From assembly GCA_903813345.2 (NCBI GenBank), contig CAIIXF020000001.1, positions 35,373,366-35,437,365 of the forward strand: a stretch of 64,000 nucleotides of DNA, read 5' to 3'. Shown here in pieces: positions 1-64,000 of this stretch; the first letter of the stretch is position 1; the number at the start of each line of letters is the position of its first letter. The notes beneath the pieces were generated by a model. That model did not search any database, was not told where the DNA came from, and worked only from the letters and a program-made list of their open reading frames with translations. Both the position numbers and the translations under genes were made by a program. The DNA is from Owenia fusiformis. Its lineage: Eukaryota > Annelida > Polychaeta > Sabellida > Oweniidae.

Positions 1-394
1 AGGTCTATTGCTTAGATGCCAACTTAATATTCTGAAGCCATTGAAAACTCACCTTACTATGAGTAAACTTCAGTGAATTCTTTGACAAAGAAAACAACTA
101 CATCCACTGCTTGTGAGATGTCCAATTTATCCCTAAATCTTTGTGGGATGCAAAGTTAAAATAAAGTCCTTGTGTAGTATAAGATATAAACCTATTACTG
201 TTTGTGAGATTTAAACTTTAAAATCTTTCATTACAACTTTGAGAGTGTAAAAATGCAAATACATTATTTGACTTGATGAAGATTGTTGAATGTTAATTCT
301 ATCCTTCATAACTCAGTTGTCTGTGGTTATGTTCTGAAATAACACAAAACTGTGTTTTAGTGACAATTAACGACTGGGTGGGCGAGGAGGGAAT

Positions 395-500
395 ATATGA
401 ACTCTTAATAAGATCTCGTTAATAAAATTATAATCTCATTAGCGAGATTCTTAAGAAATTGTAAAATTTCTATTACACTCATCTTATTAAGAGTTCATAT
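395..500. repeat. Small palindromic element with 20-bp perfect inverted ends
   Basis: The 20 bases at 395-414 are the exact reverse complement of 481-500, giving a 106-bp hairpin-forming unit of MITE type. One end, about 36 bases, recurs at about 4975-5010, so this is a dispersed family and not a chance hairpin. No coding capacity. The superfamily is not identified. Confidence 0.7.
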
Positions 501-859
501 CGCATGTTTAAAGTAAAATAACCTCAGAACAACTGATCTAAATCCTTTCGATTTCCTTTATCAGTTTATCAGTTTGTAAAATTGTTAAGCATTCAATTAA
601 TTTGCATTTCCCATGACTTGGTTTGTAGATATATCAAATGTTCAAGTTTATGGTACTGTTACTGCATACCTGGTTAAATATGTCTTTCAAATGTACTTAA
701 ATGTATTTATTAAATATCTATTTATTTTATTCTATAAAATTAAAAACCTTTATGTATTGTTATAGAAACTGCTAGTGTGTATGTATATGAGATGTTTTAC
801 TGGATATGTACACGCATGGCATCGCATGACATTTGACAAGGATAATTTAAACTTCCTTC

Positions 860-1277
860 TTATGATTCCCTTCTACTACTAGTAGTTTGTTTCAGATGTT
901 TCTGGTATTTTCTAAATGCTAGTACAACATCATTAACTGGATTCTCATGAAAGAAACTTGGAACCCCAATTTTATGAGTTGACATTCTGTCTTTGACAAC
1001 CATCCAATGGCATATTATATCAGAGACCCTGGGATACATGCTTGAAATAGACATTAACATGACTAATTGTGTACTTTCAGTTGAGATTTCTATTCTGACC
1101 CGAATGTTCAATGTGAGATACAGTACAACCTTATTCACATCCCAAGTTTCATTTATTTTATTTAGTGGGTTTCCATTGTAAAAGTTTCCATAAAATCTAT
1201 GACTATCTATGGTTCCATTACATGTATATGCTGATTTTGCAGACTTTAAGTATCGAGAAACGAATAGCACATACCTG
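860..1277 (-). CDS. Unidentified open reading frame, possible coding exon
   Basis: A minus-strand frame of about 136-140 codons runs to a TAA at 860-862 and is closed on its 5' side by a TAA just above 1280. The translation looks protein-like: mixed composition, no repeats, and a charged Ser/Arg-rich tail after KYQKHLKQTT. A frame this long is unusual in such AT-rich DNA. There is no ATG at the 5' end. A consensus donor (CAG/GTATGT) lies at about 1270-1276 on the same strand, so the frame could instead sit inside an intron. I do not recognise the family and found no partner exons. It may be a 3'-terminal exon or chance. Confidence 0.25.
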
Positions 1278-4200
1278 ATTTGACATTTCAGTTAGGAAAT
1301 TGGCTAAATTTGTATCAGAGGCTAAATATTAATGTCATGTTTATTAATATTAGAACTTGCAGCATACCCATGTTTTCCAGGAGTCCTTGGAAGTAATTTA
1401 AGTACTTTCTTTACTTGATTTAATGAACATACATGTATTGCTAGTTTGTCGCAGAAACCTCTAGTTTCAAACTTGAGGATGATCATTTGGACACCGTTAG
1501 TGTTATCTAGCTTTTTTTATTAAAGCTGTAAGATTAGATATTAGTAATTTCATATGGTTTGGCAATAAGATGGGCATTCAGACCAACATTTCCAACAATT
1601 ATAGATACCGCAGAGCCATTTGCCACATTGGGGCTATGAGAGCTATCTGTGCATTTTTTCTGTCTTACTCTAACCAGTAATCGGCTGATTTAACAGATGT
1701 TTAAGAAATTGGAGGAAGTTATTTGACTGTTTATTCTGAATAAATATGTCAACTTCCAGAGTTTCTGGGTTTAGTTTCCACCTGAAATATTAATTTTCTA
1801 CTGGTCGACAAAATCTTTTTATTTGGACCTTAAAACTTTCAATTTGGAAAATCTCCCAATCTTATTTCTAGTTTGATGCAACGAGAAATTTCTCTAGGTT
1901 TGATCTGACATTCAATTCTGATTCCTTGGAAGATATTATACGGTAATAATGATATCTCTGGCAAAGGTATCTGAACGATCTTGCATTGCTTTTAACATTT
2001 CTAGCCATCTCGTTCCCCACATTTTGTTCACATAATGTCATCGTGGTTTTCTTGTTAATTTTATATAACATTGTCTAAGTTTTTGTGAATACTTTCACTA
2101 CCATATCCATGGCTTTCATTCATATGAAACAATTTTTTGTTTAATCTATTTCCCCTAAGCTACTGTCCCGTCAGACTTGAACTTTAGCCAAACAGGCTGC
2201 TTTTTGTTGTTATTGTAATTATTGATTCGGATAATACTATTAGTATTCTGAATTTCGATATCTTGGACCAATCACTATCAAATTTTATATTCATTTTTTG
2301 TGAGTTATTTTGGCAATCAATGCATACATGTAGGACTGCTTTGACCTTTGCAAGTGTCAATAAATGTAGAGGTTCAATATACAGATTACAGACTAAAGTA
2401 CAATTCAAAAGTATCTCAATAACTTGAGTAAGATTACTGACTAGGGTTGATTCTATCTCAACAAAGTCTTTGCGAGAATTTGGATAGAAACTATCATTTC
2501 TATTAAGGCCTTCAAGTTTATCTCAATTGTATTGATCACAAAACTACAAAGCTCCATTTTATGATGGGAAAAATTCAACAATAGTCTTTTCCCCATTTAT
2601 CAGAAACTTCAGTTTGAAACTAATATTTCACTAACTTGAAATCATGTTCATGAGTAGCAGATAGGCGTGAGGTTAATGACATCAGAGAATCAATAAAGAT
2701 TCAAAACCAAATAAAATATTCCACAATAGCGCTTATGGTATTTTCACGAGTTTGAGGGAAGCAAGGTCCATAGTAATGATCTCAAATGCTGTTATATCAT
2801 TCAACGGAGATATTTCCTGTGCCTCGAATGTATGCATGCTTATGTTCATATAAGCATCCTTAGCATGGACTTTCACCATCGGTAATCGTTTGGCCATCTC
2901 ATGTTTCTTAGAGTTACCAAGTCTTCCATTTTGAAATTTTCATACCAACTAAATGGTTAAGGTTTAGATTTAAAATTTATAGTTTAGATTGAGAACGAGA
3001 CTCTGGGAACAATCCTCTTTCTCCTGTAACAATATTTGACACAGAAATTGATCTATGCTTGACTTTGCTTTTCTGTTGCATGTTTAAGTTAAATGAATCT
3101 CCTGTTTTTAAAGGATGGACAAGACATCCGATTGCTTTAAATCACAGTTTTGAGAAATATTAAAGCTGCTTTCCATTTAGAAATCTTAAGCTATATTGTT
3201 ATCATTTCTCAAAATCTCTGGTAACCTTGACCATACTTCATATTTCTATGTAGGTGACTTTGAAACTTCAAAAAGTATATGTAATTTACCTAAGTTTCTG
3301 TTTTAGTGAACTTCCAGATTGTTTTTTCTAGATCTGATGTTATGTCAAAACATTCATCTTTTTAGATCCATTTTGGTTTAGTTTTTAAAATAAATTTGAC
3401 GTACCTGTCATTGGACAAGGATTTTCCTACAGCGTAAGTTGTGCTGGAGCGACGTCATGTACAATAACATTGTTTGTCACGACTTCTAGCTGTGTACATG
3501 TAGCTATTGTCAGCTGACAGCTAGCTTCTGCTTTCATTGGCCTATTCAAAAGGCTGCCAAATACTTGTATTTATAATCTATTAAAAGATTTTGATCTAGA
3601 AAAATATGTTTTCATGTCTTTGACAAAATTCAACGTTTTTGTTGAGTCATCACCAAACAATTCTTTTGCCCAGCTTAGGGTATTCTCTTTTTGGTTTTGG
3701 TAATGGTATGAAGACAGAAAATTCTCCAATCCACTCTTGTCAAATTGAAAATTTGAAGCATGAAATTTGTTTCAACTACAGTAGTTGGTTATGGGAAATC
3801 CTTGTTCAGCAACAATAGCTGTTTTAATCAAAATATTGTACGAGTATTGTCATTTGATCTAGGGCTATTAACCCGATTTCCATGGATAAAGAGCTTTTTT
3901 TCAGAAAATCCATGTGACACACATTACCAGTATTGCATATGCCATTTTCCCATTTTGCAATTGTAGATTTCTACCTGCTTTGGGACTAGGAACATTTTAA
4001 GTTCATTTACTTTCTAGATAGCTTACTCTAGCCTTTTCTTCATATTTTGATATCTACTAGGATAATGTTTTTGACCAATATTTATGGACAGATTTTACAT
4101 GATTGTCTGTTATCTTCAATTCAGACTTGTTCTCCTCGAAAACTGAGTCAAACATATTGAACATATAGACCGCTGATAAACAGAACATGAATCTATAAGC

Positions 4201-4340
4201 ACTAGATTACTAGAACTTGAATCAAACAAAAATGATTCTATTAATTTGAACTTACTATGAGGCTATGCAAATGGATATGCTCGCTGAAACTGTAATATGA
4301 CCATTGACCTCTAATATGACTATTATTCTGATGGCGGCTC
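1278..4340. other. No gene seen
   Basis: No convincing exon or long element. The motif at about 2672-2698 (AATGACATCAGAGAATCAAT and following AAAGA) closely matches the 3' tail of the LINE remnant at 35,555-35,585, so a short LINE 3' end probably lies here. A CRE-like TGACGTCG-type motif lies near 3450 beside a possible minus-strand splice donor at about 3402, but no reading frame supports a gene there. Confidence 0.35.
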
Positions 4341-4412
4341 ATTTTGAACCTTGGTCAAACTTTGGTTTATAGGCCTTGAACTTTGGTCATTTGGACCTTT
4401 GGTGTGTGGTAA

Positions 4413-4592
4413 TTTACATGTAGACCTAAAATGTGGTCATTTAGAAATAAAATGTGGTCATTCAGACCTAAACTGTGGTCATTTAGACCTAAACTGTGGT
4501 CATTTAGACCTAAAAATGTGGTCATTTAGACCTAAAATCTGGTCATTTAGACCTGGACTGTGGTCATTATAGACCATGGTCATTTAGACCTT
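4413..4592. repeat. Minisatellite, ~21-bp unit
   Basis: About eight imperfect tandem copies of a ~21-bp unit built on TGTGGTCATTTAGACCTAAA. Degenerate upstream copies begin near 4360. The short open frame across it is an artefact of a period divisible by three. Confidence 0.8.
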
Positions 4593-5409
4593 CATTATTC
4601 AAAATTCCATCTTGAAAAATCACATTTCCCTACCTGTCCAAGTACATTATTTCACGAGCACTAGGGGCCGTACTGGGTTCATAAGTCCAAACAATTGTAG
4701 TTAGACTAGTAAATAAAAGTTCCAAAAACTGCAAACAATGACTGTTGAAAAAATTTCAACAAGTCGAGCAGATCATCTGAACTAAAATCCATGTGCTATT
4801 TACAGCTATGTACAACTAGCCTAGTCTCTTACAAAGGTGTGTTTCCGTTGGCAGCTAAGCAAAAATAGGCCTAGTTATCGGTGCATATACATGTCCACTC
4901 AGCTGCACTACTCAGTTTTAATTTATTCAAATTAATACTACTAATAGCTGGAATCCGATAATAAGGGTTATTATGCGATATGAACTCTTAATAAGATGAG
5001 TGTAATAGAAATTAGAATTCACAATGGTTTGAGCTTTATTATACTCTAACAATGCAAGAAGTAAATTTCATGCTCCTTCGTTGTTCCTTGGTAAGGTAAG
5101 ATTATATCTGGAAATTTTGAATTTTGCAAATGTGTGACTGTTGCAAGGCTACTCCTTGAAACTTTCAAAAAATGGCCTCACTTCACACTCTTCATACTAG
5201 CTTTGGGGAGCCATGCACCTCCAATTCATAGTTATGAAAAATCGGTTTAAATGTGAGGTTTTCTTTTATGTGTCTCTTTATACCAGGAAATGCATTCACA
5301 TAAAAGGAAAACAGTATACAAAATCTTCTGACTTTATCAAAAAAATATGGCTCCCATGTTTTTGTACTTTTGATTAACATGTCACCTTAAGAGTACAGTG
5401 GGGATCATA

Positions 5410-5990
5410 AAGATTTGCAAAAGCTATGAAAATTACATGCTGTCGCACATGTAATAAATTCTTACCTCAGTGTATTCAGTGCTCTATTTTCTCCTTCTGA
5501 GTAAGTCCAAATATAGTGGAATTTGTGTCCCTAATGACAAATAAGAACTTCAAAAGTTGAAGTGGATATTCACATGTTATGCCGACTCTTCAAATGTTGA
5601 GGTGATTTTGTCGCCCGATTGCGCCGGAACGGAGGATTGGCTCCCAGAATGCAACATGACACGTGCCAGCTTTCAAAATGCTGTTCCGCCATTTTGAAAC
5701 CTGTCATGAGTAAATACGGTAACTGATGTTGCATTCTGGGAGTCAACCATCCTTGGATAACAAACATGGCGATTCATGAAAACATGCATTCGATTTGGTA
5801 GGGATTTATCCATTATTTGCAGGTATGAAGCTTTGGATTCATGGTCCTACTTTAGTGAACGGGAATTATTTTTCTACCGCTTGGGAGAGTTTGAGACACG
5901 AAACTTGGAAATAAGCTCATTGTGACAACTTGTGAATGTTGAGTTTTATTTTTGTCCCCCACTGTAAAAAGGGAGCTCGATTTTGATGCT
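5410..5990. repeat. Dispersed repeat, copy A (inverted copy at 49.9-50.4 kb)
   Basis: This ~550-bp segment matches 49,920-50,440 in reverse orientation over most of its length, at roughly 85-90% by eye. It has an internal hairpin: the stretch around 5633-5665 (GGAGGATTGGCTCCCAGAAT) pairs with 5730-5757. No frame spans it. It is a dispersed element of unknown class. Confidence 0.75.
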
Positions 5991-6342
5991 ACCTGAAATT
6001 TGTAGAAAATGATTGTAAGATATATCCAGTAAAAACATAAGGAATCCTTTCAACAATCGACATGCTGATTCAAACAACTCTGCAGAGTAAAGTTACCCAA
6101 AATGGTAGAATTCCATCCACTAGTTTCTGAGAAATCTGAAGAATATGTAAAGAAGTGATTACAGTGCAAGTACCGAAAAATTTTGCAACCAAATTATTAC
6201 CTCCAGAGTCGATTTCTTCCCCAAGACACGTCCACTGTTATAAATTGGTAGTTCCTAGAGTTCTTTGTTTCCTTAGGTTCATTCCCGTATGTTATTTTTA
6301 ACGAAGGACAGCCTATAACGACTGCTATACGCAAAAAGATGC

Positions 6343-6785
6343 ATGAAATTAAAAGTTTCGAAACTGAAAGTTGAAAAATGGCGACTTTCCCGTGTTCTAT
6401 GCGCAGGTGCATTCAATCCAGCAATTTGATTAGTTCATATTATATGAACGCATGCGCAATAACTACACATATATTTTTAGATAGATGTCACTTGCGTTCA
6501 TTATTTCACAGCAGTCCCTTCCCATGATGCACCTAATATCGCGGAAATATTTTCCTTTAGTGATAAAACAAATAACTCTCATTTTCGAAATACATTTTCC
6601 ATTCCTTTGGTATCTAAGTATAACCGAACCAACCGCCGAAAAGTAATTCGAATCCTTCTGAATCTTGGGAATGAAGTACTTTCATTTTTGCGCATGCGCC
6701 GCGTATAGAACACGGGAAAGTCGCCATTTTTCAACTTTTAGTTTCGAAACTTTTAATAACTTTTAGAAACTTTTAATCTACGAGG
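6343..6785. repeat. Foldback element with ~65-bp inverted ends
   Basis: The left arm (about 6345-6410, containing GGCGACTTTCCCGTGTTCTA) is inverted at about 6695-6765. A run of short tandem copies of a motif containing AGTATATCGTCACAATATCC follows at 6845-6937. No coding content. Confidence 0.65.
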
Positions 6786-7224
6786 TGATATTGATATCTG
6801 CTCAAGAGAGCAAAGCGAACGAGTACATATATCAACATCACAGAGTATATCGTCACAATATCCTCCGCATATTGGGTTTTCCGGAGTATATCGTCACAAT
6901 ATCCTCCACCCGGAGTATATCATCACGATATCCTCCAGTTATTCATTTTGCCAATAAATATCAAATTTATTTTTTGATGTTATTATACATTTAGTACACT
7001 AAGTGTAGGATAATCACATTTATTTTATGAATATTCATAGTGTTTATTTGACCTTTCATCGCCATTTCCTAAGTTCACTCGGTTTCTGAGAAAAACCACC
7101 CCTTATCGACTTTACAACCCGTTGTTAAAGTGTGTAAGGGTTCCAGGGTCTTGAAGCAAACCTAATGAGTACCATGCAGCAAAGATTATCTTTTAACCAT
7201 AAGGTTTCCCATGTGTAATTTCAG

Positions 7225-7306
7225 GATACATGTACAGGGTTCCTATTAGGAGGTATAGGAGAACTGAACAAGCATAGACATCCCAACTTCATGGTAGTAG
7301 ACAAAA
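7225..7306 (+). CDS. ATP6V1F: ATP6V1F exon 2
   Basis: Acceptor TTTCAG before 7225 and donor GTAAGT after 7306. Enters in phase 0 (first codon Asp) and leaves in phase 1. Encodes the conserved glycine-rich [16 protein letters not shown] segment. Confidence 0.93.
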
Positions 7307-8630
7307 GTAAGTCAGTTTTTAAGATTCATGTTATTACAGGTACTGCTTGTTTTGATCACCTTGATCCATCATGATATTTTATTTTCTGATTGAAGGAACA
7401 TACTGGTATATCACCATACATGTGAGAGTTAGCTTGGAGTTTCATGAGCAATGTCTCTGGTCACATCTGTACGAGGAAAATATTGGGGAGGTTATGGTAT
7501 CAAAAAAGCTTCATGCAAGAGTATTAAACTAATCCCAGCCTTTTATTTCCAGGCACAAGCGTAAGTGAGATAGAAGACTGTTTCAATGCCTTCAAAAGCA
7601 GAGATGAAATTGCAATTATTCTCATAAATCAAAATGTAAGTAGATTTTTTTAGGCCTAAAGAAGAACATAAATAAATACTAAATCTGAAATGTTATTCAT
7701 TTCTTAATTTGACCCCTTTTTTAAATCATTACTCCAATTTTAAGACTTTATGATGATTTCTAAGGGTCTTGTGAGAAAATGAGAAAAATAATGAAAAATT
7801 TGCATATTTTCACCAATATTTTGGTCTTAATTGGGAAAATGAGTATTTTGTATCCATTTGAAAAAATCCTGGGAGAACACTATTGATATACAACAGTACA
7901 CAATGAACATTCTAGGTAGCTGAGGAGATCCGCCATGTGCTAGATGCCCACACTGACCCCACACCAGCTGTACTAGAGATCCCAAGTAAAGATCACCCAT
8001 ACGATGCAAACAAAGACTCCATCCTCAGGAGAGCTAAGGTATATTGAGGTTGTTCAGTATCTTGCATTTGTTTTGTTTTGCTTCTTTTATATATTGATGC
8101 TGATTGGTACATCAACAATGTCTAAAATTGTTATATTCTGTGGTGATTGTGTTCTGAATACCAAAACCATCTTAAAGTGTGGTTCATGCTTTATGGTATG
8201 GCTAGGGGTATTTTCAATATAAAAACACTCCATATGTACCTATCATAAATGAACACCCATCATTATTTACACCCTAATTAAGGTTCATAATTCTCAAGCA
8301 ACAATTAAGTCAATATTTTTATCATCTGCAGATAGTAGACCAGGGATCATTCATAAGATTACTGCCAATGAAAATGATAGAACAGTTTGGAAATATAAAA
8401 TAAATAGTTGCAATTATATTGAGCATTAAAATTAGTTGCATATAAATTAATTGACATCAAAGGCATTGGAAATTACTTTAAAATTAAATTGATAATGTAA
8501 GAGTGCCACTGTTGATAACTGAAATAAGTAAGTAAACCATCTAAATAAATGATATAAAGAGTTGTGGTATTTGTGAAGATTTTGTTATTTCTGATTGCAG
8601 GGAATGTTCAGTGCAGAGGATCTACGATAA
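7225..8630 (+). CDS. ATP6V1F: V-type proton ATPase subunit F (exons 2-5; first exon not found)
   Basis: Subunit F is part of the central rotor stalk (DF) of the V1 sector, which couples ATP hydrolysis to proton pumping across endomembranes. Four exons, 7225-7306, 7553-7635, 7916-8038 and 8601-8630, join in frame into 105 residues ending in FSAEDLR and a TAA. All introns are GT-AG. The known family is about 119 residues. Matching stretches are [51 protein letters not shown] and the terminal MFSAEDLR. The missing part is the first ~14 residues (the KLIAVIGDE start), which I could not find upstream. It may lie behind a long first intron or outside the window. AATAAA sits at 8714-8719, 84 bases after the stop. 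No disabling changes are seen. Confidence 0.93.
7553..7635 (+). CDS. ATP6V1F: ATP6V1F exon 3
   Basis: Acceptor TTTCCAG, donor GTAAGT. Completes a split Ser codon and ends in phase 0 after ILINQN, a family hallmark. Confidence 0.93.
7916..8038 (+). CDS. ATP6V1F: ATP6V1F exon 4
   Basis: Acceptor CATTCTAG, donor GTATAT. Exactly 41 codons, phase 0 at both ends, containing [13 protein letters not shown]. Confidence 0.93.
8601..8630 (+). CDS. ATP6V1F: ATP6V1F exon 5 with stop
   Basis: Acceptor GATTGCAG. Nine codons (GMFSAEDLR) then TAA, matching the conserved C-terminus of the family residue for residue. Confidence 0.93.
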   Translation, partial: GMFSAEDLR

Positions 8631-8713
8631 TCCCATGGATAGCATCTGTCGTACCTCATTATAGGAATTCCTCCACTTGAACAATATAGCTGGAATAATA
8701 TGTATATAAGACA

Positions 8714-8719
8714 AATAAA
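8714..8719 (+). terminator. Polyadenylation signal of ATP6V1F
   Basis: AATAAA, 84 bases after the stop codon, the first such hexamer downstream of it. Use is inferred from position. Confidence 0.6.
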
Positions 8720-10079
8720 AGCAGCGTTCTCTTCAGCAATTCATTAACTGGGTGTTGCACCTGGTTGATAATTCAAAGTTACCTGTCTGTCACCCACTTG
8801 AAAAATCCTTTTGCACATAAGGACATTCCTCACCTGTACAATGGAAATTGAGAATTTTACACCCACTAGTTGAGATAAAATACAATGAAGAAGACCAGGA
8901 TGAATATTGTGTATAAATACTACACTGTGTATAAACCAAATAGCATATAGAATAGATCATGGACATGTGTAGACGCACATTTCAATATTGTTGGCACATG
9001 CAAATTGCAAAACTAAACATCCTCCTAGCATATGTACAGAATCTGTTCCTTCTTCTTGATCTAGGAAACCCTATATTCGGAAAATAAGAGTTATCAGAAG
9101 ACTTATGTCTGAACTGAATTTATGTTTTCAATTTTAAATGGTGATTTAATCCAGCACCTACACTGTACACTTATAATTAATTGTCTGGATTGGAGAGAGG
9201 GCTCATGTTGCATTATTTAGTCGATTAATATCTCAAAGACAGAAGTTCATCATCATCATAAAATTTATTTTTAAATGACAGTTAAATCCAATACCCACTG
9301 TGTATACAGTACTTATGATTGATTGGCTGGATTAGAGGGCTCATCATAAAATATTATTTTAGAATATAAAATGGTTTTCATGATTTGAGATTTGCTGTGA
9401 ATCGTTACTCCGTGGAGTTAAGTTGTTATAAAGAAGTCTTGAGGCAGACTCATGGTGTGCGATCTGTGATTTATGGTTGTTGTTTGCCATCTCATCATCT
9501 CTAATTTATGATCTTTGTGGGTGATAATTACAGGTTGATAAAGAATTGATAGCATTATGTGACTTAAACTTTTGTGATGTTATTACTTCCGTTCAGAAAA
9601 TTAGTAGACTGTCAATGACCATAGACCAAGATGAATGTCCTATGAAGGTGAAGAGAGACAATGACCTTGGTCAATTGCAGTAAAGTCTCTATATGAATCA
9701 CTGCAAGTTTGACATCTTTTTAAGATGAATACAGTTTTGAAAAGGTTTTCTGAGTTAAACAATTCACCAGATACAATTTTCATTAATTTCCATGTGAGAA
9801 ATGACTATGTGCAGACTGATTATAAGTTTAATAGTTTAAAGACCAATCTAGAACTTGTTTCACTTACATAGGTTTTAATGAAGATGTAGATGTGGGTAAT
9901 GTAATAGCAATAAATCAAGGTCATGAAAGTTAAGTGGGATTTACTGAAAAGGAACTTGAATGATAAATGATTGGAAATCTTGCTATATCATTGATCATTT
10001 GCTGATCTTCCAATCATTTCTTCCACTTATCAATGTCAGTTTAACTTCCTTGTGCCTTAACCTGTGACTCTCTGATACA
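8720..10079. other. No gene seen
   Basis: Only short decayed repeats: segments near 9140-9200 and 9270-9340 resemble each other (ATCCA..ACCCACTGT..TAATTGATTG..CTGGATTAGAG type). A 50-codon frame after an AG at 9534 is listed among the rejected items. Confidence 0.4.
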
Positions 10080-10453
10080 TCCACCCTGAATCTATACCAC
10101 ATCTTCCCTGAATCCATACCACGTCTACCCTGAATCCATACCACATCTACCCTGGATCCATACCACATCTACCCTGGATCCATACCACGTCTACCCTGAA
10201 TCGATACCACATCTACCCTGGATCCATATCACATCTACCCTGGATCCATACCATGTCTACCCTGAATCCATACCACATCTACCCTGGATCCATATCACAT
10301 GTACCCTGGATCCATACCATGTCTACCCTGAATCCATATCACATCTACCCTGAATCCATATCACATCTACCCTGAATCCATACCAAGTCTAGGCTGAATC
10401 GATACCACATTTACTCTGAATCCATACCATATCCACCTTGAATCCATAATACC
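10080..10453. repeat. Minisatellite, 22-bp unit
   Basis: About 17 tandem copies of a 22-bp unit based on CTACCCTGAATCCATACCAC. Variants alternate GAATCC with GGATCC and ACCACAT with ACCATGT in patches, which suggests higher-order duplication. No coding meaning. Confidence 0.9.
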
Positions 10454-12495
10454 CTCTGACTTTTACAAATGATTTTACAGTTTTAGAGCTGAAAACATCT
10501 TAACATTCTCAAATGAAGTTTTCATTGCTTTTAGAGTTTGGAGTTTGATGATGGATGTTTGGAACATGATGCTGTAGAAAATGCAGTGTTTTGAATTTTT
10601 CATTTATATTCTGGTTGTATTTAGGTTTTGATCAGAGAATTGTCTCTCATTAAGAGTTTACCCAAGTTGAGCTTTTGCGAAGGGTAGGATACACTCACTG
10701 ACAGTTCTTGAATTAGTCTCAAGTTACATCCTGGCTGCCTGGATTATAATGATGAATGATGACAGGCTTTATTTGTCAACACCAGAATGTACTTTCAATG
10801 GGAAACTGATCACATCCTTCATGAAAAGGTTTCATTGCTCTTTCATTTCAGCCCCTCATGGCCCAATACTTTCACTTTAGGAGTAATAAATGAGCTGGGT
10901 TTCTTATTGGTAGAAGCAATAATGCGTCCTACCATCACACTGCTCCATACTGAATTTTAATGGGCATGTTTTGTCCTTCTGTTTATCACCCTTAATGAGA
11001 TTTTTATCCAGACTAGGGCAATAAACTCATTAGTGAATATATATTAATGCCTGTTTATCACTATAAACTATCTTTGGAAAATCACTGTTGATTTAAAAAT
11101 GATTTCAAAGATTGCTTGTAACAATGGTTCTGATTGGCTGGTGATTTAAGGGCTGTCTGGAAGTTTGTTGACATAATACCATAAATAGCCAAGCTTGACC
11201 GAGGGTATGGAAAGAAGTGAAATACCCTTTGATCAAGGATGACTGGTATTCATCCTAATGTGGAAGCTTTAGAACACAAAGCGAGGGTAAATACCTAATA
11301 TGTTCAGCATATCTATCCCTTTTCAAACTTCAAAAAAAACATAATGTATACATGTATCTTTCAATTTATCCCACTTCTAAGTGGATTACAAATGAAAAAA
11401 TTACATTTGAAGTACAAATTAAGCTTTGTGGATAAAGTACTAAACCTTGAATATAATTTGTAACTGTAGCCTATTGCCTCATTTTGTGAACATTTGTGTA
11501 CATGCTTTCACATTTCACATGTATATTCATCTTCTGGTCTACATTCTACAGAGTGTCTTAGAAGAACAGATTGACTTGCCATTTCTCTTGTGTATATTCC
11601 AGGACACTCTGTGCATCATAAATGATTCATTTAATTTATTGACAGTCACGGGAAGTAAGTCACCCCTCCCTGTTATATTCTGTATAGAATAATATAAGAA
11701 TATTAGAGGGGAGGGGTGATTAACTCCCTGTGTTGACAGTTGCTTAAGAAGAACTATGATTATTGTCAATTAATAGTACAATAACGTCATTTCGATGGGC
11801 AATGCCCAAGGTCAAATATTTCACTATATTGCCCGCAGAAATGACATTATTAGTATTATTACCACCGTTATTGACCAGGTCTGAAACAGCAAGAAAATCT
11901 TACGCACTGAACGATATCTAATTTCCCGGGGAAAATTGCCGGTCAAGAATTGCATTCTCGACCGTGAAATATGGACCACCACTATGACGTCACATATTAC
12001 TCAGGTCGATATAGTAAAATAAAATGAATACCTTCTAAACTAGCACTAAAACCCCTAGAACTGGCCCGGCAAGGTGGTAATAATTATCTATAATTCCAAC
12101 TTGAGAATGAGAAATTGACAATCTAAATATGTATTTGGTTAGCATACTATGCAATGTCAAGCTGATCAATATTGTACAAGTTGTGTTGAAATTATATTAT
12201 GCTACATGAACAGCTTTTATATGAATTGTTGTGATAGAAGACATATGTGCAATACATTCCAAATAAATGTATAGAAATTATTTCATTTTGTCATATTTTT
12301 TAAATGTAGGAATTAAATCCTGCGGCCAGGGCTGACGAAAGTTGCATTGTTACTTGAACCTGTTAGTCTCAGCTTGAACATGTTACCTTCCTTCAGTGTA
12401 AGACATTTCTTGAAAAATGAAGTTCTATAATTTTCCATTTTTATTTACAGATTGATAATAGTCAAATTATTTACAATAATCATAATGATTATTAA
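10454..12495. other. No gene seen
   Basis: No supported exon. A GC-rich stem-loop at about 11,659-11,722 (CACCCCTCCC pairing with GGGGAGGGGTG) is the only structure that stands out. Confidence 0.4.
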
Positions 12496-12708
12496 AGGGG
12501 CTCAACCTCATAAAAATTCTACAAAAATACTATAGTGAAATACAAACCTTCTTTGCTAATTATATATCAAAGTAAGACAAAATAATCTAGCAATTTACTC
12601 TGATATTAACAGAAGACTAATTTTAATCAAAACTATTAGATATAGTACAAAGTTACAGATTGCGATTTTGACTTATTTTAGGATTTAAATTAGAGGTTGA
12701 GCCTCTCT
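12496..12708. repeat. Short inverted-repeat element near the GPCR 3' side
   Basis: GGCTCAACCTC at about 12,499 is inverted as GAGGTTGAGCC at about 12,693-12,703, enclosing ~190 bp of AT-rich DNA. Likely a small MITE; the family is unknown. Confidence 0.45.
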
Positions 12709-12897
12709 AAAGGAACAAATATAAACTATTCAGTAAATCTTCAAAAATTCATGCCAACTATGTGTCCATTATATATCAAATACTAGTCTTTATTTATTGT
12801 CATAAAAGTATGATCTGTGAAAAATTTGATATAATTTAGAGAATTTTCACAAGCATAAATTTTTGGGGATACCCTGTATATAAATAGGTATTTCAGA

Positions 12898-13974
12898 TTA
12901 GTCACCGCTTGGATTAATTGTTGCATCCTTTTTTTCATTTGATATTCCATTTTCTGTTGAGTTTGATGTTACCTTGATTTTCTTTATTCGTGTACATATA
13001 TTCCAGGCTAATAATCGGATGTACGCAAGCCGAAATTCTTTACTTTTGAATCCATATATAATAGCATTTGAAAATGAGTTGCAATATATGAAGATTGCTG
13101 AAAATCGATATAAGATTTGAAGCCAGATTGGCGCTGGGTTGTAGTATACTAACATAATGGTCGTGCAGATAAATGGTATGAAACATATCATCAAAACTGC
13201 ATATACCCAAGCGACCATTTTAGTCAATTTAAAATCCTTGCGTTGAGACGGACATGTAGTTCCATTTCCTTGACAACGATGCATTGCATGCTGGATGTAG
13301 ATTTTTTTATGTTGTTGCCAGGCAATTATGAAGATGTAAGCGTAAGCGAGGGTGCTGAGGGTAAGGACACTGAACACATGGAAAGTGAGGAGCAGGAATG
13401 TTCGTCTGTAGACAACTGACCAGAGACACATATCACCTTCATTGTACTGGTAGAATATCTTCATAATGACCACACAAATGACAGTATAGCTCCATATAAG
13501 GGCAATAACGATTTTGATCTTTCCGTCAGAGAACCATTTTGTGTGTAGATATGGTCTACTTATTGATACAAATCTGTCAAGTGTTACCAATAAGAAGTTC
13601 ATCAAGGAAGCTAAGGCGCCAAGAGTTATACATGGAATACATATAAGACATGATATCTTCTCTGCGTTTTTATTTCCAAAATAGTTCACAAGATTTGGCG
13701 CGTAGAATCTAAATGAACATGATAGTAGCGCTAATCCCAATAAAAAATCAGCACATGCGAGGCTAAGGATGAACTTATTAGCACTGGTTTTCCTTAAGCA
13801 TTTAAATTTTACGATACTAACGATTGTTAATAAATTAGTTGATATAATTAGCACTGCGACTATCATACACATTATGATGACGACCCATACAACTTGAGGA
13901 TGTTCCTGATCCATCGATGGTGGAAGTAGACTACCATTACTTCCTGTTGGCTCCAATGTTGTAATTCTGTTCAT
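12898..13974 (-). CDS. Class A (rhodopsin-like) G protein-coupled receptor, orphan
   Basis: A complete single-exon frame of 358 residues, a normal length for a small class A receptor. The start is the first ATG (13,974). A short N-terminus with an Asn-Gly-Ser sequon (N13) is followed by seven hydrophobic spans. Key residues seen: Asn47 in TM1 (STNLLT), Asp76 in TM2 (LACAD), Cys109 or Cys112 paired with Cys183 (extracellular loop disulphide), DRF at 133-135 in place of DRY, CFIP at 264-267 in place of CWxP, and NAIIY at 303-307 in place of NPxxY. A basic tail follows. The overall pattern (LDRFVSISRPY, short loops) resembles the melanocortin/adenosine/amine-like group. The ligand cannot be told from the sequence. 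Gs/Gi/Gq coupling at the plasma membrane is expected for the class. No frameshift or stop, so it looks functional. Confidence 0.9.
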   Translation of the reverse strand: MNRITTLEPTGSNGSLLPPSMDQEHPQVVWVVIIMCMIVAVLIISTNLLTIVSIVKFKCLRKTSANKFILSLACADFLLGLALLSCSFRFYAPNLVNYFGNKNAEKISCLICIPCITLGALASLMNFLLVTLDRFVSISRPYLHTKWFSDGKIKIVIALIWSYTVICVVIMKIFYQYNEGDMCLWSVVYRRTFLLLTFHVFSVLTLSTLAYAYIFIIAWQQHKKIYIQHAMHRCQGNGTTCPSQRKDFKLTKMVAWVYAVLMICFIPFICTTIMLVYYNPAPIWLQILYRFSAIFIYCNSFSNAIIYGFKSKEFRLAYIRLLAWNICTRIKKIKVTSNSTENGISNEKKDATINPSGD

Positions 13975-16383
13975 AATCCTTCAGTACGTTTGACAATATT
14001 AGTTCCTGTTAAATGTCTCTGAACTATGATTCAATTCCAATAGGTTCTGTCCTTCTGGGTTAAGAGCTGTTTATCGAATCCAATTAGTTAAAGTTGGATG
14101 TATTCTTTCAGCAATAATTTCTCTTCTAGAAAAAATATATGTTTAACATTATCTGATAATAGTACTTTCCATTAAAGCAATCCTCTTTGAAAAAACTCCG
14201 CTAACATTATTTGGTTGAATCAGTTATAACTTCATAAATTAGTTGAAAAACATGTTTTCCCAATCACTTAGTCAATAGGTAGGGTTACCGATTATGTAAC
14301 ATTGTAGCTAATGCTCTTCTCTCATTTTTCTCAATCAAAATAATAGCAAGCTAGTAAAGCACCTTGTTTGAATTTTATTAATACATGTATAAGGTACATG
14401 TATAAGGTGTATATATCAACAATGATGCCAAAAGAGAAAGTAAAAACCAATGTCGCTCCTATATTTTATCCTTTAATTCACAATTATCTCAAACTATGAT
14501 ACTTATTGGTTGAAAACAATATAACTGTTATTCAGAAAAATTCCAGATTTGTTGAATATTGATTGGTACCTGCATTAGTGAGGAATTGCTATCTGTCTCC
14601 TAAACTGATTATCCGGCCATTAACGTTATTGAAATAGGTGTTCTATTATCATAAACATTAATCTCCCGACTGTTACGAGATTAAAGTTTCATGGAAGACG
14701 TGCAGGTAGCGAACTTCACTTGACTTCAAAGTCGGTTGTATAGTTTCTCTTAAAAGGGAGGTTCAGCTACAGGTTTTTAAGAGAATCAGTAAATATGAAT
14801 GCGTAAAATTATGTCCCTCCCAGAATTAGTTATCCCTTTGGAGTATAAACTTGCCTGATAGAGTATAATAGTATAAGGAAAATAGTTGTCATCAGGAAAA
14901 CACAATCAGTGGCACAGTAATCCATGGGGGTCATAAATAAGCTCCAATACAAGCATACATTTAAGGATACATAATAACATTCTTATATTAAATAACAGCC
15001 AAGGCTAGGCTAAGCAATAACACACCTCATAAATATCATCATAAGTGTCCATGGTCTAATTGGCCTCCATGTTGAATATAGGTTAATGAGTTAAGATGTA
15101 CTTTGGGAGTTCACAGTCAGCTGCTTACGTTTCTGTGAGATTCGTAAATGTATTCAGTTAAGTGAGGAATTAATTTGACTGATGCTTCCGATCCCAGTTT
15201 GTCCATAAATGAGAGATAATACCTCATTGAATATGTTGAATGAACTAAACCAATGCACTCATCTACTCCATTGGTCATTACCAAAGAAACATACTATTAC
15301 GTAATAGAGAATATGTGTTTTATTCATAGGGAAATGTAAATAATTTATGCAATCAATTAAACAAAGTTAGATTTTCAAATTCTCAAATATTTCTCTCTTA
15401 ATTACAATACAAAAATACATTTATTACAATACAAAAAACTGATTTGATGGATTGCAATAGAATGCGCAGGATTTCATAGATATACACTCCCCTCCAAAAG
15501 TTTGGCAAACCTGATTCCCCATTGTAAAATGTATTTCAAAAAGCTTGTTTATGTTTTTATTTGAATTCCCTCAAATACAATAGATCGACAGTCTATGGGT
15601 TAATTTGCTAATTTTTTAAAAATGGGCTTTGATTGAATATAGGAGATGATGCTGTGCCATACTTATGATGGGGGGGGGGATGTATTATCACTTTTGTATG
15701 GGCAATGCATGTTATTCTAAATGGATTACTTAAAGGAATAAAACTTCATTGCATAGGTAAATTATATTTTTTCAATACTTTAATGACCACCTTGTAATGT
15801 CACACCCATTACTAACTACCTGGTACACTACTTTCACCACTTAAACACTCTACCCTACAACGTGACAACATTTAAAAGGAATACAGGTTACAGTCTGAGA
15901 CTAACATACCCTTTTATATTTGTCTCAGCTGCAGTGAAGTTGCAAAAGGAGGAGTTTATTTCCATGTTTCTGGGGTAAACTAGATTTTGCATATCTCGTG
16001 CATGTGTGATCGAGGTAGGGTAGAGCGTTAAAATTCACCATTTAAAAATACTGAGTTGCCAAATGCACACTGTATATCTATTATGACCTCTGGGTTTGAT
16101 TAGAAATTCTGAACATGTCAAGAGGCATCTTCAACATAACATTTTCAAAAATTTCTCTCCTGGTTTTCATACATAACAAAATACATGTAGTGCTATATTG
16201 GCCTTTTTGAAGTCTTCACATTTAAATATCCCAATTAAGCATGTACTAAACCAGTAGTTTTACAAGAAAGTGTCAACTGGCATACATGACAAGAGTGTAT
16301 GCATGTGTACTTGTACTAGGTGTTTGGACTTACAATATGCACCAATCACTAACACAAGGCAATATCTTATTAGCATTATCCTG
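13975..16383. other. No gene seen
   Basis: Intergenic AT-rich DNA upstream of the GPCR. A short ACATGTATAAGGT duplication lies at about 14,384-14,408 and a G9 run at about 15,671. No exon or long element could be supported. Confidence 0.4.
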
Positions 16384-16385
16384 TA

Positions 16386-16472
16386 CAGTAGAACACCACA
16401 CAAGTGGAACACCTCACAAGTGGAACACTTTTTTGTGGTCTCAAGTGTATTCTACATTCACAGGTTCTACTG
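16386..16472. mobile_element. Mariner/Tc1-type MITE, 87 bp
   Basis: Ends CAGTAGAAC and GTTCTACTG are exact inverted copies, flanked on both sides by TA (16,384-16,385 and 16,473-16,474). TA duplication is the hallmark of Tc1/mariner insertion. The interior holds short direct copies of CAAGTGGAACAC. A related element lies at 21,416. Confidence 0.7.
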
Positions 16473-17659
16473 TAATGTATATACTTAATGGTTACTCTTA
16501 TATTACAACTTAGCAGTTGATATATGAGAAAAAGGCAATAAGGTAGATAAAGACTGCTCGAACTTTTCCCTTCAGAGTATACTCATTAATCTCTAATCCT
16601 TATTCACATTACTTATGCAAGTGAAAAAGTAACTTTCTGAATAATTTCAATTTAATACATCACTTTAGAGCTGAATTCTATAAGTGAATCATCTTAACCT
16701 CAATTACTGGATTAGACACTAAAACTAATTAATAAAATAATCCAAAATAGCTAACATTGTAAATGTCATTGACTAAGTACTTCCTTCTTTTCAGTATACA
16801 TAATTGATAAATCATTGCAGAATGCTCATTATATGAGGACATTGTACCGAAAGGAATTCCATGATTAGCCCTTCAGCATAATGCCTTTCAATTCAATGAT
16901 TTTTGGAATTGCAATGCTTTTTGGAATTACGAAATGTACCTAAATTAGCATGTATACTGTGAATGCTATAACATAAGATTAAATCATACACCCCATATAT
17001 ATTACAGCATATATATTTTCATAAAAATATCCAAATAAAACAGGCAAGGTTTCTTTTGTGTAATAAGGCATATCATAAGCTTTCATGTACCTTTTAAGGA
17101 AAATATCCAATAACTGGTAGCTCGTTTCGCTTCATTTCGTACACATAATGCATAGAGATAAAATTTCCTAATTAATAATTTGCTGTGGTTGATGGAGAAA
17201 AATCTTCAATTTACAGAATTATTTTTTCATGAAACAACGAATTCTGTTGCTCTTTTACATCACAATGAGCCTTCAGGTCAAAATGCACTGTTCACTGATA
17301 TATTTGTTTGAACTTATTTTGTAATACAAGGACATGGCCAGGATCTAAAATTAGATGAGGCAGTTTTCTTGATGGAATTCATTTCACACTTATTAGTAGG
17401 AAAAATGTCTGAAATCTACCATATGAGTTATATGGCATTTTGATGAAACAATATCCACCAAAAGGTATTACTTCAAACCATACTTAAACCATAATCACGA
17501 TACGTTATCAAAATTGGACATTGGACAAATATGTCTGTTTACTAAATGATCACTTCAATTGTTTAATGTGCGTCGATAAACAAATTTCAATTAACCCATC
17601 AAGATGTGGCGGTCATAAGACAGTGGGCAATGATATGAGTATTCATATTTTAAATATGA

Positions 17660-18182
17660 ACAAATACGCTCCACTACTCCACTACGTAAAATAACGCATA
17701 AAAATGGTGGCCATTTTTTAAATTGGCCGCCTGGCATCTACTAGCCAGTGTCATAACACAGTTTGGCATGCTTATGACAATATCAAATATGAACCAAATC
17801 GCTTCACTACTTTTCAAGTTACAGCAAAAATCATTTTTCAAGATGGCCACCATGTTAAATATTTAGACTTAAATCTTCATCAATATCCTATATAATTTTT
17901 GCATTTAAAATATATCAATATAATAGTTTTATATAATTATTGTGCCTAACATACAGTAATACTGACACTAATATCGCAGCCATTTTGAAAGTGGTGCAGA
18001 ACGGAACTTGTTATCGAGCAGAATTTGTATGAGGCATACAGACGGGGACATATAAAATATGAAAGATATTGGTCCAACGGTATTTGAGTTAGTGCCCAGA
18101 CAGACGGATTGACATAGAGGCACAGATGTACGTACATACGGAGCCATTCTCTATATCCCTACAGACTTTGTTCAATGGGATA
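17660..18182. repeat. Dispersed AAAATGG-rich/ATGGGATAA element, decayed copy
   Basis: Shares with 37,937-39,187 the motif order AAAATGGTGGCCATTTTT, TATGAACC/ATCGCT, GCCATTTTGAAA, ATTTGAGTTA.TGCCC, a GACGGA tract and the end TTGTTCAATGGGATAA. More diverged and internally shorter than that copy. Confidence 0.65.
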
Positions 18183-19036
18183 ATAATCATTCCTCTACTG
18201 TACATTCGATAATACTACTATCAATTGATATGCATAAAACTAAATATAATACCTTCTAAATATAATGAATAGTAGATGAAACTATTGATATAAAATGCTA
18301 AAATAAACTAAAATGTACTGAATCAACAAATGTTGTTCAATTTGGTCCTCATTATTACTTTGACCTATGCCAGATTGCATTTGAGCAATATTACATGTCT
18401 AATGTCTTACATTTTTGGAATGATTAACACCATCTATTAATAAAAACATTTTCCATGAATACATTTGATTTAGAAATAATTACTAGTCTCACATTTAATG
18501 TAACCACAGTATACTACAGGCTTAAAGGGCCACTATCTGCAATTTTAATCCTCGATGATTTGGACCTCAAAATATTTCTAATTTAATGTTACTTGCACCA
18601 TCAAAATACCTTCTTTTCTATAATTAGTATAATAATTACCAAAATGTTGAAAAACATTATATAATTACATTTCAAAATTGAAATAGGTGAGAGTACTTTA
18701 ATTCAATCTAGAACCTGTCAAGCAATTTTTCAAAGCTTTGGTATTTCCGGAAAAGAAACTTGAACCAAAGTCTATTATGGTGAAACTTTAAGTTGAAAAG
18801 TTCAATCATTGCAAATTAAAATATTTGGGTTATTTAGGATTGAAATGGCCGACATTGGATTTTAAACATACCAAGTCCAAGCTAAAGGCTACACCCTACA
18901 ACTACATTCAATTCTGATGTGCCAAACTGTCTCTGGCTTAAAAAATGCTACATTTCATGTAAACATTTATGTAAAATATCACAGTTGTAAAATATATCCC
19001 CACTTCCTTCATTGCTAGCACATGCTACATCAACAT

Positions 19037-20232
19037 TCACACACTGACACAGGTCCATGTGCAGTATGGCAAGTGATTTTAGACGGTCATATCTTTCACC
19101 ATGAGTTCTTTTTGGCCTTAAATACAGTGGTTTTTATTTAAACAATATGTTTTCTTTCAAGTGAAGTACCCATGATGATAAAAATATCAATCAAACAATT
19201 CGAAAAATTATGAATAGGGACCCCATGTCAACAATTTTTTTTTCAAAATGTTGAACCTATTTACTCAAAAGAGGATCTCCTTTTTCTGATTTTTATTGCA
19301 TGAAAAGATTATTCAAAAAGGGGTCTAAAACTTCTTCAAAAGTAGAATGGTATTGAAAGTCTAATTTTGGAGATATAAATTTTCGATGACCAAAATTATG
19401 CTAAAAATAATGGATAGCACAAGTTTTCCCTATGGGAAAATAACATGGGATACATGGTTTTTAACTTTAACACATTTCAATACCAATCTCCTTTTCAGAA
19501 GTTGTTAAGATAGTCTAGAAGAAACTTTCAGTATGGTTAAATTGAGAAAAACAAGATCCTCTTTTTAGAAAATAAGCCTACATTTTTTAAAAAGTGCCAA
19601 GGTGGGGTCTTAAATCATAATTTTTCAGAGAGTTGGATTGATATTTTATTTATTTATTTATTATCATGAGGACTTCACTTGAAAGAAAACATATTGTTTT
19701 AATAATAAAGGACCCACTGTCCTGTGCTCACACAGTGTTTTGTGCAGCCAATGATCACTGACTTTATACATGAGAAAGTTCCCTGAAATGACAAAGTCCT
19801 ACTTTTTGTCAAACTTTATAGAGTAAACATCAAAAACTGTAATTTCAAGAGCTTTGAAATTTTCAGAGAACATAAGTTGCATGTACAGCAACTACTACAA
19901 GTTATTTGAAAAATTTGACTTTTGACATCAAAATCAGCAATTTCTCGGAAACCGGGCGAACTTGGGAAATTACGATGATAGGTCAAATAGGCATTATGGA
20001 AATGCATAAAATGAATGTGGATATGACTCAATCCGAATAGCAGTTTTAATTTGTGCGGCCCATGTTGACTGACAGACGGACCAATCGAAGGACGGACGCC
20101 TGGTCAATCCCATAGGCTCACTGTGTGAGCCAAAAACCACTGTATTTATGGCCAGAAAGTACTCATGGTGAAAGATATGACTGTCTAAAATCACTTGCCA
20201 TACTGCACATGGACCTTTTGTCACTCTTCATA
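19037..20232. repeat. ~1.2-kb imperfect palindromic element
   Basis: About 85 bases at 19,049-19,135 (beginning GGTCCATGTGCAGTATGGCA) are inverted at 20,135-20,216. A second, inner inverted pair is 19,140-19,190 against 19,670-19,707. The region between carries a motif (GACCAAAAT, later ATGGATAGCA) also seen near 40.5 kb and 58.5 kb, plus a short GACGGACG tract. It lies just downstream of the dehydrogenase gene. Confidence 0.7.
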
Positions 20233-20522
20233 TGGGGCTTCCAGTAGGCTGGGTACATGGGTACTAACCAGTCCTCACCATACCCTCAAGCTCACTAATA
20301 CATATGGCCCCATTCCCTAGCTGTAATACCACCCTGTTGAGCAAACTCATGGGGTATGGTTAGTACCAGAGATGCATCCCTACTTCAGTCAACATTATCT
20401 TTGTCACATCCCCAGCTATAAGTGTTCTCTTACATAAAAATAGGGTTGACCAATTGACAAAGCCAAGCTCGTGCAGAGTGTACACAATTGGCCTCTTATA
20501 GAAATAATATGCATACTATGTA

Positions 20523-20674
20523 TTAGTTCAAGCTGACTTCTTCAAATTCACTGTCAGTTCTAAACTTTGTTAATTTCTTGCTAAGCTTCCAAACTTCAGA
20601 TTGGAGGTCTGTATCATATGCTTCAGTACCAGCTCTTTCCTCATGGCCATCGCGGAAATATTTTCCTGACACAC
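20523..20674 (-). CDS. SDR exon 6 with stop
   Basis: After TTATTTCCAG it encodes VSGKYFRDGHEERAG to EEVSLN and TAA. GKYF.D and the LWK/VWKLSKK helix match the family C-terminus. It is separated from exon 5 by a 10.5-kb intron full of insertions. Confidence 0.9.
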
Positions 20675-23600
20675 CTGGAAATAAAAACATTAATCATGAA
20701 ATCGCAATTCAAGACAAAAAGAATTATTATAAGTCTTGTATAAATCAATCCTCTGTATCTACAGGAATCACTTAAACTGGATAGAAGCATTAGCAAATTG
20801 CCATTTCCATTTGTTAGAAAATTGCTGATGGATGTACGAAAGAAGGGATAAATTGACAAAAAGACCTTGGGACAAGCTCACTCTGGGAGCCAAACTCAAT
20901 GCAGAATCATCTTAATTTTACCCATGCCTAAAGAATTTGCTCTCTGAAGTTCAGCATTTAATAACATTCAAAGAAAAATGAATTAAACTTAACAAACAAC
21001 AATGAGAACAATATCACATCAAAACCAAAAAGTAGGTGCAATGTCAAGAAATAATGGTACTTGGTTAGGGAAAACATCACCCTGTATGAATGAAGCATTA
21101 AGTCTTAAGGAAAGCCAATCATATTGACCAGAACCAGAACTTTCAATCTCATCATCCAAAAATGGTTGTGGTAAAGATGTTATTGCATACAACAGGAACA
21201 TTATGTAGTAAGGAAGCAGAAATGAAAAAAGAAGTTGTTATGTAACACAAGTGCTATGTAGCTATGGTAACCACACATGGATTATTAAGAAAACACTGGA
21301 CATGGAATAGGAATCAAATAACCAAAATTTGGTCAGATTCATGAATCTTAAAGCATGTACAGTGTATATGCACTCCATTTATCATCAAGTATAGCCAAAA
21401 CAAATAAAGCATGTACAGTAAAACCTATTTAATAAGTGGAACACCTTTGGTACCTCTAAAAAGAGTTCCAACTGTGAGGTGTTCCACTTGTAGAGGTTCA
21501 TTTAACTTAAGTCAATTGGTCTTGGGACTCTGATGTATTCCACCTTAGGAGGTGTTCCACTTCTAGAGATGTTCCACTTCACAGGTTTCACTGTATATAA
21601 CCATCTTTCAAGACTCATTTTAATGGCACATTAAGAGCACATGTTCATATCTGTCTGGGTTCACTTTCTGACCCTTACATGCTTACTGATTATATTAATA
21701 AAAATAGTCAAACAATTTTCGATCATTTTTCATCAGAAATGTATCAAAATTCTTGAATTTTGAAGTGGGAAAAATTAAAATCCAGTCATTTTTTTATTAC
21801 AGTCATAACAACATTTAATTTCACTATAAGCATGTCCTGAAATCCTGATTCCTTGCTCATTAGTGGATAGAGACAACTGAAATATTTCCCAAATTATTCA
21901 TTATATTTAATGACACCAAATATACTTGACATAAATGGGTGACATTTTAAGCCAGTATATATTCATAATATAAGGTTTACAATAAAGGGCATGTGTTGTC
22001 ACAACTTTTAAGTACAGATTGGGACCTGTCTATGTCACACCCGGTGATCGTGAAAATGGGACGGAGGGGGGGAGCAGGCAATTTCTGCAAGAAAATTCAA
22101 CAAATCTGAGAGATTTATTTTTTCAAGAAAAAGTTTACTATTAAATTGCTGAATTGATAGGCGCACGGTATGGTAAAATATGTTAGGTCTTCTGGGATTT
22201 TTTCTGAAACGATAGGCATCTAAGATATGAGATCTATTAAAAAAGGCGCGAGGCAACCAACAGACACAAATCAACGTTTTAGCTATAAATCAAGCAACAA
22301 TTGTCTACACGACCCGTATTAAATACTTGTAAGTGACGATATCATAACTAAATTAATGCCATTGCTGAATTTATAAAATAAGTTTCAATACGTAAAATAA
22401 AAAATAATCGAAAATAATTATGGGACGGAGGGGGGGAGCAATATGTATCATGTCTTAATACATATTGCTCCCCCCTCCGTCCCAAAATTATTTTCGATTA
22501 TTTTTTATTTCACCTATGGAAACTTATTTTACAAAGTCAGCAATAACATTAATTTTGTGACGATAATGTCACTTACAAGTATTTATTACAGGTCATGTAC
22601 ACCATTGTTGCTTCATTTATAGCAACAAGATTGACTTTTGCACGTTGGTGCGTTGCGCCTTTTTTAATAGATCTTATACCCTAAAAGAGTATCGGTTGAA
22701 AAAAAATCCTAGAATACCTAACATATTTTACAATACCGTGAGCCTATTTATTTTAGCAATTCAATAGTAAACTTCTTCTTTAAAAAATAAATCTTCCAGA
22801 TTTGTTGAAAGGAGTTGGGTAAACAAGGCCATTTTAAGCCCCACCTGATTTTCAAGTTTTCTCTTTATTTTATTAATCTATGTGATATATGTGTTTCAAA
22901 AATGTATGAAAATTTAGGTCAAGGTCATATTCCCCAGGTCAAGGTCAAATGAAAAAATTCATTATTTTCTACCAAAATATACCTTTTTGGTTAAAATATC
23001 ACAAATATCTGTAGGAATTTAGTCTCATAGAGGTTGGAATTACAATATATAGTAAATTGGCAATTTGCCAATAATGAGATATTTATATTAATATATTCCG
23101 CCCTTCCCACGCAACACTGAAAGAGAACAAAAGTACCTAAAATAATGAAAATACTTTATTATTTTTAATTCATTTAAATTCAGAATGTACATTTCATGAT
23201 TTTCCTCTGCCAATATCATATTTTCCCTCAGGATAAAATTCATATTCCATCCCTCCCATTATATAACCTCTATGTATTCAATAGCAATATCACCCAATTC
23301 AATATCGCCCAAATATGACCCAGATAATGTCCTAATATCATAGCAACATCAACCAATTGTCAATCAAATGTCACTCTATATCAATCCAAAATAACCCAAG
23401 TATTGGCCTCATATTATTTAAGTAACAGTCCAATATCAACCCTCTTATTTACCAAATATCACCCAATTATTCTGATTGTAATAATATCCCACTGTAAATC
23501 CAATATCAGCCAAATATGAGCCAAATAATGGACCCAATATGATAGCGATATCACCCCAATATCAATCCAATATCACCCAAATATTGGCCCAATGTGATAG

Positions 23601-26600
23601 CAATATCACCCAAATATCAAGCAAATATTGGCCCAATATCAATCCAATATCACCCAAATATTAGCCCAATATTATAGCAATATCACCCAAATATAAGCCC
23701 AATTCGATAGCAATTTCTGACAAATATCAATCCAATATTAACTTTATATCTGCCCAATTACCAACATATTGCCATTACATAAGCAATATCAAAAAATATA
23801 AGTTCTGATATCAACCTAATATCCCAACAATCTCCTCCCAAATCAAACTTATATTACCTCAATCACTGTGGCTAGTCGATCTATGTGGATGCAGTCAGGC
23901 ACATGTAATGTTTCGTGAGTACCCGCCTCTGTACTTTTCAATGGAAGAATTTTGCACTTCTGTTTAAATAATCTATATTTACTCATCCGTGTATATCATA
24001 CTTCATTGATTTACAAAACCAAAGCTACGCTATAAACACACATTCTCTGATATTTTTACGGAGAATAGATAACTCAAACGAGTTCATTCGACCAGTTTTA
24101 TCATCTCGCTCATAGCTGTGAGAAGGTATGTATAAGTTGCCATAGGTTTACCTTATAATGGGGAATAAAAATTCAAGTAATATAATTATTTCACGTACAC
24201 AAATATGTCTGTGTGAAGTAAAATACAAATACAATGCGTTTTATAATATTTTTGGCGTTATGGTATGAAATATCCGTTTTAAAAAAGCAATTTGATTATG
24301 ATGTATCATGTGGATTAGTAGACGTTCTTAATGGATTCAATGAACAGACTGCCTAGGTTTTAATTGAATCATTTTGAATGTGTGTTTTTTTAATAATTTA
24401 ATCCACAGTGTCCAAGAACAATAAAAATGCTATATTGGAAATTGGAAAGATTCCACTTACCACGATTTCAAAAAAATTGTAAATAGATAATATTATTCTT
24501 GAATTTGGGTCATTTGTTTCAAGGAATCTATAGGCTCGTTCAGCTGAGCTGACAAAATCATCAAGATTTACGGATGGTCTATCTGTTGGCTGCTCATTGT
24601 CACTTTTAAGGAATGTTAATGGCTCTGAAACGTGTAGCCTTGCCCAGGTCGGTATTTAGTTACTTATTTGATATTGAATTAATAGCACCTTGTACAATCC
24701 AAGATCCAATCCGAGATTCCCATAATACCTACGCTACCTAAGGTTATCGCGAAACATTATTAATTGACAAGATCGCATGGACACGACCTTTGACTTCAGT
24801 CTGGTTGACCAATCAAAATGTTATCTGTTCTGATCGAGTGTTTCTTGAGAGTTACAATATATTATGTTATTAAATGTACATTGGAATGTAAGCAGTCATT
24901 AATACATTAATGACTGCTTAATTTAATTAATGGCATTAATGACATCACTGCGATGATTTTTGAATGTTTTGCTAAGTTCCGGTAGTTCCCAGTGTTCCCA
25001 ATATCTCTCACTAGGGTGGCACATGGGGCAGCGTAAAGGGGACAGTCAAACAGAAAATGAGAGATATTTGAAAGTCAATAAGATGATAAGAAAATCGCTG
25101 AGCATTCAAAGCACTAAGACCCATACGAATTCGAGAATGATTGATTGATGATCTGCTTGCCTTTCAGGAAAATAGTGGATTTTTGGGGTTGCAATGGAAT
25201 AGTTTGTATTTGTGTTTGAAAGAGGAAGGTAGCTGATGCTTTTGAGTTCTTTGCTTAGATTGTTCCATTTATTTAAAATATAAGGTAAGAAGGAGGAGGA
25301 GGTCATTTTTAATCGGCATTTGGGTAACCTAAAATCATGGATGTTTCTGAGTAAATATCTTTGTTGGGGGTTTTGGATGAATGGTTGAATCAGGTCACTT
25401 AGGTATTGGTGTGCATTTTTATTAGAAATTTTATGAAACAGGAATAGAGCATGCATTTCTCTTCTTTTCTTTAATGTATCCCAGCCGAGCTCTTTCAAAA
25501 TATTATTGTAGTTAGTGTGTCTATAAGCTCTGGTACATATAATTGCTGCATCCCTCTGAACTTTTTCTAAGATTTTGCTTTGGTTGTCAGTACAGTTATT
25601 GTATATGACATCACAATATTCTAAGACAGATCTTACCATCGAAAAGTAGAGAGTTTCCAAGTGTTTTTTTTATCAAGATTGTATCTAAAAGCTGATATTT
25701 TTATTAGGGATAGGCGCCGATTTGCTTTTGAGGCAAGTTTATTTATATGAGAGTTCCAGTTCATTTTGGACTGAAGAGTTAGCCCTAGGTGACAATCTTT
25801 TCGACATTCCTCAAAATGGTATTGTTTAAAGTTAAATCAGGGTAAAGAAATTTGTTCTTTTTCAGAGTTATGGTCAAAAGTTTTGTCTTATTTGCGTTAA
25901 AAGTAACTTTCCATGTTTTGGACCATGCTTCCAGGCGTGCTAAATCACGTTGTATCTTATTTGTACTGATTAATGGGTCTGATACAATCTCCATTAGAGA
26001 TGTATCATCTGCAAATAAGTTAATATCTGTTTCCATTGATGCTACTATATCATTAATATAAAAAAAGAAATAATAAAGGGCCTAATATAGACCCTTGAGG
26101 AACACCAGCTTCAAACGCCAATCTGATTCGATTCCATCAATAACTACCCGTTGTTTTCTATTTGAAAGGTAACTATCTATCCATTTCATGAGTTGGCCAG
26201 AAATCCAATGCATTTGTAATTTGAAAATAAGACCACGGTGCCAAACTTTATCGAATGCCTTGGAGATATCTAGGAAGTCAAGAAGAATTTATTTTTGATC
26301 ATCTAAACCATTATAGATTTTGTTCACTAAGTTTACTAACTGATTCACAGCTGAGTCAAGTGGTTTGAAACCAGAGCTTTTGAGAGTCGGTATGTTGTTT
26401 ATTAAACAAAATCTATAAATAACATTAAAAACAAGACGCTCAAAAACTTTGGAAATGCAAGAAAGTAATGAAATTGGCCTGTAATTTCCCTTGATTTGTC
26501 TATCATCTTTTTTGAAAATCGGCGAAACATTTGCTTCTTTCAAGGTTGAAGGAAATATTCCAGTTAAAGAGAATGGTTGAAAATACCGCATAAGGATGGT

Positions 26601-29600
26601 GCAAGTCCTAATGCACATTCTTTTAAAAGTTTATTTGAGACATTATCTGGACCATTTGATTTAGATATATTGAGAGAAGAAAGGACTTTAAATACTTCAT
26701 GCTCTTCAAATTGAATTAAATCAAGTCTTGCATTAGTAATATATGTCAAGTTTGGAAGAGGCGGATCATTTTGATTAAGTGGTAAGATAGTTTGGTCGGC
26801 GAAGTAGTTATTCAAAACGTTTGCCTTGGCTTTAATGTCAGTAATTATAACATCATCATTTTCAATGAGAGGAGGTATACCTCTTGAAATTTTTGAGCCA
26901 TATAAATTTTTCAAAATAGTAAAGTATAATTTAGGTGAGGTTTGATTGTCGGATAATTTTGTTTTGAGTGAATTAGTATGGTCATTTTTTTGCTTGGATG
27001 ATTGCGTGTTTAACTTCGGTTCGTATTCTACAAAATTTCTCATGATCATTTAAATTGCTAGATATTTTGAATTTATAATGAAGAGAATTCCTCTGTTTAA
27101 TGAGACTTTTTATTTGTTTAGTCATCCAAGGTTTGTCTCTGTTTGAAACTGTAATGATATTTCTGTGTACATACAATTCACACAGGACCAAAATACCATG
27201 TACCAATCTCGAAGAATGTCATCTATGTTAATGTTGTGAAAATAAATTACCTCCCATGGTAAGGAGAGAAGATGGTCGCCTACAAGCACAAAGTTTTTGT
27301 TTTTGTAGTCAAATATTGTTCGTTTATATGTAAGTTTTGCTTCACGCTTAAAATTGAGTGTGCCAAAAATGAAGCAGTGGTCAAGATTTGCAAGTGGTTC
27401 ACCTACCCCTGTATTCAAATAAAGCTGGGGAATCTGTTATTATAAGATCAAGAATAGAGTTACCTCGAGTCTGTGTTTGGATCATTTGATAAAGATTGAA
27501 ATGAGAAAGTAAATCAACAAGTTTGTTGCTAAATTCGCTTTGATTATGTTGGGAGTCCCATGAAGTGCAAAAGTCATTAAAATCACCCAGGACAAGAGAA
27601 TCTGGTTTCAGATTCACTACTTCATTCAGATTTTCAGATAAAAGATCAATAAAATGGTCAGCCTCAGTTTGGTTTATTCCTGGAGGGCGATAGCAAGTAA
27701 ACTTGATTTGTGGGTATTCCAGTGGGTTGATGGGTCTTTGGCTCTGAATTCACTTCATAGGCGTACCTGGTTTCAACATTTTCATTGTCATCGTTACATG
27801 TTATGGACCCTGTTTTTCAAATAAAAGTATTAGGGATAAAACCATAGTTTTTTCATCTGTAATGGCATTTTCCAGTTGATGGGTTTATATAAATTATTTT
27901 CAATTCTTCATGAGGCGGGTATCTTGTAATGGTGTGGCTAATCACTTTACTGAGTGAGGAATGTTTATTCAAACAATGGATACAAAGAAATCTGGCCAGT
28001 TGTCCATCAGTAAATAAATCATCATGATTAAAGTATAATTTAATATAGCATCCATTTGTTACCGTTCTGAATCCAAATGATACATAGTGGCATCCATTTT
28101 ATACATATATGTTGACGTTTACGAAATGTTTTTCAAATATCTTCCCTATAACAGGAATATGGAAGCTGAAACTTTCACACATTGTCATACTATGTATATT
28201 GAATATGTACGCAAGATTTCAAGTCACTATATTAAGTAGAAACTCTGAGATCACTCACTTCGATTTGCTGTCATTTTTTTGCAATGATCCCATTCCCTAT
28301 AATGTACGCGAGTACCCACGATACATTGCATATAAATGATTGCATCCACATAGATCGACTAGCCACAGTGTCAATATCACTTCTATTATTAGTTGCAATA
28401 GTCTTGACTTGTGAAGCTAAATCTTCTGTAACCTTTCTCCGTTTTCTAGGAGAATTTACCTGCTTCCTACATATGCAGCATGAATAGCATTTGGCCATTT
28501 TGAATAATCAACAAAAATGGCAGGCAAAATTTTCTATAAAGTTCTAAAATTCACATCGAGCATAATAAGTCTCCATCAAAATTATTCTTTGTATGCAACA
28601 ATATAACATTTATGTAACTAAAGAAGCACTTATTAGAGTGGAGACTTGTTATGCTCCATGTGAAAACACTCAAAGGATTACTACCTCCAGTGAATAAAAA
28701 TGTCACCCAGACTCAGCATGAAATGTCCTTTCAAAGCTTTACTTACCTCTAAACTGTACATATTGTTTAAATCAATTGTATGTATGGATCAAATAAACAT
28801 TCATTCATAGCTGAGTAAATTGGAATTCATCAAGAGGGTTGTAAAATATGTGAATTTTTTTCCTTCTGGCCCCCACCCTCTTTGAAGGTCTCCAGACACC
28901 GTAACAATTTTTTCTAAATTTTTTAAAAAATACTACCCAAAAACATAGACTTCAATCTATGCATTTATGATGTTTTTTTCTCCTATTCTTAAAACAAGTT
29001 TTTTCACACTTCAATTGGGGCACTCTCTGTTGCTAGTTTACCCAACTCCTTTCTAGCAGAAATTGCCTGCTCCCCCCCCTCCGTCCCAATTCTACGATCA
29101 CCGGGCGTGTATGTATTCAACTACATAGTCCTATGAATGTAAATGCTGACTTGTCACATCTTGATAGAGACCAAATAAATAAGAAATACATACATACTTA
29201 GTGGGACATTTTTATTTGAAAAGGTAACATGGGGGTACAGCAGGTCACAAAGGAGATACAAGTCTGTCAAATCAAAAGAATCATATCATTCTATTTGTGT
29301 CAATATCAAATTATCAATACATGTCTAAATACTGAGCAATATATTGAGCATAATTATATTCTTAATAGAAATCAAAAGAGAATACATGTGAAAAGGGTAT
29401 TGAGGGCAGTGATTAAAAAACAAAATTACCTGAGCATGTCAATGAACTTGTGGAGTTCATGCACATACTGAATTTGTACACTTAAAATTAAAGTTCATCT
29501 ACAGGACATGAGTATTACTTGAAAGAATAACATTTAGCATGATGAAATAAAGAAACCATATAAATAAAAGGCCCACAAAAGAAGGAGAACTGGATATGAA

Positions 29601-32600
29601 ATAATGTTTATTAAAAAATAACTTCCACAAATTACAAAATCTCTTACGTGATGATTTCTGATTTGAATGAATCGAGGAAACTAGAACAAAACTTGTGACT
29701 GGAATACATTCTTCTATATTATAAAGCTTACCATTAATCATGTGGAAAGAATTTTTGTTTGTATTAAAGGTGACTTTACCAATAGCTATGGGCTACTTGG
29801 AGCCATCTATTGGCCAGGCTTTAGATGTAATGAGTCAGACATTTACAAGAAATACCACTACAACTCTTGTTGTGCTCTCGCTAACTTTGGGGCTTGCGAG
29901 CATACTTCGTGCATACTTATCAGCAACACAGTCAATTCAGCTGTTCATTGTATTAGTGAACTCAAAGAGAGATCTAAAGAAAGCAATTATATTTCTCCTA
30001 ATCAATGGTACCATAACAGGTTCAATACTTCTTATGATATACTTAACACCACTAGGGATAGTTATTCAATGGATATTCCATATTACTGATGTGGAATTAG
30101 CTGAAGTTCGATTTGGTGTGGCAACTTGGTGCCTACAGCACATAATCCTGAACATAGCGAATGGGCTTTATGGATTACTGCTAAAACATAAACATACACA
30201 CTTCTGCATATCATATGAAATAGTTAAAACTGTTCTTAAGATATCATAATTTTTTGCACTAATGGGAACAAGCATACTGACGACAAGACCAATTTTGATA
30301 CCTACAATATCAGTGTACATTGCTTGTCTTGGGTGTTTATTGATCAGCATCATAGGATATAGGATATACCTGAAGGATACATTACCTGTTCAAAGTTCAA
30401 ATGATGTAACCTATGGTCAAATGATACGATTTACACTTCCTTTAGGAATGCAAGAACTTGTTCTAAGGAGTGAAGTTTTCATTATTTCCATAGTGTTATC
30501 TCAGATCACAACATCAAGCTCTGAGAGAAGCAGTGTGTTAGCTTCATTTCAGGTTCTTTATGCTGGTTTTATGCCATTGAGGCGATTAGTTGATATGCTA
30601 ACACAGACAGTTGCAGTATATCTGTCATCAGGGATGAACAGACATTCCCATTTTGATATTGAACTTGCAATATCAATTGTGATCATCATATGTTTCCTTT
30701 TTGCTATAACCACATCCATATGTTGGGTAGAACCTATTACTAAATTCATATTTCTTATTTTCATGCATACTTCCCAATCAAACTTGAATATGCTGCAGTA
30801 TCCACTCAAAATGTTCACATTTTGGCCATTCATACATGGACTTAACTCATTTTTAATAGGTGTTTTGCTACACAAAAAGGATACAAACATAGTGTTTGTT
30901 AGTTCAGTATGTAATGTGGTTATACTCAGTTGCATTCCCTTTTTATTTAATCTTGTTGAAATGGACAAAATACTCTCTGCAGTGGTGTCATTGTTTTTAT
31001 CAATTACTGCAACTGCATTAATATTACTAGTCTACATGTGTAAGAAATATTTGTTTGCACATGAATATCATGAACACATGGCATAAACATTTATTATTGA
31101 AATACATTTTAGGCTAACACATGAGGCCCTAATGTCTATTGCTAGGTGTAAGGTGTCATTTTAAAAGTCCTGATAAACAATCAACTAAACTTACCATCAA
31201 AGCGTTCACTGACAGCTAAATCTGCTATGTGTGCCCCAGCTTGTTTGGCAGTTCGGACCTTACTGGACCACTTTGGTGTGTAGTTCATGCAACAACATGA
31301 CATACTTTGAGAGAGTTTACTGGCATTCCTCTTCAGGTGGGTTGTAGGAATCACACCTAAAATGCAGTTATGGAGAAAGGAATGAGAAAGTACACATTGT
31401 AACATTTGAAAAAGAAAATACTGTACTGATACAAAATATCCAAAATAAAAATTACAGGCAAGCAATTTGTAGATTTAGGCTTAGTTCCCACAAGTTACAT
31501 ATAGAACTTGGTCGTCATTTAAAGCCAAAGCCAAAACCTGTAGATGAACGTTTATGTAATATTTGTGGTATTTTAGAAGATGAACAACACTTCATCATGA
31601 TTTGTAAGAAAAACACTACAGAAAGAAAAAATTTGTTTGACACCCTTACACAATTTAATTTTGTAGGCAGTCCTGACATTATTTTTAAAAAACTAATGTC
31701 TCACAAAAATTCTTATGTAATTTTACATTTAGCAAAGTTCATCTATCATTCACTCAAAAAATTGGATTAATGTGTCAACGATGCATCACACTGATGTTTA
31801 AATTTCTGTCAAGTTATATTTGTATTTTATAATTATCTTGTATTCTGATGCTGTCCCCAGCTCCGATTTCGGTGATCGGCTAGTAAAAAAGGTTTGAGGG
31901 TATCATTTTGTTCCAGACACTCTCTAGAGTAAATTATCCTAACTTGAGTAAAAATGTGTGGTAAGTAAATTCACTATGGGCAGTTAAAGAGGCGCCATCT
32001 ATTCATTTTCAAACAGGGGGTAGGGGTATTAAATAATTTTTAAAACATTTTAATAGTAAAATGACATTGAAATACTAATAAAATCTTATCAAAAACATTA
32101 TTTACAATCAGTATGAATTTTCTTGTGTGAATTAGGGTGAAAATAAGGGCATATTTTTAAATTCACTACAGGGGCGCCACCTATTTTCATACTTCTACCA
32201 CGTGTAATAACTTATTTTAGATTCGTTAAGGTACGAAATGTACTGAAAAAATTCATTCTGAAGGACCTATATATGTTCATACCACATACTCAAAATTGGA
32301 TCAATAGGTTTTGAACTGGCGGAGAAAAAAATTATTGAAATTTAAAATTGTGGCATCTTGCAGGATAGGGGTGACCATATCTCACATGATTAACTTCCAA
32401 AATATGGAGCATATGTATCTCAAATGTACTCAAAATGGTGTATGTACTCTTGCTTTGTCATAATATTACTAATAAGAAGTAGAAAAATGATTGTACATTT
32501 TAAAAAATATTAATTCTCATTTTGGCTTCTGACGTCCCAGGAGTGACCATATCTCACCTTAATAACTTCCAAAATATGGAGCATATGTATCTCAAATGTA

Positions 32601-35600
32601 CTCAAAATGGTGTATGTACTCTTGCTTTGTCATAATATTACTAATAAGAAGTAGAAAAATGATTGTACATTTTAAAAAATATTGATTCTCATTTTGGCTT
32701 CTGACGTCCCAGGGATGACCATATCTCACCTTAATAACTTCCAAAATATGGAGCATATGTATCTCAAATGTACTCAAAATGGTGTATGTACTCTTGATTT
32801 GTCATAATATTACTAATAAGAAGAAGAAAAATGATTGTACATTTTAAAAAATATTGATTCTCATTTTGGCTTCTGACGTCCCAGGGTTGACCATATCTCA
32901 CCTTAATAACTTCCGAAATATGGAGCATATGTATCTCAAATGTACTCAAAATGGTGAATGTACTCTTGCTTTGTCATAATATTACTAATAAGAAGTAAAA
33001 TAAAAAATTGTACATTTAAAATAATATTGATTCTCATTTTGGCTTCTGACGTCCCAGGGGTGACCATATCTCACCTTAATAACTTCCAAAATATGGAGCA
33101 TATGTATCTCAAATGTACTCAAAAAGGTGTATGTACTCTTGCTTTTTCATAATATTACTAATAAGAAGTAGGAAAATGATTATACATTTCAAAATTTTTA
33201 ATTTTAGCTTCTTACGTTCCTGGGTAATCATATCGGACCATATAATAATAATCCTCAAATATTCTCAGAAAAGTCCTGTCTTTTTCATATTACTTATGAA
33301 ATGTAGAAAAATGATTGCATTTTTTTTATAAATCTTAATTTTAGCCTCTGGTGTCCCAGGGGCTATCTCATCTTGATAACTCTCATGAAAATTTCAATTC
33401 AAAAAAGGTGTAATAATTTTTTCTACATCTCATGAATAATATTATGACAAAGCAAGACCATATGCCCCATTTTTGGTATATTTGAGTTGTATATGTTACA
33501 TAATTTCAGAAGTTAGTGAGGGACGTCAGAAGCTAAAATTAAAATTTTTTAAACGTATAATCTTCTTATTAGTATAATATTATGACAAAGCAAGAGTACA
33601 TACACCATTTTGAGTACATTTCAGATACATATGCTCCATATTTTGGAAGTTATTAAGGTGAGATATGGTCACCCCTGGGACGTCAGAAGCCAAAATGAGA
33701 ATTAATATTTTTAAAAATGTGCAATCATTTTCCTACATCTTATTAGTAATATTATGACAAGACAAGACTATATACACCATTTTGAATACATTTGAGATAC
33801 ATATGTTACATATTTTGGAAGTTATTAAGGTGAGATATGGTCAGTGGTCATCCCTGGAACGTCGGAAGCTAAAATGAAAATTAATATTTTTAAAATGTAC
33901 AATCATTTCTCTACATCTTATTAGTAATATTATGACAAGGCAAGACTATATATACCATTTGAGGCTTTTTGAGCATATTTGAGATACAAATGCTCCATAT
34001 TTTGGAAGTTATTAAGGTGAGATATGGTCACCCCTGGAACGTCAGAAGCCAAAATGAGAATTAATATTTTTTAAATTGAACAATCATTTTTCTACTTCTT
34101 ATTAGTAATATTATGACAAAGCAAGAGTACATGCACCATTTTTAGCACATCTGAGATACAAATGCTCCATATTTTGGAAGTTATTAAGGTGAGATATGGT
34201 CACCCCTGGAACGTCAGAAGCCAAAATGAGAATTAGTATTTTTTAAAATGTACAATCATTTATCTACTTCTTATTAGTAATATTATGACAAAGCAAGAGT
34301 ACATACACCATTTTGAGCACATTTGAGATACATATGCTCCATATTTTGGAAGTTATTAAGGTGAGATATGGTCACCCCTTGGACGTCAGAAGCCAAAATG
34401 AGAATTTATATTTTTTAAAATTGTACAATCATTTTTCTACTTCTTATTTGTAATATTATGACAAAGCAAGAGTACATACACCATTTTGAGTACATTTGAG
34501 ATACATATGCTCCATATTTTGGAAGTTAATCATGTGAGATATGGTCACCCCTGGGACGTCAGAAGCCAAAATGAGAATTAATATTTTTTAAAATGTACAA
34601 TCATTTATCTACTTCTTATTAGTAATATTATGACAAAGCAAGAGTACATACACCATTTTGAGCACATTTGAGATACATATGCTCCATATTTTGGAAGTTA
34701 TTAAGGTGAGATATGGTCACCCCTGGGACGTCAGAAGCCAAAATGAGAATTTATATTTTTTAAAATTGTACAATCATTTTTCTACTTCTTATTAGTAATA
34801 TTATGACAAAGCAAGAGTACATACACCATTTTGAGTACATTTGAGATACATATGCTCCATATTTTGGAAGTTAATCATGTGAGATATGGTCACCCCTATC
34901 CTGCATGATGCCACAATTCTAAATTTCAATAATTTTTTTCTCCCCAGGTACACAAGCTATTGATCCAATTTTAAGTATGTGGTATGAACATATATTGGTC
35001 CTTTAGAATTAATTTTTTCAGTACACTTCGTACCTTAATGAATCTAAAATAACTTATTACATGTGGTAGAAGTACGAAAATAGGTGGTGCCCCTGTAGTG
35101 AATTTCAAAATATGCCCTTATTTTCACCCTAATCCACACAAGAAAATTCATACTGATTGTAAATAATGTTTTTGATAAGATTTTATTAGTATTTTAATGT
35201 CATTTTACTATTAAAATGTGATAAAAAATTATTTTATACGCCTACCCCCTGTTTGAAAATGAATAGATGGCGCCTCTCTAACTGCCCATAGCGAATTCAC
35301 TTACCACACATTTTTACTCAAGTTAGGATAATTTACTCTAGCTAGTGTCTAGAACAAAATGATACCCTCAAACCTTTTTTACTAGCCGATCACCGAAATC
35401 GGAGCTGGGGACAGCATCATTCTGTATTTTAAAATTGATGATGTAATTAGAATTGTATTTGACAACAACTTTATTTTTGTATTCAATAGTTAGTTTAGTC
35501 TTAGGTCAGTTTTTGTAGATTGTAGTTTTTAGTGACTAATATGTCATTGTAATGACATCAGAGAGTCAATAAAAGATATATATACTCTTGGTTAATATCA

Positions 35601-38600
35601 TGAAATTTGAGAAATCGTAATTTCGCAGCTATTTTTCGCGGTATCCACAAGTTCAAATTTCATTATTCTCTGAATCCTTAAGTTTTGCAAACTAAGTCAC
35701 CTTTTATACAGTAGTTACATTCAATCCAGTGTAATATTTTGATAAAATTTATAATTACTAGATCTTGAAGAACAGTAGGCTGCACCCCAACCTCTGTTAC
35801 TTACATCGCCATTTTTGGTCTAATTGATCATTGCTTAATATCCCATTCATTGCCCAATAACATTTGACACACATTTTACACAGAACGAAATGAGTCCCAG
35901 GTCATAACAAATCCCCGGGGATTTAATTTGCGAATTTCACGACGATTATTTTACGCGATTTTACTACAATCGCGAAAAGCGTGAAACTAATTTCGCACAC
36001 AAAAAATACAGGGAGTACAGTAGCACAAACTAACATACAAATCATGTCAAACCTAATTCTAACATAAAGCATATAAAATACATATACGTACAGTATACTT
36101 CAAAAGCCAAGTATTCAAATTAGTGGGTAAATCTGATCTTAAATGGTCTGCAACTTGACATTTACTTTCTTAATCCTGAAAATATCTAAGTTTAAATATG
36201 GTAAGTTGATCTACAAGTAAGCAGTTTGATAAGTTCCTTTGGGCCCTCACATTTGTTCAATGTAAAAGCAATTTATTCAACTTCTGTGAGCAATCTTTTC
36301 ACTAAAATTGCTCTTATTTGAATAATTTTCATCCAATTTACACAGAAATTGTTTTAAGATGTGTAGAAATGATCTCAGCCATCTCGTTTTACTAAATTGA
36401 TACATCTAAAGTTGTATAGGTATGTAGTTAATGTCAAAAGGTGGCAAAAATGAAAAAATCTCTGGTATGGTTTCAACTGATTTAGAGCCTGGGATTCAAG
36501 AGGTTAATGTAGATATTATCTTTGAAATAACCCAAGAGATAAAATTCCAGGGGTTCAGATTGTGTGATTTTGGTACATTCAGCATTTGGAGCAGTTTTTG
36601 TAAAATCACAACAACTGATAATAGACCAATGAAGCTCAGTAGAATGAAAGAACATAAAACAAGGTTTAAATGCACCAAGTATAACTTTAAACACATGCAA
36701 GATGACTTGGGTTATAACATTTGTTTTGGTTACATTTTTGGCTCACTATGTACAAGCCAATTTCTAATTTATGTTAAACAAGAAGAAGGAGTAGAGTCAA
36801 AATGATTTGATTTTATTGTAATATCACTGGTAGATAATGAAAGTACGAAGCTAATTATACAATAAAATGTTTAAATTAAAATGACTGATAATTACCTGGA
36901 TCAACTGTATTAACACGTACATAGGTATTATGTAATTTCTCCGCAAGTTTAAATGTGAACAGCACATTGCAGAGTTTTGAATTCTTATAGGCTTGTAGAC
37001 CATTGTAAGAGCCTTCTTTCTTCAGTGTGAAATTCTCTGGATCTAAGAAACCAATTCCTAAAATGGTTTCAGATAAGGAAGATAAAAACAAAACACAGTT
37101 GAAAATAAAGTGACTGAAATTGATATTGGTATACCAATAAACTCCATCACATCTGTCCTAATTAAATAGGATAATTAATATATTTACTTACTGCCAAGTA
37201 TTCAGGTAAAATGATATTGAAGTTAGCTATGGCTATGCAAAATCTTCTGGACCTATATCCATAGATAAAATGTAGACCACCATGTACATGCTATTCATGA
37301 TTCAAGCTGACAAGAGAGAAAAAAATAAATGAATTTCATAAAAATTATGACATGGGTCTCTTGTTATTTGCTGTGAAATCAAAGGTCATATTTTGCATAT
37401 AAAGAAATACAACATTAAATGTTGCAGTTATGTGAGTGAAAATGACACAAATGAAGAGGACAAATCTGATCAAAGTACATGTATACTACAATGTATGCAT
37501 ATTTTTGACAATGGCAACACTGTACATACCTCTCATGAGCAGACCCCCATTTTCATGATCATGAAGGCCACATGTGACATTTACAATCCTAGCATCTCCA
37601 GTAATCTCACCAGCTGTCTTAAGGTAGTCTAGAACCATATTGGTCAACAGGAAGTGACCTAAATTAAACATATTAATCTGCTTTAACAAAAATTCCAAAA
37701 ATTCCTACATATGTTCATCTAAGCATGTATGTATTATCACTTTCTGACCAATTATGTAGTATAGTCATATTATATTAGATCACTGGTTTATAAAACCATC
37801 AATTTTGACAAATTTTGAAATTTAAGGCCCATTTTCTTCTTCTGGGCCCATCCTAGGGTGGGTGTGGGATCAAGGAGGGGGGATGGACATTTATGTTCTG
37901 GGTGCCCCTCCAGATCCTCCAGTGATAAGCTTATTTCAAACCAGAACAACGGCAACGCCAAAGCGTAGCGAATCCCATCGAACAGAAATGGCTGGCATTT
38001 TTACAAACGAATAGCAAATATCATAAAACAACACAGCAGAAAGGCCACCATTTTCAAAATGGTTGCTCACTAGCCAAGTTGTCATCAGAAGAAATAATAT
38101 GCTTTTAAGTAGCCACCTCTAAAATTTTTGAAAAATCTCACACATACTTGTAAAATTACACACATAAAAATGGTGGCCATTTTTCAAAATGGCCAACTAC
38201 TCCCCAAATTTTTATTAGACAATGTGCCATGCTTAAAGTATTCACATATCAAATATGAACAAAATCGCTCCACTACTTTTCGAGTTATAGTAAAATATGT
38301 TAAAATGGCGGCCATTTTTCAAAATGGCCACCGTCTACCAAAAGTGTCATTAGAAATAGACAGTATGCCATGCTTATAGTATTCACATACCAAATATGAA
38401 CAAAATCACTCCACTACTTTTCGAGTTATAGTAAAATACGTTAAAATGGCGGCCATTTTTCAAAATGTTTTTCAAAATGGCCGCCTTCTACCAAAAGTGT
38501 CATAGGACAGTGTGCCATACTTATAGTATTCACATACCAAATATGAACAAAATCGCTCCACTACTTTTCGAGTTATAGTAAAATACGTTTTCAATTTTTT

Positions 38601-40290
38601 TTTCAAAATGGCCGCCTTCTACCAAAAGTGTCATAGGACAGTGTGCCATGCTTATAGTATTCACATACCAAATATAAACAAAATCGCTCCACTACTTTTC
38701 GAGTTATAGTTAAATACGTTAAAATGGCCACCTTCTACCAAAAGTGTTTTTAGACAGTGTGCAATGCTTATAGTATTCACATACCAAATATGAACAAAAT
38801 TGCTCCACTATTTTTTGAGTTATAGCAAAAATCGTAAAATGCAAGTAAAGGCCGCCATTTTTCAAGATGGCTGCCATGTGCTTCTTTAATATCTACATTT
38901 GTAGCATTATTAATGTCCTTTATAATTTTTTTACATTTAAAACATATTGCTATTACAGTTTTACATATTACACCTAAATTACTGTAAAATCGGCACTAAA
39001 ATGGCCGCCATTTTGAAATGAGCGGCCATTTTGAAAATCAGCTTTCGAGCAGAACTTCTACCCCCATAGGGTATATGTGTACAAAATATGAACAAAATTG
39101 GGCCAACGGTATTTGAGTTATTGCCCGGACGGACGGACGGACGGAGGCGTTCCCTATATCCCTCCGAACTTCGTTCGATGGGATAAATATAAATGGAATA
39201 ACTTGTGGCCAAAAAATTATTTTTTGGACAATAAAAATGTTGAGATGAGGCAAGCTTTTGAGACACTAATGAAAAAACTTAGTACTATATATTTATTTAA
39301 ATACAGGAAATGCTTTGTTACAGTGTCAGAGATGGTATTGCTTGCACTTCTTTAAGCACAACCTGAGCACTTATAACTGGGCGCTTTGTCAAATACGGTT
39401 GGTAGTGAATGTCTAAGTAAAATCATATGAATTGATTTAAAGAATTAAAACGTTTTTTACTTCCACCTTAATATCTGATTGAAATTTGTCCCAACAATTT
39501 TGAGAAAGAACATTAAAGTATTACAGAATACAGACGCTTACCTAAGTGGTTGGTTGCCATAACATACTCAAGCCCTTCACTGGTACATCTCCTGCTGAGG
39601 TCTTTGAAATTAGGTGCCATACCTGCATTATTGATCAGGACATGTAGTCTCCTTTTCTTTTTGGTAAAGATTTTCACAAATTCCTTCACTGACTGCATAC
39701 TGGACAGATCCAGCTGAAAACAAAGTTCAGCTCTTACTAGTATAGGTAGTACTAGTACTAGTATAGGTTGGAATGGAATAATATTTGTAAAATAAATTCT
39801 TGTACAGTATCACATAACTTCTATCTAGAGGGACCATACAAATATGAAAAACTGGTCATAATATATTTTCATATTCTAAAATCAAAGTTAAAGCAAAATA
39901 CTAGTAATACAGTTATTTTAGTTATAGAAAAATATTAAAACTAACATTAAATTCAAACACTATATGTTTGCATGAAATCAATTGTAAGATTTAGCCTTTG
40001 AGTAAACCTAAAGAAGATGGCCAATATTGTGATCAAAACACTGCACAGTTACTTTCAAGCACGAAGGTCAAAATTTGTTTTTCATTGTAGGCTTCATGAA
40101 TATTACCCACCTCCATGAACTCAATTAAAGCATTTGGCCATTTTGCTTGTATCCTAGCACAGGCTTCATCTCCCTTCTCTCTATCTCTGCAGGTTATGAC
40201 AATATCATGGCCTCCCTCAGCTAGGTGCCTTGCAGTCTCAAATCCAATACCAGATGTCCCCCCAGTGATGAGAATAACACGACCAGACAT
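20523..40290 (-). CDS. Short-chain dehydrogenase/reductase, RDH/WWOX-like (six coding exons, complete)
   Basis: An NAD(P)-dependent oxidoreductase of the classical SDR fold, closest by eye to retinol dehydrogenases 11-14 and the WWOX catalytic domain. Exons, 5' to 3' on minus: 40,290-40,111; 39,713-39,542; 37,658-37,530; 37,057-36,896; 31,356-31,195; 20,674-20,523. All are GT-AG and join in frame to 318 residues, the usual family length. Cofactor motif TGGTSGIG at 9-16, NNAG at 88-91, YKNSK at 184-188 (catalytic Tyr and Lys). The family's catalytic Ser position (VNVSS) reads VNVTC, so Cys147 replaces Ser. No N-terminal membrane anchor is seen, unlike RDH12. The C-terminus keeps GKYFRDG. A CAG acceptor just 5' of the ATG (at about 40,297) suggests an upstream non-coding exon. 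Introns 4 and 5 are swollen by transposons. The substrate is unknown. Confidence 0.92.
21416..21593. mobile_element. Mariner/Tc1-type MITE, 178 bp
   Basis: Ends CAGTAAAACCT and AGGTTTCACTG, each flanked by TA (21,414-21,415 and 21,594-21,595). The inside repeats GGTGTTCCACTT in both orientations, as in the related 16,386 element. Confidence 0.75.
22031..22035. repeat. Target site duplication TATGT (left)
   Basis: Matches 29,110-29,114 exactly and abuts the CAC terminus of the 7-kb element. Confidence 0.75.
22092..22806. repeat. 0.7-kb foldback palindrome inserted in a transposon terminus
   Basis: Two ~355-bp arms (22,092-22,456 and 22,458-22,806) are inverted copies with many scattered differences. 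The centre at about 22,457 has AGCAATATGTAT facing its complement, beside GGGACGGAGGGGG and its complement. The outer ends read TTCAACAAATCTG and CAGATTTGTTGAA, with GAAA on both sides as a possible 4-bp duplication. Confidence 0.8.
23270..23850. repeat. AT-rich degenerate tandem tract (AATATCACCC type)
   Basis: About 580 bp of loosely repeated CCAATATCACCCAAATAT-type units of roughly 20-30 bp, highly diverged. It lies between the palindrome and the Transib-like element, downstream (on minus) of the donor of the broken exon. Confidence 0.75.
24461..24655 (-). CDS. Exon-like frame inside the Transib-like element
   Basis: 65 open codons on minus, containing WARLHVSEPLTFLKSDNE and later DFVSSAERAYRFLETND, ending IYNFFEIV directly before a consensus donor (GTG/GTAAGT at 24,460). 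Composition and the sharp donor suggest a genuine exon, perhaps a remnant of the element's own gene or a captured host exon. I do not recognise the protein. No acceptor is clear at the 5' side and no partner exon was found. Confidence 0.4.
24890..24919. repeat. 14-bp perfect hairpin
   Basis: AAGCAGTCATTAAT at 24,890-24,903 pairs exactly with 24,906-24,919 around a 2-base loop. It lies in the Transib-like element near the LINE 3' side. Function unknown. Confidence 0.6.
25106..27740 (-). pseudogene. Decayed jockey/CR1-like LINE (endonuclease + reverse transcriptase)
   Basis: Pieces of an ORF2 protein in the right order on minus: endonuclease end with CYRPPGINQTEA (about 27,690) and LVLGDFNDF; the linker PWMTKQIKSL; RT motifs NVSPIFKKDD and NYRPISLLS (26,450-26,560); AGVPQGSILGPLLF (26,070-26,105); LFADDTSL with the catalytic Asp pair (about 25,995-26,020); the region SMVRSVLEYCDVIY and KVQRDAAIICTRAYR; then the C-terminal tail to 25,106. 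Frame changes and stops occur several times, for example directly after GPLLFL before the IND motif. The 5' part of the endonuclease is missing. It is a dead copy inside the Transib-like element. Confidence 0.85.
28371..28498 (-). pseudogene. Broken exon with Cys-rich N-terminus, cut by the Transib-like insertion
   Basis: On minus an ATG at 28,498 opens 42 codons beginning MAKCYSCCICRK, then a basic patch (SPRKRRK) and EDLASQVKTIATNNRSDI, before the frame meets the transposon end at 28,370. Across the insertion, after one copy of the duplicated pentamer, the next base (23,858) completes a Glu codon and is followed at once by a good donor (GTAATA, 23,857-23,852). So the intact allele would have had a 43-codon exon 1. 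Cys4, Cys7, Cys8 and Cys10 could bind metal, and the basic patch could be a nuclear localisation signal. I do not recognise the protein. It lies inside the 7-kb element and may be the start of that element's own gene. No further exons were found. Confidence 0.55.
28553..28664. repeat. 112-bp inverted-repeat element
   Basis: The ~23-base ends (CACAT.GAGCATAATAAGTCTCC and its complement) pair with two mismatches. It sits just upstream of the broken exon's ATG. Confidence 0.55.
29740..31086 (+). pseudogene. ANKH-like (progressive ankylosis family) multispan transporter, one in-frame stop
   Basis: A single uninterrupted frame of 449 codons (ANKH is 492 residues) starts at ATG 29,740 (MWKEFLFVLKV) and ends at TAA 31,084. 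One TAA at 30,247-30,249 breaks it after residue 169. Both halves align in order with the ANKH family: LVNSKRDLKKA, GLLLKHKH, then after the stop ILIPTISVYIACLG, LPLGMQELVLRSEV and multiple hydrophobic spans. ANKH is a MATE-like multispan protein linked to ATP/citrate and pyrophosphate export. The copy has no introns, lies in intron 5 of the dehydrogenase gene on the opposite strand, and shows no poly-A tail or flanking duplication I could see. With no frameshifts it is either recently inactivated, read through, polymorphic, or a sequencing error. Membrane location is inferred. Confidence 0.8.
31195..31356 (-). CDS. SDR exon 5
   Basis: Encodes VIPTTHLKRNAS to ERFDG, including an unusual MSCCCMNY stretch. 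Acceptor GCATTTTAG, donor GTAAGT. LINE-derived sequence begins only about 100 bases upstream of its acceptor. Confidence 0.9.
31456..31770 (+). pseudogene. LINE ORF2 C-terminal fragment (zinc-knuckle end)
   Basis: A 104-codon open frame plus TAA: RQAICRFRLSSHKLHIELGR, then LCNICGILEDEQHFIMICKK. The CxxC..H..C arrangement after an R-x-R..H-L-x-x-E-x-G-R lead is typical of the C-terminal domain of animal non-LTR retrotransposon ORF2. The 5' part is absent, so it is a truncated copy. It begins about 100 bases from the acceptor of SDR exon 5. Its 3' untranslated tail is split by the foldback element and resumes at 35,424. Confidence 0.75.
32371..33230. repeat. Tandem array, ~172-bp unit (left arm)
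   Basis: Copies of GACCATATCTCAC start at about 32,373, 32,544, 32,717, 32,889 and 33,062, a spacing of 171-173 bp. The innermost copies toward the centre are more diverged. Confidence 0.9.
33500..34895. repeat. Tandem array, ~172-bp unit, inverted (right arm)
   Basis: GAGATATGGTCA recurs at about 33,660, 33,831, 34,019, 34,192, 34,363, 34,534, 34,707 and 34,879. One unit, near 33,840, has a duplicated GGTCA. The array is longer than the left one, so the arms are unequal. Confidence 0.9.
35424..35590 (+). repeat. LINE 3' tail, resumed after the foldback insertion
   Basis: Continues the 3' untranslated region of the 31,456 fragment and ends AATGACATCAGAGAGTCAAT, then AAAAGATATATATA. A near-identical tail at about 2672-2698 shows that it is the family's 3' end. 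Confidence 0.65.
35591..36895. other. SDR intron 4 remainder, no other gene supported
   Basis: Includes an ATG-started plus-strand frame of 124 codons (36,431-36,805) that resembles no family known to me and has no splice context. No repeat structure was recognised. Confidence 0.35.
36896..37057 (-). CDS. SDR exon 4
   Basis: Encodes the active-site YKNSKLCNVLF and the VNTVDPG strand. Acceptor CCATTTTAG, donor GTAATT. The span between Cys147 and Tyr184 is about 12 residues longer than in RDH12, closer to WWOX. Confidence 0.92.
37530..37658 (-). CDS. SDR exon 3
   Basis: Completes GHFLLTN and encodes VNVTCGLHDH, where the expected catalytic Ser is Cys. Acceptor TAATTTAG, donor GTATGT, phase 1 at both ends. 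Confidence 0.92.
37937..39187. repeat. 1.25-kb AAAATGGCGGCC-rich element with short inverted ends
   Basis: The left end (CGTAGCGAATCCCATCGAAC) and right end (TTCGTTCGATGGGATAA) share an inverted AATCCCATCGAAC. The inside has about six loose copies of a ~120-bp unit with AAAATGGCGGCCATTTTTCA and TATGAACAAAATCGCTCCAC, and ends with five GGAC repeats before the terminus. Further copies: 60,628-61,239 (5' part), 17,660-18,182 and 40,970-41,187 (decayed). It lies in SDR intron 2. Confidence 0.75.
39542..39713 (-). CDS. SDR exon 2
   Basis: Begins LDLSS after TTTTCAG and ends in phase 1 before GTAAGC. Carries the structural NNAG motif and ends ATNHL, followed by a split Gly. Confidence 0.92.
40111..40290 (-). 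CDS. SDR exon 1 (coding start)
   Basis: 60 codons from ATG at 40,290, phase 0 end, donor GTGGGT. Contains the dinucleotide-binding TGGTSGIG and the CRDREKG stretch that sets cofactor preference. The acceptor-like TTTTTCAG six bases 5' of the ATG supports a separate 5' UTR exon. Confidence 0.92.
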
Positions 40291-40969
40291 GATCACCTGA
40301 AAAATACAATACAATGTACTTGTATGTTTAAACGTTAAGGCAATGATCAGAAATGCAACTTTACTTCTGTTGATATACTTTGAGTTGAATATTGATGAAT
40401 AGGAGAACATATCAATATTATTATGATCTTAGATAAAAATCAAACTAGAAAATGGCAACTCCAAGGAGTAGTGATTCCAATACCAGATGCATAAGTAATA
40501 CCTTCAGGGGTTTTAAAGATATCCATCATGGGTGACCAAAATTAAGCTGAAATCAATGGATCGCATGAGTTTTCCCTAACAAGGGAAATATTGTTTTCCA
40601 CTTTATCTAAGAGGAATTACTTATTCCTTTAAAGGGGTTAACCTTGTCTCAAAACGCGACATATTGATGCAATAAAAATTGAAAAAGCAGGCTAGGAAGG
40701 GGTTGAAAATCAGAACAACATTTCAGAAAAACATGTGGGTGGGTTGTTTGCATCTTCCCTGTCTCAAAGTCGAAATTATTTTATCATATCTATAAGTGCT
40801 TTTCCTGGAGGTAATGCATTGGTCTAACATATGCACCTGTTTAAATCCTCAGAAAATAGCCAAAATCCAACATATGACAAATCTGTTGCGATACTTCCCC
40901 CCCTCCTTTCAAACAATAATACTCATTACTTTGGTTAGAAATGAAAGATTTAGATATTCGCAAAAATTT

Positions 40970-41187
40970 CAGGCAATTTTTAAAGCGGTGGCCATCTTGA
41001 AAAAATATCTTTTGTGTACAACCATTTACCAATATCCATCTTTCCACCAAATATGAGGAAAATCCATCCACTAGTATTTAGTTATTTGCAGACAGACGGA
41101 CAGACTGACTGATGGATGGACGGACTGATGGATTAACAGACAGAGGGCTGCACTATATCCCTACCAAACTTTGCTCGATGGGATAAT
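40970..41187. repeat. 3' fragment of the AAAATGGCGGCC-rich element
   Basis: Shares GCGGTGGCCATCTTGAAAAA, ACCAAATATGAGGAAAATCC, a GACGGACAGACTGAC tract and the terminal TTGCTCGATGGGATAA with the 37.9-kb copy. Confidence 0.65.
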
Positions 41188-41238
41188 AACTGCTTTCAGG
41201 ACTGATTCTATGCCTCTCATAATGTTTACTAGATGAAA

Positions 41239-41445
41239 CCAGTGATCTCCCCAGCATTAAAGCAAGTGGGCGCAGCACCCACCTGAGATTTTGAAAATAG
41301 CATAGCACCCACCTGAAAATCTAATTGCACCCACTTGAAAATGAGAAAAATTATGGAAAAAGGACATATTTTGACCAATTTTGGTCTGAATTGTGAAAAT
41401 AAGAATTTTGCACCCACCTGAGAAAAAATCCTGGGGAGATCACTG
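41239..41445. mobile_element. ~205-bp MITE with AGTGATCTCCCCAG ends
   Basis: AGTGATCTCCCCAG near 41,240 is inverted as CTGGGGAGATCACT near 41,431-41,444. The inside repeats GCACCCACCTGA in both arms. A worn relative occurs near 7800-7880 in ATP6V1F intron 3. Confidence 0.7.
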
Positions 41446-42618
41446 GAAACACTAATTTGCTTAAAGTTATGGATTGTTTTATTCTTGGAAGGTAACTTTT
41501 TTTTACAGTATATGAGGAGCATAACATTGAATCTGATTCTCCGAGAGCGTAATTACTGTACAGTAAAATTTTAAATGTTTGGAACTACTTTGAATTTAAA
41601 AAATAAGCAATCAATCAAACCCAGATAATTGTGGATTCAACTACACGAAAAGAATACTAAAATACCCAGGAATCTATTGAAGTAGGTATCTTAAGTGTAA
41701 GAGGCGTAGAAAATTCTCCCATGTTGTAATCGTACAGGCAAAAGATTGAGACATTCTCAGGACTATAGTCCTGGTACAGGATAAATCAAAATATAAGAGC
41801 CCACAGATATGATAGCTAAAGTACAAAACAAACTAAAATATACAAAAGTTAGGACATGTATAAATGTTTCTACTTTTACAGGTTTTAAATTATATTCTAT
41901 TCAAATTCTATCACTGTAAATTTTATCTGCTTTACATGGGCTTTTTAGCCTTTTGCAGATTATAAAATAATAAAGGGTACATTTCAAACTAAACAGAGTG
42001 CTCCAACCAAAAATAATTTGCCTACATACCCCTGAGACTCTTATCTGATAGATAGAATGCACAAATTAAACAAAAGTTTTGCTATTATAGGTAAAATACG
42101 GAAAGCGAAAGGGGATATACCGCAGAATTTAAAATTCAATGGAGTTTTAACATGGGAGTGATATCACACACCACGGCCAAGTCAGATAGATTTCTGCGCA
42201 CTTTATTTATTTAATTCACTTTGCACAACGCGCCCCCTGTATTCATTCAGTGCGTTCAATATCGCGCTGAAGCTTGTATATGCTGGCGCGATGGAAATAT
42301 AGTTTTCTGTTAATAAATGCCCAACAAGAAAGGGTAGCACAACGAATTCAACTTTTTTTCGAAAGACTGCAGACTTGACCCGCGAAATTGTAATTTTGGA
42401 TCACAGAGATGCCTCTAGAGAGGATATCTATGAGAATTACAGATTATAGTGCGCAGAATTATAAAGTCAAACTGACCTCAAAATGGTAGTACACAGTGTA
42501 CACTGCCATCTTTCAATAAAGTGTGTACTACACACCTTCGTATACAAAATACCAGAATGATTGATGTAATACCTGTATACCATTTCTTCTGGGAGAAGGA
42601 AAGTTCCTATATGTATTC

Positions 42619-42812
42619 CAGGGCCGTAGCCAGGGGGCCTCACCCCCCTCCCCCTTGCCAAATATTCGTTCAAAGTCATGCAGTTTTTCACCATTCTTAG
42701 CACTTTTCGCATGATTTTTTTGCAAAAACTGTCAAAAAGCTCCCCCCCTCTTGGCAAAATCTCCCCCTTGGTAAAACCACTCCCCCAGGTTAATCCAGGA
42801 TACGGGTCTGTA
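42619..42812. mobile_element. hAT-like MITE (CAGGGCCGTAGCC ends)
   Basis: The left end CAGGGCCGTAGCCAGG and right end TCCAGGATACGGGTCTG are imperfect inverted copies, with TATTC beside both. A C-rich/G-rich interior is typical of invertebrate hAT MITEs. Confidence 0.5.
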
Positions 42813-43019
42813 TTCTTAGATGAGATTGTTTAAGAACGTAAGGTAGACATAAGTGCCACCTGTTAAAAGCTAGGAGATCTTTTCTAAGTTATTAAGTCAT
42901 CAATCAGCAGACTGGTAATTGTATCCCCCACCCACTTCAAACTCCATACACTAACATACTATTACAATTTAAAATTAATTTTATCTGTGTTTATTTGACT
43001 GTAGAAGGTGTACATTCAT

Positions 43020-44016
43020 AGCATTGAATTGCATTTCATTGCATTGTATTGTATTGTATTGTATAGCACATCATTGTATTGTATTGCACTGCGTTGTATT
43101 TTATTGCAGTATATTGTACTGTATTGCACTGTATTATATTATATTGCACTGCATTGTACTTTATTGCACTGCATTGTATTGTACTGCAGTGTACTACATT
43201 GTATTGCACTACATTGTATTGTATTGTACTGCATTATAATGTATTGCACTGCACCACATTGTACTACACTGCATTGTTTTGTATTGCACTACAATATATT
43301 GCACTGCACCATATTGTATTGCACTGCATTGCACTGCACTGCATTGTATTATATTGCACTGTATTATATTGCACAGTATTGTTTTGCATTGTCTTGAATT
43401 ACACTGCATTTTATTACACTTCATTGTATTTTATTGCACTGCATTGTATTGTACTGCAGTGTACTGTATTGTATTGCACTGCATTGTATTGTATTGCACT
43501 GTATTGTATTGCATTGTATTGAATTGCACTGTATTTTATTTCATTGCACTGCATTGCACTACATTGTATTGAACTGCGATGTATTGTATTGCACTGCATT
43601 GTATTGCACTGTACCACATTGTATTGTACTGCATTGTATTGAAATGAACTTCATTGTATTGCACTGCACGACATTGTTTTGCATTGTATTGCATTGCACT
43701 GCATTGTATTGCATTATATTGCACTGTATTATATTGCATCGTATTGCACTGCATTTTATTGTATTATATTGCACTACATTGTATTGTATCATATTGCACT
43801 GCATTTTTTGCATCATATTACACTGCTTTGTATTGCATCATATTACACTACATTGTATTGCATCATATTGCACTGCATTGTATAGCATCATATTGCTCTG
43901 CATTGTATTGCATCATATTGCACCGCATTGTATTACATCATATTGCACCACATTGTATTGCATCATATTGCACTGCATTGTATTACATTATATTGCACTG
44001 CATTGTATTGCATCAT
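43020..44016. repeat. 1-kb pentanucleotide satellite (ATTGT/ATTGC/ACTGC)n
   Basis: About 200 copies of a 5-bp unit (CATTG, TATTG, CACTG in mixed order). Towards the 3' end (43,800-44,010) a longer unit of about 30 bp, CATCATATTGCACTGCATTG plus flanks, is superimposed. All long frames here on both strands (Cys/Ile/Leu/Tyr-only proteins) are artefacts because the period and variants avoid stops. Confidence 0.95.
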
Positions 44017-46204
44017 GTTCCGTATTTACCATTTCAGTTACAGTTTTATTACATAAAATGTTATTTATAAGATTATAATTTTCAAACATTGAAAATGTTT
44101 TATACAATGTCACTTCAAAGATATGAAATGGCCCAAAATAATATATTTTCAATGGAACCCTTTCACCCTATGCAGACAGAGCCTGTGGGAAATATTGGGT
44201 GCGGAGCAAATGAGCGGAGGGTGCGGAGCTAACGGTTATTTTTGAATTTAAATTTGGGATATTTCTGAAACTAAGCCGTTTTGCACAGTCAGAGAGAATG
44301 TTTCTGGCGAAATTCTGGGACTTCAAATACTTTTAAGTTGGGAAACCGGAAGTGCTTACCTTCTTTAATTCCCGAATCTCTCCGAAATTAGCTCATCTTG
44401 GTGACTGTAAATTGCACAGCTGTATTCAATGGAGTCTTGTCATATTCGATCAGCCTCAATTTTAAAGTGTATATTTTATTTTCAACGTGATTTCATCGTT
44501 TTTTGTCGACTGGTAAGAAAACGCCGGGCAAATGGCAAGATGGATGACTTTTGACCTGACCTTGACCGATGGTGATCACGTCATCAATATTACCAAGATG
44601 GCGGTTTCAAAATTTTCTAAAATCGCTTCAAATAATATTATGTTAATTCCTAGCGAGTAAAGATATCTCTTAGTTTGCTATTTCACAATAAGATAACGAA
44701 ATGTGTAAGGAATTCGTATTTATCAATTAAAACATCACATCGACATTTGGTATTCGTAAACTAGACGATGAAGATAACGACCTCGAAAAAAAACAAAAGA
44801 GCGAGTATTTAAGCGACGCAGTGTGCCTTAAACCTTTCCTAGACCTATATATTTTGAAATTATCCTTTTAATACTGAGTCCCCAGCATTCATAAAAAATG
44901 GTGTTCAAGGTGCACTATCTATACAAATTATTTTTGCATCTTGGAAGCCAGGCAGTATCTGTGTGATTTTATAAAAATTCGGAAATTTTTTCAGATATGA
45001 GCCCCCTCTAAATATTGGGTGCGGAGCAGCTCCATAAACGTAGCTCCGCACCCATCATTTTTTCATTGCGCACTGAATGCCGGAATTTCTGCGCACTTTT
45101 TTAATTAACTGCACAACGCGGCCCCTGTAATTCATTCAGTGCGCGATAAAATCTATCTGACTGGGCCGCGGTGTGTGATACCACTCCCATGTTAAAACTC
45201 TATTCGATTTTGAATTATGCGCAGGTCCCCTATCGCTTTCCGTAGTAAAAAGTTCTCTTAAAATTTCGAAGTGATTTTACCTGTTAATTCTGTCATTGGT
45301 CCACCATTTTAGCGGATGTTACACTGAAACGCAAACTCCATGAAACAAAACGAAATCAGTAGAAAAAAACCATGGCACACATCGTGTGCATGCGCAGCAA
45401 AGTTTAAACCAATCAGATTATTTGATTATTTGATTATTTTGCCCACAAGAAGTATTTGCTTCTGAGCACTTACCATAAAAGCTGACCACAATAAACAAAC
45501 CTGGCAGAGATTTCCCTTACTTCATTTTAGCGAAATTTCAGCTCAAACTCGTGACAAATGCATTATGCATACGCTGGTATGAAGCCTTGGTGACACTCAT
45601 TTTGGTAAATATTACAGTGTATACTTTTCTGCAGTTTGTGGGAGTTTGGGACATAATGTTAAAATTCAAGAAAATATGCCAAATATACGGCTTATCAATT
45701 AATTTGTATCATATTCCTTACTGTTTGCATGGGCTCTACCACCTGATAGAGCCCATAGATAGAGCCCATGCTGTTTGCTAGGCCCATATACAGAGCTGTC
45801 AAGTGTCCCGCGAATGGCGGGATTATCCCGCGAATTTGATCAAAATTAGGCTAATTCGCGTGTCCCGCAATGTCCCGCGAAGTCCCGCAAATGTGGTTTT
45901 GACCTCCGCGAATTTCCGAAATTGTTGCAATCCCCTATATTGTGATTATCTTATCTTATATAAGAAGCCAAGTTTTTGCACTTTTGAGGAGTAAAGTTTA
46001 CCTAATTTTAAGTACCTAGCATGCTGTTGTTTGGTATCAAAATAAAGAGGAAGGGTTCAACTTTCATTTTAATTACGAAAATAGGGATGTAGGTCAAAAA
46101 TAGTTCTAACGTTGGCCTTTTTACTATCCGTGTGGCCTTCATCTCAGAACTGAGCAAATGTTAGCAAACGCGAGTTACAATAAATGGACGCTGATATCTA
46201 GAAA

Positions 46205-47077
46205 TGGTTTGTAGAAAAACCGGGTACCGGGTAGTAAATCCTCCATGCTGGGTTCAAACTTGGTTTCCGGTATCCGGTCAAAAAACGGGTACCCAAAAAA
46301 CGAAAAATACGAATATATAACATACATGTAATTAGATTATGAGAAAACGTGTAAGATTTGTTTTGAATTCACAAAAATGTATTATCCTTCAAAATTGAGC
46401 TAGAAGCTTCAAATAAAAAGCATATTTAAGGCTCTTTTCTTCCTCTATGTCATGGCCATATTTTCATTGGTTATGGGGGGGGGGGGTGCGATCGCACCAT
46501 CGCACCATCTCCTGGCTACACCTATGACATTGTAAGACATAACAATTTACAATTCAGTGGACATTTTGTCGAAAATTGGGATAACTTAAATTATGATTAA
46601 TAATCAAAATCATGTAAATTAACACACGTCACCTCCCTGCTAAAGCAACGATACAGCTGTAGCTATTTACAGATTTAAATCATAATCAAAACAATTCACG
46701 TACCAACAAACGAACTATTGAAAATAGAGTAAGATTGATTTGTCTTGTTTTTCAAATCGTCTTACAATGTCATTGGCGTAGCCAGGAGGGGGTGCGATCG
46801 CACCCCCCCCCTTCATTACCAATGGAAATATGACCATGATGATAGAGGACGAAAAGAGCCTTAAAAATGCTTTTTTTGAAGCTTCTAGCTCAATTTTGAA
46901 GGAAGTTACATACATTTTTGTAAATTCAAAACAAATCTTACACGTTTTCTAATGATCTAATTATGTTGTATATTCGTATATTTCGTTTTTTGGGTACCCG
47001 TTTTTTTTGACCGGGTACCAAGTTTGAACCCAGCATGGAGGATTTACTACCCGCTACCCGTTTTTTTCTACAAACCC
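46205..47077. mobile_element. 873-bp palindromic element, 10-bp target duplication
   Basis: The long arms are inverted copies (outer end GGTTTGTAGAAAAA, then GGGTACC..GGGTAGTAAATCCTCC; inner GGGGGTGCGATCGCACC) meeting near 46,640. TATCTAGAAA is duplicated exactly at 46,195-46,204 and 47,078-47,087. A 9-10 bp duplication with long inverted ends fits Mutator-like or foldback elements. Confidence 0.8.
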
Positions 47078-47616
47078 TATCTAGAAAAGTAACCCCATTC
47101 CCTATAATTTGATGTAGATTAATCGAACCCCTATATCATGGGCTTTCATGATCAATTGAAAGAAAATGCCTACAGTATATGAATAGGTACATTTTAATAT
47201 ATAACATTATGGGGGTAAGCGTTTCATAGTTGTTCACGATGCAAGAAATGCAAAGTATTGTTCCGAATTTTTGAATTTCGTGTTAGATTACGGTACTCAC
47301 ACCTGAAGCATGAAGCATAAAGTTTAATAATATTCCTATACGTATTTTGTGAAATTGTGTTGACGTTTATTTAAGTTACAATACAACGGTGCATTGTATT
47401 TGATTAATCAGTATTTGGAAGTTTGATTTAAGTACTTTTACTCGCTTCTACATTAGTCCCAATCACGCAAATCCTTGAATGTCCCGGGACATCCTGCAAA
47501 TTTAGGTGAATGTCCCGCGAAATCCCGCAAATTTAGGGCACTTTGTCTAAAAAATCTGTCCCTCTATCAAGTTTTTGGCGTTAAACCTGTTAACTATCCC
47601 GCAATTAGGGTGTTTG

Positions 47617-48450
47617 CAGGGGTTTCAATAAATATTTTTTCAACAGGCCTTCGGCAATTTCAACAGGCTGAATTTTTTTTGACCATTCGGCGCTCGCTTC
47701 GCTCGCATTCTCGTTCATATTTGGAGTTAAATATTACCCCTTGAACTTCCTCACTGTGACATAAAACGGTAAAATCAGTATTTTCTTGTCACTTTAATAC
47801 AAACTGTATATGACCAATAGATCTATTTGACTTGTTCATTACTTTATGTGTTTTTTAAATGTTGACTCGTGTAAATTAATAAACTCAATATTTCTGACAC
47901 ATTATTAATCTCAATGAAATATAAAGATAACATTCAATAGTTTGATATGCATTTTTGACTTGTAATATTTTATTTTATTTCAAATGTTGCCCTTTGTGCT
48001 TCCTCACTATGATGTAAGATAATGCCAAGAAGATCAATTGTATTGATTATACTGTTTGTTTTCAAGTATAATATAGTTTCCATTGAAAGTTGACAGGACA
48101 GTGATAAAGGTTTTTTGCTACTGACCCATTAGTCTCAAAGCAATGTTGGTTTGAGAGTAGGTCAATAAAAATGGTGGCCGGATTACAGTAAGATAATTAT
48201 CTCAGTGTTTCTCTAAAACACTGCTGATTATCTGCCTACTATACTTAGATTTTGCCTTCACAAGGTAGGCCAATTTATATTCTTTAATTTGATATGTCAA
48301 ACTAAATTGATTTGTCTCATGTGTCAGCAAATTCTCTCATCATTTGGACCGGCAATTTTTTCTCAATTTTTTTTCTCTCAAAATTTTGAACCGGCGTTAC
48401 TGGGATTTGAAGCGGCGTTTTCGCCGCCCGCCGGCTGTTATTGAAACCCC
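47617..48450. mobile_element. ~830-bp hAT-like element (CAGGGGTTTCAATAA ends)
   Basis: GGGGTTTCAATAA at 47,619 is inverted as TTATTGAAACCCC ending at 48,450. GGTGTTTG and AGTGTTTG flank it (7 of 8 match), as expected for hAT. It interrupts the TCCCGCGAA element. Confidence 0.65.
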
Positions 48451-49737
48451 AGTGTTTGTCCCTCGAATGGTCCCGCGAAATCCCGCGAATTTGAGTAAAA
48501 AAGTTGGCCTATTAGCGCAATCACGCAAATCCCTTAAATGTCCCGCGAAATCCCGCGAATTTAGTAGATGTCCCGCAAAATCCCGCGAATTTTGGGCACT
48601 GGGTCTAAAAAATCTGTCCCGCGAGAAAATCTTTAGGGGTTGACAGTACTGCATATAGGTCCATGCTAGGCCTAAGTAAAATGAAAAATTGCAAAACTTT
48701 ACAGATTATAAGATTATAAGATTATAAGTGAATTACGATTTATAGGCATGCTTGCCTGTTAATCGATCATTGCAAGGACCTCATTGTCCTTAGATTGTTG
48801 CATAAAAAGTTAAAAAGTCAAGTTTCCCCAACTACACCTATGTACATAGCCATAATCAACTTTCTCTTTACTTACCAAGTTATGTGAGCTAGATCTTGCT
48901 GATGTATGATGTTACATCAATCACTGTTATGACGATCTAAATGCCAGTATTAATAATAGCAAATCAAATTCTAAATCAATGACAAAATATCAAGTTCTGA
49001 ATATTTTAATTTTATCAATTTTTTCAAACGGAAGTTAATTAAACTACGCCATCTAGCGAGGAGAAAAATTTGGAACAAAATTGCAACCATAATCTTGAGA
49101 CCTTGCAACTACTATAACTTGATAATATTGACATTGTAGCATCGTTCAAAGTGTTATTATGTAACAGTTATATTAAGAATTGCAACTTGACTTTCTGGAG
49201 TTCTAGTTCATTTTTAGAACAGTAGCCCAGGAACTTATTACAATTTTAGAAAATTTGCGTTTTTATATTTTTGACACAATTTGGCATTTGGAGAGTACCT
49301 GGATGAACTCAAGGCAAAGAAACCACCGAGGGTCCAGAGATTGAGAATAGTCTAAGGTAAAACAGTTTGGAAACTCCCAGAAAGAAACTTCCGAAAGTGA
49401 TAATAATTCACAGGTCTTTCAGGAATAAGGTTACTCTACTGAGCTTCAGAGGCTATTGAGCCAGCTGTGTTCAGTAAAAGTACTCACACGGCAGTGATCT
49501 CATTCTCACAAAATGAATGGAACAGCGTTTTGGCCCCCATCTGTGAGAAGCGCTTCCTACAACTGGGGACCCAAAACCGCTAAAAAGAGGGACTCTATTT
49601 AACAGAATAATGGAGACCATGTCTGTTGCAAAACTTATGCCTGGCACAACCGTCACCCTGTTATTAAGTTGCGCAAGGATCCTGCCATGAATGTGGTAGT
49701 GTTATCGTGAAAGCCTGGTATAACCGTGACAATGCTA

Positions 49738-49893
49738 TCAGGGGCGGATCCAGGATTTTGTGTTAGAGGGGGCGTGTGATAATAACTGTGAGCGAAGAGT
49801 CAAATTTTGTAAAAAGCGATGAGGCAAAACACAAATTTTCTGACTTTTTAGGGGTGTGTCCACCCCCCACGCCCCCGTCTAGATCCGCTGGTG
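49738..49893. mobile_element. hAT-like MITE (CAGGGGCGGATCCAGG ends)
   Basis: The left end CAGGGGCGGATCCAGG and right end TAGATCCGCTGGTG are imperfect inverted copies around a GGGGGCGTG / CACGCCCCC stem. GCTAT lies beside both ends. Confidence 0.6.
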
Positions 49894-49924
49894 GCTATAG
49901 TCGGAGACATTAATAAACTTCAAC

Positions 49925-50440
49925 CATCAAAAGTTCTCACAATGAGCTAAATTCTAAGTTTCATGTCTCAAACTCTCAAGCGGTAGAAAAATAATTCTCG
50001 TTCACTCTAAGTAGCACAATAAATGAATCCAATGCTTCATACTTGCAAATGATGGATAAATTCCTACCAAATCGAACAAATGATTTCATGAATTGCCATG
50101 TTTGTGATCCAAGGAGGATTGACTCCCAGAATGCAACATCAGTTAACCTTATTTACTCATGACAGGTTTCAAAATGGCGGAACGGCATTTTGAAAGCTGT
50201 CACGTGTCATGTTGCATTTTGGGAGCCAATCCTCCTTGCCGCGTAATTGGGCTCCAAAATCACCTCAATATTTGAAGAGTCGGCATTAACATGTGAATGT
50301 CACTTCAAATTTTTAAGTTTCTAGTTGTCATTATGGACACAAATTCCACTATATTTGTACGTTCTGGTACAGAAAAAATATAGCACTCAATACACTGAGG
50401 TAAGAATTTATGACATATGTGACAGAATGTCTTTTTCATA
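49925..50440. repeat. Dispersed repeat, copy B (inverted relative to 5.4-6.0 kb)
   Basis: Reverse-complement match to 5410-5990 across the same internal hairpin (GGAGGATTGACTCCCAGAAT here). Embedded in the 57-bp foldback element. Confidence 0.75.
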
Positions 50441-50475
50441 GTGTTAGTCATTATTTATGTTCACCACTTTTATTA

Positions 50476-50863
50476 TGTCCCCACCACATAGTGTGGGGCC
50501 ATATTGTCGGCCTAGGCGCGTTTGGTAGATCAATTTCAAATTTTCAGGGATGATTCTTAGTATGAAAATGTAGATTTGATTAGTTTTTTGGCATTCTGGG
50601 CAAATATCAAGGCAGCCATTTTGGATTTTCCATCCTAAAATCTTGTCTGTAAAGTCTTGTTTACGCATTTCTGGTTTACTGTTTGACGGATCAATCTCAA
50701 ATTTTCAGGGTTGGTTCTTAGTATGAAAATCTAGAGCTGACTAATTTTTGGGCATTCTGGGTAAATTTTAAGGTGGCCATTTTGCATTTTCCGTCTCACA
50801 ATTGTAATGGTAAAGTCTTGTAAAGTCATTGGTGGGGACATATTGTACACATTTGTGTTCTTG
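50476..50863. mobile_element. Short copy of the TGTCCCCACC element
   Basis: Begins TGTCCCCACCACATAGTGTG and ends GGTGGGGACATATTGTACAC; the first ten bases are inverted at the end. Carries only two of the 162-bp-type units. Full copy at 53,240. Confidence 0.75.
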
Positions 50864-51599
50864 TATTATATTGCAAGGCCTGTCATCTCATGACCATGGT
50901 AATGTTAAAAGTGCAGCAAGTAGTACAGAGGGGCCATTCAACGATCATGGACCAGTGTCAAAATATATTTAAGTTTGGATATTTCATCAAGACTAACATC
51001 TATTTTTATTTTCTGCAAAGAAACCCCTTAGATAATCATTATTTCAGCTTATATTCCTCTTGAAACATGGGGGATCTTAAAAATATAAAAGTGGACGTCC
51101 CCTTTTTTTGAAGCTTTGAACTGATTTTACACTTTTTAATGCTGAAATTGATAGTTTATCCATACATTTTAAGAAAATGGGTATGTCGAAGAAGATGTTA
51201 AGCCAACTGTTGCCTTGATAGCTCAGAAAAAGTTAAAATTTTCCTATTTTCTATCTACAAGCCTTATTGCCCCTTTAAAGTCTGATATGACCGTAACAAT
51301 GCTATATTATATCGCAAGGCCTGTCATAACCGTGGTAATGTTAAAGCCTGATATGAGCGTGACAATGGTTGCAAGGCCTGTCATAACCGTGGTAATGTTA
51401 AAGCCTGATATAACCGTGACAATGTTTACATTCTTGAATGAGATTAGAATTATAGTTTGCGGAAATGAATTACTAGTTAAATGAATCTAAAATTTTATGT
51501 ATCAACGTACGTGAGTACCATGTACATGTATAGTAGTCTGGATTTTCATATTTAAGGTAATTAAACAATGAATTTTTCATGACAGTATTGTCTTGCTAC

Positions 51600-52230
51600 T
51601 AAATGTAATTTGATATAACCATTGTCACGGTCATATCATGCTTTAACATTACCACGGTCATGACAGACCTTACAACCATTGTCACAGTCATATCAGCTGG
51701 CTTTAACATTACCACATTCATGACAGACCTTACAACCATTGTCACAGTCATATCATCTGGCTTTAACATTACCACATTCATGACAGACCTTACAACCATT
51801 GTCACAGTCATATCAGACTTTAACATTACCACATTCATGACAGACCTTACAACCATTGTCACAGTCATATCAGGCTTTAACATTACCACATTCATGACAG
51901 ACCTTACAACCATTGTCACAGTCATATCAGGCTTTAACATTACCACATTCATGACAGACCTTACAACCATTGTCACAGTCATATCAGGCTTTAACATTTA
52001 CCACATTCATGACAGACCTTACAACCATTGTCACAGTCATATCAGGCTTTAACATTACCACATTCATGACAGACCTTACAACCATTGTCACGGTCATATC
52101 AGGCTTTAACATTACCAAAGTCATGACATGCCTTGCAATATAATATAGCATTGTCACGGTCACATCATGCTTTAACATTACCACGGTCATGACAGGCCTT
52201 GCAATATAATATAGCATTGTCACGGTTATA
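51600..52230. repeat. Minisatellite, 57-bp unit
   Basis: About eleven near-identical 57-bp copies (ACATTCATGACAGACCTTAC and so on). Because 57 is divisible by three, both strands stay open as 19-residue repeats (one strand reads MTVTMVVRSVMNVVMLKPD). Single-base length changes near 51,700 and 52,000 break the frame, so it is not constrained as protein. Confidence 0.92.
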
Positions 52231-52336
52231 TCAGGCTTTCCCAATAACACTACCACGGTCATGGCAGGATCTTTGGGAAACTTAAAAACACTTAATAACA
52301 TGGTAACGGTTGTGCAAGGCATAAGTCTTGCAATAG

Positions 52337-52613
52337 CAGGCCTGTCAACTGTCCCGCAATTTGCGTATTTGTCACGCATTTGCTGAAGAATTTGAAGTCA
52401 CGCCAGTTATTTTTGCGTGACAGAAAATGTCACGCAAATACGCAATTTACCTGGTAATTGTCAAGCAAAAATATTTCTGTAGAAAAATTTCTAAAAAAGA
52501 TCGTCTACACAGCAAAAATACGAACGGCGGAAAAAAATGTACGCATTTCGTTCGGACTTTCCACGCGAATTACGTATATGTCACGCATTCCGTTCGAAAT
52601 ATTTCGTACCTAT

Positions 52614-52649
<36 letters not shown>

Positions 52650-52853
52650 TTGATGAATGTTTGAAACGCGAGCGTAGCGAGCGCGAAAAATTTGAGGTGT
52701 TCAAAATTTGGCAAGATGTAATGAAATTTAAACCAAGGTGTTCAGAATTTGGATCAAGGTGTTCAGATTTGAACCAAGGTGTCCACATTTTGAGGGGAGG
52801 TGTTCAACATTTCCAAGTCACTCATGTTAGGTGTTCCCAAGTTGACAGGCCTG
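52337..52853. mobile_element. 517-bp hAT-like MITE (CAGGCCTGTCAA ends)
   Basis: CAGGCCTGTCAACT at the left is inverted as AGTTGACAGGCCTG at the right. GCAATAG is duplicated at 52,330-52,336 and 52,853-52,859, consistent with an 8-bp hAT duplication. It landed next to the end of the 57-bp foldback element. Contains a C33-type homopolymer run. A worn copy lies at 55,660-55,905. Confidence 0.8.
52616..52648. repeat. Poly-C run (~33 bases)
   Basis: An uninterrupted C tract inside the hAT-like MITE. Its length is likely unstable, and it creates poly-Pro/poly-Gly frames that are artefacts. Confidence 0.9.
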
Positions 52854-53239
52854 CAATAGATAGCATGTAGAATAATATACCAATAGAAAGGTCTTTTTGT
52901 TTTGCTTTATGGAACAAGTTTGAAGAAAAATGGTGCAGTATGAGACTCACAATCCTTGATTTTCAAACATCTGGTAGGTCTAAAATTCAATAACAGTTTT
53001 CAATGTGCATAAGGTTTCTTCTCCCATATACTCATATATAAAAAAACCTTCAAATATGAACACCTGCTAATTCAAACACTTTGACTGGTTCAAGTGGTGT
53101 TCAGATTAGACAGGTTTTATTGTAGGTAATACAGTGTACATAACAGTTTTGTCAAATATCTGTTACCATGGCAACAAATTGTCAGTTTGATTTGTAACTT
53201 TATGATTTAATCTTGGCAATGAATAATCATTTATTATTA

Positions 53240-54911
53240 TGTCCTCACCACATAGTGTGGGGCCATATTGTCGGCCTAGGCGCGTCCGTCCGTCCGTCTG
53301 TCCGTCCGTCTGTCCTTCCGTCCGTCTGTCCGTCCGTACGTCCGGGAGTTTTCTCCAAAACCGCTACAGATATCACCTTCAAATTTTCAGGGATAACTTA
53401 TGAGTGCATACAGATGTGGATGAAAAAAAATTAACTCGATACCTACTTCCTGTCGGCCATTTTGAAGTCAAATGCTAAAATCCTTGTCTGCAAACTTTAA
53501 GAAAAACGGCTTCACAGTTGCTTTTAAAACTTTAACATCTTGTTCAGCTCACTTCATTCTAGATCTGATTAGGTTTTGGACCTGTTAGCTCAGTCATGTC
53601 AGCCATTTTGAATGTCTTAAGAAAAGTTAAGAGCACGATAATACTTTGTATCATATTGAATGGTGTTTTTGAGTTTTCATATTCTAACTATTTAGAAGCT
53701 TTATAAATAATTTCAGATGTACTTTGTTGTTAAAGCCTATGTTGTTGTTAACAGTATTTATATGTGATAATTTTGTAAAAAGAAATCAGCAAAAACTCAT
53801 GATCACTTTTTTATTGTCAGCCATTTTGAATTTTTCCGTCCTAAAATCTTGTCTGTGGAGTCTTGTCTACGTGTTTTCAGGTGAACCGTTTGGTGGATCA
53901 ATTCTTGATTTTCAGGGATGATTCTTAGTATAAATCTAGATCTGATTAGTTTTTTGGCATTCTGGGTAAATGTCAAGGCAGCCATTTTGGATTTTCCGTC
54001 CTAAAATCTTGTCTGTAAAGTCTTGTCTACGCGTTTTCAGGTGAACTGTTTGGTAGATCAATTTCAATTTTTCAGGGATGATCCTTAATATGAAAATGTA
54101 CAACTGATTAGTTTTTTGGCATTCTGGGTAATTGTCAAGGCAGCCATTTTGGATTTTCCGTCCTAAAATATTGTCTGTAAAGTCTTGTCTACGCATTTCC
54201 AGGTGAACAGTTCTGTAGATCAATTTCAAATTTTCAGGGATGATTCTTAGAATGAAAACCTAGATCTGATTAGTATTTGGGCATTCTGGGTAAATGCCAA
54301 GGCAGCCATTTTGGATTTTCCGTCCTAAAATCTTGTCTGTAGAGTTTTGTCTACGCATTTCCCGGTGAACCGTTTGGTAGATCAATTTCAAATTTTCAGG
54401 TATGATTCTTAATATGAAAATCTAGATCTGATCAGTTTTTTGGCATTCTGGATAAATGTCAAGGCAGCCATTTTGGATTTTCCGTCTTAAAATCCTGCCT
54501 GTAAAGTCTTGTCTATGCGTTTTTAGGTGAACCGTTTTGTAGATCAATTTCAAATTTTCAGGGATGATTCTTAGTATGAAAATCTAGATCTGATTAGTTT
54601 TTTGGCATTCTGGATAAATGCCAAGGCAGCCATTTTGGATTTTCCGTCTTAAAATCCTGCCCGTAAAGTCTTGTCTACGCGTTTTTAGGTGAACCGTTTT
54701 GTAGATCAATTTCAAATTTTCAGGGATGATTCTTAGTATGAAAATCTAGATCTGATTAGTTTTTTGGCATTCTAGGTAAATTTTAAGGTGGCCATTTTGG
54801 ATTTTCCGTCATCAAATTGTGTCGGTAAAGTCTTGTCTACTCATTTTTAGGATAACCATTTGACAGGATCACCCATAGGTGGGGACATTTTGTACACATT
54901 TGTGTTCTTGT
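53240..54911. mobile_element. 1.67-kb TGTCC.CACC element with ~162-bp tandem units
   Basis: Starts TGTCCTCACCACATAGTGTG and ends GGTGGGGACATTTTGTACAC. After a CCGTCCGT tract (53,285-53,345) come about seven units spaced 162 bp, marked by GCCATTTTGGATTTTCCGTC at about 53,819, 53,981, 54,143, 54,305, 54,467, 54,629 and 54,791. It ends about 290 bp upstream of the ankyrin/SOCS start codon. Confidence 0.85.
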
Positions 54912-55201
54912 TAGTTTTTATGATGGTCTCGGGTACAACCAGACAAGGACATTTTCTCAATCCACACTATATGTTGACTTGTCTATTTTTTAGGGTGAAA
55001 ATGTTCGTCTTGAGAAACTATATTGTTTTACTCCCTGGAGAACTTGGAGAAGCTAACCAAGAATACCAATACTTCTGGAGGAACAAAAACTTGCCATAAC
55101 ATGCCTAGTCTCTCTGTTATAACATCCTAATCATAAAAACATTCTCTGAGAGGAGACACTTTTCCACTGCTGTATCAGAAGTGGATGTAACCTAGGCAAC
55201 C

Positions 55202-55328
55202 ATGGGAGTCAGGTCTAGCAAGGTGAAACAGAATGAACTCTATGATGCACTCCTGGAGAGAGACATTGAGGCTATATCCACACTAATGGCAGATGGAGTC
55301 AATCCAAACTTCATACTAAAGAATACAC
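55202..55328 (+). CDS. ASB-like exon 1
   Basis: ATG at 55,202. MGVRSSKVKQ may carry an N-terminal myristoylation-type Gly2, though MG alone is weak evidence. Ends phase 1 before GTGAGT. Confidence 0.85.
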
Positions 55329-57822
55329 GTGAGTGGAATAGATATTATTGTATTTTGACTTTATCTAATACTAAGTGTTGAGGCATATGAGCCAAATAAG
55401 GAAACAGGAGTATAAAAATCTGACAAAAAACTGTTAGAACACTAACATAATACACTATGCATTATATTTCTTTCAGTTCATCCAATAGAAGATGGTGGTT
55501 TAGATGAACATGATGGTATGACTCCATTGATATTCACAATACACACTCACCATGTGAATATGACCAGGTAAACTCATTGAGCCCTATGGACAAAGACAGT
55601 ATGTAGGTACACTATGTATTTCCTAACAAGGGTATTTAAGGGGAGAGGTCATGTTCACACCTTCCGACTGTCCCGCAATTTCCTGATTATTGTCAAACAA
55701 AACTATTTCTGTAGAAAAACATCAAAAAATGATCGCCGATATAGCAAAAAAACAAACGCCAAAAAATGAACGCATTTCGTTCTGACTTTTCACCGGATAC
55801 CGGATATGTCACACATTTTCCTCAAAATATTTCGTACCTACCCCCCTAAAGGTGTTCAACATTTGTAAGTCACTCATGTTAGGTGTTCCCAAGTTGACAG
55901 GCCTTCATGTTTTAACTAACTTTTAGAAGAAAACATGCCACAGACCACATTTATTATTGCCTTTGGTGAATTTGTGTGACATCAAGACTTTTAAAAGGCA
56001 TTTGAATGTAAAATAGAATCAATAATTTCGAGACCAAAAAACCTAATATGGATGATAAAGATCAAGAAATAGTATAGAGAGTGCCCCACAATATACACAT
56101 TTTTATTAACATTGTAGATTGTTGCTTGAAAATGGTGCAAAAGTTGACTATGCCAGTTCTGTAATGTATGAGCGCAGTACAAACATTAATTTACCAATAC
56201 ATAAAGCTGTTGAAGAGAACCAGACCCACATTCTGGAAATGTTGATTAATCATGGTGCAGATGTAAATTCCCAGACCAGGATTAGGCTGTACACACCATT
56301 ACATGTGATTTGTAGGCAGCATCATGAGCGGTACAACAGAAAACAGCAACGTAAGGCTAATACAATATTATACATGTAGGTTTTGCTATGTACCTAAATT
56401 GTTGCTGGTCTTGTTGATATTACACATAGGCATTGTTAAGACCTTTACCCAATTTATTGGTTTGATACAGCAAGATGGAATGTAGGATCCCAAATCAATT
56501 TTACTCTGTTCAAGCCCCGAATGCAAGATTATCTACATTGTCCTTTTTCAATTTGTAATCAAACAATTTTTGTTCTTTCACCACCAACTTTAGTTAATTC
56601 AGCATCAGCTTTTGTTAATTCACAATCAGCTTTTGTTAATTCACCATCAGCTTTTGTTAATTCACCATCAGCTATATTACTTTAAATTCAGATGATGTAA
56701 AGTGGACGGTACATGGGTTACTAGCTAATGGTGCAGATGTGAATCTGGAGGACAAGTTTGGCAGCATCCCCTTACACTATGCTGTACAGGTAACTGACTC
56801 CTAATACTACTGTAGGTATCTTATCCTTAACACTACACTTAGTATGGTATAATCTCTCCACTAATCCACTTGCAAGATTGGTGACCCTTGGTATAACAAC
56901 AGAGCAAACCATTATAGGAAGTAAAAGGCAAACATTTAACACAGATCTTTGATTATTTGAGTTTAATTCTCACCGGAATTCTTTATTTCAGAAACAGAAA
57001 ACCGAGCTCATTGAGACACTCTTAGATGCAGGAAGTGACATCACTCATGAGAATCTGCTAGGAATGACGCCAATCATGAACCTTTTACGCTACAAACCAG
57101 AAGGAACATATTATACTTTGCAGAAGCTAATAAATCGAGACCCATCTTCAGTTAGACGTGTTTCTAAATCTGGTGAGACATTACTCAGCGCCCTGCTACT
57201 TAATCCTAGTCACCATCACCCTTGTAGACACACATTTACCTATGATATGTATGAGAATTCTGAAAAAGATGGGCCGTATAGATGTTTGGAGTATTTGTTA
57301 GATAGTGGAGCAGATGCCAATGAGGTATATGAGATTGGATTGACTCCTTTATGGATGGCTATTTTGGAGAATAATCAGCCAAATATGATCAAATGTTTAG
57401 TTGTTCACCATGCTAATATAGACTATACATTTAATAAGCTCTGCTCTAATGCGGGGATCATGCTAACAATGACACCACTTATGTATTGTCTGGACACAAG
57501 CGATTTTGCAACCGCAAAGTTTCTTATTGAATCTGGTGCTGACACAAGTTATTTCTGGCAGTGTAATGTCCTCACAAATCAGCTGAGGAGACACTTCAAC
57601 GCATATTTAATGCAGAAATATCTTGATGAAGAGGCAGCGATGATAAAATCTCTTCAACTACTATGTAGAGCAAAAATAAGGAGATGTCTTGGGAAGAATT
57701 TGAAGAATGTGTTTAAGTTGCAATTCCCTAAAAGACTCCAAACTTACATATTTAACAATTTCTCAATACCAATAAAGCATAATAAAGAGTCTGGAAGTAT
57801 GTTTGAAAACAATCATTTGTAA
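55202..57822 (+). CDS. Ankyrin repeat and SOCS box protein (five coding exons, complete)
   Basis: A likely substrate adaptor of a cullin-5/elongin B-C ubiquitin ligase. Exons 55,202-55,328, 55,477-55,567, 56,118-56,350, 56,692-56,789 and 56,992-57,822 join in frame (all GT-AG) into 459 residues. The N-terminus (MGVRSSKVKQ) is followed by ankyrin repeats, for example DGMTPLIFTIHTHHVNMTRL, LPIHKAVEENQTHILEMLI, LLANGADVNLEDKFGSIPLH and IGLTPLWMAILENNQPNMIK. A C-terminal SOCS box spans about residues 401-437: the elongin-binding SLQLLCRAKI fits [STP]LxxxCxxx[ALIV], and LQFPKRLQTYIF follows as a weak Cul5 box. About 20 residues trail it. The start is the first ATG in frame with exon 2. Which ASB number it corresponds to cannot be told. 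It converges with PRIM2, 2 kb apart. Confidence 0.9.
55477..55567 (+). CDS. ASB-like exon 2
   Basis: Acceptor TTTCTTTCAG, donor GTAAAC. Encodes the first half of the first clear ankyrin repeat (GMTPLIFTIH). Enters phase 1, leaves phase 2. Confidence 0.88.
55660..55905. repeat. Worn copy of the CAGGCCTGTCAA hAT-like MITE in ASB intron 2
   Basis: Shares GACTGTCCCGCAATTT, CTATTTCTGTAGAAAAA, TTCGTACCTA and the terminal GTTCCCAAGTTGACAGGCCT with 52,337-52,853. The left end has decayed. Confidence 0.75.
56118..56350 (+). CDS. ASB-like exon 3
   Basis: Acceptor ACATTGTAG, donor GTAAGG. Contains LLLENGAKVDYA and INHGADVNSQT ankyrin turns and YTPLHVICRQH. Confidence 0.9.
56579..56677. repeat. 23-bp intronic minisatellite, ~4-5 copies
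   Basis: CACCATCAGCTTTTGTTAAT-type units lie directly before the exon 4 acceptor and may supply part of its pyrimidine-poor upstream context. Confidence 0.85.
56692..56789 (+). CDS. ASB-like exon 4
   Basis: Acceptor AAATTCAG, donor GTAACT. Encodes VHGLLANGADVNLEDKFGSI and PLHYAVQ, one ankyrin repeat boundary. Ends phase 0. Confidence 0.9.
56992..57822 (+). CDS. ASB-like exon 5 (ankyrin repeats + SOCS box) with stop
   Basis: Acceptor TTTATTTCAG, 276 codons and TAA. Holds the last ankyrin repeats and the SOCS box. Confidence 0.92.
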   Translation, partial: KQKTELIETLLDAGSDITHENLLGMTPIMNLLRYKPEGTYYTLQKLINRDPSSVRRVSKSGETLLSALLLNPSHHHPCRHTFTYDMYENSEKDGPYRCLEYLLDSGADANEVYEIGLTPLWMAILENNQPNMIKCLVVHHANIDYTFNKLCSNAGIMLTMTPLMYCLDTSDFATAKFLIESGADTSYFWQCNVLTNQLRRHFNAYLMQKYLDEEAAMIKSLQLLCRAKIRRCLGKNLKNVFKLQFPKRLQTYIFNNFSIPIKHNKESGSMFENNHL

Positions 57823-59804
57823 AATAATACACAAATGCAAGTTTCGTATCACATTAGAAATCATTAATTAGTTGGTCAACATTTACTTTTCTTTCATTAG
57901 ATATTAGTTCCAAATTCCTAAGACCCTGAGGATGACAATTATAAGTGTCTTGGTATTTCTAAGGCAACATCTGATGTTAAGCTTTGTACCATAAAACCCC
58001 AAAATGTCATATGATGGCAATAAATTATGGCCCAACGAATCTCAATTTCTCCACAAAATAACCTTGATCCTTTTAGTATTCTACTTTAAGGCCAATAAAC
58101 TTAATCCATTATTTTTTCTTGAAGGGATTACCTTGAAAGGAGCATGTAGGTTATCGCAAACAATTTCAAACGATTCTAACTTAAATTATGAATATTTTCT
58201 GATCATGAACATGGGTGTATCTTTTAGTTCCATTCATTATCTTCAAGATAAGTATATATAATGATAATTTAGTTAATCAGACCTAAGTGATATTGAAGGG
58301 GCAATGGACCAATCAACATACTTTTTCAAAAATGTTGACCTAATTTTCACCAAAAATGCAACCTATTATTATATTGTTGAATGCATAATTAGAATGTGCT
58401 TTGAGACATGTTCGATTTCCTAAAAGGAAAATTTGATTGCTCCAGGAACTTCAAAGATATTCAATTTGGATGACCAAAATGAACTGAAACCAATGGATAG
58501 CATGAGATTTTTCAATGTAATAACATGGGGAACACATAATGCAATTAAGTTTTTCTCTCAAGAACTATTTGATACATCAAAATAAAGAATAGTAATGCAT
58601 TAAACATTGTAAAAAATGATTGCATTTTTGGTGAAAATGGGGTAAACATCTTTGAAAAAGTGTGTTGATGGGTTAATTGCTAGTTAAATATCTCCGAGTT
58701 TGTTTGAATTTATTATTACTGTGCATAATTTTCTTTGGGATAATGAATTGATCTAAAAGATACACTTGTCTTCATTGTCAGAAAATAGCTGAGTCATAAT
58801 CCAAGATATAACCTTCTGAAATTGTTTGCGATAACCCAAGTGCTCCTTTTGATTAGTGCTCCAGAGGTATGTTATACCATGAGCACAATATGTTGATCAT
58901 CTTATAAGTGAATCTAGCTAGATAAAGTCTTAAATGCAAGCTCTGTGAAATGTTAAACCCACTCCCTTGTGTACATCAAGATGACGGAATGATGGGTCCA
59001 TTTGTGTTTTCTTGTCGCACTTTAAAAATGGGCTATATTGTCATTTTTGTGCCTATTGTCATCAAAATTCCTTGAAAACCTGTTAAACAGATGCAAGCGC
59101 AGACTAGTGCCAGGATTTGGTTAAGTTTTAGGCATGCCAGGTTTCCGAGTGATTTTTAATTTAGTGCCAACAACTGATTAGGTGTTGAACATGCTGGATA
59201 TATTATTATCACTCTGTGTCTAGTCTTACTTGTAAGACAATTTCCAATATTGCCCTGATCAGAAACAAAGGATTTAGGTCCAATGGCCTAACGAATCCTA
59301 AGTAATAATTTTATTTTACTATGCAATACACATACACTGTATTGATAAAAATAACTTTTTATGGTTTATATGTATTTTATTTATATTTGTGCTATGTACA
59401 ATGTACAGATATATTTATTTAATTTAATAAAGTATTACATTATAGAATACAAAAGTTTAGTTGGTACATATGATTTTAAATAAGTTTCACAGAAGTGTTA
59501 AATGGCTATTGTTGCAGAGTTGTCCAAAGTGCTAACTGCCTTTTTAATCTTCGATAACATTTACATATTAAATTGGACACTTAATTACTGATGTGGAGGA
59601 ACACTGTAAAATGAGGTTTTGCACAAATGAAATGAGTTTTGACATATAAATATTTAATAAATTAAAAATTGTGAGAACATATTTTACAAAACTTACTCAA
59701 TTTACAGTAATTTTCTACAGTTCCATATGAAATAGAATCAATCTTGTTCAATTTCTATTTCCAAATTTGTATCAACATTGACAGTCCATTATAATTTATT
59801 AATG
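57823..59804. other. Intergenic space between convergent genes
   Basis: Contains the 58,137-58,853 palindrome and AT-rich sequence with several AATAAA hexamers on both strands. No gene seen. Confidence 0.5.
58137..58853. repeat. 717-bp foldback palindrome
   Basis: The outer GGAGCA then GGTTATCGCAAACAATTTCA is inverted at about 58,815-58,853. Inner pairs include CATACTTTTTCAAAAATGTT and GCAACC/ATTGCATTTTTGGTGAAAAT around 58,320-58,365 and 58,618-58,672. Short open frames inside are artefacts. Confidence 0.75.
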
Positions 59805-59983
59805 CTAACACGATTCAACTCCTTCCAAAGCTTTGTCCATATCCTCTGCACTGAGTATAATATCATCAAAACTTTCATCCTGGGTTGAAGGCTGGGTACT
59901 ACATTGTGTACTGGGGGTATTGGGGGTTGCCTTTATGGGCAAAAATGATTTACTCCTTTGACTCTTAGGTGTCTCAGTTGAGC
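59805..59983 (-). CDS. PRIM2: PRIM2 last exon with stop
   Basis: Acceptor TTCTTTTAG. 58 full codons after a split Gly, then TAG. The tail is low-complexity, as in other animal PRIM2 proteins, with a conserved acidic end. Confidence 0.9.
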
Positions 59984-60581
59984 CTAAAAGAATAGAAGTT
60001 TCCATAAGTATATTACTATTTATGTGCATAAATTCATTTTTATTCTGAACGACCGACCTGACATCTTTACATAAATCTATAATGTACTTGTATTAGTGAG
60101 TTCCGTCATGCGCAGTTAGAAAATTAAAAATTTACCCAAGCCCTCCTACCCTTGTATTATCTATTATGAATCATGCTTCACGAGGGGGCGGTTATTCTAG
60201 TACTCAATGTATATGTATTTGAGTTTTACGATTACTTAATAAACCGTTTTAGCCCAGAATATTCTTGTCTAGTTGTATGTTTATAAGTGAAGAGTAAATG
60301 TATTATATACAATGATATGTACTTACGAATAGGTATTCTTGAAACCTATCTTTTATGCGCAAGATTCATAGAGATGAAGAATTGCTGAGGTATTTGGGAT
60401 ATCACCCTCTTTGTATTTACTCACCTTCCTTTGATACTCCACTTTCAATCCTCACACTCTCCTCATAGTATTGATTTGGGTGGTTAGGGGAGAAGTCAAC
60501 CAAGTCATGTTTTGGGTGTGTTACTTCAAAATATTTCCCGCATGCCAGTTGGTAGTGTCCTCTTTTGACAAAGTCACTGAT
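59805..60581 (-). CDS. PRIM2: DNA primase large subunit, last two exons (C-terminal 111 residues)
   Basis: PRIM2 is the iron-sulphur regulatory subunit of the DNA polymerase alpha-primase complex, which makes RNA primers in the nucleus. Exon 60,581-60,425 encodes [20 protein letters not shown] and [16 protein letters not shown], matching the conserved end of the Fe-S domain. The Cys in [11 protein letters not shown] aligns with the fourth cluster ligand (Cys424 in human). Exon 59,983-59,805 encodes a Ser/Thr/Pro-rich tail ([19 protein letters not shown]) ending in an acidic helix ([14 protein letters not shown]), then SC and TAG. The exons join across a split Gly with GT-AG ends. Earlier exons must lie beyond 64,000; none was found in the repeat-filled intron. 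Confidence 0.92.
60425..60581 (-). CDS. PRIM2: PRIM2 penultimate exon
   Basis: Acceptor CTATTACAG, donor GTGAGT. Phase 0 in, phase 1 out. Holds the fourth Fe-S Cys. Confidence 0.93.
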
Positions 60582-60627
60582 CTGTAATAGATAAATTGAA
60601 ATTAAAAAGATAAAAAAAAGTGTATTA

Positions 60628-61239
60628 ACCAGAACAACGGCAACGCCAAAGCGTAGCGAATCCCATCGAACAGAAATGGCTGGCATTTTTACAAACAAAA
60701 TATATAGCAAATATCATAAAACAACACACCACAAAGGCCACCATTTTCAAAATGGCTGCTCACTAGCCAAGTTGTCATCAGAAGAAATAATATGCTTTTA
60801 AGAAGCCACCTATAAAATTTTTGAAAAATCGCACACATGGCCCCATTTTAACGTAATTTACTATAACTTGAAAAGTAGTGAAGCGATTTTGTTCATATTT
60901 GATTTGTGAATACTCATGAGCCTTGCACACTTGTCTCATGACTATGCTTATAGTATTCACATACCAAATATGAACAAAATCGCTCCACTACTTTTCCAGT
61001 TATAGTAAAAACGTTAAAATGGCGGCCATTTTTCAAAATGGCCACCTTCTACCAAAAGTGTCTTTAGACAGTGTGCAATGTTTATAGTATTCACATACCA
61101 AATATGAACAAAATCGCTCTACTACTTTTCGAGTTACAGCAAAAATCGTAAAATAACGAGAAAAGGCCGCCGTTTTTCAAGATGGCTGCCATGTGCTTTT
61201 TTAATATCTACATTAGTAGCTTTATTAATGTCCTTTTAG
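60628..61239. repeat. AAAATGGCGGCC-rich element, 5' part, cut by foldback copy 2
   Basis: Matches the 37,937 copy from its left end (ACCAGAACAACGGCAACGCC) up to TATTAATGTCCTTT, where the second foldback begins. Confidence 0.8.
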
Positions 61240-64000
61240 TGCTGTCCCCAGCTCTGATTTCGGTGATCGGCTAGTATAAAAGGTTTGAGGGTATCATTTT
61301 GTTCCAGACACTCGCTAGAGTAAATTATCTTAACTTGAGTAAAAATGTGTGGTAAGTAAATTCGCTATGGGCAGTTAAAGAGGCGCCATCTATTCATTTT
61401 CAAACAGGGGGTAGGGGTATAAAATAATTTTTAACACATTTTAATAGTAAAATGACATTGTAATACTAATAAAATCTTATCAAAAACATTATTTACAATC
61501 AGTATGAATTTTCTTGTGTGGATTAGGGTGAAAATAAGGGCATATCTTGAAATTCACTACAGGGGCGCCACCTATTTTCGTACTTCTACCACGTGTAATA
61601 ACTTATTTTAGATTTGTTAAGGTACGAAATGTACTGAAAAAAATCATTCTAAATGACCTATATATGTTCATACCACATACTTAAAATTGGATCAATAGCT
61701 TATTTACCGGGGGAGAAAAAAATTATTGAAATTTAAAGTTGTGGCATCATGCAGGATAGGGGTGACCATATCTCACATGATTAACTTCCAAAATATGGAG
61801 CATATGTATCTCAAATGTGGTCAAAATGGTGTATGTACTCTTGCTTTGTCATAATATTACTAATAAGAAGTAGAAAAATGATTGTACAATTTCAAAAAAT
61901 ATTAATTCTCATTTTGGCTTCTGACGTCCCAGGGGTGACCATATCTCACCTTGATAACTTCCAAAATATGGAGCATATGTATCTCAAATGTGCTCGAAAT
62001 GGTGTATGCACTCTTGCTTTGTCATAATATTACTAATAAGAAGTAAAAAAAAATGATTGTACATTTAAAAAAATATTAATTCTCATTTTGGCTTCTGACG
62101 TTCGAGGGGTGACCATATCTCACCTTAATAACTTCCAAAATATGGAGCATTTGTATCTCAAATATGCACAAAATGGTGTATATAGTCTTGTCTTGTCATA
62201 ATATTACTAATAAGATGTAGGAAAATGATTGCTCATTTTTAAAAATATTAATTCTCATTTTGGCTTCTGACGTCCCAGGGGTGACCATATCTCACCTTAA
62301 TAACTTCCAAATTATGGAGCATATGTATCTCAAATGTACTCAAAATGGTGTATGTACTCTTGCTTTGTCATAATATTATACTAATAAGAAGTAGGAAAAT
62401 GATTATACATTTAAAAAATTTTAATTTTAGCTTCTGACGTCCCTGAATAACTTCTAAAATTATGTAACATATACAACTCAAATATACCAAAAATGGGGCA
62501 TATAGTCTTGCTTTGTCATAATGCTATTCATGAGATGTAAAAAAATTATTACACCTTTTTTTAATTGAAATTTTCATTTTAGCTTCTGAATCTGACATCC
62601 CAGGGGCAATTATATCTCACTTTGATATAACTCTCACGATATGCATTATATGCATCTCAAATGCGTGCCCAAAATGGTATAAATATAGTCTTGTTTTGTC
62701 ATATTTATTGGATTTATGAAATCAGAAGTTCAGAATTTATGGATTTGACTGTCTCCCCTGAAGGGTGCAGCTACATATAGCCCAGAGACAATAAGATCTA
62801 CTTTCAAATATTTGCATCTTCTCCCCAAACACTCCTTATATTACAGGAACAATGGACGATAAGTCTTTTGCATGCCTTGGATGCAACATCTTTTGTATAC
62901 TGGTAGCCTATCAGTAGTGTGAGTAGCCTAGCCTCATTTACAAAAATTGGCCCCTTAACCCCAAATCTGACCCGAAATTTTGAAAACATCCTGAAAAATT
63001 AGGCCTAAAAGGCGCATTTATGCCCAAACATACACCAAACTGTCCCACTGCTAAATTACAAGGGCGATAAGTCACTTCTAATCCTGATTGACCTTCTCAA
63101 TGCATGGTTTGTCATGTTGTGCTATATTGTTATTGCCCATTCTCAACAATTGTATTCACTGTATGGCCTACCGTGCCAAGAATAATGCAATTGTTCCAAA
63201 AGCTAAGCTCTTCTTTGGGACCCTAGAAGTGTGGGACATCACAATCATAGATTAATATTTCATTACAATCAATGTATGTTGTATGACAAACATGCAAACT
63301 AGAGAATGTTAATGTGGCTAGAAAGATTTATCATTACAAAGAGCTCATTTTCCCATATTTTACATACTCAAAATCCCTTAATTCAGTGTATAATCCAAGG
63401 TGCATATATTGCAGGCCACAGGATAACATATTAACACCTTACATTAGCAGTTGCCATTACTTCATAAATGGAGTAAAATACTCCCACTATCGACAGGCTA
63501 AAAGGATTCCTGTATGGATTACAAAAGATGTTGGGTCCAATGTATGCAAGGGAATAATCTCATCCATTGTACTTGTAAAGGGTGTTTGGGGAGCAGATGC
63601 AAATATTTGAAAGCAGATATTATTTGCCCTGAATTATATGTAGCTGTAGAGGAGACAGTCAAAATCCATTGATTCTGATCTGTTGATTTCATGATTCTCA
63701 ATAAATATGACAAAACAAGACCATTTTGAGCACACATTTGAGATGCATATGTTGCATATCGTGAGAGTTATCAAGGTGAGATAGCCCCTGAGACACCAGA
63801 GGCTAAAATTAAAATTTAAAAAAATGCAATCATTTTTCTTCATTTCTTTAGTAATATGAAAAAGACAGGACTTTTCTGAGAATATTTGAGGATTATATGT
63901 TACGTATCTTAGAAGATAATTATATGATGCGATATGATTACCCTGGAACGTAAGAAGCTAAAATTAAAATTTTTGAAATGTATAATCACTTTTCTACTTC
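61240..64000. mobile_element. Foldback element with 172-bp arrays, copy 2 (runs off the window)
   Basis: Left end TGCTGTCCCCAGCTCTGATT and the ~520-bp outer arm match copy 1 closely. Then come about six 172-bp-type units (61,770-62,720), a central ~950-bp region absent from copy 1, and the inverted array resuming at about 63,700 to the window edge. The centre is itself palindromic: 62,750-62,890 pairs with 63,510-63,660 (AGGAGACAGTC outside; AAATATTTGCATCTTCTCCC-type inside). This is probably the more complete form. It sits in a PRIM2 intron. Confidence 0.85.

What the first reader, a model, noticed from the sequence alone, without database searches (positions are those of the whole stretch)
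23864..28370. Transib/RAG-like element with 30-bp perfect ends starting CACTGTG
Seen: exact 30-bp inverted ends and an exact 5-bp duplication TCAAT. Known: Transib and RAG-like transposons make 5-bp duplications and have CACWRTG terminal heptamers resembling recombination signal sequences. Inference: this is a non-autonomous relative mobilised by such a transposase. Intact ends and duplication imply a fairly recent insertion.
Basis: partly seen in the sequence, partly recalled or inferred. Interest (0 to 1): 0.75.

Follow-up and report, generated by a model that had tools for sequence, protein, structure and literature searches.

The report
Deleted copy of a YqaJ transposon
The stretch is a recently moved, gutted copy of a 9-kb jumping gene: its ends resemble those used by the antibody-gene recombinase family, but its full-length relative encodes an unrelated giant protein with a YqaJ-type nuclease, a kind of DNA transposon that we could not find described.

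Summary
In detail: 23864-28370 has 30-bp perfect ends starting CACTGTG, an exact TCAAT duplication, and 359 near-identical ends genome-wide. It is a non-autonomous DNA transposon, but the Transib/RAG filing fails. A validated Transib probe finds nothing, RAG1-profile hits lie in a family with other ends, and duplications are AT-rich. One relative (C6:5362210-5371450, 9,241 bp, same ends, duplication TTTAA) holds a nine-exon gene, open over 1,345 codons, with a zinc-finger-like N-terminus, a complete YqaJ nuclease domain (E = 3.8e-12) and a C-terminal region with RNase-H-transposase-like motifs. The window element aligns with this element's two ends and first exon (90-95% DNA identity) and lacks the rest. 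A 5'-truncated LINE later inserted into that exon region and travelled with the element (13 LINE matches of 93% or more). That the giant protein is the transposase is inferred. Against it: one full copy only, no terminal repeats found around six related genes, no profile or structure match for the RNase-H-like region. Four literature searches gave no description; Repbase and animal genomes could not be searched.

The parts
23859..23863 (.). target-site duplication TCAAT, left copy
23864..23926 (+). left terminal inverted repeat, 63 bp (first 30 bp perfect), starts CACTGTGGCTAGTCGATCTATGTGGATGCA
23864..24399 (-). arm equal to positions 9241-8705 of the full-length C6 element (93.9%)
24399..24399 (.). 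internal-deletion junction: C6 position 905 joined to 8705, about 7.8 kb missing
   Evidence: same junction in L008 and L004
24401..24634 (-). 3' part of exon 1 of the giant protein (residues 103-180, 92.3% aa identity)
24635..24905 (.). remnant of a nested insertion of about 0.5 kb inside exon 1 (515 bp in L008; target overlap 14 bp; its two ends form an imperfect inverted repeat of about 60 bp); the window copy has lost its other part
24906..27698 (-). 5'-truncated, decayed non-LTR retrotransposon (LINE) with endonuclease and reverse-transcriptase remains, inserted in the 0.5-kb insertion with an 11-bp duplication AAACTTGATTT (both copies seen in L016; uninterrupted in L008)
27402..27749 (-). 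open frame with endonuclease domain PF14529 (E = 1.3e-9); the frame runs past the LINE end into the host transposon
27699..28370 (-). arm equal to positions 1-676 of the full-length C6 element (90.4%)
27700..27990 (-). 5' part of exon 1 (residues 7-104, 76.8% aa identity), with the zinc-finger-like LCIHCL motif
28308..28370 (-). right terminal inverted repeat, 63 bp
28371..28375 (.). target-site duplication TCAAT, right copy

Best explanation
The element is a non-autonomous, internally deleted derivative of a 9.2-kb cut-and-paste DNA transposon, of which one full copy lies in the same genome at C6:5362210-5371450. Shown: shared ends and arms, shared deletion junction with other short copies, mostly 5-bp AT-rich duplications, a split exon 1 of the giant gene in the window copy, and a LINE that inserted into the deleted element and was then multiplied with it. 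Inferred: the giant spliced protein of the full copy (zinc-finger-like N-terminus, YqaJ PD-(D/E)XK nuclease, C-terminal region with D..DGQ..DxxH..E motifs that suggest an RNase-H-type transposase) binds the CACTGTG ends and cuts and joins them with 5-bp stagger; short copies keep only the ends and are moved in trans; the YqaJ nuclease would process ends or remove donor DNA.
For: C6 positions 1-676, 673-905 and 8705-9241 align with window 28370-27699, 24631-24399 and 24399-23864 at 90.4, 94.9 and 93.9%; L008 and L004 share the 905/8705 junction. C6 copy: 63-bp ends, duplication TTTAA. Nine exons with 8 of 8 GT-AG introns, no stop in 1,345 codons (in I chose the exon 5 donor and moved the exon 7 end by one base to keep the frame); YqaJ E = 3.8e-12 over 149 of 150 profile positions across three exons, against 1e-5 for the one exon that matched. 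Exons colinear with single-frame proteins of 1438, 1467 and 1221 aa elsewhere. Exon 1 frame kept in old sister copies; dN/dS 0.29-0.59 in 7 comparisons; 17 loci with stop-free frames of 177 aa or more over at least 138 of 145 residues (150 of 586 candidates scored). Interior C6 sequence recurs at 8 other loci, among them L009 and the old sister L036.
Against: Only one full copy was found, so its activity is unknown. Six related genes elsewhere show no convincing terminal repeats or duplications in the flanks fetched, so the gene family could be a host family. No Pfam or PDB match for the RNase-H-like region, and its first acidic residue is not kept in L050 (STLER for SDLDR). The C-terminal end of the gene was not determined. 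Exon 1 dN/dS compares mostly dead copies and 72-230 codons.
Confidence: 0.78

Rival explanations
1. A Transib or RAG-like transposase mobilises the element; the C6 gene is only cargo.
For: CACTGTG fits the Transib/RAG heptamer and duplications are mostly 5 bp.
Against: Validated Transib probe finds nothing; RAG1-profile hits belong to a family with other ends; AT-rich duplications. The searches could miss an intron-split or very divergent gene.
Confidence: 0.07
2. The YqaJ gene is a captured host gene in the C6 copy, and the true autonomous element is unseen or extinct.
For: One full copy only; six relatives without visible terminal repeats in the flanks fetched; short copies do carry a zinc-finger piece and LINE cargo.
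Against: Exon 1 of this gene is in old sister copies (L037, L039, L041) and in the short copies compared, and 8 other loci share C6 interior, so a capture would have to predate the family. No other transposase-like frame was recognised in the C6 element.
Confidence: 0.17
3. hAT5 or another known superfamily with 5-bp duplications supplies the transposase.
For: hAT5 makes 5-bp duplications (PMC12730594, passages).
Against: No hAT domain in the Pfam scans of the C6 protein or two relatives; the genome was not searched for hAT transposases, so a trans-acting one is untested.
Confidence: 0.05

Closest known systems
Transib / RAG-like (RAGL, ProtoRAG) transposons
   Same: CAC..GTG ends fitting the heptamer; mostly 5-bp duplications.
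   Different: Encoded protein (YqaJ, no RAG1 or Transib match), AT-rich rather than GC-rich duplications, no AAA at end positions 8-10.
ISL2EU group of the PHIS superfamily
   Same: Autonomous members carry a YqaJ exonuclease (PMC4482050, passages).
   Different: There YqaJ sits in a second frame beside a THAP/DDE transposase and duplications are 2-bp AT; here YqaJ is inside one giant spliced protein and duplications are 5 bp.
[quoted passage not shown]
   Same: 5'-CA..TG-3' ends, short duplications (PMC12730594, passages).
   Different: The C(2)C and H(3-4)H motifs between second D and E were not seen by eye in alignment A1.
hAT5
   Same: 5-bp duplications (PMC12730594).
   Different: No hAT domain in the full-length relative's protein.

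Membership tests
Transib | heptamer-like CAC end | tested here: met
   CACTGTG; the CACWRTG consensus is from the finding and recall
Transib | 5-bp target-site duplication | tested here: met
   21 of 27 exact 5 bp, 3 of 27 6 bp, 1 of 27 4 bp, 2 of 27 none exact
Transib | GC-biased duplications | tested here: not met
   15 of 105 bases G or C in the 21 exact 5-bp duplications; window 34%; p = 7e-6
Transib | full-length copy encodes a Transib transposase | tested here: not met
   C6 copy encodes a YqaJ protein; no Transib match in the genome (control)
RAG-like (RAGL) | RAG1L gene with these ends | tested here: not met
   RAG1 profile: 3 hits below cut-off, one family, other ends; RAG2L was not searched
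CACTA/EnSpm | 3-bp duplication (recalled; 2-4 bp for CMC in PMC4482050) | tested here: not met
ISL2EU (PHIS) | AT 2-bp duplication, YqaJ in a separate frame | tested here: not met
hAT5 | hAT transposase | tested here: inconclusive
   no hAT domain in the C6 protein; a trans-acting hAT was not searched for
RNase-H-type (DDE) transposon, superfamily unnamed | RNase H fold with DDE | tested here: inconclusive
   motif spacing only: DGQ 957-959, DxxH 1337-1340 and E 1412 of the L048 protein invariant where present; first D not invariant; no structure was predicted

The most novel reading that the evidence does not exclude
A new superfamily of animal cut-and-paste DNA transposons: CACTGTG ends, AT-rich 5-bp duplications, and one giant spliced protein fusing a zinc-finger-like end-binding region, a YqaJ PD-(D/E)XK nuclease and an RNase-H transposase, whose ends imitate recombination signals without any tie to RAG.
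Probability: 0.45. Interest if true: 0.75.

Novelty: new variant of a known kind. Interest (0 to 1): 0.6.

Why it matters
If the giant protein is the transposase, two nuclease modules (YqaJ and RNase H type) sit in one polypeptide, which raises the testable idea that YqaJ processes ends or destroys donor DNA. It also warns that CACTGTG ends plus 5-bp duplications are not enough to call an element Transib or RAG-like; lists of 'RAG-like' short elements made on ends alone could contain this kind. The short copies are very similar (many 95-99%), so the system may still be moving, and it shows how a deleted transposon can spread a trapped LINE.

Tried and rejected
RAG1 Pfam profile: led to a separate family, about 5.4 kb with a 726-729-aa frame and ends CATATCGAGATTTT; not the partner. 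Its distant relatives with DUF1280 (L033-L035): ends, where found (L034), TAAATATCTCAAATGCC; not the partner. Odd-end search: 6 places, of which L027-L030 were fetched and C10:18693138 later (L037); they led to older sister copies, L030 only to a 21-bp end remnant. Larger TIR pairs L011-L015, L018, L025, L026: nested insertions, no transposase-like frame recognised. LINE as an encoded function: rejected, nested insertion. Viral contigs: no relative of the YqaJ or RNase-H-like regions. hhalign of the C-terminal profile against the RAG1-like set: probability 0.05%. Terminal repeats around six relatives: none convincing (an 18-bp pair in L052 has no matching duplication).

Full report
WHAT IS IN THE WINDOW. 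Positions 23864-28370 carry inverted ends identical over 30 bp and 86% alike over 63 bp, inside an exact TCAAT duplication. The window is G000:C1:35373366-35437365 of a 498-Mb eukaryotic genome. The 30-bp end with at most one mismatch occurs 180 + 179 times there, the reversed control 0 + 0 times. First-look candidates were 449 for the left and 441 for the right end (40 scored in each).

COPIES. I fetched 16 copies with two ends by position and others later. Arms of the copies compared are 87-99% alike. Pairs of ends in the first 100 places are most often about 3.0 kb apart, others 1.8-2.5 kb or longer. Of 27 elements compared, 21 have an exact 5-bp duplication, 3 a 6-bp, 1 a 4-bp, and 2 none that is exact. 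The 21 exact 5-bp duplications hold 15 G or C in 105 bases, against 34% in the window. They tend to start with T and end with A.

LAYERS INSIDE. The minus strand of 24906-27698 is a decayed LINE (RVT_1 pieces E = 4.5e-6 to 8.6e-4, endonuclease E = 1.3e-9). L008 has the uninterrupted site and L016 has the LINE between two copies of AAACTTGATTT: a 5'-truncated LINE landed in an already shortened element. Its middle has 13 matches of 93-100% over 95% or more of the query (40 of 70 candidates scored), 11 of which lie within about 9 kb of a right-end match, so the LINE was multiplied by the transposon. The LINE itself sits in an older 0.5-kb insertion in exon 1 (L008 773-1287).

THE FULL-LENGTH RELATIVE. 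Following the minus-strand frame of the right arm led to C6:5362210-5371450, 9,241 bp, with 63-bp ends and duplication TTTAA. It aligns with the window element at 90.4, 94.9 and 93.9% in three blocks that cover both arms and exon 1. L009, a 1.8-kb copy, is a different deletion of the same architecture: it also keeps C6 7114-7505 and 7700-8373, including a zinc-finger gene on the opposite strand. C6 interior also recurs in the old sister L036 (78-81%) and at six further loci.

THE GENE. Nine exons joined by eight GT-AG introns give 1,345 codons without a stop. The exon 5 donor and the last base of exon 7 were chosen to keep the frame; the 3' end was not found. Pfam sees a complete YqaJ domain (E = 3.8e-12), stronger than in the one exon that matched alone (1e-5), which supports the joins. 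The exons are colinear with proteins of 1438, 1467 and 1221 aa at three other loci, and three more loci have related pieces. Conserved residues in seven rows include the PD-(D/E)XK set (D703, E726, K728 of the L048 protein), DGQ at 957-959, DxxH at 1337-1340 and E1412 (five of the seven rows are pieces put together). The order D..D..DxxH..E is what an RNase-H transposase with an insertion domain would show; that reading is mine. The first D is lost in L050, no profile or solved structure matches the region, and a profile comparison with RAG1-like proteins of this genome gave nothing.

NOT TRANSIB. The RAG1 profile gave three hits of one family; in the two copies whose ends were compared the ends are CATATCGAGATTTT. 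Duplications are AT-rich, whereas ProtoRAG, Transib and RAG favour GC (PMC8289069, passages; PMC11844651, passages). Searches of this genome can miss weak or split genes, so a hidden Transib is improbable rather than excluded.

HOW IT WORKS. Shown: family, ends, duplications, deletions, LINE co-mobilisation, gene model. Inferred: the C6 protein is the transposase and moves short copies in trans. Constraint on exon 1 (dN/dS 0.29-0.59 in 7 comparisons) and its presence in old sister copies argue that the gene belonged to the transposon from early on. Against this stand the single full copy and the six related genes without visible ends.

LITERATURE. Searches for YqaJ with transposon terms listed no such element; the nearest is ISL2EU, where YqaJ is a separate frame (PMC4482050, passages). 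PMC7826175 (passages) counts YqaJ domains among expanded domains in a clam and reads them as viral. The library lacks most subscription papers and Repbase Reports.

Noticed in passing
L020, L021, L022 (C8:5.76M, C4:30.07M, C1:15.86M): Family of about 5.4 kb with a 726-729-aa frame in two copies, weakly RAG1-like (Pfam E = 0.0013, PDB RAG1 E = 4.5e-4), ends CATATCGAGATTTT; another RAG1-like DNA transposon of a different kind.
   Followed up: partly
L033, L034, L035: Two-frame elements: a cysteine-rich protein like the RAG1 N-terminus (resemblance recalled) and a 656-667-aa protein with DUF1280 (E = 1.9e-17 in L033); L034 has 26-bp ends TAAATATCTCAAATGCC.
   Followed up: partly
window 32367-33194, 33562-34897, 61758-62426: The same tandem unit of about 172 bp in three arrays, one of them in opposite orientation.
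   Followed up: no
window 43013-44016: About 1 kb of CATTG/CACTG-type short-unit satellite.
   Followed up: no
window 38167-39194 and 60623-61214: Repeats matching about 0.8 kb of intron 2 of the C6 transposon gene at 80-93%, so that intron carries a common genomic repeat.
   Followed up: no
L009 interior and L047:3642-4073 (minus): Four-finger C2H2 protein encoded opposite the YqaJ gene inside the transposon; role unknown.
   Followed up: partly
L015: A second, different LINE (RVT_1 E = 2.6e-7) nested in another copy of the family.
   Followed up: no
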